DNA of 64,000 nucleotides from Sinosporangium siamense (GTDB lineage: Bacteria > Actinomycetota > Actinomycetes > Streptosporangiales > Streptosporangiaceae): NCBI RefSeq assembly GCF_016863435.1, contig NZ_BOOW01000006.1, forward strand, positions 310,001 through 374,000, given 5' to 3'. This document shows, one piece after another, positions 1 through 64,000 of the stretch; position 1 is the stretch's first letter, and the number at the start of each line of letters is the position of its first letter. The notes under the pieces are model-generated. The model was not told where the DNA came from, made no database searches, and saw nothing but the letters and a program-made list of their open reading frames with translations. Made by a program: the position numbers and the translations under genes.

Positions 1-787
1 TTCTGATCTCTTGCAACGCCGCGGCAATCTTGTCGGCGGCAGGCCTCATCCTGTCGAGCGCGTTACGCAAGCCCAACTCGCGCACGTCTCCGACAGCCAT
101 CCATCGCGCCAGTGGACATGGCGTGACCTCCCCGTTAGGAAGCACAGCTGCCGACCGCAGCCCGCATGCCCCACAGAGTTCGGTGATCTCGGGTGCCTTG
201 CGTTGCGGGCGGCCAAGCAAGCGGAGCCTGTCTACGCCGATCTCAGTCACGCCCATCGTGGTGAGCAGGTCCTTGGCCTGCTCGATTCGCTGCCCCTCTA
301 GAATGTGCACCATCCCTATTCTCAGCGGGATAGAACGATCGAGGACACGGACGATGTTCTCCTGGGTGCTCTTCAGTGTGTCGCGACCAGTAATCTGCCG
401 GTGCTCGCTCTCGTCATCTGAGTAAAAGGAGCACGCGATGCGCACTCCTGGCAGCGCGAACACCTCCAGCAGACGGTCGGGAAGGTGGGCCAGATGGCTG
501 TAAACCTCCACCTAAAGGCCAAGCCCGAGGGCATGCCTAATCAGGTCCTCCAGCCCCTGATAGAGGGTCGGCTCGCCTCCGATCATAGAGATCGTACGCG
601 CCCCGAGCCGGGCAGCCTGGTTGAACGTTGCCTTCCAGTCGGCAACGCTCATAGTTCCGTCATTTCCGTCCGGTCCTGCCGAGGCATAGCAGTGAATGCA
701 GCGTAATCCACATCTGGTAGTTAACTCGGCCCATAGGAAACGCAGACTCGCAACTGTGGGTTGTGCGGGGAGCGGTGGAGCGGTCAT
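1..787 (-). pseudogene. Radical SAM/SPASM protein interrupted by an in-frame TAG; 3' end beyond the window
   Basis: The N-terminal part has the radical SAM cluster motif CGLRCIHC, followed by the glycine-rich GGEPTL motif that binds S-adenosylmethionine. The frame hits a TAG at 512-514 directly after HALGLGL. It then reopens without any frame change into VEVYSHLAHL and continues to the window edge. The second part contains the cysteines of a SPASM-like C-terminal domain (ELCGACG, then NGEVTPCPLARWM), so both halves belong to one family of peptide-modifying or anaerobic-maturase-like enzymes. I placed the start at the ATG at 787 (MTAPPLPAQP), because the homologous part begins there; the open frame extends further upstream without family-like sequence. 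The single nonsense codon makes it a pseudogene unless it is a sequencing error or is read through. The substrate is unknown. Confidence 0.75.
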
Positions 788-1011
788 CTGGTGACATCCT
801 CGCGACACGGCGGCCGGATAAGAACCTCGCCCCATCAGGGCTGATGAGGCCGCACCACGACGGTCCACCACGCCCGCCGCCTCCGTCAAGCCCCTCCGAG
901 GTGTGGTTTTTAGGGCCATGTATACCGCTTATCAGGAATACCAGAGCCTCAGAATAGTTGAAAGTCAGCTGTTTACGTTTTATGGAGAATATTTGGCGTT
1001 GAGCGATTCGA

Positions 1012-2199
1012 TTAGGTCTGCTTGAGGGGGGAGTAGTCGTCCGGCTCCACGCCGAAGGTCCAGGCGACGCCGGCTCGGGCGGTTTCGGTGGACGGGGGGA
1101 CACGGAGCCAGTAGCGGCGGGAGGTGCCGTCGGGCTCGGGCGTGGAGTTGACGACCTCCACCATCACTACGGGCTCGTCGTTGGGCATGTCCACCCGCCA
1201 CAACACGCCTGTCTCGTCCTTCTGGACGGGCTTGGCGCCGGTGTCGGTGAGGTAGCGGTCGAAGCCGTAGTGTTCGAGCATGACTCGCCGCAGCTCGGCG
1301 TTGTCCTGCTCCCTGATGTCGGCCGGGGTGGCCGTGGGCAGGGTGGCGATGAAGTCTCCGGGGACGGGCATGCCGCTCCACGCGTGCAGGGCGAACCCGC
1401 CCTGGTAGGCCAGCGCCGGGCCGTCGCCCCGGTGGAGCCGGGCCAGCTCGTCGCGGTGGAGCTCCACGGGGAGCTCGGCCGCGATGACCAGGCGCTCGAA
1501 CGGCCACCACCATCCGGCTGCCCGGGTGACCTCGGCCAGGGCAGCCAGCCCCTCGGGCCAGGCGGCCTCGGTCGCCCCCCCACCTTGAACCAGACCGTCG
1601 AACACCGCCAGCCAGGCCGCGTCCTGGTGGCCGAGGATCGCGTCGAGGGTGGCCTCGCGCAACATCCGGGCCTTGGCGTCGTCCTGCTCCGGCACCAGTT
1701 CGCCGATGGCACGCCGGACCTGGGTCACCAGGCTCGACGTGGGCGGCCAGAGACGCCCTCCGGTGAGCGACCAGGCGTGCGCCCACCCCTGCGGGCCCAA
1801 CTCGGTCACGGCAGCCGACCGTGCCGCCTCCCACGGGAGGTCGCGGACGACCCGGCGAACGCTCTGCCCCGCCTCGGCCGCCCCCACCAGCTCTCGCACC
1901 TCGGCGACCATCGCGGCCACCGGACCCTCGGTGAACCCGCCGAGGTCCTGACCGGTGACCAGCAGTGCGGCGATCGCTCCATGAGCGGGCGAAGGGACCC
2001 ACACCACGCGCTCCGGCGAGGACAGGCCGGCCGTCTGGTAACTCCGGCGAATGCCCGCTTCGGCCCGGTCGCGATCGGCGCCGCCGGTGGCGAACGCGAC
2101 CGTCGACCATCTGTCGGCCGCCTCCACTAGAGCAGCGGCGGCGTCAAAGGAAACCAGCGTCCCGGCGGGAGCGGACGAGGTGGAGGGGGTGGCGCTCAT
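1012..2199 (-). CDS. DUF6745 family protein
   Basis: This 395-residue soluble protein has no signal peptide or membrane segment. Its last 40 residues carry the pattern I associate with the DUF6745 family: RYWLRVPPSTETAR, then AWTFGVEPDDY close to the C terminus. The biochemical function of the family is not known to me. The middle is rich in Ala, Trp and Arg and probably helical. The next gene on the same strand (2281-2607) ends 81 bases upstream of this start, so the two are likely co-transcribed with the small gene first. The ATG at 2199 is preceded by a GGAGA-type site (reverse strand of 2203-2207), which supports this start. Confidence 0.7.
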   Translation of the reverse strand: MSATPSTSSAPAGTLVSFDAAAALVEAADRWSTVAFATGGADRDRAEAGIRRSYQTAGLSSPERVVWVPSPAHGAIAALLVTGQDLGGFTEGPVAAMVAEVRELVGAAEAGQSVRRVVRDLPWEAARSAAVTELGPQGWAHAWSLTGGRLWPPTSSLVTQVRRAIGELVPEQDDAKARMLREATLDAILGHQDAAWLAVFDGLVQGGGATEAAWPEGLAALAEVTRAAGWWWPFERLVIAAELPVELHRDELARLHRGDGPALAYQGGFALHAWSGMPVPGDFIATLPTATPADIREQDNAELRRVMLEHYGFDRYLTDTGAKPVQKDETGVLWRVDMPNDEPVVMVEVVNSTPEPDGTSRRYWLRVPPSTETARAGVAWTFGVEPDDYSPLKQT

Positions 2200-2280
2200 G
2201 GAAAATCTCCAAGGGGGTCTACAGGGTTTCAGGACTCGGGACTCATTGAACGGATCGTCACCTGCGATCGAGACCGGCGG

Positions 2281-2607
2281 TCAGTCGGCGACCATGCGCA
2301 CCGAACCCGGGATGTATTCGCGCTGCCTCACCACGCGATACCACCCCGGGGGGAGGGAAATCGGGTCGTGCTCCTCGTGGACCACCCTCGCGGCGGACGT
2401 CACATGCAGATGCTGGGGGAGCATCGGATCGGGGTCGCGCAGCAGCGTGCCCTGCCCCACCACCGCATGCGCGTGCCCAGTCGCCTCACCGAGCGCGAGA
2501 ACAAGCCGCCCACGCCCGTCGCGCGGCACGGAGGGCAGCGTGTGCACCGACGCCGGCACCGACTCCTCGGGAACAGGCATGATCAAAATATCGCCCTGAC
2601 GGAACAT
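2281..2607 (-). CDS. Small conserved-looking protein, partner of the DUF6745 gene
   Basis: I chose the ATG at 2607 because a perfect AGGAGG lies 5-10 bases upstream; the longer frame to 2661 only adds residues encoded by a 15-bp duplication. The 108-residue product begins MFRQGDILIMPV. It contains GEATGHAHAVV, a His-rich HVTSAARVVHEEHD stretch and ends PPGWYRVVRQREYIPG. The clustered His, Glu and Asp residues could bind a metal, but I know no defined family function. It precedes the DUF6745 gene on the same strand, and the two probably form a bicistron. Confidence 0.65.
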   Translation of the reverse strand: MFRQGDILIMPVPEESVPASVHTLPSVPRDGRGRLVLALGEATGHAHAVVGQGTLLRDPDPMLPQHLHVTSAARVVHEEHDPISLPPGWYRVVRQREYIPGSVRMVAD

Positions 2608-2615
2608 CCTTGCCT

Positions 2616-2645
2616 CCTGGATCAACACTTCCTGGATCAACACTG
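2616..2645. repeat. 15-bp tandem duplication upstream of a start codon
   Basis: Two adjacent copies of a 15-base unit (cctggatcaacact plus t or g) occupy 2616-2630 and 2631-2645. They abut the AGGAGG of the small gene at 2607 and would lie in its leader or promoter. Confidence 0.8.
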
Positions 2646-2764
2646 CGTCGTGACCTGACACGGCAAGTTAGCCGCCCTCACCGACATTTCCCGGCGGGGT
2701 CGAGAACGGCCCGGCGAGCGACGGCGAGAGGCTTCGCGGTGGGCGGCCCGGCCTGCCGTTGACC

Positions 2765-2975
2765 GAGCCGCGGGCCCGAGGACGCCGAGCCGGGGCCGGG
2801 TCAAGGGCCGCCTGGTGGAAAGGCTGAGCCGTACGCCCGAGGACGCCGAAGTCGATCAAGGCGGTGGCCTCTCATGGCCGAGCCCTGCGCCGAGAAACGC
2901 CGACCTGGATCAAGGCGGTGGCCTCCTGTGGTCGAGCCGTACGCCCAGGAACGCCGACCTGGATCAAGATTGGCT
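2765..2975. repeat. Degenerate 54-bp tandem repeats
   Basis: Four units begin with GAGCC at 2765, 2826, 2880 and 2934. The last three are exactly 54 bases apart; the first is 61 long. Each carries a variant of gagccgtacgccc, then gacgccga, then gatcaaggcggtggcc. They fill the gap between two oppositely oriented genes and show no convincing reading frame. Confidence 0.7.
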
Positions 2976-3146
2976 GCTGCCCGCCCGAAAAGGCATGGCG
3001 ACCGTCGATCACGCCGTGGTTGGATGCCGACTATGAGTTCCTACATGGTCTCGCCGCCCCCGGTTCCGTAGCGGAACCCCCCTGTCACGCTCCCCAAGCG
3101 AGCGATTTCTGACATCTCACGGCCCGTGATGTCCCTCCGGGCCGTT

Positions 3147-3170
3147 CCAGGCATGTCTGCAAATGCCTGG
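3147..3170. promoter_or_regulatory. 8-bp inverted repeat in front of the EamA transporter gene
   Basis: CCAGGCAT at 3147-3154 pairs exactly with ATGCCTGG at 3163-3170 across an 8-base loop. The dyad lies about 40 bases before the preferred start of the transporter gene. It could be an operator or a leader hairpin; no regulator gene is adjacent. Confidence 0.35.
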
Positions 3171-3207
3171 ACTTATAGGCGTCGAGACTCATGGAGAACC
3201 CTTGAGT

Positions 3208-4179
3208 GTGAACGTTCATGCCTTGTCCGTACGGCAAGGCCTAATTTGCGTGTTTATCGCAGCAACAGCGTGGGGCACCGGTGGCGCCGTGGCCGCCATG
3301 CTCTACGACGTGAGTGGCCTCGGCCCGATAGCCGTCACCTTTTGGCGCTTCGCCGGAGCCGTCGCACTTCTAGCCCTAGTCGCCCTCTTCGTACGGCGTA
3401 GCCACACAATCCCCCAGCCGGCACCCAAAGACCGATGGCGGCGGATCGCCATCACCGGAACCGGTCTGGCCATCTCCCAGGCGACCTACTTCGCCTCCAT
3501 CGAGTTCGCCGGGCTTGCCATAGGCACGGTCGTCGCCATCGGCTTGTCCCCGATCCTCATCGCTGTCGGAGCCCACATCTTCCTCGGCGAACGACTCGGA
3601 CGACTAGGACTTCTCACCACCTCCGCCGCCCTGGCCGGCCTAGCCCTCCTCGTCGTAGGCGGCACCGTCAACCCCGCCCCCGCCCCACTCCTCGGCCTAG
3701 CCTGCGCGGTGATCTCCGCACTCGGCTACGCCGCCGCCACCCTCGCCAACCGCCACTCCACCTCTACCGGGCCGGCCGGCGGGTACGGCTCAGCCGTGAC
3801 GTCCACCTTGCAAGGCTTCGCCGTAGGTATGGTGTGCCTGCTGCCCCCGGCGTTGATGGAAGGGATCTGGCCTCCGACGGGCGACATGGGGCACACGGTG
3901 GCCCTGATGGCTTTCCTCGCGGCGGTTCCCACCGCTCTCGCCTACCTGCTGTTCTTCGCCGCCCTGTCGGTGGTCCGCGCGGCCACCGCCTCGGTCATCG
4001 CCCTCATGGAACCGGTGAGCGCCACCGTCCTCGCCGCTCTCCTGTTGCAGGAGCACCTCACCGTCGCCGCTCTCGCGGGCGCGGCCGTACTGCTCGGGGC
4101 GGTAGCCGTACTGATCGTGGGTGAACGCCGGGCGGCGGCCCGGCGGCCGGTGGCGGCTCCGGAGCCGATGCTGCGCTGA
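3208..4179 (+). CDS. EamA-family (DMT superfamily) transporter
   Basis: The protein has about ten hydrophobic helices in two repeated halves, as expected for drug/metabolite transporters of the EamA type. Family-like segments are AATAWGTGG in helix 1, FASIEFAGLAIGTVVA near helix 4, and the second-repeat end ALMEPVSATVLAALLLQEHLT. It would sit in the cytoplasmic membrane and export a small metabolite or amino acid; the substrate cannot be read from sequence. A GGAG at 3193 favours the GTG at 3208, though TTG at 3202 or ATG at 3163 is possible; the latter lies inside an inverted repeat arm. The gene stands alone and is followed by a strong terminator. Confidence 0.85.
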   Translation: MNVHALSVRQGLICVFIAATAWGTGGAVAAMLYDVSGLGPIAVTFWRFAGAVALLALVALFVRRSHTIPQPAPKDRWRRIAITGTGLAISQATYFASIEFAGLAIGTVVAIGLSPILIAVGAHIFLGERLGRLGLLTTSAALAGLALLVVGGTVNPAPAPLLGLACAVISALGYAAATLANRHSTSTGPAGGYGSAVTSTLQGFAVGMVCLLPPALMEGIWPPTGDMGHTVALMAFLAAVPTALAYLLFFAALSVVRAATASVIALMEPVSATVLAALLLQEHLTVAALAGAAVLLGAVAVLIVGERRAAARRPVAAPEPMLR

Positions 4180-4191
4180 TCTGTGAGTGAT

Positions 4192-4237
4192 TTCGGGGGC
4201 GGGGTGGTTGTTTCTGGTGAAATCACCCGCCCCCGAA
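4192..4237 (+). terminator. Stem-loop terminator after the EamA gene
   Basis: TTCGGGGGCGGG at 4192-4203 pairs perfectly over 12 bases with CCCGCCCCCGAA at 4226-4237. It starts 13 bases after the stop codon. Confidence 0.75.
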
Positions 4238-4379
4238 CAGCGGGAGTGTGGCGCACGGCGATGCGATAATACGGCGGGCAATCGCCGGAAGGATGTCACC
4301 GAGGATGCCTTGCCGGACTCGGTGGTGGTGGCGTTGACGACACCTGATCGACATCATGACGCCGCAAAGGGGAGGTCCC

Positions 4380-5546
4380 GTGTCCATACTTTTGGGTAAG
4401 GACTTGCTGTGGAGCGGATTCTGCCACGGTGGTTCGCAGTGTGCCCTGCCGCATCGACTAATCTCACACTTTCCTCAGCGCATTCAGGACGCGAGAGTCG
4501 ATCCCGATGACATGGTGGAGCTTCTCTTCGATTTTATTGACTCGCCCCTAGATGTCACCGATGACGCCACACGCGCCACGTCGGTCCTGATACGAGCCGA
4601 GGCGGAAAACCTCGCACGTGTCATCGGCGACCCCGATGTCCGCCAGCGGATAGTGGACCACTCAGACCTCGATCGCTGCTTCGGCAACGCCATCACCCAC
4701 GCGAGGGACTTCCTGGGATCTTATGGGCTGGACGTCGCAGAACCCATGGTCAGCATCGTCGACACCCTTCCACCGCCATTCGACGGGCACCCATATGCCG
4801 TGCGCGCCGTGGACAAGGGCGACCATCGGCGGTATGGCCTCCAAACGGGCCTTTATCTGGTCGCTGACCAGATTCATCCGCTGTCCACCGAAGTGCTTAT
4901 CTGTCGTGAGATAATTCGCGTGGCTCTCGGGGAAAGCTCTCCTCATCTTATGGGGCGCGGGCTTGAAGAGGGCATCGCGGAGCTCGTCGGTGCTGTTATT
5001 CTGAGCTATGACCTCGTGGGGGCCATGCCCACGCTGTGGATCGAGACTTTTCATCGGCTTTCCGGCGTCTATGACAGGCGCCGAGAGCACTACGATGACT
5101 TTCTACGCATGGCCTACCTCGTTTACATAAATTATGGCCTGACAGGCCTTATGGAATTGTTGTCCGGCGGGCGAGAGGCGATCAAACAGGCGGAATCCGG
5201 TCTGCTGAGGGGCGAGATCCCTCAATTGCGCACTTCATCGGAAGGCACTCCCGAATATCCACCCGATCTATCGGAGCTCATCGATCGGATAGTCCTGGTC
5301 GTCCCTCGTTCCATGATCGTCAGCCCGGTGGCCCGTGTCGTAGCGGATCACGTGTCCCCCGGAGCCACCGTGAAGGAGATCGCGCATGCCACCAAGCTGT
5401 CGGAGGCATCTGTGGCGGAAGGACTCCAAGAACTCTCCGCTTCGGTGATGCTGATCGAACGCGACCCAGGAGGGCTCGTGGTCGCGGCGTCCGATCTCAA
5501 TATGTATGTGAACACCGGCACGTTGCGCTACACCCCAACCCCATAA
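4380..5546 (+). CDS. Unknown protein with a possible degenerate metallopeptidase-like region and C-terminal winged-helix-like segment
   Basis: I do not recognise this 388-residue protein. The GTG at 4380 is preceded at 6 bases by AAGGGGAGG, so it is a better start than the ATG at 4356. Around nucleotide 4900 the order REIIR, then PHLMGRGLEEGIAELVG resembles the helix pair of zinc metallopeptidases (HExxH, then a distal Glu). The histidines and glutamate of HExxH are absent, so I do not call it a protease. Near the C terminus TVKEIAHATKLSEASVAEGL followed by ELSASVMLIERD has the shape of a DNA-binding winged helix. It could be a regulator derived from a peptidase fold. Base composition is slightly lower in GC than its neighbours. 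There is no operon partner. Confidence 0.6.
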   Translation: MSILLGKDLLWSGFCHGGSQCALPHRLISHFPQRIQDARVDPDDMVELLFDFIDSPLDVTDDATRATSVLIRAEAENLARVIGDPDVRQRIVDHSDLDRCFGNAITHARDFLGSYGLDVAEPMVSIVDTLPPPFDGHPYAVRAVDKGDHRRYGLQTGLYLVADQIHPLSTEVLICREIIRVALGESSPHLMGRGLEEGIAELVGAVILSYDLVGAMPTLWIETFHRLSGVYDRRREHYDDFLRMAYLVYINYGLTGLMELLSGGREAIKQAESGLLRGEIPQLRTSSEGTPEYPPDLSELIDRIVLVVPRSMIVSPVARVVADHVSPGATVKEIAHATKLSEASVAEGLQELSASVMLIERDPGGLVVAASDLNMYVNTGTLRYTPTP

Positions 5547-5774
5547 CCACAGCTAAGGCGTGTTCGTCGACATCCACATCGCCCCGCAGACCGAGGAGGA
5601 GCTCAACACAGCCACGCCAGCGCAACCGCCCAACGATAAGTTTGAGTGATCGCACGTTTCCTACTCGGCGGTTGTTCGTGAAAGCGGTCCTTCGCAACTT
5701 TGGGTGAAGGGTCGGCTGCCTACACATCGCAGCCCAGGCCCTTCCCTCAATCCCTGAGAAGAAGGACGTTTCAC

Positions 5775-7037
5775 GTGTTCTCGATGCCCAGAGTGTCGTT
5801 GATCGCCATGATGGGGGCGCTGTTCCTCGGTGCCCTGCCCACCACCGCCAATGCCGCCACGCGACCCGACGGACTCGGTTGGACAAGCGGCTGGGCGACA
5901 GCCGTACAACACCCGAGTCAGAGCGAATGGATCTCCAACTGGGCCTACGAAGGCTTCAAGGACCAGTCCGTGCGCCAGGTCGTCCGCGTCGGCGTGGGAG
6001 GCTCCAAGCTGCGGGTGCGCCTGACCAATGCGTACGGCACAGCCCCCCTCACGTTGACCGGTGCGAGCATCGGCAAGACGGCGGGAGGCGCGGCAGTGCG
6101 CCCGGACACGATGCGGACGGTGAGGTTCGGCGGGTCCGGCACCGTGGTCGTCCCCGCGGGCGGGCGCGCGGTGAGCGACACCGTCAACCTGTCGGTGAGA
6201 GCCCACGAGCACGTGACGGTGACCCTCTACTTCAAGGGAGCCAGCGGCCCGGCCACCAACCACAACCTCGCCGTCGCCACCTCATACCGAGCCACAGGTG
6301 ATCATCTCCGCGATCCGGGTGCGGCGTCGTTCAGCGAGCGGAGCACCTCTTGGTATTACCTGGCGGGACTGGACGTCGTCGACCGCGCACATGCGAGGCG
6401 GGACACGATCGTGGCCTTCGGCGACTCGATCACCGACGGCCAGGGGGCGACGACGGACGCCGACCGCCGTTATCCGGACGTGCTTGCTCAGCGGCTGAAG
6501 CGCGCGGGCCGCACAGAGGTGGTGTTGAACAGCGGCATCGGCGGCAATCGGGTGCTCAACGACTCGGCCTGCCTGGGGGAGAGCTTCTTCAACCGCTTCC
6601 AGCGTGATGTGCTCGACCATCCCCGGGCGCGGACCGTGATCACCATGGGCGGCATCAACGACATCATGCACGGTGACACCGTCCCGTCGGCCTGTACGGT
6701 GCCCAATCCGAAAATGACCGCGGACGCACTGATCGACGATTACCGGCAACTGATCCGCGCCGCCCGCGCCGACGGTGTGAAGGTGATTGGCGGGACCATG
6801 CCGCCGTTCAAGGGCTCACCGCTCTTCACCGACCACGGCGAGTCGGTGCGCGACGCCGTCAACCAGTGGATCCGCACCGGCGGTGGGTTCGACGGCGTGG
6901 TGGACTTCGAGCGTGCGCTGGCCGACCCGTCTGACGGCGACTGTCTCCGCCCGGCCTACGACAGCGGCGACCACCTCCACCCGAACGACGCCGGCTACCG
7001 GGCGATGGCCGAGGCCGTCGACCTCGGCGCTCTCTGA
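5775..7037 (+). CDS. Secreted SGNH/GDSL-family esterase
   Basis: The GTG at 5775 follows AGAAGGA at 9 bases and gives a typical signal peptide (MFSMPRVSLIAMMGALFLGAL, cleavage after TANAA). The N-terminal half (GWTSGWATAVQHP, VRVGVGGSKLRVRLTNAYG) is a beta-rich domain usual in actinobacterial secreted SGNH hydrolases. The catalytic half has block I FGDSITDG (nucleophile Ser), a block III-like GGNRVLND, block II-like GGINDIMHG and the Asp/His pair in GDHLHPNDAGY. The 420-residue product would be an extracellular ester hydrolase acting on acylated carbohydrate or lipid; the exact substrate is unknown. It is monocistronic. Confidence 0.88.
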   Translation: MFSMPRVSLIAMMGALFLGALPTTANAATRPDGLGWTSGWATAVQHPSQSEWISNWAYEGFKDQSVRQVVRVGVGGSKLRVRLTNAYGTAPLTLTGASIGKTAGGAAVRPDTMRTVRFGGSGTVVVPAGGRAVSDTVNLSVRAHEHVTVTLYFKGASGPATNHNLAVATSYRATGDHLRDPGAASFSERSTSWYYLAGLDVVDRAHARRDTIVAFGDSITDGQGATTDADRRYPDVLAQRLKRAGRTEVVLNSGIGGNRVLNDSACLGESFFNRFQRDVLDHPRARTVITMGGINDIMHGDTVPSACTVPNPKMTADALIDDYRQLIRAARADGVKVIGGTMPPFKGSPLFTDHGESVRDAVNQWIRTGGGFDGVVDFERALADPSDGDCLRPAYDSGDHLHPNDAGYRAMAEAVDLGAL

Positions 7038-7095
7038 CCTCTGGAAGACCGGATCGGGGCTTCGCCGTACACGAGGTGTTGAACGGAGCCCATTG

Positions 7096-7895
7096 TCAGG
7101 CCCCGGGCGGTTTGGCGCTGCTGGTGTGGAACACGAGGCCGCCGCCGTCCGTGGGCTGAAACCCCAGCCCACGGAGTTCGGGCTCCTCAATCGAGGTGAC
7201 GACGTGCAAGGCGCCGGCCTCGGCCGCCTTGAAGATCACCAAACGTACGAGCGCGTCACGCACCCCCGATGGGATGCCGGGCTGGATGTGCACTGGGTCT
7301 AGACGGGCGGTGGCGTGCTGCTTGTCCTCCCAGGACGCGGCCGCATGACCGACAAACGGTTCCCCACGGGAGTTGTTGACATATGCCTGAAGCCAGAAGG
7401 CCTGGCCTCGGCGATCAGTCGCCTGGGGATGGTGACATCCATCCCTGCCTCGGCCAACCAGCAGGCGATTGCAGAGAGCGGCGGGGGAGTGAGCATGACG
7501 TCGTCACCGAGAGGAACCGAGTCGATGAAATACCCGGTGGGCCAGATGTCTGGAGCGTCCTTGGGGTCCAATACGACGTAGCCGTCGCGGATGGTCCGGT
7601 GGCCTCGGTGTATTAGGCCCGTGTCGAGTTCTTCCATGAGGCGGAACTCGACGTCGGAGGCCCAGGCGTCCGCCGAGGGCAACGGCTCGCCGGTCACCGT
7701 ACTTTCGGGTGTCGCCGGGAACCCGATCTCTATGGCGAATACGTTGGGATCTCGTCTCCAGCGGAAGATCACCAGCATGTTTTCGGGTTCCGCGACGACG
7801 TCAACGGCGGAGTACCCGTCTGTGACGCCACCCGCACGTAGCAGATGTGTTCTGACCGCTGCGAGGACTTCCTCTCGGGGCCACTCAATCGCCAT
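7096..7895 (-). pseudogene. Frameshifted hypothetical gene
   Basis: The first part starts at the ATG at 7895 (MAIEWPREEVLAA) and reads as a sensible soluble protein to about 7400 (RRLIAEAR). There that frame degenerates. A second frame, one base off, continues with family-like sequence: WLQAYVNNSRGEPFVGHAAAS, DPVHIQPGIPSG and the end GLGFQPTDGGGLVFH. It stops at 7096. A one-base deletion in gaggccaggcc near 7400 explains both halves; restoring it yields about 266 residues. The C-terminal part resembles the last strands of an acetyltransferase-like fold, but I do not assign a function. It could also be a sequencing error. Confidence 0.6.
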
Positions 7896-8038
7896 GAGTT
7901 CAGCTTTCCTCAACCGCAGTGTTCGTTGCTGGAGATCGTGCTCCGAGGAGGGTGACGGGAGTGGGCGGTGGCAATCATTGGGCGTTCTCATCCCGGAGAC
8001 TTGTAGGGGAGAGGTGGTGACACGCCTCGTGCAGTGAC

Positions 8039-9145
8039 CTACGGAGTGAAGACATAGGTGTCGAGGTTCCAGACCTGGCCTGGGCCGACGCCGTCGGCAC
8101 ACTGGAAGTCCCAGCCGGAGTTGATGTACATCCGGCCGGAGACCACGGTCCCCGAGTGGCGCTTCAGCCGGGCGGGTTGGGCCTGCGGTTGATGCCTGCG
8201 CCAGGTGTGTGCGTTCAGATCGAACGACCAGATGTCGTCGGTGGGATTCTGATCGAACGGCGCGCCGCACCCCGCCTGCCCGCCGGGAATGTCGCCGCCG
8301 TGCAAATAGAAACGGTTCCCGATCACCCCGGACGCGGTGTAGTTGTGCGGCGGCTCCAGGTTTCCGGTCGCCGGCGTGATCTCCTTCCAGGTCTTCCGCA
8401 GGAGGTCGAACTCCCAGGTGTCGGCGAGCATCGAGAAGGAGCCTCCGGACACCCCTTCGCCCCCGTAGATCACCAGCTTGCCGTTGACGGGCTTGGTCCC
8501 GGACGAGGCGATGTGGCGCGGGGGAGGCGCGCCCGCGGCGCTGTTCGTGCTGAGTAGGGCCCAGGAGTTGCGCCCGAAGTCATAGGCCCAAAGGTCGTTG
8601 AGGGCAGTGAAGGTCGCATCGACCCCGCCGAAGACGTAAAGCCTGCCACCTCCCACCCAGACGGTCGCGCCACTCCGCCCGCTCGGCCCGGCATTGGCCG
8701 GGCGGATCTCGCGCCAGCGCCGGTATACGGTGTCGAAGGACCAGAGGTCGTTAAAGACCTCGAGTTCGGTCCCTGCCGGGTTGTAGCGTGATCCACCGAA
8801 TATCAGAAACGAGTGGCCATAGGGTGCCGAATCCGCCCAAGCCCTTGGGGGAGGCTGCACACCCTGAGGTTGGATTGCGGTCCATCGTCCGGTTGTTGTG
8901 TCGAGGCGGTGGACGTCGTTGAGGAAGGTGTTCTCGCCGCTGCTGAAGGAGTCGTGAACGCCGCCGAAGACGTAGACATGCCTGCCGACAGCTGCGGTCG
9001 AGGGCACGGAACGGGCGGACGGCGGCGTGCCGTACGTACGAAGTTTTGCCCACGTGCCCTCCTTTGTCTGAGTGGCGTGCGCCGGGGAAATTCCGGCCGT
9101 CAATGCCAGCGATATGAGGCTGGTCATAACTGTGCGGCGTTTCAT
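8039..9145 (-). CDS. Secreted Kelch-repeat protein
   Basis: The 368-residue product has an N-terminal signal peptide (MKRRTVMTSLISLALTAG, cleavage after AHA). At least five Kelch units follow. Each has a hydrophobic strand, a double glycine (VYVFGG, FLIFGG, LYVFGG, LVIYGG, FYLHGG) and a downstream Trp (GRWTAIQP, RRWREIRP, NSWALLS, KTWKEITP, HTWRRHQP). These build a beta-propeller of about six blades that probably binds protein or carbohydrate outside the cell. No catalytic domain is present. The ATG at 9145 has GGGAGG 5-10 bases upstream. The gene stands alone. Confidence 0.85.
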   Translation of the reverse strand: MKRRTVMTSLISLALTAGISPAHATQTKEGTWAKLRTYGTPPSARSVPSTAAVGRHVYVFGGVHDSFSSGENTFLNDVHRLDTTTGRWTAIQPQGVQPPPRAWADSAPYGHSFLIFGGSRYNPAGTELEVFNDLWSFDTVYRRWREIRPANAGPSGRSGATVWVGGGRLYVFGGVDATFTALNDLWAYDFGRNSWALLSTNSAAGAPPPRHIASSGTKPVNGKLVIYGGEGVSGGSFSMLADTWEFDLLRKTWKEITPATGNLEPPHNYTASGVIGNRFYLHGGDIPGGQAGCGAPFDQNPTDDIWSFDLNAHTWRRHQPQAQPARLKRHSGTVVSGRMYINSGWDFQCADGVGPGQVWNLDTYVFTP

Positions 9146-9276
9146 TGTGCCTCCCGGGATTTATGCACAGCATGATTCCAGCCCGGCGGCGTCAACGGCA
9201 GATATTGATATGCCGACCGTATTCGTTAAGAATGGCCGATGGCTCTATCCTCTCGCATCGAGCCCGCCGCCCGCCG

Positions 9277-9708
9277 CTACTTCCCCGCGGTCGCGGGGGA
9301 GAGGCGCAGTGGAGCAGGGATCCGGTCCCAGACCATCTCCTGGAAATCCGCGCAACTGGCGAAGTCCTCGTGGTCGCAGCCCAAGGCGCAGTCGATCAGT
9401 TCCAGTGCCGCCTGGGCCTCGGCGATGCGCTTGGCCGTCTCGTTGCGCCTGTGCAGGAGGATTCCACGCTGGACCTTCGCATTGGAGGTGTGCAGCATCT
9501 CGCGTATTTCGTCGAGACTGAGCCCCGCCTCCTTGGCCTGCAGGATGATGACGACCCGGACGACGTCGTCGGCGCCGTAGCGGCAGCGGTCTCCCTCCAC
9601 TCTGGCGGGGGTGAGCAGGCCCATGGACTCCCAGTGCCTCAGGACATGGGTGGCCAACCCGAACCGGTCGGAGATCTCGCCAATGCTCATCAGGCCGTTT
9701 GACTTCAT
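9277..9708 (-). CDS. MerR-family transcriptional regulator
   Basis: The N-terminal winged helix reads MSIGEISDRFGLATHVLRHWE, then GLLTPARVEGDRCRYGADDVVRV, which is the MerR signature (wing with RYxxxDV). A coiled coil (GILLHRRNETAKRIAEAQAAL) and a C-terminal Cys-containing tail (CALGCDHEDFASCADFQ) follow. The three cysteines may sense a metal or oxidant, but no defined metal-binding pattern is complete. I use the ATG at 9708 (143 residues); an ATG at 9738 is an alternative. It is divergent from a decayed methyltransferase gene across a short spacer with two dyads, suggesting it once controlled that gene and itself. Confidence 0.85.
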   Translation of the reverse strand: MKSNGLMSIGEISDRFGLATHVLRHWESMGLLTPARVEGDRCRYGADDVVRVVIILQAKEAGLSLDEIREMLHTSNAKVQRGILLHRRNETAKRIAEAQAALELIDCALGCDHEDFASCADFQEMVWDRIPAPLRLSPATAGK

Positions 9709-9778
9709 GTCGGCATTAAGTCGCAGTCTTGCCGACATGTCCAACACCACTGCGGCATCTACGGATGTCCATACATCC
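9706..9778. promoter_or_regulatory. Divergent MerR/methyltransferase control region with two dyads
   Basis: CATGTCGGC (9706-9714) is mirrored exactly by GCCGACATG (9731-9739), a 9-bp inverted repeat with a 16-base spacer. GGATGT-CCAT-ACATCC (9763-9778) is a second perfect dyad. Both lie between the two divergent starts at 9708 and 9791. They are candidate binding sites for the MerR protein, which normally binds dyads inside promoters. Confidence 0.5.
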
Positions 9779-9790
9779 AACGGAGCTGAC

Positions 9791-10551
9791 ATGCTCGACA
9801 ACACCGCCTCCGAGCACGCCTCCCCGCTCATCCGCATGCTCGACCTCGCCGACTCACTGCCCGGCGCGGCCGACTGCGTGCCCGCACTTACGAACTCCTG
9901 GAGTTCGCGCCCGGTGACACGGTGGTAGACGCCGGTTGCGGAACCGGCCGGGCCGTCACCGAGATGGGCGGCCGCGGGGCCAATGCCGTCGGTGTCGACC
10001 TCGACGAGGAAATGATCACTCTGGCGCGCTCGCGTGCCCCCAAGGCGACTTCCGCCTCGGCGACGCCTACGAGCTGCCCCTCCACGACGGGCAGGCGGCG
10101 GGCTATCGGGCGGAGAAGCTATACCACAACCTCGCCGACGCACCGCGCGCCCTGAGGGAGGCAGGGCGGGTGCTCGCGCCCGGCGGTCAAATCATCCTCC
10201 TCGGGCAGGACTGGGATGGTTACCTCATCGACTCCGACCACCCCGGACTCACCCGCGTCATCGTCCACGCCCGCGCCCGACGGCATCGACGCGCCACGCG
10301 CCGCCCGGCAGTACCGGGAGCTGCTGGCGGCGGCGGGCTTCCAGGACGTGCGGGTCGAAGCCCACCTCGGTGTGTTCACCGATGCCGCCATGCTGCCCGT
10401 GCTGCTGGGCCTGGCCGCCGGCGCGCTGTCCGCCGGGGCCGTCGGCGCGGGCGACCACGACGCCTGGGTGGCGGACCAGCGGCGACGGGCGGAAACCGGA
10501 CGGCTGTTCCTGGCCATCCCCCTCATCCTCGCCGCCGCCCGCAAAGCCTGA
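9791..10551 (+). pseudogene. SAM-dependent methyltransferase with three frame changes
   Basis: The methyltransferase is recognisable but split over three frames. MLDNTASEHASPLIRMLDL (start 9791, GGAG 5 bases upstream) runs to about 9885. ELLEFAPGDTVVDAGCGTGRA with the SAM-binding glycine loop runs to about 10045. GDFRLGDAYELPLHDGQ through EAGRVLAPGGQIILLGQDWD runs to about 10270. DGIDAPRAARQYRELLAAAGF continues to the stop at 10551. The order of segments matches a class I methyltransferase of about 255 residues. Three independent indels make it a clear pseudogene and argue against a single sequencing error. It lies divergently beside an intact MerR gene. Confidence 0.8.
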
Positions 10552-10633
10552 GGCCAAGGCACGGCTTCGCCGTACCCCGGACACTGGAGGAGCGGCGGCC
10601 CACCCGCCTCGCGCGGCGGAGATCCAGACCGAC

Positions 10634-12202
10634 ATGAACACCCCCATCAGCACCGCAGCGGGGCAAAGCGCAGCGGCGCGCTCGTCGACCGCGGACGCCG
10701 GCGCCGGTCGTGGCCAAGTGGTCGAGAAGCTGGTGGTGGAGGACGGCAAGACCGTGGCCGGGGTCAGTGTCGCCACCACACGCACGCCTCGGTTGACCGC
10801 ATGGGTCTCTGCCGCGAGAGACGGTAGGGCGAGAGCGGAGGTGCAGATCGCCCACAAGCCCGCCAAGACCGCGAAGGTGCTCGGAAGCGACCGGGTGATC
10901 TGGGCGGGGCAGGCCGCTGTCAAGCCCGGCGATTCCCGGGTGACACTGCAGGTACCGAAGAAGCGCTTGAAGGCCGGTTCGGAGCTGAAATGGCGTGCCC
11001 GAGTCTCCGGTGCCACGGGTGACGGCAGGTGGACCGAATGGCGAGACCTCATTGTCGGCGCGTCGAAGACAGGTGGAGGAGGCATCGCGACATCGGCCGC
11101 CTCCGATCCGGCGCCGATCAGACGAGTCCTCCCCAGCAAGGGGGCAACCGTTACGCCCAGCGCTACCTACCAGCAGTGTCACAGCGCCACAAGCACCGGC
11201 AATGCGCCCTACGCGATTACACCGAGCCGATTCGCCCACTGCCGCTACTCGGGGTGGAAGATTCCGGTTTGGGGCATTAGGAGCTTCCTTCCGGTCAAGA
11301 TCGGGGACATCGAGGGGCATCAGCTCACCTACATCCAGGGCACGATTGACCGGCGTGAATTCAAGGTCTACAAGCACATCTACATAGACAGGGTGTCAGG
11401 TACCATCCCCACCGGTCTTCGTTTCGCCAGCACCATCGCCTCGAACAGTCCGGGGTGCTCGGCTGTGTCCGCGACGGGCATGACCGGGGAATACACCGTG
11501 GCTCAATGGCAGGCGCGAGCCGGCGACGCGTGGCATATCGAGGAGCAGTACACGTCGGGCCCCGGAACGGGATATCACAACAAGAGCGATTGCACGGTCA
11601 ACTACTCCATGGTTGTGAAGCATCCTGAAGACAGTACGCGGAGCAGCACACCGATCTACGCGGACGGCACGTTCCGGTGTGACCGGTCGCCCCAGGTAAA
11701 GTGGCACAACAAGCGGGGAGGCGGCTGCGTGCACAACGCGGGAGTGCCCTCGTTCACGATGACCAGGAACGACGTTAACGAAAAGGGCACGAAGTTCCCT
11801 GACATGTACGACCACATCAAACGTGCACTCACTGCGGGGTCGGTCACGTATCCCAAGCCGGGTGGCAAGTCCTATCCAGACCTGCTCCAGGCGAAGAACA
11901 TCCCCGGTGGCGTTTGGCACAATCCGCTCACGCGCCATGGGTACGAGCCGACAAACGAAGGGAATCGTACGACGGCGGGCGTGGTGTGCAAGAACGAAAT
12001 CAAGAAGGAGGAGGGAACGGATTGCGATGAGTTCCCGTTCGCATCGACCCTGCAGGGCGCGACCCGAGCCAATCCTCCCCATAACTTCTCGGTCGATCGG
12101 ATCGAGTCGGTGCAGAACCAGGACCACGGACGTGTGCTCAAAGCCTGGTACAGCAACAATCGGATCCTGAACGGTGATAAGTATTGGATAGACATCCAGT
12201 AG
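10634..12202 (+). CDS. NucA/NucB-type nuclease domain protein, probable toxin, N terminus possibly lost
   Basis: The C-terminal 80 residues match the NucA/NucB deoxyribonuclease domain: VVCKNEIKKEEG-T-DCDEFPFASTLQGA with the catalytic D/E cluster, then NFSVDRIESVQNQDHGRVLKAWY and the end RILNGDKYWIDIQ. Residues 20-150 form a beta-sandwich module (TPRLTAWVSAARDG, SELKWRARVSG, WTEWRDLIVG) common in actinobacterial exported repeat proteins. The middle (residues 165-420) is Cys- and aromatic-rich and unassigned. Although the architecture is that of an exported protein, no signal peptide follows the ATG at 10634. The open frame runs back into methyltransferase debris without family-like sequence. 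So the 5' end may be deleted, or export may be unconventional. The next gene may be its immunity protein. Confidence 0.7.
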   Translation: MNTPISTAAGQSAAARSSTADAGAGRGQVVEKLVVEDGKTVAGVSVATTRTPRLTAWVSAARDGRARAEVQIAHKPAKTAKVLGSDRVIWAGQAAVKPGDSRVTLQVPKKRLKAGSELKWRARVSGATGDGRWTEWRDLIVGASKTGGGGIATSAASDPAPIRRVLPSKGATVTPSATYQQCHSATSTGNAPYAITPSRFAHCRYSGWKIPVWGIRSFLPVKIGDIEGHQLTYIQGTIDRREFKVYKHIYIDRVSGTIPTGLRFASTIASNSPGCSAVSATGMTGEYTVAQWQARAGDAWHIEEQYTSGPGTGYHNKSDCTVNYSMVVKHPEDSTRSSTPIYADGTFRCDRSPQVKWHNKRGGGCVHNAGVPSFTMTRNDVNEKGTKFPDMYDHIKRALTAGSVTYPKPGGKSYPDLLQAKNIPGGVWHNPLTRHGYEPTNEGNRTTAGVVCKNEIKKEEGTDCDEFPFASTLQGATRANPPHNFSVDRIESVQNQDHGRVLKAWYSNNRILNGDKYWIDIQ

Positions 12203-12218
12203 TCTGAACCTACCTCCC

Positions 12219-12248
12219 GGCCGAGCCACCGATAAGGGTGGCTCGGCC
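12219..12248 (+). terminator. Terminator-like stem-loop after the nuclease gene
   Basis: GGCCGAGCCACC at 12219-12230 pairs over 12 bases with GGTGGCTCGGCC at 12237-12248, loop gataag, followed by agggagcgatttt. It separates the nuclease gene from the downstream immunity candidate, so read-through or a separate promoter would be needed for the latter. Confidence 0.7.
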
Positions 12249-12294
12249 AGGGAGCGATTTTCGTCCGTGACGAGATAGGAATGTCAGGCAGTTC

Positions 12295-12741
12295 ATGGCG
12301 GAAGTAATAGCAGAACTCCTTGATGAGCACGAGATGGCTCCGTGCCCGGCGGGCATCGCCGATGCGGAGGAGGAAGACGACCTCTACGACATTGAGGCCG
12401 CCGCGGGGGAGTGGGCCGGCGCAGGCGACAATGGGATCCTGTTCAACAGGCTCCCCGGCGAGCGGTGCCTTATCAAGTATGAGCTCTGGGACGGGCAGCC
12501 TCCTCCTCTCCGCTCCTGGGACGGCGTCTGGTCTGGCACCGTACGTTTCGCCTCGGGGAAGATCTTCGCTGTGAAAGAGCACTCCGGTAACACGTTCTAC
12601 GGCGCGGAGTTCGACCTTGGCCGGATGGACGGACTCTGGGACGTCAGGGTTCATCACAAGTCCCTCGGTCATGAGGAGTTCACACCGGCTCTCGTCGGCT
12701 TCACCCTGCTGAAGCTGCAATTCTGGCCCTCGCAGGGCTAG
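12295..12741 (+). CDS. Acidic hypothetical protein, immunity candidate for the NucA/NucB protein
   Basis: This 148-residue cytoplasmic protein has a strongly acidic N terminus (ELLDEHE, DAEEEDDLYDIEAA), then a beta-rich body with many aromatic residues (YELWDGQPPPLRSWDGVW, FASGKIFAVKEHSG, LWDVRVHHKSL). I know no family for it. Its position 93 bases after the nuclease gene, same orientation, small size and acidity are what one expects of an immunity protein that neutralises a nuclease toxin. This is inference from context. The ATG at 12295 has only a weak site (caggcag) upstream. Confidence 0.55.
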   Translation: MAEVIAELLDEHEMAPCPAGIADAEEEDDLYDIEAAAGEWAGAGDNGILFNRLPGERCLIKYELWDGQPPPLRSWDGVWSGTVRFASGKIFAVKEHSGNTFYGAEFDLGRMDGLWDVRVHHKSLGHEEFTPALVGFTLLKLQFWPSQG

Positions 12742-13061
12742 GGCCTGTATCAAGGTCCGCTGCGGGGTCCCCGCCGCCTTGAAAATCGGTGCAGGGAATC
12801 GAGGCCAAACGAGGTCTCCGGTAGGTGGTTGATCGACCAAGATGAACCCAATATCGGGGGCCTCGTCAACGTAGGCCGCCCGACTCCTCACCGGTGCAGA
12901 AGATCGGTTCGTCCTCGGCGGCTTGCCAGCAACCGACATCTACGAGGGCATACCGCCCGCATCGCTGTCGTCTTCAACTGGCGTCCCGTACTGGCCGACC
13001 TCGGCCGGTCGCCGCATGTCGAAGCACGGGCAGGACTTGCCGAAACAGGATCAACCTGCTG
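12742..13061. other. Intergenic stretch without recognisable gene
   Basis: No frame here has both a plausible start and family-like sequence. The composition and short open fragments look like decayed coding DNA between the immunity candidate and the small membrane-protein relic. Confidence 0.4.
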
Positions 13062-13250
13062 TGAGCAGCCACGTCCAACCTGGGCGGCTTCCTGGTGGGC
13101 ATGTTCCTCGGGCTGCTCGGCGGCATGCTGGCGATGGCCTGGTCTCCCGACAGCCGGCCCGCTAATCGCCTCGACAGGTTCACCGGACGAAGCGTGCCCA
13201 CCGCACTTCGCGGACTCGCCTTGCGCGTGAGCGCGCTCTTCAGGGAGTGA
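13062..13250 (+). pseudogene. Small glycine-zipper membrane protein, apparently frameshifted near its start
   Basis: From about 13075 one frame reads NLGGFLVGMFLGLLGGMLAMAW, a single membrane helix with regularly spaced glycines. A basic tail ends at 13250 (ALRGLALRVSALFRE). The start-like GTG at 13062 (GTG AGC AGC CAC GTC, with AGGA upstream) lies one base out of frame; removing one C of gtccaac at 13075-13079 would join them into a protein of about 62 residues. Its end overlaps the end of the alkylsulfatase gene on the other strand. It could equally be a decayed fragment; the function is unknown. Confidence 0.35.
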
Positions 13251-15042
13251 CGATGGTGAAGTCCGGCCGGGGTTCTTCGAGCAAGGCCATCAGCCGCCGC
13301 AGCAGGGCGATATCGCCGTCGTGATCGATGGCGTCGACCCCTTCGCCGCCGAGCAGGCCGAGCAGGCGCTGTTTCGTCAGCCGCAGCGTGAGATCCGCCC
13401 GGCCATCGGGCGGTGTCCTGCGGTGGATGAGGGCACCGTTGGACATCGTTGTGCGATGGTGCTCATCCAGGTCGGTGAGGTGCCAGTCGATGGCGAATCG
13501 CTCGTTCCAGGCTTTGGGGCCGTTTACCCGGATGGAGAGGGAGTCGAAGACCTCTTCGGCGGTGAGTGCGGCGAGCATGTCCGGCGCGGTGGTGTCGGTC
13601 ATGCCCGCCGAGGGCCTGCCGGTCAGCTCGGCGGCACCGGTCAGATAGAAGTTGCGCCAGGTGGCGTTCTCCGCGCCGTGGCCCAACCGTGTGTATACCC
13701 GGGCCAGCAGAGCGCGGGCCTCCGAGTCGCTTTCGTCGGCGAACACCGCGTGGTTGAGCAGCGTCGCCGCGAAACGCAGGTCGCCTTCCCCGACGTAGCG
13801 CTCGGCCAGTGCGCGCACGGCGAAGCCGCCGCCTAGGCATTCGACATACCGCTTGGCCTGTTGCGCGGGCGGATGCTCCCACAGGTGGGCCGGGTTGCCG
13901 TCGAACCAGCCCAGGTAGCGCTGGTAGATCGCCTTGACGTTGTGGCTGACCGAGCCGTAATAGCCGTGGGTGTGCCAGGCCTGTTCCAGAGCGGGAGGCA
14001 CCTGCATGGCTTCGGCGATCTCGGTGCTGGTCAGGCCGAGATTTACCATGCGCAGGGTTTGGTCGTGCAGGTAGGCGTACAGGTCGCGCTGCCGGGACAG
14101 GAAGGTGACGATGCCGTCTCTGCCCCAGGTGGGCCAGTGGTGGGAGGCGAAAGCCACATCGGCGCGGTCGGCGAACAGGGTGATGGCCTCGTCCAGATAT
14201 CGGGCCCAGAAGCGGGTGTCGCGGACGAGCGCGCCGCGCAGGGTCAGCGCGTTGTGCAGGTTGTGGGTGGCGTTCTCGGCCATGCAGAGGGCACGGTGGT
14301 CGGGAAACAGGAAGTTCATCTCCGCCGGGGCCTCGGTGTCGGGGGTGAGCTGGAAGACGATGCGCACGCCGTCTACCGTCTCCTCCTGCCCGGTGTGGGT
14401 GATGGCGAGGTTGGGTGGGATGAGGGAGACCGTTCCGGAGGAGGTGCCCATGCCCAGCCCGCAGCCGAGATGCCCATCGGGAGTGCGCGGCAGGAGTTGG
14501 CCGTACATGTAGAGGGCTCGACGGTTCATGGCGGTGCCGGCGAAGACGTTTTCCGAGACCGCGTGCTCCATGAAGTGGGCGGGGGCGATGATGGGGATAT
14601 CGGCGCCGTCGGTGACGCCTCGTGCGCCTCCGAAGTGGTCGACATGAGAGTGGGTGTAGATCAGGCCGGTCACCGGGCGCTCACCCCGGTGGTCCCGGTA
14701 GAGCCGCAGAGCCGCGGCGGCGCACTCGGTGGAGATGAGCGGGTCGATGACGACGACACCGCGGTGGCCTTCGACGAGCGTCATGTTGGAAAGGTCGAGG
14801 CCTCGCACTTGGTAGATGCCGTCGGTTACCTCGAAGAGCCCCTGCTTGGCGCACAGCTGCGCCTGCCGCCACAGGCTGGGGTGCGCGGTCGCGGGGCAGT
14901 CGCCGCTGAGGAAGTCGTAGGCGTCGTTGTCCCAGACGACCCGCCCGTCGGCCGCTCTGATCAGGGCGGGGCTCAGCTTCGCCATGAATCCCCGTCCGGC
15001 GTCGTCGAAGTCCGCCCGATCGTGCAGGGGAAGGCCTGCCAT
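13240..15042 (-). CDS. Alkyl/aryl sulfatase, metallo-beta-lactamase fold (SdsA/BDS1 type)
   Basis: The domains follow the order of linear primary alkylsulfatases. First is an N-terminal region FDDAGRGFMAKLSPALIRAADGRVVWD. Next is the binuclear zinc motif THSHVDHFGGARG, with further ligands around PAHFMEHAV. Then comes the dimerisation domain (HGYYGSVSHNVKAIYQRYLG). A C-terminal SCP2-like lipid-binding domain ends the protein. The enzyme hydrolyses alkyl sulfate esters such as SDS to alcohol and sulfate. The ATG at 15042 matches the usual beginning (LPLHDRADFDDA); the frame extends to 15153 without family-like sequence. About 600 residues is normal for forms without a signal peptide, so this copy is probably cytoplasmic. 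No sulfur regulator is adjacent. Confidence 0.88.
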   Translation of the reverse strand: MAGLPLHDRADFDDAGRGFMAKLSPALIRAADGRVVWDNDAYDFLSGDCPATAHPSLWRQAQLCAKQGLFEVTDGIYQVRGLDLSNMTLVEGHRGVVVIDPLISTECAAAALRLYRDHRGERPVTGLIYTHSHVDHFGGARGVTDGADIPIIAPAHFMEHAVSENVFAGTAMNRRALYMYGQLLPRTPDGHLGCGLGMGTSSGTVSLIPPNLAITHTGQEETVDGVRIVFQLTPDTEAPAEMNFLFPDHRALCMAENATHNLHNALTLRGALVRDTRFWARYLDEAITLFADRADVAFASHHWPTWGRDGIVTFLSRQRDLYAYLHDQTLRMVNLGLTSTEIAEAMQVPPALEQAWHTHGYYGSVSHNVKAIYQRYLGWFDGNPAHLWEHPPAQQAKRYVECLGGGFAVRALAERYVGEGDLRFAATLLNHAVFADESDSEARALLARVYTRLGHGAENATWRNFYLTGAAELTGRPSAGMTDTTAPDMLAALTAEEVFDSLSIRVNGPKAWNERFAIDWHLTDLDEHHRTTMSNGALIHRRTPPDGRADLTLRLTKQRLLGLLGGEGVDAIDHDGDIALLRRLMALLEEPRPDFTIVTP

Positions 15043-15246
15043 GAGACCGTGGTGCCCGCCACCGCCTTGGATAAGGCAAGGAAAGTCCCAAAAGAGGGCA
15101 TTTCCGGCGACTCTCGTGTGCTCCAGTTGTGACCTGGAAAAACCCGCGCACATGGGAGATGCAAACGGAGCGCTGACACGCTCGGAGAGATCACTGCTGA
15201 AGTAGAGTTTTGCTTAGGCGACATGCACTCATAGATGGGGGCTTCG

Positions 15247-15771
15247 ATGACCGTGCGGTTACCTGAGTGGGGCAACGAGCATCGACTGATGGTTCTATTG
15301 GAGACTCCGCAGGTAAGAACTCTTATTGCTCGCTACGATGCGGATTCGGACTGGGCGATGAGCGCGGAGGAGTTCCTACTCCCAGCGAAAATTCTCTTCG
15401 GGGGACCGATGAGCAACTCGCTCGGAAAGAAGTTGGGCGTCAAGAGTCGCCGCTCGTCGGCAGAGCAGTTCTCCCTGCCGGTCGGCAGCGTCTTGGTCGC
15501 CGTCATGTGCTCGCTGGCCCAGCGCGGTCTGAACATGACCGAATTCGACCAGCAGGAGGCGGGCTGCCGGGTAAAGGCCACCATCCCGTCCTCGTGGCGC
15601 ACTTTCGGTGGGACCCTCGCTGTCGACGTGACCTCCAGCCCGAACGGCTCCACGGTGGCCTGTGAGACTCTGTTCGAAGGGCAGTTCTACACGTGGGGAG
15701 CGGATAAGAAGGCGGTTCGGACCCTGTACGCCGATATTCCGACCATGGCCGCTGAGCAAGCTTCGGCATAG
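15247..15771 (+). CDS. Hypothetical protein, possibly a small ligand-binding beta fold
   Basis: The ATG at 15247 has GGGGG 7 bases upstream and is preferred to the ATG at 15235. The 174-residue protein has no signal or membrane segment. Its second half alternates hydrophobic residues in strands (GCRVKATIPSSWRTFGGTLAVD, VTSSPNGSTVACETLFEGQF) in a way that recalls SRPBCC or START-like folds, but I cannot assign a family. It is divergent from the alkylsulfatase gene over about 200 bases; a functional link is possible but not shown. Confidence 0.55.
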   Translation: MTVRLPEWGNEHRLMVLLETPQVRTLIARYDADSDWAMSAEEFLLPAKILFGGPMSNSLGKKLGVKSRRSSAEQFSLPVGSVLVAVMCSLAQRGLNMTEFDQQEAGCRVKATIPSSWRTFGGTLAVDVTSSPNGSTVACETLFEGQFYTWGADKKAVRTLYADIPTMAAEQASA

Positions 15772-16125
15772 GCCGGATACCGGTCATCTTCTCGTCCTGC
15801 ACCCTGTGTAAGGCGCCGCCGAGAAGTGCGCCGGATGTTCCAACGGCACCCTCACCGCCGACGTCTACGAGAGACTCCTTACCCAGACCCTTTTCACCGC
15901 CGTCCGGAGCACAGCCACTGCCGTCGTCGGTGGCGGCCTGCACTCAGCCATCGTCCAAGCCCGCGAGGTGTTCAGCGTCCGCGACGTCTGACACGCGGGA
16001 GTGTCGGCCCCGGGTGGGCTTGAGCGAGGGCCGACGGGGCGGGCGGAAAGCAGGAAGATCATCCGTGAACTTTCCGGGCCGATCGGGAGTCGAATTCGAA
16101 GCAGGATCACACGTCAGGAGAGAAC
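15772..16125. other. Gap with a coding fragment
   Basis: Between a TAA at 15809 and the TGA at 15989-15991 an open plus-strand frame without start codon reads AEKCAGCSNGTLTADVYERLL and ends QAREVFSVRDV. Its composition is coding-like, suggesting the tail of a lost gene. I cannot identify it. Confidence 0.35.
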
Positions 16126-16638
16126 ATGAAGAACGCCACGGGGCTGATCGGATCCGGGATGGCTGCGGCGCTGGTGGGAGGGGTGGTGCTGATCACGGCG
16201 ACGGTCGCGCCCGCCGCCGCATCGTCACCCACGCTGGGGCCGTCGGGTTACGGTGTCGTGAAACTCGGGATGTCGGCCAAGCAGGCCACGGCCACGGGGG
16301 CGATCGTCCGCAACCGGAACGGCGAAGGCGGTTGCACCACCTGGGATCTGAAGGCCGATCCCAACAAACTCGACGGCGCCGACCTGCTTATCTCTCCCAA
16401 GCGCGGCGTTGCAGTGATCTTCTCCCCGAAGGGCGCTAAGACCCCGCAGGGCATCAGGCTGGGCAGTACGGCGAAGCAACTGTACGCGGCCTACCCGAAG
16501 TTTAAGAAGACGGTGCACGGATATCTGCTGGCCGCCGTCCCCGGAAACTCGAAGGCATACTATTCCTTCGCCGTGGAGCGTGGGAAGGTGACCGAGATGA
16601 GCCTGGCTTTGAAGAACCAGGACTGCGTGGACGCCTAA
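16126..16638 (+). CDS. Exported hypothetical protein
   Basis: AGGAGAG stands 5-10 bases before the ATG at 16126. The product has a clear signal peptide (basic KNATG, hydrophobic AAALVGGVVLITATV, cleavage near APAAA-SS). The mature part of about 140 residues contains two repeated-looking segments: YGVVKLGMSAKQATATG and GIRLGSTAKQLYAAYPKF. In each, a G[ML]-x-x-KQ turn precedes a helix, typical of small secreted lipocalin-free domains that I cannot name. Two cysteines (GGCTTW and the C-terminal DCVDA) may form a disulfide. It is monocistronic and followed by a terminator. Confidence 0.75.
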   Translation: MKNATGLIGSGMAAALVGGVVLITATVAPAAASSPTLGPSGYGVVKLGMSAKQATATGAIVRNRNGEGGCTTWDLKADPNKLDGADLLISPKRGVAVIFSPKGAKTPQGIRLGSTAKQLYAAYPKFKKTVHGYLLAAVPGNSKAYYSFAVERGKVTEMSLALKNQDCVDA

Positions 16639-16647
16639 GGCATACGT

Positions 16648-16711
16648 CCGTGACGAGGGGGATCGTCCGGCGGAAGGCCGGATCAAGCGCGGTGCCCTCC
16701 CCTCGTCACGG
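16648..16711 (+). terminator. Long stem-loop terminator
   Basis: CCGTGACGAGGGG at 16648-16660 pairs over 13 bases with CCCCTCGTCACGG at 16699-16711. The loop itself holds a TCCGGC/GCCGGA hairpin. It lies 10 bases after the exported-protein gene. Confidence 0.75.
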
Positions 16712-17354
16712 CGCTGCCAGTCTCTGCGGGGTGTGCTTGCTGAGCGGTCGCCGAAACCGGCGATGAGTTCGGTATCTCCTGGAGAGCTAAGGTCAGCACG
16801 ATCAGGAGAACAGCGCCGTGACATCGGCCGCGAACAAGACGGTGTTCTCCCGGCTGCCCATACGCGCCGTGGAGTTCGCCGAGATGGACTCTATGGTGGC
16901 GTGGCCTGCGCGGTCATCTGGGGGGACATGACCGGACCTCCTCTGTGGAGCGGGGTGCCGTACGTCGACCCTCGACGCCGCCGTCTCATCGCGCCGGGGA
17001 GAACACGGGCAGGTGGGCCCGCACGAGATCGTCTGATGCGATCAGGCCATGGTCCAACCCCTGTTACAGGTGCGTCGGCAACATGCGGGAACCTTCCGTA
17101 CGTAGTTAACGTGCAGTGCACTATAACGCTGGCGTGCGATGCAGGTGTTCATCCGACCGCTCCGAAGAGACCGTCAGCTTGCAGAAGTTCACCGTAGAGA
17201 GACTTGACGAACGTCCTATTTACAGCGTTTGTGCGATATGTGGTCAAGCGTCACCGGTGTGTGGTGTTGTCGTTTTGTGATAAAGATCTTCATTGTCGCT
17301 TTGATCGTTCCGGGTTGCCTTTCTGAGTGTTTGCTGATCGCGCTCTGAGTTGCG
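16712..17354. other. Long gap upstream of the RHS gene
   Basis: No convincing gene is present. A 37-codon frame at 16818-16931 (GTG start, AGGAG upstream, reading TVFSRLPIRAVEFAEMDS) has coding-like codons but no recognisable family. The last 250 bases, especially 17215-17345, are AT-richer than the surroundings. They may hold the RHS promoter or mark a deletion junction where the expected 5' end of the RHS gene was lost. Confidence 0.4.
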
Positions 17355-20300
17355 GTGGTGCAGCGTAGGGCGACGTTTGTGCCTGTCGGCACTTCTGCTC
17401 GGAGGGTGACGGCGTGCAATCCGTACGCCATCCGCCCCGACATCACATTTCAGTCGCCGGGTCACGAGAATATGGTGGCGACCAGAACCCCCGAACTCCA
17501 GGCCTACGCACATGCGGTGCGGATCGACACTGTGATCGATTACCAGTTCACGATCTGCGACAACGTGGACATGACCGGGACCGGTTGTGAGACCTCGCTC
17601 TGGAGCACTGACCGCACCTGGAAAGTCCCGGTCGGCAAGTTGAAGTGGAGCAAGCAGTACTGGTGGCGGGTCACCGCCAGGGAGGGTATCGAAAGCCTGA
17701 CCCAGAGCTCCCCGGTCCACTCATTCACCACCGGTGTGATCCAGCCGTCCGTCACCTCCCAGCTCTCCGCACGCGGCGCTAACGGCCAAGCGTTCCACCA
17801 CCTGGCGGGCAACTACACCACCGCCTTCACCGACGCCGTCGTCAAGGTCGCCGGCCCTCCGCTGTCGGTGGTCCGCTCCTACAACAGCCTCGACCACCGC
17901 ACCACTGGCATGTTCGGCGCGGGATGGTCGACGCGGTGGGATATGCGGGTACGGCAGGAGACCATCGCCGGCGTCGCGATGCTGCTGGTGACCTATCCCG
18001 ACGGGCGCGAGGTGCGGTTCGGCGACAACGGCGACGGCACATTCCAGCCGCCGCCCGGCATGCACGCCACCCTCGGCGTCGTCGCGGGCGGCGGGTGGAG
18101 ACTGATGGACAAGTCGGGCACTGTCTACGTGTTCGACGGGCAGGGCAGGCTCACCTCGGTCACCGACGTGCGGGGCCGGGCGCAGACCCTCGTCTACGGG
18201 GCGGGCGGCAGGCTGGAGACGGTGACAGGTGCGGGCGGCAGATCTCTGTCGTTCACCTGGAGCGGCGACCGGGTGGCGTCGGTGTCGACCGCCCCGGTGA
18301 ACGGCACCCCGCTGACCTGGACCTACGAGTACACCTCCGGAAGTCTCACGAAGGTGTGCCTGCCGCAGCCGGCGCCGAACAACTGCACCGACTACACCTA
18401 CGAGGCCGGGTCGAACTATCGCAATAGCGTCGTGAACTCGGCGCCTGAACACTATTGGCGGTTGGGGGAGGCGGCCGGGAGCGCGACGGGGGCGAACGCT
18501 GGAAGCGCCGGGGAGACCGCGAACTACGGCAACGTGACCTTGGGTGTTCCCGGAGCTCTGGCCGGCACTATCGACACAGCCGCGGAGTTCGCCAACAGCG
18601 CTGTCTACCTGCCCAACCAGACGGTCGCCGCGCACAAGGAGCAGGGGTCCGTGGAGCTGTGGATCAAGACCACCGGCTCGGGCACGGTACTCTCCGCCCA
18701 CGAATACGGAAGCACCTCCAGCCACAACGCCACGCTGCTATACGTCGGGGTGGACGGCAGGCTGCGCGGATCGTTCGACGAGTCAGCCACCCCCATCACC
18801 ACCGGCGCCCCGGTCAACGACGGGCAGTGGCACCACATCGTGCTAACGATCTTCGGTAACACGCAGACGATGTTCCTGGACGGCCAGCAGGTCGGCACCC
18901 TGACCGCCGCGGGCGTCCAGTGGAAACCCGGCGCCCAATTGGGAGACGGCGAAGCCCTGCCGGGACACTCGCCGAGCGTGCCCGGCACCGCAGGCACCCG
19001 CACGGCCTTCCCCTACAGCGGGGCGATGGACGAGGTCGCGGTCTACGACCGGCCGCTCATGGCCGCCGAGGTGCAGCAGCACTACAACGCAAGGCTGGCC
19101 GAGCCGCGTTGGATGAAGAAGATCACCCTGCCGTCGGGGCGGGTGTGGATGGAGAACACCTTCGACGCGGCCACCGACCGGATCAAGACCCACACGGATG
19201 AGAACGGCGGCGTCTGGCAGATCGGGGCACCCGTCTACACTCCGGCAACCGGCAAATCCACGGTGACGGTGACCGATCCCCGCAACGGCACCATGGTCTA
19301 CACGCACGACGCCTGGCGCGGATACCGGCTGGTGTCGGAGACCGACCAGCTCAGCAAGACCACGCTCTATGAGTACGACACCGGCGGGTTCATATCGGAG
19401 ATCGACGACCGCAACGGCATCGTGGTCCAGCAGACACACGACAAACGCGGCAACCTGCTCACCACGAAGGACTGCGACCCCGCCATCCCAGGCGCCTGTA
19501 CGGTCACCCCGGACTACTACACCTACCACCTGAACGCGGCCGACGAGTTCGACCCGCGCAACGACCAACTCGTCGCCTACCGCGACGCCCGCTCAGGCGG
19601 GCCGACCGACAACAGCTACCTAACCACCTGGGAATACAACCAGTACGGCGAGCAGACCAAGGAGACCACACCGCCCGTACAGGGCTTCCCCAGCGGGCGC
19701 TCCGCCACCACCACCTACACCGACGGCACCGAACCCGCCGTGGGCGGCGGCACTACCCCGGCCGGCCTGATCAAGACCGAGACCGACGCCCGGGGTGCCA
19801 CCGCCTCCTACAAGTACAACTCCGCCGGAGACCTGGCCGAGGAGACCGACGCCCCAGGCCTGATCATCCGCTACGAGTACGACGCGATCGGCCGCACTGC
19901 GGCGCGCGTCGAAGTCTCCCAGGCCGAGCCAGCCGGAGTGCGCACCACCTTCACCTACAACGGGCTCGGCCAGGTGCTGACCCACACCGGGGCGGGCGTG
20001 CGCAACGAGGTCACCCGTGCCGTGCACACCGCCGAGACACGCAACACCTACAACGCCGACGGCAAGGTCCTGACCAGCAGCGTGGTCGACCTGACCGGTG
20101 GCGACCCAGAGCGCAAGGTCGTCTATACCTACGACGCGCGTGGCCGGGTTGAGACCGTGACCGGCGCCGAGAACGGTACGGTGACCCACACCTGGGACAA
20201 CACCGGTGCCCGCACCTCCACCACCGACGAGCTCGGCCACCAGGTCGTCTACGCCTACACTCCGCGCGGTGAGCTTGCCACCCGCACGCTCAAGAACTGG

Positions 20301-23300
20301 ACGGGCAGCCCGGTGGCCCCGCAGCCGCCGGCCGATCTGGTGCTGGAGTCGTTCGCTTATGACTTCGAAGGGCGCCTGGCCTCCACCACCAACTCCGCCG
20401 GCCGCACCATCAGCCGCACCTACCTGTCCGACGACAGCCTCGCCAAGGTCACGGCCGTCGGCGTACGCCTGAACGCCTCCACCACGGGACGCGACGTGGT
20501 GCTTGAGGAGAACATCTACGATGCGGCGGGCAATCTCAGCCGCCGCATCACCGGAGGCGGCGCAGAAACCGTCAACTTCGTCCACGATGCCGCCGACCGG
20601 GTCATCTCCCAGACCTTCGACCCCAACGGGCTGGCCCGCACCGTCGAGTTCACCTACGACGCCAACGACAACGTCACCCGCCAGGTCGCGAGCGCCGCAG
20701 GCACCACCCGCACCGAAAGCGTGGAGACCGTCTACAACGCCGACGACCTACCGGTGCGCCGCACCGTCGAAAACGGCGCCGTCGACCTGGTCACCACCTG
20801 GACACGCGACGACCGAGGCCTGGTCACTGCCATGACCTCCCCACGCGGCAACCTGCCCGGCGCCACCGGCCACACGACCAACTACACCTACGACAAGGCC
20901 GGCCGCCTCATCGAGGCCGTCGCGCCACAGGTTCAGGTGGAGCGCGACGGCGCCGCCGCCTCAACGCGGCCGACCACCCGCGCGGGCTACGACAACGCGG
21001 GTAACCGTACCCACATCGTCGACGCCGAGGGCCGCACCTCCACCACCGCCTACGACCGGCTCGGCCGTGTCGTGTCCACGCGCGACGCCGCCTACTTCGC
21101 GCCGCTTCGTACCGCGCCCGCTCCGCCCACAGGTGTGGTCGGCCGCTGGAAGATGGACGAGGGCACGGGTACGGCATTGGCCGACGCAGTCGGCGGCCGC
21201 ACCGCAAACCTAGCCGGAACCACGGCCTGGACCACCGGCCGTACCGGCGCGGGAGTGCGCTTCGACGCCGGCACCCACGCGGTGACCGCGACCCCCGCAC
21301 TGACGACCAATGCGAGTTACACCGTCAGCGCGTGGGTGCGGTTGACTCGCGGTGACGTCAACGCCACGGCGGTCAGCCAGACCGGCGCGAGCGGCAGCGC
21401 GTTCAAAGTCGCCTACGACGCCGGCGACGGCAAGCGGCGCATGGTGGCCTACGAGGCCGACACCCCTGCGGCGGCCCAAACTCAGGCGGTGTCAAACCGC
21501 GCCGCCAAGCTGAACGAGTGGACCCATCTGGTCGGTGTCTACGATGCGGCAGCGGGCCGGATAAGGCTGTATGAGAACGGTGAAGCGACCGCGGCCGCGA
21601 CCTACACCAGCGCTTGGAACTCCACAGGCGGCCTTCTCATAGGCGCGGGTAAGCACAACGGCGCATACGAGCACTCCTTCCGGGGCGACATCGACGAGGT
21701 GCACGCCTACAGCAGGGCACTCAACGACAACGAGATCCGCGGACTGGCCGGCGCCACACCGGCCACCCATTACTCGTACGACGCCGCTGGACGGGTCACC
21801 GGGGTCATCAAGGCAATCGGAGTCTCCTGGAATTCGGAATATGACGCGCTCGGCAACCGCGTTCGGGTCACCGAGCCGGCGGCAAACCCGCCCATGGGAG
21901 CGAGAGGCGTCTGGGTCTACGAGTACAACACCGTGGGTGAACTGCTCAGCGTCACAGACCCAACCGGTGCCAAAACCGGCAGCACCTACGACGACCTGGG
22001 GCGCGTCAACACGGCGACGATCGTCGAACGCAAACCTACCCTCAACACCTTCGTCACAACTCTTGAGTACGACGACGCGGGCAACAAGACCAAGGAGACC
22101 GGGCCGGATTACCGTGTCACCCTCTACGAGCTGAACGCCGCCGGAGAGGTCACCGCGGAGACTGACCCGATGCTGGACACCACGCGCTATGAGTACGACC
22201 TGGCCGGACGCGCCGTCAAGGTGATCAACCCGCTGGGCAACGCCACCGTCACCGAGTTCGACCTGGCGGGCAGGGAGATCGGCTCCAAAGACCTCAACGC
22301 CACCGGCACGGTGCTCCGCCAGACCTCGACGGGCTACGACGCGGACGGCAACCCGACCAGCGAAACCTCGGCCGAGGGCCACACGGTGCAGCGCACCTAC
22401 GACGCCTCGGGCGAGGTGACCCAGCTCGTCGAACCGGTGAACGCCACCCAGTCGATCACGACCACCTTCGGCTACGACGCCCTCGGCAACCCGACCCGCT
22501 CCACCGACGGCCGCGGCAACACCGTGTGGACCACCTACAACAGCCTCGGCCTGGTCGAATCGACCATCGAGCCCTCCACCACCGCGCACCCCCAGCCGGC
22601 GGACCGCACCTGGACCTTCTCCTACGACGCGCTGGGCAACGCCGTCACCACCCTGGCTCCGGGCGGCGTGCGTGTGGACAGGGTCTACGACCGTCTGGAC
22701 CGGGCGAAGAGCGAGACCGGGAGCGGGGCGCAGGTGGCGACCCCCCAGCGCACCTACTCCTACGACATGGTCGGCCGCGAGACCCAGATCGGCGACTACG
22801 GCCTCGACTACAACGACCGCGGCCTGCTCACCGCAGTTCGCAAAGCTGGGAGGCAGATCGCCGCCTTCAACTACGACGCCTACGGGAACCCCACCGAAAG
22901 GGTGGACGACACAGGCACCTCCCTCTTCTCCTGGGATGACGACGACCGACTGGCGACGGCGGCAGACCCGGTCAGCGGCAGGTCCTTTACCTACGGCTAC
23001 GACATCGCCGACCGGCTCAAGACCCTTACCTCGGCCACCCCCGCCAACTCACAGACCTTCGATTACGACGAGATGGACCGGCTCCTGGTCCACACGCTGA
23101 AGGATGGCACCGGCGGTCAGCTCGCCAAGATCACCTACGGGTGGGATAAGGACGACAAACTCACCTCCAAAGCGACCGAAGGCACCGCCGGCGCCGGCAA
23201 CAATACCTATGCCTACGACCGCGCCGGACGCCTCACCTCCTGGACCGGCCCCGCAGGCGCCACCACCTACGAATGGGACGCCGCCGGCAACCGCACCCGC

Positions 23301-25697
23301 GCCGGAGCCGACAACTTCACCTACGACGAACGCAACCGGCTGACCTCGGGCGCCGGCAGCACCTACACCTACACCCCGCGTGGAACCCTGGCCTCCGAGA
23401 CCACCGGCGCCACCACCAGGAACCTCGCCTTCGACGCCTTCGACCGGCTCGTCACCGACGGCGACATCTCCTACGGATACGACGCGATGGGCCGCGTCAC
23501 CTCCCGCACCAAAGCGGGGGCGGAGGAACGGTACCTGTACTCCGGCATCGACAACCACCTCACCGCCGTCACCGACACCGCAGGCACCGTGCAGGCTAAG
23601 TACGGCAGAGACCCCGCAGGCGGCCTGCTCAGCCTCCAGGAAGGCACAGGACCGGCGGTAGCCACCATGTCTGACCTGCACGGCGACCTGGTGGCCACCT
23701 ACACCGGCACCGCCCTGGTCGACTCGGCCGCCTACGACCCCCACGGCAAGGTCGTCGCCCGCACCGGCGCCCAGCGCAGACTCGGCTACCAGGGCGAGTA
23801 CACCGACCCCGACACCGGCAAGGTCAACATGCTGGCCCGCTGGTACCAGCCGGGCACCGGTGGGTTCATCTCGCGCGACGACGTCGCCTTGAGCCCGTAT
23901 CCGTCGGTCAACCTCAACCGCTACACCTACGCCATGGGCGACCCCCTGGCCATGACCGACCCCTCGGGCAACTGCCCGTTCTGCATCCCGCTCATCTGGG
24001 TGGGCGTCCGGGTACTCGTCCAGGTCGCCGCCAGGCAGATAGCGCAGCGCGCCGTACCGGCGGTCGTCCAGCGGGTGGTCCCACAGGTGGTGAAGCGGGT
24101 CGCCCCGCAAGCCACCCAGCGTGCCCTGCCCCAGGCCGCCCAGCGGGCGGGCCAGGGCGTCGGCAAGGGCGCAGGCCAGACCGCGAAGAAAGCCGCAAGC
24201 GAGGCGGGCAAGAAAGCCGGAGGCCAGACAGGCAAGAAGACGGGTGCGCAGGCCAGCACCCGTAAAGCCGGTCAGGAAACGGGCAAGAAGGCCGCCCAGA
24301 ACGGCTCTAAGGGCAAAAACAGCACCAGGGGCCACTCGGCGAAGACCGGCCAGAAGAAACCCAACGCCAAACCACCCAAGAACGCCAAAAGCGGAGCCAA
24401 GGCCAACAAGGGCGGTCCCAAGACCAACCGCTCCGGCGCCAAAGCCGGCAAGGGCAACAAGGGCACCTCGGGGAGAGGGTCCAAGGGCAACAAGGGCACC
24501 TCGGGGAGAGGGTCCAAGGGCAACAAGGGCACCGGCAAGAGCGGAAACAAGGGCACAGCCGGACGCGGCGGCAACAAGGGCAAAGGCAACAAGGGCAACT
24601 CTGGCCGGGGCGGAGGCCGCGGCAAGGGCGGCAACTCCTCGAACAACACCACCAAGAACGACCTCATGAACACCGTCGTCGAGTCCATGCTGGAAGAGGC
24701 CGGCGCCGAACCCATGGGCGACTGGCGCGGCTGCACAAGCTGGCGCGGCTGCGCCAAGGAAGTCGTCGAAGACTTCATCGAGAACACCACAGACGAACTG
24801 ATTGACGACGTCATCGACCAGGTCGCCCCCGAACTACCGGCCGACTCATCCAGCGACTGCGAGGGCAACAGCTTCATCCCCGGCACCCTCGTGCTGATGG
24901 CCGACGGCTCACGCAAGCCCATCGAGGACATCCGGCTCGGCGACAGCGTCATGGCCGCAGACCCCGAAACCGGCCAAGCGGGACCCCGCCCCGTCACCGC
25001 CCTGATCACCGGCGAGGGCGACAAGACCCTGGTGGACATCACCGTCATGGGCGAAGGCATCCAAGGCCCCTCCACGGGAACCGAACTCCTCACCGCAACG
25101 GGCAACCACCCGTTCTGGGTCCCCGAGCTACGCGAATGGCTCCCGGCGTCCCAGCTCACGCCGGGGATGCTGCTGCAGACCTCGGCCGGCACCTACGTCC
25201 AGATCTCCACTATCGAGAAGCGCACCGCCAAACAGCGGGTCCACAACCTCACGGTCGGTGATCTCCACACCTACCACGTGATTGCGGGGGACAGCCCCCT
25301 ATTAGTTCACAATTCCAATCCGTGTCAGTTGCCGCTTTTTGTATTCCGAGACGGAGAGTCAGCCCCCGCACGTGAAGTGGCTGCGAGCTCGGGAGGCCCA
25401 ACGGCAGGAAAGAATGTCACCCGGGGAATTAGGCGTCGCATGCTAAATGAGGAGTTTGCCAGAACCGGCGGATATTATGAATGTTGGCGATGCGGGCATA
25501 CGACGGCTAATCCAGCTAATATGGCAGTGGGGCATAAGAATGTCCCGAGGTCTGCTGGCGGTAACCTGAACAGTGAGAATCTGTGCCTTGAAGGACATGC
25601 ATGTAATTCAAGCGCTCAAGATCGTGGATTTGTGACCCCCGGAATGTCTTGTGCAGAGCGAGGTGGATGCGGTGCCGGGTTCGGCAGGTTCGATTGA
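17355..25697 (+). CDS. RHS-repeat polymorphic toxin with LamG-like modules, HINT domain and HNH-like nuclease tip
   Basis: The 2,780-residue protein is modular. Residues 1-125 form a fibronectin-like segment and 130-250 the RHS N-terminal region. YD repeats (YxYDxxGRL) run through most of 250-2140. Two LamG-like jelly rolls interrupt them at about 354-576 (VNDGQWHHIVLTIFG) and 1261-1467 (KLNEWTHLVGVYD). The RHS core is at 2143-2202 (GYQGEYTDPDTGKVNMLARWY, ISRDD, DPSG). A Lys/Gly-rich linker spans 2224-2436. A HINT autoprotease module begins at C2502 with TGNHPFW and ends LLVHN at about 2654. The tip (2657-2780) has CWRCGH, VGHKNVPRSAGGNL and LCLEGHACNSSAQDRG, an HNH-like zinc-supported nuclease pattern. 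It would be delivered to competitors after self-cleavage. No signal peptide follows the GTG at 17355, and a TGA lies just upstream at 17346. Confidence 0.9.
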   Translation: MVQRRATFVPVGTSARRVTACNPYAIRPDITFQSPGHENMVATRTPELQAYAHAVRIDTVIDYQFTICDNVDMTGTGCETSLWSTDRTWKVPVGKLKWSKQYWWRVTAREGIESLTQSSPVHSFTTGVIQPSVTSQLSARGANGQAFHHLAGNYTTAFTDAVVKVAGPPLSVVRSYNSLDHRTTGMFGAGWSTRWDMRVRQETIAGVAMLLVTYPDGREVRFGDNGDGTFQPPPGMHATLGVVAGGGWRLMDKSGTVYVFDGQGRLTSVTDVRGRAQTLVYGAGGRLETVTGAGGRSLSFTWSGDRVASVSTAPVNGTPLTWTYEYTSGSLTKVCLPQPAPNNCTDYTYEAGSNYRNSVVNSAPEHYWRLGEAAGSATGANAGSAGETANYGNVTLGVPGALAGTIDTAAEFANSAVYLPNQTVAAHKEQGSVELWIKTTGSGTVLSAHEYGSTSSHNATLLYVGVDGRLRGSFDESATPITTGAPVNDGQWHHIVLTIFGNTQTMFLDGQQVGTLTAAGVQWKPGAQLGDGEALPGHSPSVPGTAGTRTAFPYSGAMDEVAVYDRPLMAAEVQQHYNARLAEPRWMKKITLPSGRVWMENTFDAATDRIKTHTDENGGVWQIGAPVYTPATGKSTVTVTDPRNGTMVYTHDAWRGYRLVSETDQLSKTTLYEYDTGGFISEIDDRNGIVVQQTHDKRGNLLTTKDCDPAIPGACTVTPDYYTYHLNAADEFDPRNDQLVAYRDARSGGPTDNSYLTTWEYNQYGEQTKETTPPVQGFPSGRSATTTYTDGTEPAVGGGTTPAGLIKTETDARGATASYKYNSAGDLAEETDAPGLIIRYEYDAIGRTAARVEVSQAEPAGVRTTFTYNGLGQVLTHTGAGVRNEVTRAVHTAETRNTYNADGKVLTSSVVDLTGGDPERKVVYTYDARGRVETVTGAENGTVTHTWDNTGARTSTTDELGHQVVYAYTPRGELATRTLKNWTGSPVAPQPPADLVLESFAYDFEGRLASTTNSAGRTISRTYLSDDSLAKVTAVGVRLNASTTGRDVVLEENIYDAAGNLSRRITGGGAETVNFVHDAADRVISQTFDPNGLARTVEFTYDANDNVTRQVASAAGTTRTESVETVYNADDLPVRRTVENGAVDLVTTWTRDDRGLVTAMTSPRGNLPGATGHTTNYTYDKAGRLIEAVAPQVQVERDGAAASTRPTTRAGYDNAGNRTHIVDAEGRTSTTAYDRLGRVVSTRDAAYFAPLRTAPAPPTGVVGRWKMDEGTGTALADAVGGRTANLAGTTAWTTGRTGAGVRFDAGTHAVTATPALTTNASYTVSAWVRLTRGDVNATAVSQTGASGSAFKVAYDAGDGKRRMVAYEADTPAAAQTQAVSNRAAKLNEWTHLVGVYDAAAGRIRLYENGEATAAATYTSAWNSTGGLLIGAGKHNGAYEHSFRGDIDEVHAYSRALNDNEIRGLAGATPATHYSYDAAGRVTGVIKAIGVSWNSEYDALGNRVRVTEPAANPPMGARGVWVYEYNTVGELLSVTDPTGAKTGSTYDDLGRVNTATIVERKPTLNTFVTTLEYDDAGNKTKETGPDYRVTLYELNAAGEVTAETDPMLDTTRYEYDLAGRAVKVINPLGNATVTEFDLAGREIGSKDLNATGTVLRQTSTGYDADGNPTSETSAEGHTVQRTYDASGEVTQLVEPVNATQSITTTFGYDALGNPTRSTDGRGNTVWTTYNSLGLVESTIEPSTTAHPQPADRTWTFSYDALGNAVTTLAPGGVRVDRVYDRLDRAKSETGSGAQVATPQRTYSYDMVGRETQIGDYGLDYNDRGLLTAVRKAGRQIAAFNYDAYGNPTERVDDTGTSLFSWDDDDRLATAADPVSGRSFTYGYDIADRLKTLTSATPANSQTFDYDEMDRLLVHTLKDGTGGQLAKITYGWDKDDKLTSKATEGTAGAGNNTYAYDRAGRLTSWTGPAGATTYEWDAAGNRTRAGADNFTYDERNRLTSGAGSTYTYTPRGTLASETTGATTRNLAFDAFDRLVTDGDISYGYDAMGRVTSRTKAGAEERYLYSGIDNHLTAVTDTAGTVQAKYGRDPAGGLLSLQEGTGPAVATMSDLHGDLVATYTGTALVDSAAYDPHGKVVARTGAQRRLGYQGEYTDPDTGKVNMLARWYQPGTGGFISRDDVALSPYPSVNLNRYTYAMGDPLAMTDPSGNCPFCIPLIWVGVRVLVQVAARQIAQRAVPAVVQRVVPQVVKRVAPQATQRALPQAAQRAGQGVGKGAGQTAKKAASEAGKKAGGQTGKKTGAQASTRKAGQETGKKAAQNGSKGKNSTRGHSAKTGQKKPNAKPPKNAKSGAKANKGGPKTNRSGAKAGKGNKGTSGRGSKGNKGTSGRGSKGNKGTGKSGNKGTAGRGGNKGKGNKGNSGRGGGRGKGGNSSNNTTKNDLMNTVVESMLEEAGAEPMGDWRGCTSWRGCAKEVVEDFIENTTDELIDDVIDQVAPELPADSSSDCEGNSFIPGTLVLMADGSRKPIEDIRLGDSVMAADPETGQAGPRPVTALITGEGDKTLVDITVMGEGIQGPSTGTELLTATGNHPFWVPELREWLPASQLTPGMLLQTSAGTYVQISTIEKRTAKQRVHNLTVGDLHTYHVIAGDSPLLVHNSNPCQLPLFVFRDGESAPAREVAASSGGPTAGKNVTRGIRRRMLNEEFARTGGYYECWRCGHTTANPANMAVGHKNVPRSAGGNLNSENLCLEGHACNSSAQDRGFVTPGMSCAERGGCGAGFGRFD
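24450..24533 (+). repeat. 33-bp perfect tandem repeat inside the RHS linker
   Basis: Two exact 33-base units (24450-24482, 24483-24515) and 18 bases of a third encode GNKGTSGRGSK-type repeats in the basic linker between RHS core and HINT domain. The unit invites copy-number change without frame loss. Confidence 0.9.
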
Positions 25698-25708
25698 TGT
25701 GTGACGGG

Positions 25709-25726
25709 GCTTAGTTTAGGCTAAGC
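25709..25726 (+). promoter_or_regulatory. Short hairpin between toxin tip and immunity gene
   Basis: GCTTAG-tttagg-CTAAGC is a perfect 6-6-6 inverted repeat 12 bases after the RHS stop and 41 before the immunity start. It could be an operator or a weak attenuator; it has no T-run. Confidence 0.35.
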
Positions 25727-25766
25727 TGCCGGATCATGCGCTATGTAGGCGGCGTAGGAGTGGGCT

Positions 25767-26399
25767 ATGGGTGCGGCACATGTTTCAGTGGGAGATCTGA
25801 TATCCCAGCTTGACGATCGATCCGCGCGCAGTCGTCGATCGGCGGCCGAGAAGTTGAGGAGACTGAAGGATCCGATAGCGGGGCCGGCGTTGTTGGACGC
25901 TCTGGGAAGGGAGATCGAAAACCCGCGCACATGGGAGACGCAGTATCAGCTGACCATGGCGCTCGGTTCATGCATGTATGATCAAGCTCTTGACTTCCTG
26001 CGTGGCGCGGTTCAGCGCCGGGCGCCCGTCGCGGCATTCGTTCAGACGGCGATCGGTGATGCAGTGGTCCGCTTGGGTGAGCACCGTGGCGATGCTTCAA
26101 CTCAGGTTCAATGGTGTTTGGCCACTGAGATTGATGCCGTTATGGATGGTGCATTTCGGGCGGTGGCCATTCTGAAGATTAATCTAAATGATGATATGGT
26201 CCGATCTGTAATCGCAGCCGTGTCGGGTCGTGAATTGTATGACGGGCTGCGGTTCTGGCCGATTGTCGCAAGTACGGGTTGGGAGGGTGGACTGGTTAGG
26301 GAGTTTCTTGTGCAGAGTGCATCGTCTCCACGGAGTGATATATCAGATGCGGCAAAAAATTCTCTATCTGGAGTTTTGATCGACTACGATTATCTGTAA
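25767..26399 (+). CDS. HEAT-like repeat protein, probable immunity protein of the RHS toxin
   Basis: The ATG at 25767 follows TAGGAGTG at 8 bases. The 210-residue product is all helical, with HEAT/armadillo-like pairs (DDRSARSRRSAAEKLRRLKD, PIAGPALLDALGREI, TQYQLTMALGSCMYDQALDF). It has no signal peptide. It sits 69 bases after the RHS gene in the same direction and shares the toxin tip's AT-rich composition and relaxed codon use, the classic arrangement of a cognate immunity gene acquired with the tip. HEAT-like immunity proteins are known in polymorphic toxin systems; binding to this tip is inference. Confidence 0.7.
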   Translation: MGAAHVSVGDLISQLDDRSARSRRSAAEKLRRLKDPIAGPALLDALGREIENPRTWETQYQLTMALGSCMYDQALDFLRGAVQRRAPVAAFVQTAIGDAVVRLGEHRGDASTQVQWCLATEIDAVMDGAFRAVAILKINLNDDMVRSVIAAVSGRELYDGLRFWPIVASTGWEGGLVREFLVQSASSPRSDISDAAKNSLSGVLIDYDYL

Positions 26400-26653
26400 T
26401 CGGCTCTGCGGTATCCGGGTGTCGATAGGAAAGAACGATCGCGCCAAAGGTTACGGCGGCGTGGCGTAGGATGCTGCAGCGAACCTATTTCATCCTCGTG
26501 CGACCCCATGATTCTGAAGAACAGCGACCGCCTTGCACAGGTTCCCGGCCCTACTGGGGCTGCGGGCTCCCTCCTGTCGGCCGCCGCGCTTGGTGGACTG
26601 GCCGAGTCCACCTTGCTTCCCGCCGTCTCCGAGGTGACGGCGGCGGCAGTGTC

Positions 26654-26890
26654 CTACCCGCTGCACGTGCCGAATCGAAGCCGGCTGCAGGCGTCGGTTT
26701 CGCGATCGTGAGGGACGCGCCCCTTGGCGATGTCGCGTTCGGAGCGTTCCCTGAGCTTTCGTTGTGCCTCGTCCAGCACGTTTGAGGCGAAGTCGCAACA
26801 GCCGACCTCCAGCCCGGCACGTGCGCACAGCAGCGCGATATGGAATCCCATTGCGCCCGCACCCACCACGAGCACGCGCTTGATGTTCAT
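26654..26890 (-). pseudogene. 3-hydroxyacyl-CoA dehydrogenase N-terminal fragment
   Basis: Only the NAD-binding start is left: MNIKRVLVVGAGAMGFHIAL with the GxGxxG dinucleotide loop, then ARAGLEVGCCDFASNVLDEA. Family-like sequence ends around RDIAKGRV and the frame closes after unrelated residues. A complete enzyme has about 280 residues, so roughly three quarters are missing. It lies just downstream of a broken enoyl-CoA hydratase on the same strand, consistent with a deleted beta-oxidation-type operon. Confidence 0.75.
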
Positions 26891-26945
26891 ATCGGCCTAC
26901 CTTCAGGATTGTGGGAGGCACGCGGCCACCGGGGTCCGCACATCT

Positions 26946-27712
26946 CTATCTTCCTCGCCAGGCCGGCGGGCGGCCCGCGTTGAAAGCCGCGTGGTCGTCG
27001 GTGGTCATCAGCAGGGCCTGGGCCATCGCGTCGAGTTCGAGGGCCGACGACAACGACATGTCCTGCTCGCGGGTCAGCAGGCTCTTGGTCTGCGCGTAGG
27101 CCAGTGTCGGGCCGGCCGCCAGGCGCGTGGCGAGGGTGGCGACGGCTTCGTCCAGGTCGTCGTCGTCGACGAGTTGGGACACGAGGCCGTAGCGGTCGGC
27201 GGTATGTGCGTCGATGGGGTCGCCGAGCAGGAGCAGTGATGTCGCGCCGCTGAGGCCGACGACGCGGGGGAGCAGGTAGGCCGCGCCCATGTCGCCGCCG
27301 GACAGCCCGACCTTGGTGAAGAGGAAGGTGAACCGGCCCGAGGTGCCGACGATGCGGAAGTCCGCGGCCAGGGCGATGACGGAGTCGGCGCCGGCGGCGA
27401 TGCCCTGGATCTTGACGATGATCGGGATCGGGCACTCGCGCATGGCCCGGATGACCTCGCCGGTCATCTTGGTGAACTTCATCAGGTCGCCTGCGCGCAT
27501 CTTGATGAGCTCGCCGATGATCTCGTTCACGTCGCCGCCGCCGCAGAAGCCCTTGCCCTGCCCTTAGATGACGAGGACCTTGACGCCTGTGTGGTGGGGG
27601 AGTTCGGTGAGCAGATCGCGCAGGTCGGCGTAGGACTCGAAGGTGAGCGCATTGAGCTTGTCCGGCCGGTTCAGGTCACCGTGGCGATCGTTGCGTCGAC
27701 TCGGAAGTCGAA
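26946..27712 (-). pseudogene. Enoyl-CoA hydratase with a frameshift and a stop codon
   Basis: The crotonase fold is clear: NRPDKLNALTFESYADLRDLL, GKGFCGGGDVNEI (oxyanion-hole loop), IQGIAAGADSVIALAADFRI, and FTKVGLSGGDMGAAYLLPR. Two lesions break it. A TAA at 27566-27564 sits between VKVLVI and GQGKGFCGGG. One base is missing further upstream in gtgacctgaacc, where GTG ACC CTG AAC would be expected. Internal re-initiation at the GTG or ATG after the stop would remove the oxyanion-hole region. It is an inactive relic. Confidence 0.8.
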
Positions 27713-27778
27713 ATGCCGCTAGTCGGTGGTCAGCGGTGCGGAGGCGCGGAGGCGCGTCACTGCGCAGTCCTTTCTCGC

Positions 27779-28504
27779 AAGCGCGTCAACGGCGATGTGG
27801 GCGTGACCGCGCGGCTGCTCGCGAGCCGGCTCACAGAACTCCGGACCGGCTATCGTTCGCCTGCCGTGCTGGATCGCATCGCCGAGGGGCGTCGGTGGCG
27901 GGATCAGCCCTACCGCGACCTTTCGACGGGCGAACTCATCGATCCCCGCACTCTGTCCATCCGTCTGGACGACCTGCTTCCGGCTGAGCGGCTGGTCGCG
28001 GTCGACTCCGGAAACTTCATGGGATATCCGTCGATGTTCCTGTCCGTGCCGGACGAGGAGGGCTTCTGCTTCACGCAGGCGTTCCAGTCGATCGGACTCG
28101 GCCTGGCCACGGCCATCGGAGCCTCATTGGCGAGACCCGATCGGCTCACCGTCGCGGCGCTGGGCGACGGTGGCGCGCTCATGGCCGCGCAGGAACTCGA
28201 AACGGTTGTCCGGCTTGGCCTGCCCATGCTTGTTGTCGTCTACAACGATCGCGGCTATGGGGCGGAGGTGCACCACTTCGGTCCGCAGGGATACCCCCTC
28301 GACACCGTCGCCTTCCCCGACACCGACATCGCCGCCATCGGGCGTGGCTATGGCTTCGAAGCGGTGACGGTCCGCCGCCCGGCCGACCTCGATGCGGTGG
28401 CGGCATGGGTGTCCGGGCCGCGGACCAGGCCGATGCTGATCGACGCGAAGATCGTCAGCAACTCCGGCGCGTGGTGGCTGGAGGAGGCGTTCCGGCACCA
28501 CTGA
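27779..28504 (+). pseudogene. C-terminal fragment of a thiamine-diphosphate enzyme (acetolactate synthase-like)
   Basis: The fragment covers the C-terminal ThDP-binding domain. It has VNGDVGVTARLLASRL, FTQAFQSIGLGLATAIGASLA and the ThDP/Mg motif GDGGALMAAQELETVVRLGLPMLVVVYND, with the usual end of pyruvate-decarboxylase-family enzymes. The N-terminal PYR domain and the middle domain (about 300 residues) are missing, and no start codon with family-like sequence lies upstream. It is 5'-truncated at a junction with the enoyl-CoA hydratase relic, which is on the opposite strand. Confidence 0.8.
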
Positions 28505-28653
28505 GCCGACCGGCGGGGCAGCATATGCGATGTACGGCGGGCGGCGCGGCCCGCGGTCACATCGGTTCGTCCTGGGCCGGGAGACGCCCGCGCTGCGTAG
28601 CGAAATGAGCAAGGCGAGTCCGCTCCAGAGCACCGGCGTCCGCGAGGCGAGTG

Positions 28654-29583
28654 TCAGGGTTCGTACCATGGGTCGGTGACACCGCCCGGGCAGGCGAGCT
28701 TCTGCGCGTCGAGGTGAGTGAGCTTCGCCCCCGCGGTATAGGCACTGCGCAGGAAGTCGAGCACCGTGGCGACGGGATCGTCGGCCTCCCGGACGTCGTC
28801 GTAGCGCAGGATCGCCAAGTGGCTCCCGCGCGCCGGGAGCCACTCCGCCTGCTCGGGACGCAACGGCTCCCGCTCCAGGCCCGGCGGCTCGGGGGCGGTG
28901 TAGGAGTAGAACGCGGGCCAGGGCCGTTCGGCATCCCCGAACCAGAACCCGGCGCTGATCACCTCCCAGCTGTAGGCCTCCCTGCTCACCGGATCGACCT
29001 GCGGCGCCCCGCTCACGACACGGCCGGTGAAGGAAGAGACCGCGATGTCGAAGGTGTGCCAGAAATGGTGCACCGGGCTGATCTTGCCGGCGAAGCCGGC
29101 GGCATGGCGTTCGAGCAGCCGGGCGACCTGCGACAGGATGCGCCAGTAGCGGTTGATCAACGCGGGATCGTATGCGGCGTGTGCGCTGTCCTCGGCGAAC
29201 GGAACCTGATCGCCGAGGTCGAACGGCACCGCCCGGATCTCCGGCCTAAGCCCGAAGCCCTCGAGGACGGCGAACAGATTCGCATGGAAACTCGCCACCG
29301 ACTGCCCCGCGAGCTCGAACTCAGCACTACGCCCGTCGAGGACGTCTACCACCAAGCGGTGGCGAACCAGATCGAAGTCGATACAGAACAGCGGCATCTC
29401 GCCCAGCCCACCCATCGGCCGGGTGGTCAGCCCGCGCCCGGTCAGATGGAACGGAACGTTCCACCAGTGGTTGCGCCTGTCGCTCGCCGCGAGCCGCACC
29501 TTGCCAACGATCTGCGCGAACCGGTGCATGGTCTCCTTCGCATCAGACCACTCCTCCAGCGGCAACGGCGGAAACATGTCCAT
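28654..29583 (-). CDS. DUF5996 family protein
   Basis: The ATG at 29583 has AAAGGGGG upstream. The 309-residue cytoplasmic protein carries the family pattern: a start of PPLPLEEWSDAKETMHRFAQ, KVRLAASDRRNHWWNVPFHLT, IDFDLVRHRLVV, GKISPVHHFWHTFDIAVSSFTGR, and a C-terminal acidic/aromatic part ending PGGVTDPWYEP. DUF5996 proteins are widespread in actinobacteria and proteobacteria and have no established function known to me; conserved His and Trp residues suggest metal or ligand binding. The next minus-strand gene ends 275 bases upstream, behind a palindrome, so it is probably transcribed alone. Confidence 0.8.
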   Translation of the reverse strand: MDMFPPLPLEEWSDAKETMHRFAQIVGKVRLAASDRRNHWWNVPFHLTGRGLTTRPMGGLGEMPLFCIDFDLVRHRLVVDVLDGRSAEFELAGQSVASFHANLFAVLEGFGLRPEIRAVPFDLGDQVPFAEDSAHAAYDPALINRYWRILSQVARLLERHAAGFAGKISPVHHFWHTFDIAVSSFTGRVVSGAPQVDPVSREAYSWEVISAGFWFGDAERPWPAFYSYTAPEPPGLEREPLRPEQAEWLPARGSHLAILRYDDVREADDPVATVLDFLRSAYTAGAKLTHLDAQKLACPGGVTDPWYEP

Positions 29584-29730
29584 GACGGCCCCCTTTCCGT
29601 GATCACAGTATCGCGTGCCGATCAGGGCCGCCGGTCTCTTCCTGCCCGGCTGAGCTGCGGCGACGCCTCGGATCGCAGCAACGCGCGCAGCTCGTGCCCG
29701 GCCGGGCACGGATACGACCCCGGATCAGGC

Positions 29731-29754
29731 CGGCCGGCCGCCGGCGGCCGGCCG
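29731..29754. terminator. 24-bp perfect GC palindrome, possible terminator
   Basis: The 24 bases centred at 29742/29743 are fully self-complementary and contain only G and C. They lie 105 bases after the oxidoreductase gene, upstream of the DUF5996 gene. There is no T-run. Confidence 0.4.
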
Positions 29755-29858
29755 CATCAGGTCGTTGGTGAAGTCGACATCCGCGGTTGATCGTTCGGCG
29801 CGGGTCGCGTTGCCGAATCCCTCGCCCGATGGTGCCGACGAATTTCCGGCGCAGGACA

Positions 29859-30788
29859 CTAGAGGGTGAGTACGATCTTTCCCTGGGCGTGGCCGGTCTC
29901 GCTCAACTGGTGCGCCGCGGCCGCGTTCTCGATGGGGAAGGCGGCCGCGACCGGCACGGTGAAGCGGCCCTGCTGTGCGAGGGCGGCGGCTGCGGCGAGC
30001 CCTTCGATCGCCTGCGGGTCCGCTCCGGGGCCCGCCGAGCGTGACAGGTGGACTCCGAACTCCACGGCGTTCAGGTCGGCGATGGTCACCACCCGGTCCG
30101 GGCTTCCGGCTAGGTCCACCAGATCGGGCAGCGAACCGGATCCGGCACAGTCCAGGACGACGTCGACTCCGCCTGGTGCCAGGGCGGTGACCCGCTCGCC
30201 CAAACCGGCGCCGTAGGTGGTCGGAGTCGCCCCCAGCCCCGCGACGAACTCGTGGTTGCGTGCGCTGGCCGTACCGATGACGGTTGCGCCGCGGGCCGCC
30301 GCGAGTTGGACGGCGACCGTGCCGACCCCGCCGGCCGCGCCCTCGATCAGCAGGGTCGTGCCGGTGCCGACCTTCAGCCGGTCGAGGACACGCGTGGCGG
30401 TCTCGACGTTCCCGGCCGCACCGCCGGCCTGCTCCCAGCTCAGCGCGTCCGGCTTCAGCTCCCAGGCTGCCAGGACGGCGTATTCGGCGTTCGCGCCGCC
30501 GAGTTCCGCGATATCGACGACGCCGAAGACCGCGTCGCCCGGCCGGATACCGGTGACTCCTGTGCCGACCTCATCGACCACACCTGCGGCATCCACGCCG
30601 AGCACGTGGGGCAGGCGCAGCGGCGCCACGTCGCGGAACCGGCCTGAGCGCAGGTAGCAGTCGGCGGGAGTGAGGCCCGAGGTTCGTACAGCCACCCGGA
30701 TCTGGCCCGGTCCCGCGTGTGGTTCCGGTACGTCGGCGACCTCAAGGACGCTTGTGGGACCGTACTCGGCGAATGTCAGTGCTCTCAT
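29859..30788 (-). CDS. NADP-dependent quinone oxidoreductase-like protein (zinc-free MDR family)
   Basis: The 309-residue protein is a medium-chain dehydrogenase/reductase. The GroES-like N-terminal domain has LTFAEYGPTSVLEVADVPEP, GLTPADCYLRSG and PHVLGVDAAGVVDEVG. The nucleotide-binding domain has IEGAAGGVGTVAVQLAAARGATVIG. The structural and catalytic zinc cysteines are absent, placing it with the quinone reductase-like branch, which reduces quinones or enals with NADPH. It is divergent from a TetR gene over about 50 bases. The likely logic is that the TetR protein represses this gene and releases it in response to a toxic electrophile. Confidence 0.87.
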   Translation of the reverse strand: MRALTFAEYGPTSVLEVADVPEPHAGPGQIRVAVRTSGLTPADCYLRSGRFRDVAPLRLPHVLGVDAAGVVDEVGTGVTGIRPGDAVFGVVDIAELGGANAEYAVLAAWELKPDALSWEQAGGAAGNVETATRVLDRLKVGTGTTLLIEGAAGGVGTVAVQLAAARGATVIGTASARNHEFVAGLGATPTTYGAGLGERVTALAPGGVDVVLDCAGSGSLPDLVDLAGSPDRVVTIADLNAVEFGVHLSRSAGPGADPQAIEGLAAAAALAQQGRFTVPVAAAFPIENAAAAHQLSETGHAQGKIVLTL

Positions 30789-30838
30789 GCCGTCGGACGC
30801 TAGCGGAACACCCCGTCCGTTTGGCTAAAGTGAGAGCG
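30789..30838. promoter_or_regulatory. Divergent oxidoreductase/TetR promoter region
   Basis: The 50 bases between the starts hold CGGACG (30794-30799) and its complement CGTCCG (30814-30819), 14 bases apart, a plausible TetR operator covering both promoters. Confidence 0.4.
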
Positions 30839-31465
30839 GTGACGAACCGTTTGCCTCACTCCCTGCGCTCCGATGCCCGGGACAACCGTGAGCGCATCCT
30901 CGCAGTGGCCCGCACGACGTTCGCCGAGCAGGGGCTGGACGTGGCGATGCGCGAAATCGCGCGGCGTGCCGAGGTTGGTCCCGCGACGCTCTACCGGCAC
31001 TTCCCGACCAAAGAGGCGCTGGTCACCGACGTCTTCACCGAGCAGATGGCAGCCTGCACCGCCATCGTCGACGAGGGGCTGGCCGATCCGGACCCATGGC
31101 GCGGCTTCTATCGGATGATCGAGCGGATATGTGAACTGCACGCACTGGATCGGGGCTTCACCGCAGCGTTCGTCTCGGCTTTCCCCCACGCGATCGACTT
31201 CGCCGCGGACCGGCAGCGGGCGCTGGGCAAGGTCGCCGAACTCGCCCGCCGGGCCAAGGCGGCGGGCAAGCTGCGCCCGGACTTCGTCCTGGACGACCTG
31301 ATCATGATGCTCATGGCCAACGGCGGTATCCGGACCACCTCGCGAGCCTCCGCGGTGGCCGCCTCGCGGCGCTTCGCCGCGCTGCTGATCCAGGGCATGC
31401 GGGCCGAGCCGGCCATCCCGCCACTGCCCCCGGCGGTCCGGCTGCCACTGGTGATGGTGCCTTAG
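30839..31465 (+). CDS. TetR-family transcriptional regulator
   Basis: The helix-turn-helix reads RDNRERILAVARTTFAEQG, then MREIARRAEVGPATLYRHFPTKEAL, a standard TetR signature. The C-terminal ligand-binding part (DPWRGFYRMIERICELHALD, AGKLRPDFVLDDLIMMLMANGG) is of the type frequent in actinobacterial repressors. I use the GTG at 30839 (GAGAG 5-9 bases upstream), giving 208 residues; GTG at 30830 is an alternative. It is divergent from the oxidoreductase gene, which is its probable target. Confidence 0.88.
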   Translation: MTNRLPHSLRSDARDNRERILAVARTTFAEQGLDVAMREIARRAEVGPATLYRHFPTKEALVTDVFTEQMAACTAIVDEGLADPDPWRGFYRMIERICELHALDRGFTAAFVSAFPHAIDFAADRQRALGKVAELARRAKAAGKLRPDFVLDDLIMMLMANGGIRTTSRASAVAASRRFAALLIQGMRAEPAIPPLPPAVRLPLVMVP

Positions 31466-31852
31466 TGCTGTGACCGGAAACGATCACCGGGTTGGGTGAG
31501 TGTTTCAAGCTGCCGGCGCGAGAGGCCGGCCGCCCCAGCGGAGGCCCTTCTCGCTGCGGATGCGGGCGCGTTCTCGGCGTGGCCGGCACATCTGGGCGGC
31601 TACACCGCAGACGAGCATCCCGTTGTCCCGGGGCGTGTGCTGGAGGCGTCTCGCCAACCGGGCTCGCCGAGGATCCGGCGGTCCGGGGACACGTCCCCTG
31701 TTCGACGGGCCGTCGCCGTGGTTTCCGGAGACGCACTTCTGGCGGTAGCCGTACGACCGAAAAGGTACCCCTATCGATTGTCGGATTTGTGACCATGGTC
31801 CGGTCGTTCCGCTAACGTGCCGACGAACCTGATCGATGAAAGGCGGTTCCCG
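31466..31852. other. Gap without recognisable gene
   Basis: Several overlapping open frames exist on both strands here, but none has family-like sequence or a good ribosome binding site. It may hold decayed DNA plus the promoter of the DUF2690 gene, for which the AT-richer bases 31765-31810 are the best candidate. Confidence 0.4.
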
Positions 31853-32305
31853 GTGAAGCTTCGAATGGCGGTCGGCGTGGTCGGCACCGTGGCGGCGGCA
31901 CTTGCGGTGCTGTCGCCCACCTCCGCGCAGGCGGCGGCCAAACCATACGACGGCCAGGACCCATACCGCAGCGGTTGCGCCAAGACCGCACGAGAAGTAC
32001 GGAAGGCCGGCATCAAGAGCCGGATCCACGGCCCGGTCGGCACGGTGCGGCTGATGTGGTCGACCAAGTGCAAGACCAACTGGGTCGAGGTAAGGACAGC
32101 CGCGTCGGCGACCGGCAGCATCAGCGTCTACACCAAGGACGGCCGGAGCAACACCTTCCGGTTCAAGGCCGGCAACAAGGGCCGGCACTGGGGGGACATG
32201 CTGTGGGCCAACAACATGTGCGCGTGGGGCAGCGTGCACGTGCAGTGGGGCGGCGGCAAGGGCGGGCAGAACGCCTCCGGCGCCACGGGGAGGGCCTGCC
32301 GCTGA
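31853..32305 (+). CDS. Secreted DUF2690 protein
   Basis: The GTG at 31853 follows AAAGGCGG and encodes a signal peptide (KLRMAVGVVGTVAAALAVL, cleavage at AQA-AA). The mature part has the DUF2690 pattern: YDGQDPYRSGCAKTA, GTVRLMWSTKCKTNWVEV and a late Cys pair (NNMCAWG, GRACR). Four cysteines probably form two disulfides. The family occurs in streptomycete-like exported proteins and some membrane regulators; the function is not known to me. The 150-residue gene is followed by a hairpin. Confidence 0.82.
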   Translation: MKLRMAVGVVGTVAAALAVLSPTSAQAAAKPYDGQDPYRSGCAKTAREVRKAGIKSRIHGPVGTVRLMWSTKCKTNWVEVRTAASATGSISVYTKDGRSNTFRFKAGNKGRHWGDMLWANNMCAWGSVHVQWGGGKGGQNASGATGRACR

Positions 32306-32330
32306 CGGGTCCCACCACGCGGGTCGCACT

Positions 32331-32368
32331 ACGGCCCTGGGGGTGGGCAGCGCCGTCTCCAGGGCCGT
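32331..32368 (+). terminator. Stem-loop after the DUF2690 gene
   Basis: ACGGCCCTGG (32331-32340) pairs perfectly with CCAGGGCCGT (32359-32368). It lies 26 bases after the stop. Confidence 0.65.
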
Positions 32369-32595
32369 GCGGCCTTCGTCACAGGGAGCGAGTTGACGTT
32401 GAACGAAAGCGCGCGACCTGCCCCTGTCTTCGGCGGAAGCAGACGACCGTCCATACATCCGCCGAAGGAGAGGTCTGGGACTGAACCAGCCGTCTCCGCC
32501 CCGGACCTCGCGTCTGCTCGGATTCGGGGGTAAGCCCTCCGATCCCAGAACACGATCGCCCATGAGAGGAGAGCGGCAGCACAGGCATCAAGCCC

Positions 32596-33426
32596 TCAAG
32601 ACGAGAGTACGGTGCGCAGCGGGGTGACGAAGCGGTCGGCGTGTTCGACGAAGCCGGTGTGGTCCCCGGGGAACAGGGTGGGCTTGGTGTCGAGGGCGGT
32701 GGCAAGTGCTCTGGAGGTGTGGTCGCAGAGCTGCCCGGTCGACTCCTCGCCGATGCCGATCACGATGCGGGTCGGGACGGTGCGCAGCAGCGCGATGTCC
32801 GGGCGCCAGTGGGTTGTTCCCCACATCTCGTGGGCGAACCATCGGTGCTCGTCCCGGACCTGCTGCGGGTCGCGTTCTCCACCGAACATCATCTCCAGCG
32901 CGCCCTCGGGCAGCTCGATGCCCGCCTGCGCCATGAACTTCCCCCAGGCTCCGATGGCGTCGCCGGTCAGGTAGGTGGCGATGAGATCGTCGGTCTGCGC
33001 GTGGAGTCTGTCGCGGTCCTCCAGCAGTTCGACGAGCGGGGGCTCGTGGGCGACGACGGTGTGCACCTGCTCGGGGTGGGCCTGGGCGAGGGCCAGCGCG
33101 GTGACAGCGCCGCCGCTGGAGCCCAGTACGGCGGCAGGCCCGGCGTCCAGGTGGGTCAGCAGCCTGGACAGGTCGTCGGCGCGCAGCTCCGGGGTGGACT
33201 TCTGGGCCGGATCGTCGAGAGGGCTGCGGTTGATGCCGCGAGGGTCGGTGGTGAGGACGGTGTGGTCGACCGCGAGCAGGTCGGCCAGGGGCGCGAAGGC
33301 CGCGGCGTGCATCGGGGCGCCGACAAGGGCGATCAGCGGGCCTTGGCCGCGCACCTCGTAGTGGAGCCGGGCGCCCGGGACGTCGAGGGTGCCGCTGCTG
33401 GAAGGAGTGGACGATAGGGCGTTCAC
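32596..33426 (-). CDS. Alpha/beta hydrolase
   Basis: The fold is clear from RLHYEVRGQGPLIALVGAP, the strand-4 segment HTVLTTDPRGINRSP, the nucleophile elbow GSSGGAVTALALAQAHPEQV (Ser), and the late His in FPGDHTGFVEHADRF. I chose the GTG at 33426 because GGGAGC precedes it; the frame extends to 33516 with low-complexity Arg/His sequence only. The 276-residue enzyme is probably a cytoplasmic esterase, lipase-like or epoxide-type hydrolase; the substrate is unknown. It is monocistronic and transcribed away from the GntR operon. Confidence 0.85.
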   Translation of the reverse strand: MNALSSTPSSSGTLDVPGARLHYEVRGQGPLIALVGAPMHAAAFAPLADLLAVDHTVLTTDPRGINRSPLDDPAQKSTPELRADDLSRLLTHLDAGPAAVLGSSGGAVTALALAQAHPEQVHTVVAHEPPLVELLEDRDRLHAQTDDLIATYLTGDAIGAWGKFMAQAGIELPEGALEMMFGGERDPQQVRDEHRWFAHEMWGTTHWRPDIALLRTVPTRIVIGIGEESTGQLCDHTSRALATALDTKPTLFPGDHTGFVEHADRFVTPLRTVLSS

Positions 33427-33778
33427 GGATTGCTCCCGTATCTGGTGTCGAGCGCTGCGGTGCCGGCTCGCCGGCCGCCCGGTCGGGCGGCCACGTCGTC
33501 CGGCGGTGCCGTACACCTTGACGACGAACGGAGATGTCCTCCGTCGACAGTCCCGTGAAGATTTTTCCGGCTGGCGTCGCAGTCAACCTCCCGGATGGAT
33601 GCGATCTGGTCGAGCGGTATGTGGACGTCGACGTGGGCTCCCTGCCGTACGCGCAGGGCACCGTCGGCAGGTCCCCGCGACCGGGTGGCAGATCTTGCCG
33701 ACGGGCCGCTCGCGCAGCAGGTCAACGTGGTGCGGCAACCCGGCGAAAGTGGCGCAATCTCCCCGTTATCCCTTTTTT
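33427..33778. other. Gap between hydrolase and GntR operon, with a coding relic
   Basis: On the minus strand a stretch reading ADGALRVRQGAHVDVHIPL, then DQIASIREVD (about 33570-33660) looks like the tail of a lost membrane or PH-like protein; no start is present. The rest contains the upstream parts of two divergent promoters. Confidence 0.35.
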
Positions 33779-33795
33779 CCTACTCATTTAGTAGG
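33779..33795. promoter_or_regulatory. Candidate GntR operator
   Basis: CCTACT-cattt-AGTAGG is a perfect 6-5-6 inverted repeat ending 9 bases before the GntR start codon, next to an AT-rich block (ccttttttcc and tttaat). GntR-family proteins often bind such dyads next to their own gene, so this is the likely control site of the whole operon. Confidence 0.55.
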
Positions 33796-33804
33796 TTTAA
33801 TGCT

Positions 33805-34566
33805 GTGGAACGGATGGTGCTCGATGATCGGCGGCGCAGGGCAGATCGTGCCCGGCAGGTCGCCGACCTGCTGAGAAGACAGATCCTCCAAGACAGCTTC
33901 CCCCAGGGGCAGCTGCCGCTGGAGGCCGCGCTCGCGCGCGAGTTCGACACCTCGCGCAATACCATACGAGAGGCGCTCGACCTGCTCCGCGAGGAAGGGC
34001 TGGTCGAGCGCTGTCCGGGCGTGGGCACCACGGTGGCGGCCGAGAAATACCCGCACGGCCTGCACCGCCTGCTCGGCCTCGCCGAGACCCTGCACGAGCA
34101 CGGGCAGGTGACCAACCAGGTCCGCACGATGACCCTGATGGAGCCGCCCGCCCAGGTCAGCCAGCGGCTCGGGCTCCCACCCGGCGAGCAGGTCGTCTAC
34201 CTCGAACGGCTCCGCAGCCTGAACGGCCTGCCGCTCTCGCTTGATCTCACTTACCTCGTCCGCGACGCCGGCGAGCCGCTGTTCGACGCCGACCTGGCCA
34301 ACAACGACATCTTCGCGCTGCTCGAAGGGATCGCCGGGCAGCCCCTCGGCACGGCCGAGCTCACGCTCGAAGCCGTCAACGCCGACCCACACACCGCCGC
34401 AGCGCTCGGCACGCCTCGCGGAGCCGCGCTGCTCATGGTCGAGCGGCTCACCCACCTGGCCGACGGTAGGCCGGTCGACCTGGAGTTCATCCGATTCCGG
34501 GGCGATCGGCTCACCATGCGCGGCCAACTGCGACGAACCCCGGACGAGGAGCGGGCATGGCCCTGA
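33805..34566 (+). CDS. GntR/HutC-family regulator (UTRA domain)
   Basis: The N-terminal winged helix (ARQVADLLRRQILQDSF, then LEAALAREFDTSRNTIREALDLLREEGLVER) is of GntR type. The C-terminal UTRA domain (EQVVYLERLRSLNGLPLSLDLTYL, ALLMVERLTHLADGRPVDLEFIRFRGDR) binds the effector. The GTG at 33805 is just downstream of a dyad and the frame has no better start. The gene overlaps the next one by 10 bases, so the regulator is encoded in the operon it probably controls. The effector is presumably the imported compound. Confidence 0.88.
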   Translation: MERMVLDDRRRRADRARQVADLLRRQILQDSFPQGQLPLEAALAREFDTSRNTIREALDLLREEGLVERCPGVGTTVAAEKYPHGLHRLLGLAETLHEHGQVTNQVRTMTLMEPPAQVSQRLGLPPGEQVVYLERLRSLNGLPLSLDLTYLVRDAGEPLFDADLANNDIFALLEGIAGQPLGTAELTLEAVNADPHTAAALGTPRGAALLMVERLTHLADGRPVDLEFIRFRGDRLTMRGQLRRTPDEERAWP

Positions 34567-34784
34567 TCAACCAGCGCGTCGAAGTCCCCGTGACAATCGA
34601 CGAATCCGTATGCATCGATGGCTGCACCTTATGCGTCGAGGCGTGCCCGCTCGACTCCCTGGCGATCAGCGAGGAGACCGGCAAGGCGTACATGCACGTA
34701 GACGAGTGCTGGTACTGCGGCCCGTGCGCGGCCAGGTGTCCCGTGGACGCGGTCACCATCAACATTCCCTACCTGCTGCGATAA
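34557..34784 (+). CDS. Two-cluster 4Fe-4S ferredoxin (AprB-like)
   Basis: The 75-residue protein has two complete [4Fe-4S] motifs: C-x3-C-x2-C-x3-CP (residues about 19-30) and C-x2-C-x2-C-x3-CP (about 51-62, starting at DECWYCG). The longer first spacing and the WYCGPC segment resemble the ferredoxin part of adenylylsulfate reductase subunit B. The gene overlaps the GntR stop codon by 10 bases and precedes the ABC transporter genes by 12. It most likely exchanges electrons with the flavoprotein at the end of the operon. Confidence 0.88.
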   Translation: MALINQRVEVPVTIDESVCIDGCTLCVEACPLDSLAISEETGKAYMHVDECWYCGPCAARCPVDAVTINIPYLLR

Positions 34785-34796
34785 AGGAAAAGCACC

Positions 34797-36200
34797 ATGC
34801 TGCGCAAGGCCTTGATGGCGACCCTCCTGCTGGCCTCGGCCGCCTGCTCGGTCTCAGGCACGTCGGCGGGCGGCGACGGGAAGCCCACGCTCGTCGTCGG
34901 CTACCAGTCCAAGACCATCAACACGGTGACGGCGGGAACCCTGCTGCGTTCGCTCGGTTACCTGGAGAAGCGACTCGGCAGCAAATACAGGGTCGAGTGG
35001 CAGGACTATGACACCGGCGCGCCCATCACCGCCAAGATGGTGGCCGGGAAGATCGACATCGGCTCCATGGGCGACTACCCGCTGCTGATCAACGCCGCCC
35101 GCACGCAGGACATCCCCGCGGCGCGCACTGAGCTGATCTCCATCACCGGCTACAACCTGCGCGGCGGGCTCAACATGGTCGTCGTCCCGCCCGAGTCCGA
35201 GGCGCGAACCCTGGCCGATCTCGCCGGAACCAAGATCTCCGCCAGTGTCGGCTCGGCCGGACACGGGACGCTCGTCCAAGCCCTGGAGAAGGCCGGAATC
35301 ACCGACGTGGAGACGGTCAATCATCAGCCCGCCGTGGGCGCGGCCCAGCTGGAATCCGGCGGCGTCCAGGGATACGCGCAGTTCGTGGCCTGGCCAGGGC
35401 TGCTGGCCTTCCAGAACAAGGGCCGGATCGTGTACGACGGCTCGGCGCTCAACGTGCCGACCTTCCATGGTGTGGTGGTGCGGCAGGAGTACGCCAAAGC
35501 GCATCCGGAGGTCGTCGACGCCTTCCTCAAAGCACAGATCGACGCCACCCGCTACCTGCACGAGCACCCCCTGGAGGCGGCCGAGTCGGTGGCCAAGGCC
35601 ACGGGGCTGCCGCCCGAGGTCGTCTACCTCTACAACGGGCGGGGCGGCATCGCGACCTTCGACGTCACGCTGAAGCAGCCCTTGCGGGCCGCGCACGAGC
35701 ACGACGTGACCTACCTCAAGCGGATCAGCCCGGACTTCTCCGGCGTGAACGTCGGCTCTTTCGTCAACGACGGCTACCTGCGGAAGGCGTACGGCCCCAC
35801 CTACGACGCCGACCGGGCCTCTACCGCGAACGCCGCCCCCGTCACTGGCACCGACGCCGCCTGCGACCTGCCCGTCTCCGATCCGAGGACCGCCTCGGAG
35901 CTCTGGCTGACCGGCGAGGACGCCACGCGTCCCGCCGCCACCCCCACCTGCCTGCTCCGCCAGATCGCAACGGCGGGTGGGAGCGTGCGCGCCGCTTACG
36001 TCCCGGACACGGCGACGGGGACGCGGTGGTTCGCCGACCGGTCCATCTGGCTGACGGACCCGTCCGCCGATCCCACCGCCCGCTTCCTGCCCTTCACGAC
36101 GCAGGACGGGGCCGATGCCTATCGCAAGGCCCACCCGAAAACGGAACCCGTCGCGTACGAGTCCGCGCTGAAGGCCGCAGCGGGAGGCGACGCCCGATGA
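34797..36200 (+). CDS. ABC transporter substrate-binding lipoprotein (SsuA/TauA/NrtA type) with extra C-terminal domain
   Basis: The start (AAAGGAAAA upstream) gives a lipoprotein signal ending LLLASAAC. The NrtA/SsuA-like binding fold follows: GYQSKTINTVTAGTLL, KMVAGKIDIGSMGDYPLLINA, LADLAGTKISASVGSAGHGTL, and PTFHGVVVRQEYAKAHPEVVDAFLKA. Such proteins usually have 310-340 residues; this one has 467. From about residue 350 an added region with two cysteines (DAACDLP, TPTCLLRQ), TRWFADRSIWLTDP and FTTQDGADAYRKAHP resembles a NosL-like domain. It is anchored outside the membrane. Its stop overlaps the permease start (ATGA). The substrate is unknown; sulfonates or related anions are typical for the family. 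Confidence 0.85.
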   Translation: MLRKALMATLLLASAACSVSGTSAGGDGKPTLVVGYQSKTINTVTAGTLLRSLGYLEKRLGSKYRVEWQDYDTGAPITAKMVAGKIDIGSMGDYPLLINAARTQDIPAARTELISITGYNLRGGLNMVVVPPESEARTLADLAGTKISASVGSAGHGTLVQALEKAGITDVETVNHQPAVGAAQLESGGVQGYAQFVAWPGLLAFQNKGRIVYDGSALNVPTFHGVVVRQEYAKAHPEVVDAFLKAQIDATRYLHEHPLEAAESVAKATGLPPEVVYLYNGRGGIATFDVTLKQPLRAAHEHDVTYLKRISPDFSGVNVGSFVNDGYLRKAYGPTYDADRASTANAAPVTGTDAACDLPVSDPRTASELWLTGEDATRPAATPTCLLRQIATAGGSVRAAYVPDTATGTRWFADRSIWLTDPSADPTARFLPFTTQDGADAYRKAHPKTEPVAYESALKAAAGGDAR

Positions 36201-37132
36201 GCGGCGCCGAGGCCCAGATCACCGACCAGGCCCGCCAGCCGGACCCGCTGCCCTCGCCTCCACGCTCGGACGGCCCCCGGCGTACGGCGTCGCCGTACGC
36301 CCCCGAGCGCGGCGTGTCTCCCGCATCTGCGCAACCCGCCCCGAATGGCGGAGGACGTGGGCGGCGGTGGGCGGTCCGGGCCGCGTCCCTCCTGGCCGCG
36401 GCGGCGTTGTGGCAGGTGCTCACCGTCACCGACGCCCGCCTGTGGCTGAGGTTCGACCGCCTCCCCACACTGGACCAGATCGCTGCCCGGGCGGCTGGGC
36501 AGCTCGGTACCCAGATCTACTATCTCGACCTCCTCCAAAGCCTGATCAGGATCCTCGCCGGCTTCGGCCTGGCCGCCGTGGCAGGCGTCGCGATGGGCGT
36601 GCTGGTGGCCAGGTCCACGAGGGCGGGCGACGTGTTCACCCCCCTCCTCGAAGCCGTGCGGCCCATCCCCGCCATCGCCCTGGTCCCGGTGGCGATCCTG
36701 CTCTTTCCCACCGACGAGCAGGGCATCGTGTTCATCACGTTCGTCGCCGCGTTCTTCCCGATCACGGTGAGCACCCGCCATGCCGTACGGGCCCTCCCCA
36801 CCCTGTGGGAGGACGCGGTGAGGACGCTCGGCGGCGCCCGGCGCCACGTGCACTGGTACGTCGTGCTCCCCGGTGCACTTCCCGGCGTGTTCGGCGGCCT
36901 GTCCGTCGGCATGGGCGTGTCGTGGATCTGCGTCATCTCGGCGGAGATGATCTCAGGGGAGTTCGGGGTCGGCTACCGCACCTGGATGTCGTACACGATT
37001 GTCGACTACCCCGCCGTCATCGTCGGCATGATCACCATCGGCCTGCTCGGGTGGCTCACCTCGGCCGCTGTGGAGCTGGTCGGCCGCAGGGTGACCCGGT
37101 GGCTGCCCCGGGCGGAGAGGAGCGGGCCATGA
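36197..37132 (+). CDS. ABC transporter permease (SsuC/TauC type)
   Basis: After a Pro-rich cytoplasmic N terminus of about 55 residues come six predicted membrane helices. The permease signature loop reads EDAVRTLGGARRHVHWYVVLPGALP (EAA motif with the G), which contacts the ATPase. Family-like helices include ILAGFGLAAVAGVAMGVLVA and WICVISAEMISGEFGVGY. The ATG at 36197 overlaps the stop of the binding-protein gene by 4 bases, and its own stop overlaps the ATPase start, so the three are translationally coupled. Confidence 0.9.
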   Translation: MSGAEAQITDQARQPDPLPSPPRSDGPRRTASPYAPERGVSPASAQPAPNGGGRGRRWAVRAASLLAAAALWQVLTVTDARLWLRFDRLPTLDQIAARAAGQLGTQIYYLDLLQSLIRILAGFGLAAVAGVAMGVLVARSTRAGDVFTPLLEAVRPIPAIALVPVAILLFPTDEQGIVFITFVAAFFPITVSTRHAVRALPTLWEDAVRTLGGARRHVHWYVVLPGALPGVFGGLSVGMGVSWICVISAEMISGEFGVGYRTWMSYTIVDYPAVIVGMITIGLLGWLTSAAVELVGRRVTRWLPRAERSGP

Positions 37133-37842
37133 CGCTGGGGATCACCCTGGAGTCCTTGACGCTCGGCTACGCTCGCGACCCCGTACTCGACGAGATCAAC
37201 CTGGCCGTTCGGCCTGGCGAGGTCCTGGTCGTGGTCGGTGCGTCCGGCTCGGGCAAGTCCACGCTGCTGCGCGCGCTGGCCGGGCTGCTGCGGCCGTACC
37301 GGGGAAGGATCGTCGCCGAAGGCGAGGAGATCGCGGCCACCTCGCGGGACCGCGCGATGATCTTCCAGGACGACGCTCTGCTGCCCTGGCGCACCGTCCG
37401 GAGCAACGTCGAGCTGCCGCTGCGCATACGCAAACTGCCCAAGCGCGAGCGCCGCGCGGCCGCGCGGGAGTGGATCGCCCGCGTCGGCCTGGCCGGACAC
37501 GAGGACAGGCTGCCGCGCGAACTCTCCGGCGGTATGCGGCAGCGCGTACAGCTCGCCCGTGCCCTCGCCGGAGCTCCCCGCGCGGTGCTGATGGACGAGC
37601 CGTTCGGCGCGCTCGACGCCCAGACCCGCGCCGAGATGCAGAGGCTTCTGCTGCACGTGCTGCGCGACACCCGCGCCACGGTCATCTTCGTCACCCACGA
37701 TGTGGATGAGGCGCTCCTGCTCGCCGACCGCGTGGTGGTGCTCGGCTCAGGAGGCGTGCGCGCGCTGATCGAAGTGCCGCGACCGCGCGACCTCGGCGTG
37801 GACCGGACGGCGCTGCGCGACCAGATCATCAAGGAGTTGTGA
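37129..37842 (+). CDS. ABC transporter ATP-binding protein (SsuB/TauB type)
   Basis: The Walker A loop is GASGSGKST, the Q-loop FQDDALLPWRTV, the signature LSGGMRQRVQLARAL, Walker [13 protein letters not shown] and the switch His THDVDEA. The 237-residue length and the LLPWRTVRSNVELPL segment are typical of NitT/TauT-family importers. It energises uptake by the permease encoded just upstream (4-base overlap). The flavoprotein gene starts at the next base after its stop. Confidence 0.93.
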   Translation: MTLGITLESLTLGYARDPVLDEINLAVRPGEVLVVVGASGSGKSTLLRALAGLLRPYRGRIVAEGEEIAATSRDRAMIFQDDALLPWRTVRSNVELPLRIRKLPKRERRAAAREWIARVGLAGHEDRLPRELSGGMRQRVQLARALAGAPRAVLMDEPFGALDAQTRAEMQRLLLHVLRDTRATVIFVTHDVDEALLLADRVVVLGSGGVRALIEVPRPRDLGVDRTALRDQIIKEL

Positions 37843-40503
37843 ATGGAGATCCCCTCGATCGAGGACCGCCTGCACCTGGAGTGCGAGGTCCTCGTCGTCG
37901 GCGGCGGCACCGCCGGCACCATGGCCGCGATCACCGCGGCGGAGCACGGCGCGCGGGTGCTGCTGCTGGAGAAAGCCCATGTACGGCACAGCGGTGCGCT
38001 GGCCATGGGCATGGACGGCGTCAACAACGCCGTCATCCCGGGCAAGGCCGTGCCCGAGGACTACGTAGCCGAGATCACCAGGGCCAACGACGGCGTCGTC
38101 AACCAGAAGACGATCTACCAGACCGCGACCAGGGGATATGACATGGTGCGCCGCCTGGAACGGTACGGGGTGAAGTTCGAGAAGGACGAGCACGGCGAAT
38201 ACGCCGTCCGAAGGGTCCACCGTTCGGGCAGTTATGTGCTCCCCATGCCCGAGGGCAAAGACGTGAAGAAGGTCCTCTACCGCGTCCTGCGCCAGCGCCA
38301 CATCCGGGAGAAGGTCCACATCGAGAACCGCGTCATGCCGGTCAGGGTCCTCACCTCACAGGGCCGCGCCGTCGGCGTGGCGGGATTTGACACCCGCTCC
38401 GGCCGCTTCGTCGTGGTGAGCGCCGGCGCCGTCATCCTCGCCACCGGCGCCTGCGGCCGACTCGGCCTGCCCGCCAGTGGCTATCTCTACGGCACCTATG
38501 AGAACCCCACCAACGCCGGCGACGGCTACGCGATGGCATACCACGCCGGAGCGGAGCTCAGCGGTATCGAGTGCTTCCAGATCAACCCGTTGATCAAGGA
38601 CTACAACGGCCCGGCCTGTGCGTATGTGGCCAACCCGTTCGGCGGCTACCAGGTCAACAACAAGGGGGAGCGGTTCGTCGACTCCGACTACTGGTCGGGC
38701 CAGATGATGGCCGAGGTCTCCGCCGAGATCGCCTCGGCTCGCGGCCCCATCTACCTCAAACTCTCCCACCTACCTGACGAGGCCGTCACCGCGATCGAGA
38801 ACATCCTGCACACGACCGAGCGCCCCACACGCGGCACCTTCCACGCCGGGCGCGGCCACGACTACCGCACCCACGACGTGGAGATGCACATCTCGGAGAT
38901 CGGCCTGTGCGGCGGCCACTCGGCGTCCGGCGTGTGGGTGGACGAGCACGGCGCGACTACCGTGCCCGGCCTGTACGCGGCCGGAGATTTGGCCTGCGTC
39001 CCGCACAACTACATGATCGGCGCCTTCGTTTTCGGCGACCTGGCCGGAGCCCACGCCGCCGCGCACCACCGGCCGGGAGCATCGCTGCCCGAGGACCAGA
39101 TCGAAGCCGCGCACGCGTTGGCCTACCGGCCCCTGCGCAACCCGGACGGGCCGCCGCAACAGCAGGTCGAATACAAACTGCGCCGCTTCGTCAACGACTA
39201 CGTGGCCCCGCCCAAGACGGCCGCCAAACTGGAGATCGCGCTGGAGTCGTTCGAACGGATGCGGGAGGAGATCGACGCGATGGGGGCGCGGACGCCCCAC
39301 GAACTGATGCGGTGCGCCGAAGTGGACTTCATCCGCGACTGCGCCGAGATGGCGGCCAGGGCCTCGCTCACCCGCACCGAGAGCCGGTGGGGCCTCTACC
39401 ACGAGCGCGCCGACCAGCCGCAACGCGACGACGACACCTGGCTGTACCACCTCAACCTACGCAAGCGCGGCGATGGCGCGATGGAGTTCCTCAAGCGACC
39501 CGTGGAGCCGTACCTCGTGCCCGTAGCGGAGTTCGCACCCGTCGCGGCCGAGCCCGTGATCCTCGGAGCGCACGCGGCCACGGCGGTCCGCCGGGCGCGC
39601 GGCGAACGTTCAGACCGCGCCGCGGTCGGCCGCTCACCGCGCATCCTGGAACTGCATCGCCTGACCGAGGAACAGCCGACCATGCACGACCTCGCGCCCT
39701 ACCTGGCCGACCCCGACCCCAAAGTGCGCAGAGCCGCGATCGCCACGCTCACCGAGACCGTGCCGCAAGGCGCGGGCACGGCGCTGGTCGGCGCGCTCGC
39801 CGACCAGCGCGGCACCGTACGGCACGCCGCCGCCACCGGCCTTCTGGAACTCGTCGAAGTGCTGCCCGCGACGGCGGAGTTCGGCGAGGCGCTGGCGGGC
39901 CGCTTGGACAGCGGGGACCCCGTGGTCAGGGGCGCCGTCCTGGACGTGCTGCGCGCGCTGCGGCTCGGCCGTACCGAGATCTTCCAGGCGGCGCTGGCTG
40001 ACGCGGACCACCGCGTGCGAATCGCCGCGATCCGCGGCCTGGTCTCACTCGACGAGGCCGGCCCGGTGGCCACCGCCGCGACCGACCCCGCAAGAGCGGT
40101 ACGCGTATGGGCCGCCAAGGGGCTCGGCCTCATCGGCAAGCCGTCCGACGCGCTGCCGTTGCTCGCCGGGGACGCCGACCCGCTGGTCAGAGCCGCCGCG
40201 CTGGAATCATCCGGAGCGGTGGGCGCACCGCTCACGGCAGACGCCGTACGGGCCATACGGGACCCCGCCTGGCAGGTCCGGGTGGGCGCGGTGCGCTGCC
40301 TTGCGGCAGCCGACCCCGCCACCGCCGAGCAACCGCTCGTGGCGGCCCTCTCGGATGCCAACATCGACGTGCGCAAGGCCGCCGTGCTCGCCCTCACCCC
40401 CCGCGCCGCCGCCACGGATGTCGCGCCCGCCCTGCGGGCCGCCCTCACAGACTCCGACGCCGACGTCCGAGCCTACGCGCGTAAGGCGATCACCCGCGTC
40501 TAG
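37843..40503 (+). CDS. AprA/fumarate reductase-like flavoprotein fused to C-terminal HEAT repeats
   Basis: Residues 1-560 form an FAD-dependent oxidoreductase of the succinate dehydrogenase/fumarate reductase/AprA superfamily. The FAD loop is CEVLVVGGGTAGTMAAITAAE, with GALAMGMDGVNNAVIPGKAV, VILATGACGRLGLPASG, an NAGDGYAMAYHAGAEL segment and the C-terminal FAD site VPGLYAAGDLACVPHNYM. The GVNNAVIPG and NPFGGYQVNN parts point to the AprA branch. Residues about 600-886 are eight or more HEAT repeats (DPDPKVRRAAIATLTE, DPVVRGAVLDVLRAL, DANIDVRKAAVLAL). The gene begins one base after the ATPase stop. It probably oxidises or reduces the imported compound using the operon's ferredoxin; the substrate is unknown. 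Confidence 0.88.
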   Translation: MEIPSIEDRLHLECEVLVVGGGTAGTMAAITAAEHGARVLLLEKAHVRHSGALAMGMDGVNNAVIPGKAVPEDYVAEITRANDGVVNQKTIYQTATRGYDMVRRLERYGVKFEKDEHGEYAVRRVHRSGSYVLPMPEGKDVKKVLYRVLRQRHIREKVHIENRVMPVRVLTSQGRAVGVAGFDTRSGRFVVVSAGAVILATGACGRLGLPASGYLYGTYENPTNAGDGYAMAYHAGAELSGIECFQINPLIKDYNGPACAYVANPFGGYQVNNKGERFVDSDYWSGQMMAEVSAEIASARGPIYLKLSHLPDEAVTAIENILHTTERPTRGTFHAGRGHDYRTHDVEMHISEIGLCGGHSASGVWVDEHGATTVPGLYAAGDLACVPHNYMIGAFVFGDLAGAHAAAHHRPGASLPEDQIEAAHALAYRPLRNPDGPPQQQVEYKLRRFVNDYVAPPKTAAKLEIALESFERMREEIDAMGARTPHELMRCAEVDFIRDCAEMAARASLTRTESRWGLYHERADQPQRDDDTWLYHLNLRKRGDGAMEFLKRPVEPYLVPVAEFAPVAAEPVILGAHAATAVRRARGERSDRAAVGRSPRILELHRLTEEQPTMHDLAPYLADPDPKVRRAAIATLTETVPQGAGTALVGALADQRGTVRHAAATGLLELVEVLPATAEFGEALAGRLDSGDPVVRGAVLDVLRALRLGRTEIFQAALADADHRVRIAAIRGLVSLDEAGPVATAATDPARAVRVWAAKGLGLIGKPSDALPLLAGDADPLVRAAALESSGAVGAPLTADAVRAIRDPAWQVRVGAVRCLAAADPATAEQPLVAALSDANIDVRKAAVLALTPRAAATDVAPALRAALTDSDADVRAYARKAITRV

Positions 40504-40534
40504 AACATATAGACCGGTCGGCCCACCATTCACA

Positions 40535-40837
40535 TCAAGCGTTCGGACAGTGAGCCGAGCGTACGAAAACAGCAGCAACCAACGCGCCGCCGCCGGCCCG
40601 CCACGCTTCCAGGTGATCGGGCACGCTCACATTCCCCAGCCGCACGGCGTTGTCCTCGTCACCGCCGGCCAGGGTGTGCCCGTCGCGGCTGAAGGCCACT
40701 GAATTCACCGACCCGGCATGGCCGGCCGGCGGGGTGCCGATTGGCCTGCGGGTAGCCAGGTCCCACAACCGCGCCGTCTCATCGGCACTGGCGCCGGCCA
40801 GGGTATGCCCGTCAGGGCTGAAGGCCATAGAGGTCAC
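40535..40837 (-). pseudogene. WD40-repeat fragment
   Basis: The frame contains two adjacent WD40 units: SMAFSPDGHTLAGASADETARLWDLA and SVAFSRDGHTLAGGDEDNAVRLGNV, the second with the Trp replaced. Such repeats normally follow a kinase or caspase-like domain and number seven or more. There is no start, no upstream domain and the C terminus is irregular, so this is a relic left beside the tRNA genes. Confidence 0.7.
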
Positions 40838-41186
40838 CCACGTTGTGATCCCCAGGACGTGACCTCGAACACGACCCGGCGGTCATTTAAAACAGCTTGA
40901 ATCAGCGTCGGCACCGCTCCCGGTTGGAACTCATCGGCTCACCCGAGCGCGAACTGGCCCTTTACGCCAAAGCGCACCGGTTCCAAACTACGGGGGCCAA
41001 CGACAAACAACGAGAAGCCCCAGACTCACGGGGGAGGCCAAGATTCAAGGAACAAGGCCAACCGGGCGCAAGCGATGGGGGGTGTGGGTGGCGAAGCCCC
41101 CACCCGCGATGCGAAGCGAGCACTACGCAGGTGCCGCCGCGAACGGCCCGCGCTTTCCGCGGGCACACGTCCCCAAGGAAGGCACG
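40838..41186. other. Gap between WD40 relic and tRNA cluster
   Basis: No gene is supported. A plus-strand frame at 40897-41205 runs into the tRNA-Val gene and has no family-like sequence. The stretch contains further decayed DNA and the downstream region of the tRNA transcript. Confidence 0.4.
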
Positions 41187-41258
41187 TGGGCGATACTGGG
41201 ATTGAACCAGTGACCTCTACCGTGTCAAGGTAGCGCTCTCCCACTGAGCTAATCGCCC
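41187..41258 (-). tRNA. tRNA-Val (GAC)
   Basis: On the minus strand the acceptor arms GGGCGAT/ATCGCCC, D-arm, anticodon loop TTGACAC on stem CTACC/GGTAG, and the T-loop GGTTCAATCC are complete. The anticodon is GAC. CCA is not encoded. It is the last of four tRNAs in the cluster. Confidence 0.95.
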
Positions 41259-41284
41259 TAAAAACCCCCGAAAAGGGGCCTCAG

Positions 41285-41357
41285 AGCGGACGACGGGATT
41301 CGAACCCGCGACCCTCACCTTGGCAAGGTGATGCTCTACCAGCTGAGCCACGTCCGC
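41285..41357 (-). tRNA. tRNA-Gly (GCC), copy 2
   Basis: Acceptor arms GCGGACG/CGTCCGC, anticodon stem CACCT/AGGTG with loop TGCCA region giving GCC, T-loop GGTTCGAATCC, discriminator T. It is identical over its length to the tRNA at 41515-41587. Confidence 0.95.
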
Positions 41358-41430
41358 ATGGATGAATAATCACCCGTTTGTTAAGCACCGGCCACATTAG
41401 CAGAATCGCCATTGTGACCGATGCTCGCCG

Positions 41431-41501
41431 AGGTGGAGACGGGATTTGAACCCGTGTAGACGGCTTTGCAGGCCGTTGCCTCGCCTCTCGGCCACTCCAC
41501 C
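41431..41501 (-). tRNA. tRNA-Cys (GCA)
   Basis: Acceptor arms GGTGGAG/CTCCACC, anticodon stem CGGC/GCCG with loop CTGCAAA (anticodon GCA), T-loop GGTTCAAATCC. It lies between the two glycine tRNAs. Confidence 0.95.
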
Positions 41502-41514
41502 AAAGATCGACCCG

Positions 41515-41587
41515 AGCGGACGACGGGATTCGAACCCGCGACCCTCACCTTGGCAAGGTGATGCTCTACCAGCTGAGCCACGTCCGC
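41515..41587 (-). tRNA. tRNA-Gly (GCC), copy 1
   Basis: First gene of the minus-strand Gly-Cys-Gly-Val cluster. Sequence and fold are identical to copy 2 at 41285-41357, with anticodon GCC. Confidence 0.95.
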
Positions 41588-41678
41588 CTGTGGCCCCAAC
41601 CGCTTGGGGCTACGTGTAAGACTCTATCGCCTCTCAGGCCCGGATGTGCCCAACCGGCGGCTTCAAAGGCCAAAGGGA

Positions 41679-43739
41679 TCAACGGTCGATGATCTCCACG
41701 TCGTCGGCTTTCACGAACATCACGCGGTGGCCGAGTTGGATCTGGTGGTAGCGGAGCCGGCCGCGGATGATCACGTGCTCTCGTGGGTCGACCGACTTGG
41801 CCCGGGTGTAGGCCGAGCGGATGGTGAGGCCGAGGGTGTAGCGGCGGCCGGGGCGGAGTGTGTATTGCAAGGGGACGAGTTTCTCCGGCCGGATGCCGCC
41901 GGGGTAGGCGTCGGCCTCGGGGTAGGCCCTGCCGTATACCTTGACGGAGTCGAGGCCGGCGCGTGGGGTGACGAGCGGGCCGTCGGCGGGGAGGGCGGTG
42001 GGGGAAGAGGCGGGGTTGTGGAACCACGCCTTCTGGTTGAGATACCAGATCGCGGTCCAGTCGCCCTGGCGGTCGGCGACGGCGTAGCGCTGGCCGGTGG
42101 AGGCGCGGCCGGCGTGGTCGTAGACGCTGTGGGTGGAGGCGCCGCCGCCGTGTTTGCCGATGTCCTTGACCAGGGGGGAGTGGTGGGAGGGTTCGGTGTG
42201 CAGCCAGACGGAGGCCGAGCCCTGGCGTTTGCAGTGTCTGGCGGGTTGTTTGCGTGTGCAACCGGTGTATTGCGCCTGGTGGTGCTCGAAGTCCGGGCGG
42301 ATGATGACCGAGGTGGCGTCCTCCTCGCCGGTGGCGGTGAAGGGGGCGTCGAGAAGGGCGAAGAAGCGCGCCCAGTCCCAGTAGGGACCGGGGTCGACGT
42401 GCATGCCGCGCACGCGGTCGGGGGTGATGCCGGGCACGTTGTCGTGGCCGATTATGTGGGCGCGGTCGAGGGGGATGTCGTGCTCGTCGGCCAGGTGCCG
42501 CACGAGTTTGGCCGAGGCGCGATACATCGCCTCGGTGTACCAGGTGCCGCCTCGGGCTAGGTAGCCCTCGTGCTCGATGCCGATGGATCTGGAATTTATA
42601 TCCCAGTTGCCGGCATGCCAGGCGATGTCGCCCGTCCGCACATGCTGGGCGACATGCCCGTCCTCGGAGCGGATGGTGTAGTGCCAGCTCACATACCGGG
42701 GATTGTTGACCATGGAGGGCACACCCCGGAACGACCCCTCCGTGTCGTGGATGACGATGTAGTCGATCTTCCGATCCTCATGCAGCCGGTCGTGGTTGCC
42801 GTAACTCTTCCGTCCCGTCCGCGCATATGCGGCGGGCATCCACTCACACGCCAGTGACTCCGGGCATTCCGCCCGCCGGCGGTGATCGCGTCGCGCGGGG
42901 CGATCGTGCCGCCCGTGGCCGCCGCGGCGTTTCTTTCCCCACTTCGGCCGTTGGCGGTCGGGCCCGGGGTTGCGGTGGAGGCGATAGCGACGCGGTGAGC
43001 GGTCGCGGTCCGCACCGAGGGTGGGGTGGGCGCCGAGGGCGGGGTGGGCGCCGAGGCGCAGGGCGAAGCCGTCGTCGGTGGTGCGGGCGGCGCCCGCCTG
43101 GATGGTGCCGAAGACCTCGTCGGCGAAGCCGGTGCTTCCTGCCGGGTCTCCGCCGTAGGCGGCCACCGCGTCATACCAGTCCGCCGGGTTCGCGCTCTTG
43201 TGCCCGCCGAGGGCGCGCTGGTGGTCGGCGAGCAGGGCCGCGCCGCCGCGGATGTTGGCGTCGGGGTCGCGGCGCAGCCGCTCGGGGGCGATCCCGGTCA
43301 GCTCGGCGGCCCGCATGAGCGTGCGGGGCGCGGCGGGGCTGTGCTTAGGGGGCTGGTGACGGTGTCTCGGCATCGGGCGCGAGGGGTCGCCGCGCGGGTC
43401 CTCGCGGTCGTCGTCGTGGTGATTGCCCAGGGAGTACGGCAGAGCCGTGTCGCGCCGGGCCGCCGGTAGGTCGATCAGGTGCATGGGGCCGTATCCGCCC
43501 GAGGTGCTGGGCAGCCCGGCATGGGAGTCCCACCTCGAGTGGAGATAGGAGACGCCGAGCAGCACGCTGACCGGCACCCCGAACTCGCCGGCGGCCTTGG
43601 CGAAGGCGGCATGGCGGGTGGCCGCGGCGGGGGCGGCGGGGGCGCGGCGTTCGGCGGGGTCGTGGGGGACGAGGGCGGGGGAGATCAGCACGGCGGCCGA
43701 GGCGACCACTGCGGAGGTGGCGATCGACATTGACGGCAT
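41679..43739 (-). CDS. Exported N-acetylmuramoyl-L-alanine amidase with N-terminal lysozyme-like region
   Basis: The ATG at 43739 has GGGGAG 7 bases upstream. The signal peptide is MPSMSIATSAVVASAAVLISP. Residues about 45-190 resemble a lytic-transglycosylase-like module (KAAGEFGVPVSVLLGVSYLHSRW, ADWYDAVAAYGG). A basic, disordered His/Arg linker follows. The amidase_2 domain at about 320-470 has zinc-ligand contexts IDYIVIHDTEGS, RSIGIEHEGY and IIGHDNVPGITPDR...HVDPGPYWDW. The C-terminal part (SH3-like, with AVADRQGDWTAIWYLNQKAWF) probably binds the wall. It would cleave the amide bond between muramic acid and the stem peptide during wall turnover. 687 residues; no operon partner. Confidence 0.85.
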   Translation of the reverse strand: MPSMSIATSAVVASAAVLISPALVPHDPAERRAPAAPAAATRHAAFAKAAGEFGVPVSVLLGVSYLHSRWDSHAGLPSTSGGYGPMHLIDLPAARRDTALPYSLGNHHDDDREDPRGDPSRPMPRHRHQPPKHSPAAPRTLMRAAELTGIAPERLRRDPDANIRGGAALLADHQRALGGHKSANPADWYDAVAAYGGDPAGSTGFADEVFGTIQAGAARTTDDGFALRLGAHPALGAHPTLGADRDRSPRRYRLHRNPGPDRQRPKWGKKRRGGHGRHDRPARRDHRRRAECPESLACEWMPAAYARTGRKSYGNHDRLHEDRKIDYIVIHDTEGSFRGVPSMVNNPRYVSWHYTIRSEDGHVAQHVRTGDIAWHAGNWDINSRSIGIEHEGYLARGGTWYTEAMYRASAKLVRHLADEHDIPLDRAHIIGHDNVPGITPDRVRGMHVDPGPYWDWARFFALLDAPFTATGEEDATSVIIRPDFEHHQAQYTGCTRKQPARHCKRQGSASVWLHTEPSHHSPLVKDIGKHGGGASTHSVYDHAGRASTGQRYAVADRQGDWTAIWYLNQKAWFHNPASSPTALPADGPLVTPRAGLDSVKVYGRAYPEADAYPGGIRPEKLVPLQYTLRPGRRYTLGLTIRSAYTRAKSVDPREHVIIRGRLRYHQIQLGHRVMFVKADDVEIIDR

Positions 43740-44142
43740 CTGCGACTCCCCAGGCTCAACTACTCCTCGTCCCTTCAAGACTACTCAGAGTAATTGGCTG
43801 GTTTGCTCGTGCAGAGGAGGGTGGTTCGGGGTTTCGGTGAAGCTTTTCCATGGATGATCCGTTCTTCATGGATTCATCGGATGGAATACGGCTCAGGCCG
43901 GGGTGGTGTATCGGGATATCTGATTAATGGAGCCGATTTATCAATGGAAATCCCTCTGGTGGGCAGGGGTGCCCCGGCGATGCGCGCGATAGGAGATCTT
44001 GCCGCTCGGGAGAGTCGCTGCTCGGTTCCCCCGCCGACCCGCGAGGGGAGGGGGCATGTGCTCGATCGGAAGCCAAGTGTGATACCACACCAAGGCCCCG
44101 TGAACAGGGCAGAGAGCCTGTGAGAAGCTTGTGAATCGAAAT
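43740..44142. other. Divergent gap between amidase and the GlmS pair
   Basis: No gene is supported. It must contain the promoter of the amidase gene (minus strand) and part of the promoter of the gene at 44205. A purine-rich ggggggaacc on the minus strand near 44025 recalls parts of cyclic-di-AMP riboswitches, but the other conserved segments are missing. Confidence 0.4.
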
Positions 44143-44162
44143 CCTGCCCGATATCGGGCAGG
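44143..44162. promoter_or_regulatory. 20-bp perfect palindrome
   Basis: CCTGCCCGAT followed directly by ATCGGGCAGG (44143-44162) is fully self-complementary. It lies 42 bases before the start of the small gene that precedes glmS. Its symmetry and position suggest the operator of a dimeric repressor. Confidence 0.5.
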
Positions 44163-44204
44163 GAGCTTGGTATTGGTAGATCTCTCTGCGTAAGGTCCAC
44201 ATTT

Positions 44205-44480
44205 GTGTCAACGGCGCGGCATCCTCACAGCGACCTCATCGCCCACCTGACCAGGACGAGCCCACTCGGCCCCGGTGAGGCGGCCAGGGTCGTGGCGGAT
44301 GTGCTGGCATACTTCTCCGAGTCTGCGGAGGAGTTCGTCCGCCGCCGCCACGCCGAGCTGCGGGCGCGTGGTCTCACCAACGAGGCGATCTTCCCGAGGA
44401 TCGCGGCGGAGATCGCCGCGCGCCGGGTCTCGGCGCCTGAGTTGTCGCTGCGGCAGCTGCGCCGGATCGTCTACGGATAG
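44205..44480 (+). CDS. Small helical protein encoded before GlmS
   Basis: The GTG at 44205 has AAGG 9 bases upstream. The 91-residue product is helical and basic. It has LGPGEAARVVADVLAYFSESAEEFVRRRH and the C-terminal LTNEAIFPRIAAEIAARR, then LSLRQLRRIVYG, which looks like a helix-turn-helix pair. I recall proteins of this shape next to glmS-like genes but know no function. The stop is 13 bases before the GlmS start, so the two are surely co-transcribed. A DNA- or RNA-binding regulatory role for GlmS expression is a guess. Confidence 0.7.
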   Translation: MSTARHPHSDLIAHLTRTSPLGPGEAARVVADVLAYFSESAEEFVRRRHAELRARGLTNEAIFPRIAAEIAARRVSAPELSLRQLRRIVYG

Positions 44481-44493
44481 GGAGAATCTGCGG

Positions 44494-46317
44494 ATGTGTG
44501 GAATCGTGGCCTATGTCGGCCCGCAGGACGCGGCGCCGATCCTGCTTGAGGGGCTTCAGCGGCTCGAATACCGCGGCTACGATTCGGCCGGGCTCGTCGT
44601 GTCCGCCAGGGGTTCGCTCAAGCTCCGCAAGGTCAAGGGGCGGGTGGCCGACCTGGCCTCCGCCGTGCCCGCGCGCTTCAAGGGCAACCTCGGCATCGGC
44701 CACACGCGCTGGGCGACCCACGGTGAGCCGAGCGACGTCAACGCGCACCCGCATCTGTCCAACGACCAGCGCATCGCGGTCGTGCACAACGGCATCATCG
44801 AGAACGCCGACGAGCTGCGCGCCAAGCTCACCGCCGACGGCGCGGAGTTCGCCAGCGAGACCGACAGCGAGGTGCTCGCCCACCTCATCGCCCGCACCGT
44901 CGCCGACACCGCGAATCTGTCGGAGGCCGTGCGGCTGGCGCTCAAGAGGATCGTCGGGACATACGGCATAGCCGTCGTCGACGCCCAGCGCCCCGGCGAG
45001 GTGGTCGTCGCGCGCAACGGCTCGCCCATCGTGCTCGGCCTCGGCGAGAAGGAGATGTTCGCCGCCTCCGACGTGGCCGCGCTCGTGCGTTACACGCGCC
45101 AGGTTGTGCACCTGGAGGACGGCGAGCTGGCGGTGATCAAGGCCGACGGGTTCACGACCTTCACCATGGACGCCCGCGAGACGGCCAAGGAGCCGCTGGT
45201 CGTCGACTGGGACGCCGGGCACTACGACACCGGGGGATACGCGCACTACCTGCTCAAGGAGATCTCCGAGCAGCCCGAGACCTTGGCCCGCACCCTGCGC
45301 GGGCGCATCGACGACCGGTTCCACATCGCCCACCTCGGCGGGCTCAACCTCACACCACACGAGACCAGGGCATTTCGCCGGGTGAAGATCATCGGCTGCG
45401 GGTCGGCCTACTATTCGGGGCAGATCGGCGCCCAGTTGATCGAGGAGCTCGCGCGCATCCCCGCCGACGCCGAGCCCGCCTCGGAGTTCCGCTACCGCAA
45501 CCCGGTCGTCGAGCATGACACGCTATATGTCGCCATCAGCCAGTCGGGCGAGACCTACGACACGCTGGCCGCGGTCCAGGAGCTGAAGCGCAAGGGCGGC
45601 CGGGTGCTCGGCATCGTCAACACCGTCGGCAGCGCCATCGCCCGCGAGTGCGGCGGGGGCATCTATCTGCACGCGGGCCCGGAGGTGTCGGTCGCCTCGA
45701 CCAAGGCGTTCACCTCCACGGCGGCCGCGTTCGCGCTGCTCGCACTGCACTTCGGCCGGGTGCGCGACCTGTCGCCCGCGCACGGGCGCCGCATCTGCGA
45801 CGGGCTGCGGCGGTTGCCCGGGCAGATTGAGGAGATCCTCGCCGGCGGCGAGCGGATCGCCGCGCTCGCCGCGAAGTACGCCCACCATCCGAGCATGATG
45901 TTCGTGGGCCGGGTGCGGGGCTATCCCGTGGCGCGGGAGGGCGCGCAGAAGCTCAAGGAGATCTCCTACATCCACGCCGAGGCATATCCCGCCAGCGAGC
46001 TCAAGCACGGGCCGCTCGCCCTGATCGGCCCCGAGACGCCGACCGTGGCCCTGGTGCCCGACGACGAACTGCTGGACAAGAACCTCACCACCCTCGGGGA
46101 GATCCGCGCCCGCGGCGGGAACGTGCTCATGGTCGGCCACCGCCAGGTCGACCCCAAGCTCGCCGACGACGTGATCCTCGTGCCGAAGAACGAGCCGGAG
46201 CTGGACCCGATCCTGCTGAGCATCCCGCTGCAGATCTTCGCCTACCACGCGGCGGTGGCCCTCGACCGCGACGTCGACCGCCCCCGCAACCTGGCCAAAA
46301 GCGTCACCGTCGAGTGA
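44494..46317 (+). CDS. glmS: Glutamine-fructose-6-phosphate aminotransferase (isomerizing)
   Basis: The mature N terminus MCGIVAYVG supplies the catalytic Cys of the class II glutamine amidotransferase. GHTRWATHG and HNGIIEN follow in the same domain. Two SIS domains come next, with GCGSAYYSGQIG and the phosphate loop SQSGET(Y)DT, the lysine helix and KEISYIHAEAYPASELKHGPLALI. The C-terminal end (NLAKSVTVE) is the usual one. 607 residues is the normal length. The enzyme makes glucosamine-6-phosphate for cell-wall and amino-sugar synthesis. The ATG at 44494 follows AGGGAGAA. A terminator lies 15 bases after the stop. A genome of this type normally has a second glmS, which is not in this window. 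Confidence 0.95.
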   Translation: MCGIVAYVGPQDAAPILLEGLQRLEYRGYDSAGLVVSARGSLKLRKVKGRVADLASAVPARFKGNLGIGHTRWATHGEPSDVNAHPHLSNDQRIAVVHNGIIENADELRAKLTADGAEFASETDSEVLAHLIARTVADTANLSEAVRLALKRIVGTYGIAVVDAQRPGEVVVARNGSPIVLGLGEKEMFAASDVAALVRYTRQVVHLEDGELAVIKADGFTTFTMDARETAKEPLVVDWDAGHYDTGGYAHYLLKEISEQPETLARTLRGRIDDRFHIAHLGGLNLTPHETRAFRRVKIIGCGSAYYSGQIGAQLIEELARIPADAEPASEFRYRNPVVEHDTLYVAISQSGETYDTLAAVQELKRKGGRVLGIVNTVGSAIARECGGGIYLHAGPEVSVASTKAFTSTAAAFALLALHFGRVRDLSPAHGRRICDGLRRLPGQIEEILAGGERIAALAAKYAHHPSMMFVGRVRGYPVAREGAQKLKEISYIHAEAYPASELKHGPLALIGPETPTVALVPDDELLDKNLTTLGEIRARGGNVLMVGHRQVDPKLADDVILVPKNEPELDPILLSIPLQIFAYHAAVALDRDVDRPRNLAKSVTVE

Positions 46318-46331
46318 CCCGGCCCAGCCGC

Positions 46332-46359
46332 ACCGCATCGGAGGCTCCGCCGATGCGGT
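46332..46359 (+). terminator. Terminator after glmS
   Basis: ACCGCATCGG (46332-46341) pairs over 10 bases with CCGATGCGGT (46350-46359). Confidence 0.75.
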
Positions 46360-46369
46360 ACGGCGGCGC

Positions 46370-46632
46370 CTAGAAGACGGTCAGACGGACGGGCGGCCGG
46401 GGGAGTTCGGAAGGCGTTCGACGAGCCCCCTGCAGGGCCTCCTGGAGTTCCATCCTGGCCAGGGGGGCGCCCAGGCAGAAGTGCACACCCCTGCCGAACC
46501 CCGGGTGGGGGGCGTGCCCGGTCACCAGCCGGTCGGGGGCGGGGAAGACCGGCGGGTCGTGGTTGGCCACCTGGTTGACGGGCAGGGCGGCCAGACGGGC
46601 GAGATCTCCGCTGGGCAGTTGCACGTGGGGCA
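46370..46632 (-). pseudogene. Cytochrome P450 C-terminal relic 1
   Basis: The heme-binding region is intact-looking: PVNQVANHDPPVFPAPDRLV, FGRGVHFCLGAPLARMELQEAL with the heme-ligating Cys. Upstream of QLPSGD nothing of the P450 is left. After LQEAL the frame slips, since LVERLPNSPG appears in another frame. Only about 80 of 400 residues remain. It lies tail-to-tail with glmS. Confidence 0.8.
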
Positions 46633-46981
46633 GCGAAGGCTCTTGCAGCTCCCTTGCCGGTTCGTCTCCGAGAGTCCCGCCGTTACCTCGGGGAAGGGGA
46701 ATTGGGGCACCGTTGAGATTCCGTAGGAGAAGTTAACTGTGGGAGGCATGGCGAGTAAGGCGCATTCTCGTCGGGTGGCCGCTGAGTCGGGTGGGAACGT
46801 GGCCATCTAGGGAGATCACTACTGCCCCTTCAGCCACAGTGTGCTCACTGGCGACACAGGCTTTTCTCGCTCTGTAGCGCTCTCAGTGTCGCCACGGAGA
46901 GTTATATAAATGCCACTGAAAGTAATCGCCCAACGGGGGGAGCTCGCCACGGCGGCCTCCCCTGCAAGGAAATGGAGCTCC

Positions 46982-47365
46982 ATGTCTCCCATCGGCGCGC
47001 GTACCGCCACCATCGCACTGGCCGGCCTCCTCGGGCTGGCCATGGCTCCCGCGGCTCTCGCCGCAGCACCGCAGGCCGCCCCGTGCGGCAGCACGGCTGC
47101 ATCGTGGGTCGGCACCTATACGGCCAACCCTCCCGGCGCGGCCGCCGTCACCATCGCCGTCACCGCGAACGACGTGACCCTGACCCGGGGATCGGAGTCG
47201 ACCAAGCAGACCTACACCGTCTCCGCCAACAGCCTGCAGTTCGGCGGCCAGGGCGTCTTCTGGCTGCTCAGCGCCCCCACCTGCACCGGCGACACCGTGT
47301 CCGAGGCCACCCTGTCCATCGCGGGCGGCGGCTACGGCATCTCGGTCGACGCCACCCGCAGCTGA
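46982..47365 (+). CDS. Small exported protein
   Basis: I use the ATG at 46982, preceded by AAGGAAATGGAG; the frame extends to 46910 without signal-like sequence. The 127-residue product has a signal peptide (SPIGARTATIALAGLLGLAM, cleavage after ALAAA). The mature domain of about 95 residues is a beta-rich fold with two cysteines (APCGSTAASWVGTY, APTCTGDTV). The start SWVGTYTANPP and strand pattern recall lipocalin-like small domains. The function is unknown. It is monocistronic and ends before a strong terminator. Confidence 0.72.
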   Translation: MSPIGARTATIALAGLLGLAMAPAALAAAPQAAPCGSTAASWVGTYTANPPGAAAVTIAVTANDVTLTRGSESTKQTYTVSANSLQFGGQGVFWLLSAPTCTGDTVSEATLSIAGGGYGISVDATRS

Positions 47366-47463
47366 CGACCCGGAGTCCGTCGGTGTTAGTACGGCGGGAC
47401 ATGCCCTCCTTCGCCCGGGTGTGACCGCCATCTTGTAGAACGCCGACGGTTGTGAGAGAAACG

Positions 47464-47509
47464 ACGCCCGCCCCGAAGCCGCAACCTCCGGGGCGGGCGT
47501 TCTATTTTC
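47464..47509 (+). terminator. Strong rho-independent terminator
   Basis: ACGCCCGCCCCG (47464-47475) pairs perfectly over 12 bases with CGGGGCGGGCGT (47489-47500), followed by tctatttt. Confidence 0.85.
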
Positions 47510-47578
47510 CCCCTTCAATGGGAGAAGTGTGCGGCTTTCACCCGTGAAGCCGCACAGGCACACGTTCAGGACAGCGGA

Positions 47579-47835
47579 TCATGGAACCCCAAACCCGCGG
47601 GTGATCGAGGAGGAGCCCAAGCGGCTGATCGAGGTGCCCGGCAACTCGGCCGCCGGCTCGGCCAGGGCCATGTCCGGCAGCCGCGCGGCGAAGGCCTGAA
47701 GGTTTCCTGGAGCTCGATGCGGGCCAGGTTGGCGCCCAGGCAGTAGTGCGCGCCCCGGCCGAAGCCCAGGTGAGGAGGGCCGTCATAGCCCGGCTTGACG
47801 ACCTCGAGGTTGGCCGTGGAGGACACCGCCATGAC
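47579..47835 (-). pseudogene. Cytochrome P450 C-terminal relic 2
   Basis: VSSTANLE is fused to [24 protein letters not shown] with a gap where about 20 residues are expected. Then the frame changes: [20 protein letters not shown] is in another frame, ending at 47579. The heme loop is nearly identical to that of the intact P450 at 49721-50938 ([21 protein letters not shown]), so the two are paralogs. It is a relic downstream of nothing else of the gene. Confidence 0.8.
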
Positions 47836-47953
47836 CGCCTGGCCCCGCCTGCAGGCGGTAGGTGGGAGTGACAGGCCTACCCGGCACGTTCCGGTCGTCC
47901 GTACGGTGACACCATCGAGCCCCCCAAGGGGCGCATCCCGGAAGGAACCTCTC

Positions 47954-48424
47954 GTGACCACCGCTCCCGCCCCAGCCCCGTCGAGCGAGGCGCTGGCCGC
48001 CCTCGTCGACAAGGAGGCGATTCGCGGCCTGCTCGTGCGCGGCTGGCGTGCCTTGGACCACAAGGACTACGACACCTGGATCGACTGCTGGACCGCCGAC
48101 GCCGAACTCGCCTTCGGCCCCTGGGAGCCGCTCCACGGCGCGACCACCATCAGGGACACCGTCGTCCAGGCCGAAGATCGCTATGACGCCATGTTCCACC
48201 ACCTGCTCAACACGCACTTCGAGATCGACGGCGACCGCGCCACCGGCGTCGGCTACATGCTGTTCGTCGGGATCCCCGACAGCGGCGAGCCGGGCGAGCA
48301 CTTCGACATGGGCGGCTCCTACGCGTGGGAGTTCGTCCGCACCGGCGACGGCTGGAAGGTCGCCGGGCAGCACCTGACCATGGCCTGGAAACTGGGCGTT
48401 GACACCCTCGGCTCCTTCTCATGA
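47954..48424 (+). CDS. SnoaL-like nuclear transport factor 2 family protein
   Basis: The GTG at 47954 follows GGAAGGAA. The 156-residue protein has a cone-shaped NTF2-like fold: [55 protein letters not shown], then [23 protein letters not shown]. This pattern is that of SnoaL-like polyketide cyclases and related small enzymes or binding proteins; the reaction cannot be read. The stop overlaps the next start (ATGA), so it is translationally coupled to an MmyB-type regulator, which likely controls this pair. Confidence 0.85.
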
Positions 48425-49263
48425 CCGGCAGCCGTCTCGGGGAGTTCCTGCGCGCCCGCCGCGCCGCGGCCGACCCGGCACGGCACGGGCTACCCGCGGG
48501 GCAGCGCCGTACGCCGGGACTGCGCCGTGAAGAGGTCGCGATCCTGGCCGGGGTGTCCACCGACTACTACATCCGGCTGGAACAGGGGCGCGACAGGCAC
48601 CCCTCGCCCCAGGTCGTCGAGGCCCTCGCGGTGGCTCTCGGCCTGAGCGCCGACGCCGCCGACCACCTGCGCACACTGGCGAGCCCGGCGCCGCCGCGCA
48701 GACGACCCACCCGCACCGAGTATGCGGACGCCGCCCTCATCCGCCTCATGGACGGCTGGCACACCACCCCCGCGCTCATCTTCGACCGCTATCTCAACCA
48801 GCTGGCCGCCAACCCCCTCGGGGAAGCGCTGTTCGACTGGATGGGGGAGGAGGCGAATCTGGTCACCGCGGTGTTCCTCCGCCCGCCCGCCCGGACCTTC
48901 TACCGCGACTGGGAGGTCATCGCCGAGAACTGCGTGGCGGCGCTGCGCTCCAGCACCGGCGGCGACCTGGACGATCCAGCTCTCATCGCACTGGTGGGCG
49001 AGTTGTCCCTGAAGAGCGTCGATTTCGCTCGCCTGTGGTCGCGTTACGACGTGCGCAGCAAGACCGCCGAAACCAAACGATTCCACCATCACCTCGTCGG
49101 CGACATCGAGCTGAGCTACCAGTCGCTGAGCGTCAACTCCAGCCCCGGCCAGCAGCTGGTCGTCTACCAGGCCGAACCCGGGAGCCCCTCGGCCGACGCC
49201 CTGGCCATGCTCGGCAGTCACCGCCTTGGTACGGCTCGCGCCGTACAGCACAAGCATGTGTGA
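48421..49263 (+). CDS. MmyB-family helix-turn-helix transcriptional regulator
   Basis: The N-terminal XRE helix-turn-helix reads LGEFLRARRAAADP, then RTPGLRREEVAILAGVSTDYYIRLEQGRDRHPSPQVVEALAVAL, the hallmark of the MmyB branch. The C-terminal PAS-like ligand-binding domain (TPALIFDRYLNQLAANPLGEALFDW, FHHHLVGDIELSYQSLSVNSSPGQQLVVYQAEPGSPSADAL) is known to bind fatty acids in one studied member. 280 residues. It overlaps the SnoaL-like gene by 4 bases and precedes the Atu4866-type lipoprotein gene, forming a three-gene group that recurs in actinobacteria. Confidence 0.9.
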   Translation: MTGSRLGEFLRARRAAADPARHGLPAGQRRTPGLRREEVAILAGVSTDYYIRLEQGRDRHPSPQVVEALAVALGLSADAADHLRTLASPAPPRRRPTRTEYADAALIRLMDGWHTTPALIFDRYLNQLAANPLGEALFDWMGEEANLVTAVFLRPPARTFYRDWEVIAENCVAALRSSTGGDLDDPALIALVGELSLKSVDFARLWSRYDVRSKTAETKRFHHHLVGDIELSYQSLSVNSSPGQQLVVYQAEPGSPSADALAMLGSHRLGTARAVQHKHV

Positions 49264-49324
49264 CCGGCGGAACGTGGGGCTTTTTACCACTCCCACGGGG
49301 AGACCATCCCACTGAGACGGAACC

Positions 49325-49717
49325 ATGATCAGACGCACTGTCGCCGTGACCGCCGCTCTCGCCTTCGCCCTCACTGCCTGTTCTCAGCACGAGGCGGCAG
49401 TCCAGGGCGCGGCCACTCCTTCACCCACCGCCTCCCACAGTCAGGAGCCCACCGTGACGTCCACGTCCACCGGCATTGCCGCCCACCCATATGTCGGTAT
49501 GTGGGTCACCGCCGACGGCCACATCCGCCAGGAGTTGACCGCTGACGGCCGCTACGACGAGGCGCGCGGCACCCGCAAGAGCGCCTATACCGGCGGTTAC
49601 ACCGTCACAGGGAACCAGATCGACTATGTCGACGACACCGGTTTCACCGCCGACGGCGTCTTCGTCGACAACGACACACTGCACCACGGCGGCATGATCT
49701 TCTACCGCGAGCGCTGA
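49325..49717 (+). CDS. Atu4866-family lipoprotein
   Basis: The N terminus is a lipoprotein signal (RRTVAVTAALAFALTAC, lipobox ending at Cys 19). A Ser/Thr-rich spacer follows. The C-terminal 75 residues (HPYVGMWVTADGHIRQELTADGRYDEARG, GGYTVTGNQIDYVDDTGFTADG) match the small beta-barrel family typified by Agrobacterium Atu4866. In related operons it accompanies SnoaL-like proteins and short-chain reductases. The ATG at 49325 lies 61 bases after the MmyB gene. The function is unknown; a ligand-binding role outside the membrane is likely. Confidence 0.82.
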   Translation: MIRRTVAVTAALAFALTACSQHEAAVQGAATPSPTASHSQEPTVTSTSTGIAAHPYVGMWVTADGHIRQELTADGRYDEARGTRKSAYTGGYTVTGNQIDYVDDTGFTADGVFVDNDTLHHGGMIFYRER

Positions 49718-49720
49718 CCG

Positions 49721-50938
49721 TTATGCGGGAGCGTCGCCGAGGTGCACGAGCAGGCGCTCCGGCCGCTTGAACAGATGTCCCTGCGACCAGGGTACGGCGC
49801 TCGCCGGCTCGGCCAGGGCGAGATTCGGCAGCCGTGCCACCAGTGCCCGGAACGCCTCCTGGAGCTCCACCCTGGCGAGGTTGGCGCCGAGACAATAGTG
49901 TGGCCCCCTGCCGAAGCCCAGATGCGGATGGCCGGACCTCGCCGGGTCGACGCGCCGGGGGTCGGGAAACACCTCGGGATCGAAGTTCGCCGCCGAGGAG
50001 ACCGGCAGAACGGCTTCGCCGCGCCGCACCCGTCCCGAGGGCAGGTCCACATCCTCGGTCGCCACCCGCATGAAGAGCGCGTCCCCCGGAGTCTCGGTGC
50101 GCAGGAGCTCCTCGACCACCCCGGGGATCGACTCCGGCGCCTCGACGAGGGCCGCATAACCCGAGCGCGGCTCCAGAAAGCGCACCAGGCCCCGCGTCAG
50201 CAGGGAACTCGTGGTCTCGTGACCTGCGAGGATCAAGGACACGGTGAGCCGGACGAGCTCCCTCTCGCTCAGGCGGTCTCCGTCGTCGCGCGCCTGGATC
50301 ATCTGCGTCAGCAGCCCGCCGCCGGGGGAGCGCCGCTGCTCGGCGACGAGCTCGGCGGCGTAGTTGTGGAAGTCCAGCGAGGCCTGGCGGCGCTCCTCCT
50401 CCGAGACGTCGGCGGTGGAGAGCAGGGCGCAGGACATAGAGCGCACCTTGGCTATGTCGAGCTCCTTGACGCCGAGGATCGCGCAGATCACGCTCACCGG
50501 ATAGAGAACGGCGAAGGTCGTCAGATCGACGATGGGCTCGCCCGCCTTGACCTCGGTGAGCAGCAGATCGTCGGCGACGGCGCGGATGGCGTTCCGCCAG
50601 CCGTCGGTCTGGCGGGGGGTGAAGGTGCCTGCGAGCAGCCGCCGGAGCCGGGTGTGCTCCGGGGCGTCCATGTTGATCAGCGAATTGGGCTCGTCGGATA
50701 AGTCATATCCCTTCAGCAGCCGTGGAGCTCCGGGGTAACGGAGGTTCCTGCTGAAGCGGGGGTCGGTCAGCACCGCGACCGCGTCCTCATAGCGGACCGC
50801 CAGCCAGGCGGGGTCGCCGCTCGGCAAGGTGACACGGGCCAGCGGTCCGGGGCGGAGCAGGTCCAGGAGTTCATCGGCGGGGCGGCCGGGCTCTTGGCGA
50901 GGGAAAGGGAAATGAGGGCATGCAGAGTTTTGTGACAT
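49721..50938 (-). CDS. Cytochrome P450
   Basis: The 405-residue bacterial class I P450 is complete. It has an I-helix LILAGHETTSS (oxygen-activating acid/alcohol pair partly replaced by E-T-T), a K-helix ExxR in EELLR, an NxxxFxPD-like VFPDPRRVDP and the heme loop [16 protein letters not shown] with ligand Cys. It would monooxygenate a small molecule using external ferredoxin; no ferredoxin is adjacent. The ATG at 50938 lies next to a region with several dyads. It is divergent from an XRE-cupin regulator gene. Two broken P450 relics lie within 5 kb, so this is the survivor of a small family. Confidence 0.93.
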   Translation of the reverse strand: MSQNSACPHFPFPRQEPGRPADELLDLLRPGPLARVTLPSGDPAWLAVRYEDAVAVLTDPRFSRNLRYPGAPRLLKGYDLSDEPNSLINMDAPEHTRLRRLLAGTFTPRQTDGWRNAIRAVADDLLLTEVKAGEPIVDLTTFAVLYPVSVICAILGVKELDIAKVRSMSCALLSTADVSEEERRQASLDFHNYAAELVAEQRRSPGGGLLTQMIQARDDGDRLSERELVRLTVSLILAGHETTSSLLTRGLVRFLEPRSGYAALVEAPESIPGVVEELLRTETPGDALFMRVATEDVDLPSGRVRRGEAVLPVSSAANFDPEVFPDPRRVDPARSGHPHLGFGRGPHYCLGANLARVELQEAFRALVARLPNLALAEPASAVPWSQGHLFKRPERLLVHLGDAPA

Positions 50939-50975
50939 AAACGCACGCTAGCGAGGCCTGACGCTTTTTCAAGGT

Positions 50976-51066
50976 CACATTTATGTGGTGAGATCCTTCC
51001 TTTTCTCAAGAAATCACCATTTATGGTGATTTGGTCGGGTGGGGGCGTGACTCCTTATGTGGTGAG
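50976..51066. promoter_or_regulatory. Cluster of related dyads between P450 and XRE-cupin genes
   Basis: A perfect 10-2-10 inverted repeat AAATCACCAT-tt-ATGGTGATTT covers 51011-51032. A related 5-2-5 dyad CACAT-tt-ATGTG is at 50976-50987. The half-site TTATGTGGTGAG occurs exactly at 50981-50992 and again at 51055-51066. The block is much AT-richer than its surroundings. The spacing and repetition suggest cooperative binding by the adjacent regulator. Confidence 0.65.
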
Positions 51067-51175
51067 TTCCCGTGGTGGTGGGTCCGGCTGCCTGTGCCGG
51101 GTTCCGGTACGGTGCAGCCCCCGGTGCCGAAGCGAGCGCCTGAGTGAGCAGGAGTGTGCAGTGTAGGCTTACGCT

Positions 51176-51847
51176 GTGGCGAACCCTGTGACCGGCTCCT
51201 CGACCCCCCTGCGATCAGAGGCCCTGGGGGCCGGGCTCCGCGCCGCCCGGCAGGAGCGCGGACTGTCCATCCGGGCGCTGGCCCGCACCCTCGGCTGCTC
51301 CGCCAGCCTGCTCTCCCAGATCGAACGCGGTGTCACCGCCCCCTCCGTCGGCATGCTCTACATGCTCGCCGGTGAACTGGGCGTGTCCATCGACCGGCTG
51401 CTCAACCTGGCCATCCCCGAGGTTCCGCAAGAGCCGCCCCCCGCCGAACGGAACGGCTCGGGGCGGCCGGAACCGTGGCACCTGATCCGCTCCCTGCCCC
51501 CGTCCCTCCAGGCCCAGGTGCAGAGGGCCACCGGCCGCCAGGCCGTCGACTTCGGCAGCGGGGTGCGCTGGGAGCGGCTCACGACCACGGCCGACTCCCG
51601 GGTGGACTTCATGGAGATCGTCTATGCGCCGGGCAGCTCATCGGAGGAACAGGTGGGGCATGAGGGCTACGAATACGGCATCGTGATCGAGGGATCGCTG
51701 ACCGGCCGCATAGGGACGGAGGAATACGTGCTCAACGCGGGCGACTCCATCTCGTTCGCCTCCTCCACCCCTCACCACTACCGCAACGACGGCGAGATCA
51801 CGACCCGCGCGATCTGGTTCGTGCTGCACACCCCGCACTCCCCATGA
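51176..51847 (+). CDS. XRE-family regulator with C-terminal cupin domain
   Basis: The helix-turn-helix at residues about 15-70 reads LRAARQERGLSIRALARTLGCSASLLSQIERGVTAPSVGMLYMLAGEL. A cupin_2 domain at about 140-220 has VYAPGSSSEEQVGHEGYEYGIVIEGSL and GDSISFASSTPHHYRN, with the His/Glu pattern of a metal- or ligand-binding cupin. The GTG at 51176 is close to a TAGGCT-like -10, so the mRNA may be nearly leaderless. It is divergent from the P450 gene with the dyad cluster between them, so it is the best candidate for controlling that gene. Confidence 0.9.
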   Translation: MANPVTGSSTPLRSEALGAGLRAARQERGLSIRALARTLGCSASLLSQIERGVTAPSVGMLYMLAGELGVSIDRLLNLAIPEVPQEPPPAERNGSGRPEPWHLIRSLPPSLQAQVQRATGRQAVDFGSGVRWERLTTTADSRVDFMEIVYAPGSSSEEQVGHEGYEYGIVIEGSLTGRIGTEEYVLNAGDSISFASSTPHHYRNDGEITTRAIWFVLHTPHSP

Positions 51848-52123
51848 GCAAAGGGCCTTGCCGTACGGCGGAGGCCCGGTGGGGGCCGTGAGCGGGGTTC
51901 CGTGCCCGGGGTCCTCCAGGGGCCTGGCGGTGGTTAGAGGGTCCTGGCGGCTCCCTGCCGTACAGCTCGTCTCGCGCCGGGGGTGATCCGCCCGGAGCGC
52001 GGTCTTCTCGCGGGGCTTGGCCGTTTGTGGTCAACCGGCCAAGTCCGGCTTCGCCGTACGGGCCGGGGCCCGGGGATCGTCCCTCGGCCTGGCTCCTTCG
52101 GGTGTGGGCCGGGCCGGGGGATC

Positions 52124-53494
52124 TCAGGCCTGGTAGTTGTCCGGGACGAAGTCCTCGCCGGGGGCGACCCCGGCCTGGGCGAGGACGTGGTCGCGGGCGG
52201 CGTTCACGCGTTCCACGACGGTGTGCTCGTCCACGCCCACGAGGCTTCCGCGGCGCTTGACCTGGCGTCCGGCCACCCAGACGGAGTCCACGAGGCCGGG
52301 GTGGCCCGCCATGACGACGGCGCCGGAGGCGTTGTTCATGGGGGCCATCTCGATGCCGTCGGCCCTGATCATGATGAGGTCGGCGTCCTTGCCGGGGGTG
52401 AGGGAACCGATGCGGTGGTCGAGGCCGAGGGCCTTGGCGCCGTTGATCGTGGCGAAGGCGATGGCGTCCTTGGTGCCGATCGGCAGCCGCTCGACCGTGG
52501 TGCCCGTGCGGTAGGCCCGGTCGTGGGCGAAGGCCCGCTCGACCAGCAGCACGGTGCGCATGACCTGGAAGAGGTGGCCGCTGTTGCAGGTGGCGATGTC
52601 GATGCCGATGGTGGGGGCCATGCCCACCGCCATGAGACGGCCGGTGGCGGGCCAGCCGTGCCCCATCTGCATCTCGATCTCGGGGGTCATGGCGGCTGAA
52701 CACCCGGAGTCGGCCATGATCTGGAACTCGTCGTCGGCCAGGGAGTTGCAGTGGGCGCAGACGACGTCGGGACCGAGCAGGCCCCGCTCGGCGAGCCAGG
52801 CCACCGGGCGGTTCCGGCCCCAGGCGCCGTCGCCGACATGGACGGAGATGAGCACGCCGAGCTCGCGGGCGAGGGCCCAGTCGTCGACCGTCACCTCGGG
52901 GGTCGCGTATTGCGGGCCGCGCAGGGCCATGCCCATGGTCACGAGCTGGTCATCGGAGGAGAAGTGCTCGGCGCGCACCCTGCGGGCGTCCCGCGAGGTG
53001 GGTTTGGCGCTGATGGGCAGCCACTCGTCGTTGGAGTTGCCGTAACACATGACGTAGCGCCCGTGCGTCGCCTTGAGCGCTTCGACCGCGGCGTCCGCGT
53101 GCTCGGGCGTGTTCATGTTGTGGGACCAGTCGAGGACCGTGGTGACCCCGCCGTTGAGGGCCTCGTAGGCGCCGGCGAGGTTGCCGGCGTAGACGTCCTC
53201 GGCGCGGAAGTGCTCGCCGAGCACGCCGCGCACACCGGCGAAGTATTGGTTGAGGGTCCAGTCGCCGGCGATGTTGCGCAGCACGGTCTGCCAGAGGTGG
53301 CGGTGGGTGTCGACCATGCCGGGCATCAGGATCGTGCCGGTGCCGTCGATCACCCATGCGCCGTCCACGGGCAGGTCGCGGCCCACCGCGGCGATCCGGG
53401 TGCCTTCGATGAGCAGGTCCGCGCCGTTGAGATCACCGATCGCGGGATCGACGGTGATGATGCTCGCGTTGCGGATGAGGGTGCGGTCGGCCAC
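52124..53494 (-). CDS. Amidohydrolase-family protein (AtzA/TrzN-like, metal-dependent)
   Basis: The GTG at 53494 has GGAGG 6 bases upstream and replaces a much longer frame. The 456-residue TIM-barrel enzyme shows the subtype III metal set: HxH in MPGMVDTHRHLWQTVL, a His in GVLISVHVGDG, another in VVCAHCNSLADDE, and the Asp in TIGIDIATCNSGHLF. The flanking small beta domain (LIRNASIITVDP, DSVWVAGRQVKRRG) is usual. Such enzymes deaminate or dechlorinate aromatic N-heterocycles such as triazines, guanine or cytosine analogues. It is clearly a paralog of the protein at 61535-62875. No co-transcribed gene is seen. Confidence 0.87.
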   Translation of the reverse strand: MADRTLIRNASIITVDPAIGDLNGADLLIEGTRIAAVGRDLPVDGAWVIDGTGTILMPGMVDTHRHLWQTVLRNIAGDWTLNQYFAGVRGVLGEHFRAEDVYAGNLAGAYEALNGGVTTVLDWSHNMNTPEHADAAVEALKATHGRYVMCYGNSNDEWLPISAKPTSRDARRVRAEHFSSDDQLVTMGMALRGPQYATPEVTVDDWALARELGVLISVHVGDGAWGRNRPVAWLAERGLLGPDVVCAHCNSLADDEFQIMADSGCSAAMTPEIEMQMGHGWPATGRLMAVGMAPTIGIDIATCNSGHLFQVMRTVLLVERAFAHDRAYRTGTTVERLPIGTKDAIAFATINGAKALGLDHRIGSLTPGKDADLIMIRADGIEMAPMNNASGAVVMAGHPGLVDSVWVAGRQVKRRGSLVGVDEHTVVERVNAARDHVLAQAGVAPGEDFVPDNYQA

Positions 53495-53754
53495 GGCGGA
53501 CCTCCAGTGGTTCGGATTGTGCTGCCGGGCTCTCGCGTGTGTGCGGTGGATACCCGTGATACGCCCGAAACCTATGGCGGCCGTGGCCAGGGTGTCAAGC
53601 CACACTGCACGCTGTGTAGAAACATTGAACGTAGATCGAATGGGGGGTTGAATGCGCAGGTCAGGATCTATATCCAAATACCTTCCCGGGGTGTGACGTG
53701 CTGTGACACATCGATAACCTCATGAAACGGGGGATCACGGGGGAGGGGGCGCCT

Positions 53755-54780
53755 ATGCGCCGTCGACGCTTTCTCACGCTCAGCGGGCTGGCCTTGTGCG
53801 CCGCGAGTTGCGGCTCCGCGGACGGATCCGCCGGGCGGCGGGCCGGGCGTGTGTCGATCATGGCCGCGGGCGCCGGCGGCGCGTTCGACGTCGCCCAGGT
53901 TGTGGCGGCCACCTTGCGTGACGAACGGCTGGCCGCGGCGACCATGGCCGGACTCGGCACCCCGGCCTCGGTCTTCGCCGACATACGCAAGACCACCACC
54001 CGCTTCGCCGACGGGGCCGCCGCCCACGGCGGGCCCGAGCGGCGGTTCCTCGTGGCCGGACTGGCGGACCTGGCCGCCGCGCAGATCGACGGCCCCGCCA
54101 TGACCACGACGTCGGTCACGCCGCTGGCCCGCCTCGTGGGCGACGCCGAGGCCCTCGTCGTGCCATCGACGTCGAAGTTCACCGCGTTCGAGGACTTCGC
54201 CGCCGCGGTCAAGGCCCGCCCCGCCGCCGTCCCCGTGGCAGGGGGGCCGGTCGGCAGCGCCGACCACGTCCTGTTCGGCATGATCGGGCGCTGCGTCGGC
54301 GCCGACGTGCGCCTGCTCGACTACGCCGGCTTCGCCGCCAACCTGGAACGTTCCCTCCTTGAGGGCCGGGCCGCCGCGGCGATCGGCCCGCTCACCGCGT
54401 GGCGGGCCGGCCTCGCCCGAGGCGATCTGCGGCCTCTGGCCGTCTCCTCGGCCGCCCGGGTCGACGGGATCGACGCGCCTACCATGCTGGAATGCGGTGT
54501 ACGCGTGGATTATTACGACTGGCGGGGCATCGTCGGCCCGCCAGGCATGAGCGAGGACGACAGGAACGCCGCCGTGGATCTTGTGGACGCCATGGCGGCG
54601 TCGCCGTACTGGGCGAGGGCCTGCGCCTCGCGCGGCTGGCGGCGCATCCACCTCGGCGGCGACGACTTCCGCCGGTGGATGACCGCGGAGGACGCCAGGA
54701 TCCGTCGCTCCCTGCGCGAACTCGGCCTGCTCCACCGCCCCGAGGCCCGCTGCGGGGGGATCTGCACAGGGCGGGACTGA
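53755..54780 (+). CDS. Orphan TctC/Bug-like solute-binding lipoprotein
   Basis: The ATG at 53755 follows GGGGGAGGGGG. The lipoprotein signal RRRRFLTLSGLALCAASC ends in the lipobox Cys. The mature protein has the tripartite tricarboxylate receptor pattern: GAGGAFDVAQVVAATLRDE, TSVTPLARLVGDAEALVVPSTSKFTAFEDFAAAVKARP, VPVAGGPVGSADHVLFGMI and YYDWRGIVGPPGMSEDDR. Receptors of this kind normally work with TctA/TctB membrane proteins, which are absent from the window, so it may be orphan or serve a distant transporter. 341 residues, monocistronic, with a terminator after it. Confidence 0.85.
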   Translation: MRRRRFLTLSGLALCAASCGSADGSAGRRAGRVSIMAAGAGGAFDVAQVVAATLRDERLAAATMAGLGTPASVFADIRKTTTRFADGAAAHGGPERRFLVAGLADLAAAQIDGPAMTTTSVTPLARLVGDAEALVVPSTSKFTAFEDFAAAVKARPAAVPVAGGPVGSADHVLFGMIGRCVGADVRLLDYAGFAANLERSLLEGRAAAAIGPLTAWRAGLARGDLRPLAVSSAARVDGIDAPTMLECGVRVDYYDWRGIVGPPGMSEDDRNAAVDLVDAMAASPYWARACASRGWRRIHLGGDDFRRWMTAEDARIRRSLRELGLLHRPEARCGGICTGRD

Positions 54781-54781
54781 C

Positions 54782-54810
54782 CCCCGTGCTGTGATCTTGG
54801 CGACACGGGG
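54782..54810 (+). terminator. Stem-loop after the TctC-like gene
   Basis: CCCCGTG (54782-54788) pairs with CACGGGG (54804-54810), starting 2 bases after the stop codon; no T-run follows. Confidence 0.5.
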
Positions 54811-54953
54811 ACACGTGTCGCACCTTGGATGCGCTAAGCTTAGGTCAGTTGCAGTGTGGTACCCATGTGAGCTTGCGTGCACCTGACGGAATGTAACCTC
54901 GGGTGCATTTTTGTTTACCGGTCATCTCCGGGTGTGGGCCTATTGCGGCAACG

Positions 54954-54978
54954 CGAAATTCGTGAAGTGCGAATTTCG
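54954..54978 (+). promoter_or_regulatory. Hairpin in the cold-shock gene leader
   Basis: CGAAATTCG (54954-54962) pairs perfectly with CGAATTTCG (54970-54978) across 7 bases, 30 bases before the start. Cold-shock genes typically have long structured 5' leaders; this AT-containing stem could melt or refold with temperature. Confidence 0.5.
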
Positions 54979-55008
54979 GCCTTGCACCATCAAAAAGAGG
55001 AGATCTCC

Positions 55009-55215
55009 ATGGCTACCGGCACCGTGAAGTGGTTCAACGCAGAAAAGGGCTTCGGCTTCATCGAGCAGGACGGCGGCGGCGCCGACGTCTTCGCGCACTA
55101 CTCGAACATCGTCGGTCAGGGCGGCTACCGCGAGCTGCGTGAAGGCCAGAAGGTGACCTTCGACGTCACCCAGGGCCAGAAGGGCCCGCAGGCCGAGAAC
55201 ATCGTGGCCTCCTGA
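55009..55215 (+). CDS. Cold-shock domain protein
   Basis: The 68-residue product is a single cold-shock domain: [20 protein letters not shown] (RNP1 KGFGFI), DVFAHYSNI (RNP2-like), and [20 protein letters not shown]. It binds single-stranded RNA and DNA and acts as an RNA chaperone. The ATG at 55009 follows AAAGAGGAGA. The gene is preceded by about 220 bases without genes, including a leader hairpin, and is followed by a long terminator. Confidence 0.95.
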
Positions 55216-55228
55216 CAAAGCATCACTG

Positions 55229-55264
55229 ATCAGGGCCCGCATCCGCACGGATGCGGGCCCTGAT
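55229..55264 (+). terminator. 17-bp-stem terminator after the cold-shock gene
   Basis: The arms 55229-55245 and 55248-55264 pair perfectly over 17 bases with a 2-base loop, 14 bases after the stop. Confidence 0.85.
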
Positions 55265-55602
55265 TCGTTCCGGCCGCTATCTGGAACCGATCGGCCTCCG
55301 GGCACGAGGTGCCGTACGGCTCAGCCGAGACATGGCCAGGCACCCCGCAGCGGCGTCGCCCGGCCGGCCGCCGGCCGCCCTACCGGCCGAGCTCGGCCGC
55401 CTGCCCGTCGATAATCGCGGCCCTGGACTCCGTTTCAGCTCCTTGATCCGCCGGCTCGCGGACGGGCCGTCGTCCAGCCGCAGGTCCGCCACGTGGGACT
55501 GGATGATGTGGAAGACGGTCACGAGCGCCGGGACGAGAGCCGCGATGGCCACTCCACACGGGTGCCTGACGACTGATCGTACTAGGTCTACCTACGCAAA
55601 CG
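55265..55602. other. Gap between cold-shock gene and nrd control region
   Basis: A minus-strand stretch starting at 55552 reads MAIAALVPALVTVFHIIQSH and SASRRIKELK. A different frame then carries TESRAAIIDGQAAELGR to a stop at 55380. A one-base shift would join them into a small protein of about 57 residues, so a decayed or mis-sequenced small gene is possible. I do not name it. Confidence 0.35.
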
Positions 55603-55649
55603 ACACAAGGTGTTGGGGTGGTTGCGCCGGGCGGCACTAGATGTAGGAT
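55603..55649 (+). promoter_or_regulatory. Two NrdR-box-like repeats 31 bp apart
   Basis: The 16-base segments at 55603 (acacaaggtgttgggg) and 55634 (gcactagatgtaggat) align without gaps at most positions. They start 31 bases apart, the spacing typical of the paired NrdR boxes in front of ribonucleotide reductase genes. Similarity to the NrdR consensus is partial. Confidence 0.45.
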
Positions 55650-55651
55650 TC

Positions 55652-55893
55652 AGCTCGTTGCTGGTTCGCCCCCGGAGCCCCGGAGGCGACGCAAGAGGGA
55701 ACCCGGTGCGGCACCCGCGCTCATGGCAGAGCGGCGGGCACGCCAATTCCGGGACTGCCCCGCAGCGGTGAGTGGGAACGACAGCCGTCATCAAGCACTG
55801 GGCGCGAGCCTGGGAAGCGACGGCCACTAGGTGCGCCCGCCGACGACCACGTCGGCGGGAGTGTGCCCACGAGTCCGAAGACCTGCCGGCGAC
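55652..55893 (+). promoter_or_regulatory. Cobalamin riboswitch
   Basis: The conserved blocks are in order: a purine-rich AGAGGGAACCCGGTG (about 55694), the core GGGACTGCCCCGCAGCGGTGAG with GGGAACGACAGCCGTCA (55752-55795), AAGCACTGGGC, GAAGCGACGGCCACTAGG, and the terminal AGTCCGAAGACCTGCC (about 55872-55887). These are the B12-box and core of adenosylcobalamin aptamers. It sits 140 bases before nrdA. In Streptomyces such an element shuts off the class Ia reductase when B12 supports the class II enzyme. A GC hairpin downstream may be the expression platform. Confidence 0.9.
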
Positions 55894-56033
55894 GTCTAGT
55901 CCAGGGCTTCGAGGGAGGGCCCGCCGGACCAGCGGGCGACCCGTGCCTTCTTACGGGCGTGCCGCTTGCCGCGCGTGCCCGTCCCGCCGAACGCCGCAGG
56001 GGGATTCAAGAGCGCGCGTAGGGAGACAGGCAC

Positions 56034-58235
56034 GTGACGACTGCCGCAATTCAGGGTGTGGACCGGCGGCTCGCCATCGAGGAGGCGGCGGCCAAGGTCA
56101 TCGCCGACCCGGAGAACTCCAAGGTCGCATCGGCGCTGCTGGCCGAGGAGATCGCCGAGGAGGCGGCGGCCCACGGGGTGCGCCTGTTCTCCGACTCGGT
56201 GGCGGCGACACACGCGGCGGGGCTGGTGTCGGACGAGCTGGCGGCGTTCACCGCCGCGCACGCCGCGGAGCTCGACGCGCTGATCGACGAGAGCGCCGAC
56301 GCGCGGTTTGAATACTTCGGGTTGCGCACGGTCTACGACCGCTACCTGCTGCGGCACCCGGTGACCCGCGCGGTGCTGGAGCGCCCGCAGCACTTCTTCC
56401 TCCGCGTGGCGGCCGGCCTGTCCGACACCGTCGCCGAGGCCGCGGAGCTCTACAGGCTGATGTCCTCCCTGGCCTACCTCCCGAGCTCCCCGACACTGTT
56501 CAACTCCGGGTCGCGCCGCCCGCAGCTCTCGTCCTGCTTCCTGCTCGACTCGCCGCGCGACGAGCTTGAGGCCATCTACGAGAGATACGGCCAGGTGGCC
56601 CGCCTGTCGAAATATGCCGGGGGCATCGGCATCGCCTGGTCCCGGGTGCGTTCCCGGGGCAGCCTCATCCGGGGCACCAACGGCCACTCCAACGGCATCG
56701 TGCCGTGGCTGCGCACCCTCGACTCCTCGGTCGCGGCGGTCAACCAGGGCGGCAGGCGCAAGGGCGCGGCCTGCGTCTACCTGGAGCCGTGGCACGCCGA
56801 CATCGAGGAGTTCCTCGAACTCCGGGACAACACCGGCGAGGAGGCCCGCCGCACCCACAACCTCAACCTCGCCAACTGGATCCCCGACGAGTTCATGCGC
56901 CGCGTCGAGGCCGACGGCACCTGGTCGCTGTTCGACCCCAAGGAGGTGCCCGAGCTGGTCGACCTGTGGGGTGAGCGGTTCGAGGCGGCCTACGCCGAGG
57001 CCGAGCGTGCCGGGCGCTACGTCAAGCAGGTGCCGGCCCGCGCCCTCTACGCCCGCATGATGCGCACCCTCGCCCAGACCGGCAACGGCTGGATGACCTT
57101 CAAGGACGCCGCCAACCGCGCCTCCAACCAGACCGCGCGGCCGGAGAACGTCATCCACCTGTCCAACCTGTGCACCGAGATCCTGGAGGTCACGAGCGAC
57201 GGCGAGACCGCCGTGTGCAACCTCGGCTCGATCAACCTCGGCGCGCATCTGTCGGGCTCGGCCGCGCCGGGCGAGGAGCTCGACTGGGCCCGGCTCCGCC
57301 GTACGGTCGCCACGGCGATCACCTTCCTGGACCGCACGATCGACCGCGGCTTCTACCCGACGCCGGAGGCGCAGGCCGCCAACCGGCGGTGGCGGCCCGT
57401 CGGGCTCGGCGTGATGGGGCTGGCCGACGTCTTCTTCGCGCTTCGGCTGCCCTTCGACGGGCCCGAGGCGCTGCGGCTGTCCACGCGGATCGCCGAGGAG
57501 ATCGCCCTGGCGGCCTACCGCACCTCGGCCGATCTGGCCGAGCGGCTCGGCACCCACCCGTCATACGGCGAGACCCGTGCCGCCGACGGCAAGCTGCACC
57601 TCGACCACTTCCCCGCCGCGCCGGTGCACGCCGCCGAGTGGGAGCGGCTGCGTGCCCGCGTCGCCGGCACGGGGCTGCGCAACTCGCTCATGATCGCCAT
57701 CGCGCCGACCGCCACGATCGCCTCCATCGCCGGGTGCTACGAGTGCGTCGAGCCCCAGGTGTCCAACGTCTTCAAGCGTGAGACCCTGTCGGGGGAGTTC
57801 CTCCAGGTCAACCGCTATCTGGTGGCCGACCTCAAGCAGCGGGGGCTGTGGACCCCAAAGGTGCGCGACGCGATCAAGCGGGCCGACGGCTCGATCCAGG
57901 ACATCCCGGCCCTCCCCGCCGAGCTCAAGACGCTTTACCGCACGGCCTGGGAGTTGCCGCAGAAGGCGCTGATCGACCTGGCCGCCGCGCGCCAGCCGTA
58001 CATCGACCAGTCGCAGTCCCTCAACCTGTTCATGGCGTCCCCCACCATCGGCAAGTTGTCCTCGATGTATGCCTATGCCTGGCGCCAGGGCTTGAAGACC
58101 ACCTACTACCTGCGGTCCCGCCCGGCCACCCGCATCGCGCAGACCACCGTCGAGGCCGTGCCCGCCGCACGCGAGTCCGCCGAGGCCGTCGCCTGCTCAC
58201 TGGAGAACCCCGAGATCTGCGAAGCCTGCCAGTAA
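56034..58235 (+). CDS. nrdA: Class Ia ribonucleoside-diphosphate reductase, alpha subunit
   Basis: The catalytic residues of class I NrdA are visible: the first redox Cys in LSSCFLLDSP, N-x-C-x-E in LSNLCTEILE, the second Cys in AVCNLGSINL, the radical-transfer tyrosine pair in KTTYYLRSRPA, and the C-terminal shuttle cysteines ENPEICEACQ. The substrate loop GGIGIAWSRVRSRGS is also typical. The N-terminal 130 residues do not show an obvious ATP cone. The GTG at 56034 (GGGAG upstream) gives 733 residues. It converts ribonucleoside diphosphates to deoxy forms with NrdB, whose gene lies 33 bases downstream. Expression is likely repressed by cobalamin through the riboswitch. Confidence 0.95.
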   Translation: MTTAAIQGVDRRLAIEEAAAKVIADPENSKVASALLAEEIAEEAAAHGVRLFSDSVAATHAAGLVSDELAAFTAAHAAELDALIDESADARFEYFGLRTVYDRYLLRHPVTRAVLERPQHFFLRVAAGLSDTVAEAAELYRLMSSLAYLPSSPTLFNSGSRRPQLSSCFLLDSPRDELEAIYERYGQVARLSKYAGGIGIAWSRVRSRGSLIRGTNGHSNGIVPWLRTLDSSVAAVNQGGRRKGAACVYLEPWHADIEEFLELRDNTGEEARRTHNLNLANWIPDEFMRRVEADGTWSLFDPKEVPELVDLWGERFEAAYAEAERAGRYVKQVPARALYARMMRTLAQTGNGWMTFKDAANRASNQTARPENVIHLSNLCTEILEVTSDGETAVCNLGSINLGAHLSGSAAPGEELDWARLRRTVATAITFLDRTIDRGFYPTPEAQAANRRWRPVGLGVMGLADVFFALRLPFDGPEALRLSTRIAEEIALAAYRTSADLAERLGTHPSYGETRAADGKLHLDHFPAAPVHAAEWERLRARVAGTGLRNSLMIAIAPTATIASIAGCYECVEPQVSNVFKRETLSGEFLQVNRYLVADLKQRGLWTPKVRDAIKRADGSIQDIPALPAELKTLYRTAWELPQKALIDLAAARQPYIDQSQSLNLFMASPTIGKLSSMYAYAWRQGLKTTYYLRSRPATRIAQTTVEAVPAARESAEAVACSLENPEICEACQ

Positions 58236-58268
58236 TCCCGGTTCTCCCGGCTACTTACCCCGAAAGGG

Positions 58269-59270
58269 ATGTCGATGCTGCTTGACCCCGGTATGGACCT
58301 GACGCTGCGGCCCATGCGCTATCCCGACTTCTACGAGCGCTACCGCGCCGCCATCCGCAACACGTGGACGGTCGAGGAGGTCGACCTCCACAGCGACCTC
58401 GCCGACCTGGCCAAGATGAGCCCGCAGGAGCGCCACCTCATCAACCGGCTCGTGGCCTTCTTCGCCACCGGCGACTCGATCGTCGCCAACAACCTGGTGC
58501 TCAACCTCTATCAGCACGTCAACGCCCCCGAGGCGCGGCTCTACCTGTCGCGGCAGCTCTTCGAAGAGGCCGTGCACGTGCAGTTCTACCTCACGCTGCT
58601 CGACACCTATCTGCCCGACCACGACGAGCGCGCCAAGGCGTTCGCCGCCGTCGAGCACATCCCGTCGATCCGCGACAAGGCGGAGTTCTGCTTCAAATAC
58701 ATCGACTCGCTCGGCGGGCTCACCCGGCTCGAAGACGCGGCCGACCGGCGGGCGTTCCTGCTCAACCTCATCTGCTTCGCCGCCTGCATCGAGGGGCTGT
58801 TCTTCTACGGGGCCTTCGCCTATGTCTACTGGTTCCGGTCGCGCGGCCTGCTCAACGGGCTGGCCACCGGCACCAACTGGGTGTTCCGCGACGAGTCGAT
58901 GCACATGGAGTTCGCCTTCAGCGTCGTCGACACCGTGCGGTCGGAGGAACCCGAGCTCTTCGACGACGAGCTGGCGGGGCAGGTCACCACCATGATGGAG
59001 GACGCGGTCGCCGCCGAGCTGGCCTTCGCCCGCGACCTGTGCGGCGACGGCCTGTTCGGCATGAACGCCGACCAGATGGAGGAATATCTGCAATACGTCG
59101 CCGACCAGCGCCTGCGCCGCCTCGGCATGCCGATCAGGTACGGCACAGCCAACCCGTTCGGGTTCATGGAGCTCCAGGACGTCCAGGAGCTGGCCAACTT
59201 CTTCGAACGCCGCGTGTCGGCCTACCAGGTCGCGGTGGAGGGCAGCGTCTCCTTCGACGAGTCGTTCTGA
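58269..59270 (+). CDS. nrdB: Class Ia ribonucleotide reductase, beta subunit
   Basis: The di-iron/tyrosyl-radical ligands are in order: Asp in FFATGDSIVANNLV; E-x-x-H-x-x-x-Y in EEAVHVQFYLT, whose Tyr fits the radical position; and later E and H in the GLFFYGAFAY and DESMHMEFAF helices. The 333-residue length is normal. The ATG at 58269 follows AAAGGG. It forms the radical needed by NrdA and is co-transcribed with it. Streptomyces operons carry a third gene, nrdS; here none follows, and the next gene is convergent. Confidence 0.95.
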   Translation: MSMLLDPGMDLTLRPMRYPDFYERYRAAIRNTWTVEEVDLHSDLADLAKMSPQERHLINRLVAFFATGDSIVANNLVLNLYQHVNAPEARLYLSRQLFEEAVHVQFYLTLLDTYLPDHDERAKAFAAVEHIPSIRDKAEFCFKYIDSLGGLTRLEDAADRRAFLLNLICFAACIEGLFFYGAFAYVYWFRSRGLLNGLATGTNWVFRDESMHMEFAFSVVDTVRSEEPELFDDELAGQVTTMMEDAVAAELAFARDLCGDGLFGMNADQMEEYLQYVADQRLRRLGMPIRYGTANPFGFMELQDVQELANFFERRVSAYQVAVEGSVSFDESF

Positions 59271-59292
59271 GCCGTCCCCGGGAAGCAGGAGA

Positions 59293-59330
59293 CGGGACCA
59301 CCCCCGGCCGGCTGGTCGGAGGTGGTCCCG
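59293..59330. terminator. Bidirectional terminator between nrdB and YceI gene
   Basis: CGGGACCACC (59293-59302) pairs with GGTGGTCCCG (59321-59330) in the gap between two convergent genes. Confidence 0.7.
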
Positions 59331-59335
59331 GTCGG

Positions 59336-59890
59336 TCAGGCGACGACGCGTTTGATGCCCGCCGGGAGGGCCTCCACGGTGATCTCGATGTCGATGCGCG
59401 GCCCGACCGCGAAGCCGCCCGCGGGAAGAGGGCGGTTGTAGCTCAGGTCGAAGTCGTTGCGATCGATCGAGGTGGTGGCGACGAAGGCCACGAGGGGAGC
59501 GTCGCCGTCGGCGTGGGAGCCGAGATATTCGGCGGCGAGCTCCACGGGCCGGGTCACCCCGTGGAGGGTGAGGTCGCCCTCCACGGTGAAGGTGCGCTCG
59601 TCGAGCAGACGCAGCCCGGTGGAGACGTAGCTCAACGTGGGGAACCGTTCGACGTCGAGGAAATCGGGTGAGCGCAGGTGCCCGTCCCGTTTGGCGACGC
59701 CGCTGTTGACGCTGCCCGCCTCCACGGTGACGCTGAGCCGGGACTCCTCCACGGGGTCACGCACCTCGATGGAGCCCGACAACACGTCGAACCTGCCCCG
59801 CACGCGGGCGACGACGAGGTGCTGGGCGGTGAAGATGATGCTGGTGTGCCGCGGGTCGATCTCCCACGTGCCGGGGTCGGGCCAGGTCAC
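59336..59890 (-). CDS. YceI-family lipid-binding-like protein
   Basis: The GTG at 59890 overlaps the sulfurtransferase stop, fixing the start. The 184-residue protein has the YceI pattern: GTWEIDPRHTSIIFTAQHLVVARVRGRFDVLSG, VEAGSVNSGVAKRDGHLRSPDFLDVERFPTLSYVS, GDLTLHGVTRPVELAAEY and TSIDRNDFDLSYN. YceI proteins form a lipocalin-like barrel around an isoprenoid chain. No signal peptide is present, unlike the proteobacterial forms. It is the last gene of the minus-strand operon. Confidence 0.9.
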   Translation of the reverse strand: MTWPDPGTWEIDPRHTSIIFTAQHLVVARVRGRFDVLSGSIEVRDPVEESRLSVTVEAGSVNSGVAKRDGHLRSPDFLDVERFPTLSYVSTGLRLLDERTFTVEGDLTLHGVTRPVELAAEYLGSHADGDAPLVAFVATTSIDRNDFDLSYNRPLPAGGFAVGPRIDIEITVEALPAGIKRVVA

Positions 59891-60768
59891 TTTGTCTTCC
59901 TCTCCGCGGTGGGGCCGGTGATGGGGGTGCCGACGCTGCTTCCCCACTCGGTCCACGAGCCGTCGTACACCCGCACGTGGTCCCACCCGAGCAGGGCGCT
60001 CGCCGCGAACCACAGCAGGCTGCCGCGGTGCCCGAGCCGGCAATAGGCGATGACCTGGTCGGCCTGGTCGGGCCCGGCGCCGTGGGCGCGGAAGGCCGCC
60101 TCCAACTGGTCGGGCGGCAGCAGCTTGAAGGTCGCCGGGTCGATGAGGTCCTTGAAGCACAGGTTGACCGCGCCGGGAATGTGCCCGTGGCGTTCGGCGC
60201 CGTGGTCGAAGCCGTCGCCGGGCTTCACGCGTTCCCCGTGATATTCCTCGGCATAACGCCCGTCGAGCAGCACGACCCCGGGTTTGCCGAGCAGCCCGAG
60301 GACCTCGTCCTTCCCGATGCGCGTGGAGTCGTCGCGGCCGGCCCGCAGCGGCTTGTACGCCACAGCCGTGACGCCCGGCGCCTCCGTGACGAGGGGGTGG
60401 CCCGCCGCCCGCCACGCGGCCCTGCCGCCGCTGAGCACACGCACGTCGGGGTGGCCGTTCATCTCGTGGAACACCCAGTAGCCGTAGGCGGCGAACTGCC
60501 CGCGCCCGCTGTAGAAGACAAGCGTGGTGTCGGGCCCGACCCCGAGCGACCCGAGCATCTCGGCCGCCTCCGCCGGGTTGCGGAACTCGCGCACGTCGTC
60601 GGCCCAGAAGAGGTCCTTCCAGAAGACGTGCCGGGCCCCGGGGATGTGCCCGGCCGAGTATTCGTCCACGTCGGGCTCGTATTGCACCTCGACGACGACC
60701 ACGCCGGGATCGCCGATCCGTTCGGCGAGCCAGTCCGCGGTGACTAGCGGGTTTCCAGGGGGTGCCAT
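59887..60768 (-). CDS. Thiosulfate sulfurtransferase (rhodanese, two-domain)
   Basis: Two rhodanese domains are arranged in tandem. The inactive N-terminal one includes LVTADWLAERIGDPGVVVVEVQ, YSAGHIPGARH and FYSGRGQFAAYGYWVFHEMNGH. The C-terminal one carries the active-site loop YCRLGHRGS with the persulfide-forming Cys. Length 293 residues is standard. It transfers sulfane sulfur from thiosulfate or a mercapto acid to cyanide or another thiol. The ATG at 60768 lies within the end of the upstream hydrolase gene (25-base overlap), and its stop overlaps the YceI start, so translation is coupled. Its presence suggests sulfur is released from the pathway substrate. Confidence 0.92.
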   Translation of the reverse strand: MAPPGNPLVTADWLAERIGDPGVVVVEVQYEPDVDEYSAGHIPGARHVFWKDLFWADDVREFRNPAEAAEMLGSLGVGPDTTLVFYSGRGQFAAYGYWVFHEMNGHPDVRVLSGGRAAWRAAGHPLVTEAPGVTAVAYKPLRAGRDDSTRIGKDEVLGLLGKPGVVLLDGRYAEEYHGERVKPGDGFDHGAERHGHIPGAVNLCFKDLIDPATFKLLPPDQLEAAFRAHGAGPDQADQVIAYCRLGHRGSLLWFAASALLGWDHVRVYDGSWTEWGSSVGTPITGPTAERKTK

Positions 60769-61535
60769 ATGCGCCGCCCGTCCTTTCTGATGACATGTCC
60801 AAGGCTCGGCGGGGGAAAGTGGCCGAGCCCCACGAGGGTGCCTTCGCGTTCTGCCTGGTCGAGGAGCTTCTCCCGGGTGGCGACCGCCTCCTCCGGGTTC
60901 CAGTCGAAGCGCTGGTGCCACCGGGTCCGCTCCAGCACGTCGGGGTGGTGGGCCAGGTCTCCGAGGAGCAGGGTGTCGTCGCCCGCGGCGTACACGGTGT
61001 GGCCTGGAGTGTGGCCGGGAGCGGCGATGGCGCGGATCGACGAGGTGACGCGGTGGCCGTCGTCGATGAGCTGCAGCACGCCGAGCCGTTCCAGCGGCAG
61101 GGCCTGCTCGACGATGCCGGGGTGGATGTCGTCGCGGACGTTGTAGTGCAGCCAGTCCTCACGCGGCACGAGGTAGCGGGCGCGCGGGAAGCGGGGCCGC
61201 ACGGGCGGGTCGAGGATGAGGTTCCACCCGACGTGGTCGGGGTGGAGGTGGGTGAAGACCACGAGGTCGACGTCGTCGGGCCCGACGCCGGCCGACGCCA
61301 TGTCGGCGAGGAGCCCGGCGGGAGCGGTGAGACCCCCCGGCGGTTCGTGGTGGGGGCCCCAGCCGGTGTCGACGAGCACGGTCTTGCCGTCGGCGATGAC
61401 AAGGAACGCCCCGAAGTTCAGGCAACCCTCGCAATCACCGCCGTCCTTGGGGAAATGCCAGATCCAGTCGGGCGTGTGGTCACCGTCCCTGAGCGCGACG
61501 ATCTCCACCCCGCCGCGGCCGATGCGGAACGCCAT
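60744..61535 (-). CDS. Metallo-beta-lactamase-fold hydrolase
   Basis: The metal-binding motif is THLHPDHVGWN (HxHxDH). It is followed by further ligands in APGHTPGHTVY and LGDLAHHPDVLERTRW, and a final His near SLGHVIRKDG. The N-terminal CEGCLNFGAFLVIADGKTVLVDTG is typical of the glyoxalase II/AHL-lactonase-like branch. 263 residues. It would hydrolyse a thioester, lactone or other ester bond. The start shares one base with the stop of the amidohydrolase gene (TGATG), so the two are coupled. The enzyme probably acts after the amidohydrolase. Confidence 0.9.
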   Translation of the reverse strand: MAFRIGRGGVEIVALRDGDHTPDWIWHFPKDGGDCEGCLNFGAFLVIADGKTVLVDTGWGPHHEPPGGLTAPAGLLADMASAGVGPDDVDLVVFTHLHPDHVGWNLILDPPVRPRFPRARYLVPREDWLHYNVRDDIHPGIVEQALPLERLGVLQLIDDGHRVTSSIRAIAAPGHTPGHTVYAAGDDTLLLGDLAHHPDVLERTRWHQRFDWNPEEAVATREKLLDQAEREGTLVGLGHFPPPSLGHVIRKDGRRIWHPLETR

Positions 61536-62875
61536 CAGAATCCCGCCCGCCCGCACAACTCCCGGAGGGCGTGTACGGCTTGCGCCGCCAGCTCGGCCTC
61601 GTCCACGCCGGTGAGCCTGCCGTGCCGTTTGAGCACCTTGCCGTCGACGAGGACGGTGTCGACGTCGGAGGGCGCGGCCGAGTGCACGACGGCGACGGCG
61701 GGGTCGACGACGGGCGCCATGTGGAGGCCGTCGGTCCGGATCAGCGCGAGGTCGGCGCGTTTGCCGGGCGTGATGGAGCCGGTGACGTCGCCGAGGCCGA
61801 GCGCCTTGGCGCCTTCCAGGGTGGCGATGCGCAGGATGTCGCGCGGGCTGATGGCCTCGGCGTCGCCGCGTGAGACGTTGACGAGGCCAAGAGCGACACG
61901 CATCGCCTGGAAGGGATCTGCGGCGGCGCTGATGGCGGTGGTGTCGAGGGACAGGCTGACGCCGATGCCCTGGTCGATGAGGTCGAGCAGCGGCGGGTAG
62001 CCCATGGCGAGCCGCAGTTCGGACATCGGGCTCATCGTGACGGGCACGCGGTGTTCGGCCACGAGCTCCTGGTCCCGCTGCGGAAGGTGCAGGCAGTGGG
62101 CGAGGAGCAGATCGGGGCCGAGCAGCCCGTCCTCGGCGAGGAGCGACACCTGGTGGATACGTTTGACCTCGGCGCGGGTGCCGGCGCAGTGCATGGCGAT
62201 GGGCAGCCCGAGTTCCCTGGCGGCCCGGAACTCCGCACGGTAGACCTCCGCACTGGAGCGGGCGGGGCCGCGCAGGTTGACGCCGATGCCGATGAGCGGG
62301 TCGTCGGCATATTCCTCGGCGAGGCGTTTGACGTCGCCGAAGTCCATGGCCTCGTCGAAGCCCTTGCCCCGGTCGCCCATGAGGCGGCGCATCTCCTCGG
62401 GCGACATCGACGGGTGGGCCGATGGCGCGCCGTAGGAGAAGTGCGTGCGCAGCCCGAGTTCGCGGTGGGCGCGCAGGTCGGCGTCGGCGTGTTCTGGGCC
62501 GAGCACGTTGTGCGCCCAGTCGTGCACGGTGGTTATGCCGGCGGCGATGCCTTCGGCGGCGGCCAGCCGTACACCGAGGTAGGTGTCGTCGGCGGTGAAG
62601 TACGGCGCGAGCCTGCCTTTGCGGGCGAACCACCCGTTGGCCGGGCCGTCGCCGATCACCCCGCGCAGCAGCGTGCCCCACATGTGCCAGTGCGTGTCGA
62701 CGAACCCGGGAACGGCGATCATGCCGGTGCCGTCGACGACCTCGGCGCCAGGTGATTCGAGGCCGGGGCCGACCCGGGCGATGCGGCCGCCCGCGACCTC
62801 GATGTCGGTGCCGGACTGTTCACCGAGGCCCGGATCCATGGTCAGCGCGGTCACTCCGCGGATGAGAAGCGTCAT
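61535..62875 (-). CDS. Amidohydrolase-family protein, paralog of the gene at 52124
   Basis: The 446-residue enzyme shows the metal ligands in VPGFVDTHWHMWGTLLRG (HxH), PIAMHCAGTRAE, LLLAHCLHLPQRD and ISVSLSLDTTAISAA, the last holding the Asp. The flanking beta domain begins LIRGVTALTMDPG. It is homologous to the protein encoded at 52124-53494, with the same order of motifs. The family deaminates or hydrolyses N-heterocyclic compounds. It sits between the ABC ATPase gene and the metallo-hydrolase gene (start-stop overlap), which argues that the importer brings in its substrate. The ATG at 62875 gives a standard N terminus. Confidence 0.88.
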   Translation of the reverse strand: MTLLIRGVTALTMDPGLGEQSGTDIEVAGGRIARVGPGLESPGAEVVDGTGMIAVPGFVDTHWHMWGTLLRGVIGDGPANGWFARKGRLAPYFTADDTYLGVRLAAAEGIAAGITTVHDWAHNVLGPEHADADLRAHRELGLRTHFSYGAPSAHPSMSPEEMRRLMGDRGKGFDEAMDFGDVKRLAEEYADDPLIGIGVNLRGPARSSAEVYRAEFRAARELGLPIAMHCAGTRAEVKRIHQVSLLAEDGLLGPDLLLAHCLHLPQRDQELVAEHRVPVTMSPMSELRLAMGYPPLLDLIDQGIGVSLSLDTTAISAAADPFQAMRVALGLVNVSRGDAEAISPRDILRIATLEGAKALGLGDVTGSITPGKRADLALIRTDGLHMAPVVDPAVAVVHSAAPSDVDTVLVDGKVLKRHGRLTGVDEAELAAQAVHALRELCGRAGF

Positions 62876-62891
62876 CGAATCAGATGTCCCG

Positions 62892-63686
62892 TCAGTCGGA
62901 GAAGGAGTTCTGGTCGCCCTTGAGCAGGCGCCAGATCTCCTGCCTCAGGTCGGTGAAGCGGGGGTCGCGGCGGATGCCGAGGTCGGTGCGCGGGTAGGCG
63001 AACGGCACGTCGAACTCCGCGGAGATCGTGCCGGGGCGCGAGGAGAAGACCGCGATGCGCTGCGACAGGAAGATGGCCTCGTCCACGCTGTGGGTGACGA
63101 AGACGACGGTTTTCCCGGTGAGCTCCCAGATGCGCAGGAGTTCGACCTGCATGAGTTCGCGGGTCTGGGCGTCGAGCGCGCCGAAGGGTTCGTCCATGAG
63201 CAGGATGTCGGGGTCGACGGCGAGGGCCCGTGCGATGCCGACCCGCTGCTGCATGCCGCCGGACAGTTCGTGGGGGTGGTGGCGTTCGAAGGCCGTCAGG
63301 CCCACCATGTCGATGTATTTTTTGGCGATGGCCTCACGTTCGGCCTTGGAGGAGATCGTGGTCTCCAGGGGGAAGCACACGTTGCCGAGCACGGTGCGCC
63401 ACGGCAGCAGGCGGAAGTCCTGGAAGACGAAGGCGCGGTCGCGTCCGGGGTCGGCGATGGCCTTGCCGCCCACCCGGATCTCGCCCTCGGTGATGGGGAT
63501 CAGCCCGTCGATGCACTTGAGCAGAGTGGTCTTGCCGCATCCGCTCGGGCCGAGGAGGCTGACGAAGCCGCCGGGGGCGATGGTGAGGCTCACGTCCTTG
63601 AGGGCGTGCACGACTTTGCGCTTTTTGCGGGGGCCGGTCTCGTAGGATTTGCCGACGGTGTCGATCTCGATCTTCTGTGTGCTCAT
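62892..63686 (-). CDS. ABC transporter ATP-binding protein (NitT/TauT type)
   Basis: Walker A is GPSGCGKTT, the Q-loop [12 protein letters not shown], the signature [16 protein letters not shown], Walker [13 protein letters not shown] and the switch His THSVDEA. The 264-residue length and [16 protein letters not shown] are those of NrtD/TauB-like ATPases. Its start overlaps the permease stop by 4 bases, and it ends 16 bases before the amidohydrolase gene. It powers uptake of the operon's substrate. Confidence 0.93.
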
Positions 63687-64000
63687 GAGGTCACCTCGGG
63701 ACGCCAGGCCGACAGGGTGCGGTCGGCCCAGCCGACCAGGGCGGTGAGGGCCGCGCCCACGGCGAGCGCGACAAGTGCTACGGCGAAGACCTCGTCGGCG
63801 TCCAGCCGTACTCTCGCGTCGCTCAGCAGGGTGCCGAGCCCGGGGTGGCCGACGAGGAACTGCCCGACGATCACCGCCATGAGGGCGCGCTGCACGCTGA
63901 TGCGCATGCCGGTCGCGATGAACGGCAGAGCCCCGGGCAGCAGCACCTTGAACAGGAAGTGGCGACCGGAGACGCAGTAGGCCCGCGCCACCTGGTCGTA
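63683..64000 (-). CDS. ABC transporter permease, 5' part outside the window
   Basis: The frame is open to the window edge, so the N terminus is missing. The visible 105 residues hold the EAA-like loop ([32 protein letters not shown]), then membrane segments [10 protein letters not shown] and [21 protein letters not shown]. This is the C-terminal part of a NitT/TauT-family permease. A substrate-binding protein is expected further upstream, beyond the window. Confidence 0.9.

Follow-up and report, generated by a model that had tools for sequence, protein, structure and literature searches.

Which promoter does a small cluster of DNA repeats serve, and which protein would read it? The question is raised by three repeat sites, s1, s2, and s3, that fall within 91 bp of the 237-bp intergenic region between divergent genes for a cytochrome P450 and an XRE-cupin regulator in the window (the whole 64,000-nucleotide stretch of Sinosporangium siamense DNA analyzed here). 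An earlier note had assigned the repeats to the P450/XRE-cupin promoter region, where all three sites indeed lie, and had proposed the XRE-cupin protein as the factor that binds them.

Repeat sites in the P450/XRE-cupin intergenic region

The genes, predicted promoter hexamers, and sites at this locus are as follows.

48421-49263: MmyB-like (MLTR) regulator
49721..50938, minus strand: cytochrome P450, 405 aa (Pfam PF00067, 8.9e-26; closest solved chain 9kpp_A, 6e-98)
50945..50950, minus strand: predicted P450 −10 hexamer TAGCGT, 6 nt before the ATG (leaderless)
50967..50972, minus strand: predicted P450 −35 hexamer TTGAAA, placed by eye, with a 16-nt spacer to the −10
50975..50991, no strand assigned: s1, TCAC-N9-GTGA, containing the perfect 12-bp dyad CACATTTATGTG (50976-50987)
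50981..50992, plus strand: first exact 12-mer TTATGTGGTGAG, the right half of s1
51011..51032, no strand assigned: s2, perfect 10-2-10 inverted repeat AAATCACCATTTATGGTGATTT, arms AAATCACCAT-TT-ATGGTGATTT, TCAC-N8-GTGA
51047..51066, no strand assigned: s3, the distal site GTGACTCCTTATGTGGTGAG, containing the second exact 12-mer TTATGTGGTGAG (51055-51066)
51154..51172, plus strand: probable XRE-cupin autoregulatory operator GTGTGCAGTGTAGGCTTAC, overlapping the −10 TAGGCT (51164-51169)
51176..51847, plus strand: XRE-cupin regulator, 223 aa, divergent from the P450 (Pfam HTH_3, 1.6e-14; Cupin_2, 8e-16)

The repeats proved to be largely as the earlier note had described them: the perfect 22-bp inverted repeat (10-2-10) is s2, the related 12-bp dyad lies in s1, and the two exact 12-mers begin at 50981 and 51055, where agreement between s1 and s3 widens to 15 of 16 bases. 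The 91-bp block is also AT-rich, at 46% G+C versus 57% for the whole intergenic region. A core common to the sites exists, but in another form than the fixed-length TTATGxGGTGA claimed: s2 contains TTATGGTGA, so that the word found in all three sites is TTATG(TG)GTGA. Written as TCAC/TGAC-N-GTGA, the sites have spacers of 9 (s1), 8 (s2), and 10 (s3). With the P450 start codon counted as +1, their centers fall at approximately −43.5, −83.5, and −117.5, respectively, the register of s3 being taken from the 12-mer that it has in common with s1; the distance from s1 to s3 is 74 bp, or about seven helical turns.

The repeat sites exceed chance expectation. When the 237-bp intergenic region was shuffled 2,000 times with its dinucleotides preserved, 5 shuffles contained an inverted repeat (arms of at least 10, gap of at most 8), 2 contained an exact direct repeat of at least 12, and none (0/2,000) contained both; these thresholds were chosen after the sequence had been seen. 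The real region holds two TTATG-N0..2-GGTGA words; two such words occurred in 0/5,000 shuffles and one in 7/5,000.

A predicted leaderless P450 promoter beside the sites

A scan of the region for E. coli-type consensus promoters found none, and the −35 hexamer of the P450 was therefore placed by eye. Placement of the promoter as a whole rests on a pattern common to P450 homologues of 52 to 55% identity, in 9 of 10 of which (all but L034) TANNNT stands 6 to 7 nt ahead of the start codon, the start codons in this comparison being the analyst's choice. All three sites lie upstream of the predicted −35, the nearest, s1, at a distance of 2 bp. The cluster is real, operator-like, and ordinary in kind. 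So placed, s1 to s3 could be operators of the P450 promoter, from which a leaderless transcript would start, and the block probably controls the P450.

No P450 relative above 55% identity, against whose upstream region s1 and s2 might be compared, was found among the best 6 or 4 candidates per genome (297 family and 394 class genomes). A search of a plasmid collection returned one match, at 47%.

Nearby on the minus strand are two truncated, C-terminal P450-like pieces (46427-46624 and 47633-47874), 59 and 60% identical to approximately residues 297 to 365 of the intact P450 (tblastn); Pfam gave a sub-cutoff match for one piece and none for the submitted part of the other. Their arrangement suggests a decayed P450 array between glmS and a TctC-like gene. 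In G009, a P450 lies between glmS-like and TctC-like genes, as judged by sequence likeness.

We rejected a transcribed RNA element as an account of the block: the minus strand from 50939 to 51066 folds unremarkably (z-score, −0.79; 43 of 200 shuffles fold as well), and Rfam returned no match there. Farther along the window, a gene that resembles those of cold-shock proteins, as judged by sequence likeness (start near 55010), is closely preceded by a perfect 9-7-9 inverted repeat (54954-54978) and followed by a perfect 17-2-17 repeat (55229-55264) that is perhaps a terminator. Beyond these, a cobalamin riboswitch (55645-55904; Rfam, 80.3 bits) precedes a ribonucleotide-reductase-like gene at 56034, also named by sequence likeness.

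Copies of the motif elsewhere

The earlier note had proposed a genome-wide motif search for coregulated genes, and none of the matches inspected was convincing. Across 297 genomes, the 20-mer of the palindrome (up to 2 mismatches) recurred in two other places, one in the window's own genome and one in G195, the latter about 30 bp before a predicted kinase-like open reading frame. The own-genome match precedes a solute-binding protein gene and agrees at 19 of 22 bases by eye. However, TCAC-N6..10-GTGA is absent from 17 orthologous promoters of that gene (proteins 74 to 77% identical), which instead have a GCA(A/T)GC..TTCA element in common (by eye).

Looser searches of the own genome gave more matches than their reversed controls. 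TTATGTGGTGAG with up to 1 mismatch occurred at 13 places versus 5, its only exact copy beyond the two sites here lying inside a predicted open reading frame, and the 16-bp core with up to 3 mismatches gave 34 matches versus 9, the window site contributing one match on each strand. The surroundings of 7 of the 32 other core matches were inspected, and 3 were intergenic by mechanical calling of open reading frames. Since the 17 orthologous promoters lack the dyad and carry another element, and the matches inspected included no further conserved copies before other genes, we rejected a genome-wide regulon motif.

The core also looks similar to the NrdR box, a 16-bp near-palindrome, and intergenic sequence ahead of an nrdR-like gene (L038; recognized by sequence only) contains a 2-mismatch match to the core. 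The gene here, however, encodes a P450 and not a ribonucleotide reductase, and the core departs from the box in its inner bases.

A separate element at the XRE-cupin promoter

Orthologues of the XRE-cupin regulator were found in 6 of 297 family genomes, the window genome included (E ≤1e-45, among the best 10 candidates per genome), which gave six orthologous loci besides the window: G001, G029, G041, G175, and two in G013. The window and three of these six loci have in common an element, GTGCAGTGTA(N3)TTAC, at the regulator's own promoter (51156-51172 in the window), outside the block. The word GTGTGCAGTGTA, which overlaps this element, is exact in the window (51154-51165). One G013 locus (L014) has an exact copy at the regulator's own promoter and a 2-mismatch copy at the M24 peptidase side, and the other (L016) has an exact copy at the M24 side and a 1-mismatch copy at the own promoter. 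In G001, the copy at the regulator's own promoter has 1 mismatch, and that at the M24 side is inverted and has 3; in G029, G041, and G175, 3-mismatch copies adjoin the divergent promoter's TGTCAA. A TANNNT located 6 nt ahead of the start codon is overlapped by the own-promoter copy in G001, both G013 loci, and the window, where the hexamer is TAGGCT and the start codon GTG.

In 289 family genomes, the pattern GTGCAGTGTANNNTTAC was matched 4 times, always immediately ahead of an XRE-cupin orthologue, and its reversed control was matched 2 times; because the pattern was derived from these same loci, only its absence elsewhere is independent information. The recognition-helix region of the window protein, GCSASLLSQIERG, recurs unchanged in G001, with one residue different in G013a, and with two different in G013b. 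The orthologue in G001 (L017 5862-6893) has an insert of about 120 residues between its HTH and cupin domains.

The own-promoter element and the conserved recognition-helix region of the orthologues point to autoregulation of the XRE-cupin gene through 51154-51172 and not through the dyad block. This agrees with the autoregulation described for XRE-cupin proteins in the parts of the literature considered here (PMC7901475, PMC12565409). The regulator, on this comparative evidence, is better provided for by this candidate site than by the block. Of the earlier proposal, the placement of the sites in the divergent promoter region stands, but binding of this motif by the XRE-cupin protein is not supported, the element shared with orthologues being a different sequence.

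Partial conservation of the block at orthologous loci

At the orthologous loci, the gene divergent from the regulator is never a P450 (0/6). It is an M24 peptidase gene in five (G001, G029, G041, and both G013 loci) and a solute-binding protein gene in G175. Downstream of the M24 gene in G001 and in one of the G013 loci are E1-type dehydrogenase genes. Pfam is the basis of these assignments for the G001 E1 proteins and for the M24 proteins at two loci (G001 and one in G013), and sequence likeness is the basis for the others. Three relatives of the G001 M24 protein are encoded elsewhere in the window's genome, on contigs C41, C54, and C18 (78, 68, and 53% identical).

Conservation of the dyads was uneven. 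In the six orthologous regions, the closest counterparts of the palindrome core differed from it at 5 to 8 of 16 bases and those of the 12-mer at 3 to 5 of 12, but the position of s3 is kept in G001, the only same-genus relative. An ungapped comparison restricted to similar distances placed its top-scoring 20-mer precisely on s3, which was identical to its G001 counterpart at 15 of 20 positions (0/300 shuffles as good), at 129 and 126 nt from the respective regulator starts, and the matching G001 segment overlaps the 3-mismatch GTGTGCAGTGTA copy. In a gapped local comparison, s1 aligned with the same G001 site (70/2,000 shuffles as good). When the whole block was aligned locally with the six regions on both strands, one of the 12 comparisons, that with the plus strand of G001, had a low shuffle count (3/300); it relied on many gaps, and for this reason we preferred the ungapped test of s3. 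A global alignment of the intergenic region with that of G001, the last 30 nt left out, was matched or exceeded by 153 of 500 shuffles. Homology of the whole region to G001 was accordingly rejected as not above chance, except for s3 and the core promoter. These comparisons suggest that s3 is probably older than the arrival of the P450 and that s1 may be a copy of s3.

It is because of this probable age of s3, and the possible origin of s1 from it, that we regard the XRE-cupin protein as a serious, if less than probable, candidate for the block. It would bind the block in addition to its own operator and repress or switch the P450, the old M24-side operator region having been re-used after the P450 replaced the M24 operon. 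The kept spacing and 15/20 identity of s3, the overlap of its G001 counterpart with a degenerate copy of the regulator's element, and the alignment of s1 with that same site all fit such re-use, as does the near-restriction of the palindrome to the P450 promoter. Yet the block differs from the orthologues' shared element despite the conserved recognition helix, and at least 5 of 16 bases of the palindrome core are mismatched throughout the six regions. Sites upstream of the −35 are, moreover, unusual for a repressor.

Comparison with known systems bears on the same candidate. In the parts of the published accounts considered here, Pseudomonas XRE-cupin proteins mostly act on neighboring genes (PMC7901475) and are local, palindrome-binding inhibitors with some autoregulation (PMC7901475, PMC12565409), which favors XRE-cupin control of the block. 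As far as those accounts go, ErfA, PsdR, and PauR of Pseudomonas aeruginosa resemble the window in that an XRE-cupin gene adjoins an enzyme gene and a palindromic site lies in the shared upstream region (PMC7901475). Unlike them, the window has a regulator whose orthologues share another motif, at their own promoter, and has three sites before the neighboring gene, all upstream of its predicted −35. Set against the features of a local XRE-cupin operator, the locus has an adjacent gene encoding an XRE HTH and a cupin domain, and a palindrome in the promoter of the adjacent enzyme gene; its sites are not the motif shared by the regulator's orthologues, s3 being partly conserved in one of six (G001). 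The closest loci, the divergent XRE-cupin/M24 loci of the same bacterial family (G001, G029, G041, and two in G013), encode a regulator orthologous to that of the window, with the own-promoter element in G001 and both G013 loci and s3 partly kept in G001, but the window has a P450 in place of the M24 gene, plus the s1 and s2 dyads. Among the titles listed in our literature searches, none concerned an actinobacterial XRE-cupin protein with a P450.

Alternatively, the block may have no present function: s1 and s3 would be a short duplication, and s2 a palindrome, either decayed or arisen by chance, in A+T-rich sequence left where the P450 became joined to the region upstream of the XRE-cupin gene. 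The agreement of s1 with s3 is what a duplication would leave, the intergenic region aligns with that of G001 at chance level, and the truncated P450-like pieces indicate a rearranged locus. We nonetheless consider this improbable, given that the repeat and 12-mer pair never arose together in shuffles and that TTATG(TG)GTGA recurs in all three sites upstream of the same promoter.

The neighboring MmyB-like regulator

The MmyB-like (MLTR) regulator is encoded within 3 kb of the block, and its action on the P450 through the block was weighed as well. Orthologues were detected in 6 of 250 family genomes, the window genome included (E ≤1e-95). The neighbor of the MmyB-like gene in G001 and G194 is an Atu4866-like gene, and the 3.8 kb retrieved there contains no P450. 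These two genomes and the window (G000) have a promoter element in common, GGTGGGAG(C/T)G(A/C)CAGG-N-CTACCC (47857-47881 and onward in the window), that is unlike the dyads of the block; the three more distant of the six loci lacked it by eye. The one trace of this element in the block is a G-rich half match at 51037-51047, where GGGTGGGGGCG resembles one half of the G001 form (10/11), a weak match in a G+C-rich genome. Control of the P450 by this regulator is therefore very unlikely.

From 47857 to 49717, SnoaL-like, MLTR, and Atu4866 genes form a row, in which GGTAGG..CCTACC arms flank a promoter element. The row recurs in G001, where its SnoaL-like gene is shortened, and the last two of its genes are present in G194.

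Discussion

The explanation that we favor, with a confidence falling a little short of even, is that the block serves the leaderless P450 promoter as a lineage-specific array of operators, read by a protein that is more likely neither the XRE-cupin nor the MmyB-like regulator and that would be encoded elsewhere in the genome. A dimeric regulator would occupy the three TCAC/TGAC-N8-10-GTGA sites upstream of the P450 −35, the nearest only 2 bp away, perhaps cooperatively, and so control RNA polymerase at this promoter. Sites in this position would lean to activation, and occlusion of the −35 would be possible.

Several observations count against this explanation. s3 is kept in G001 beside an XRE-cupin gene and not a P450, and s1 can be aligned, with gaps, to the same G001 site. 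The near-uniqueness of the palindrome in the genome would fit a local regulator better than a distant one, the own-promoter element is present in only three of the six relatives' loci, and no candidate regulator was identified outside the locus.

A further account, which we think unlikely, would be a regulator switch in progress. The P450 would have replaced the M24 operon beside the XRE-cupin repressor, the operon-side operator would have decayed to s3, and the array would have grown by duplication (s1) and palindrome formation (s2), with the regulator either reading two motif types or having ceded the promoter to another protein.

Annotation routinely attributes an operator to whichever regulator is encoded nearest. 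In this case, the orthologues of that regulator indicate another site, 88 bp past the block (51154), which calls for caution in taking this step. If an XRE-cupin repressor does serve the newly placed P450, the locus would be a small test case for the re-use of a regulator after gene replacement.
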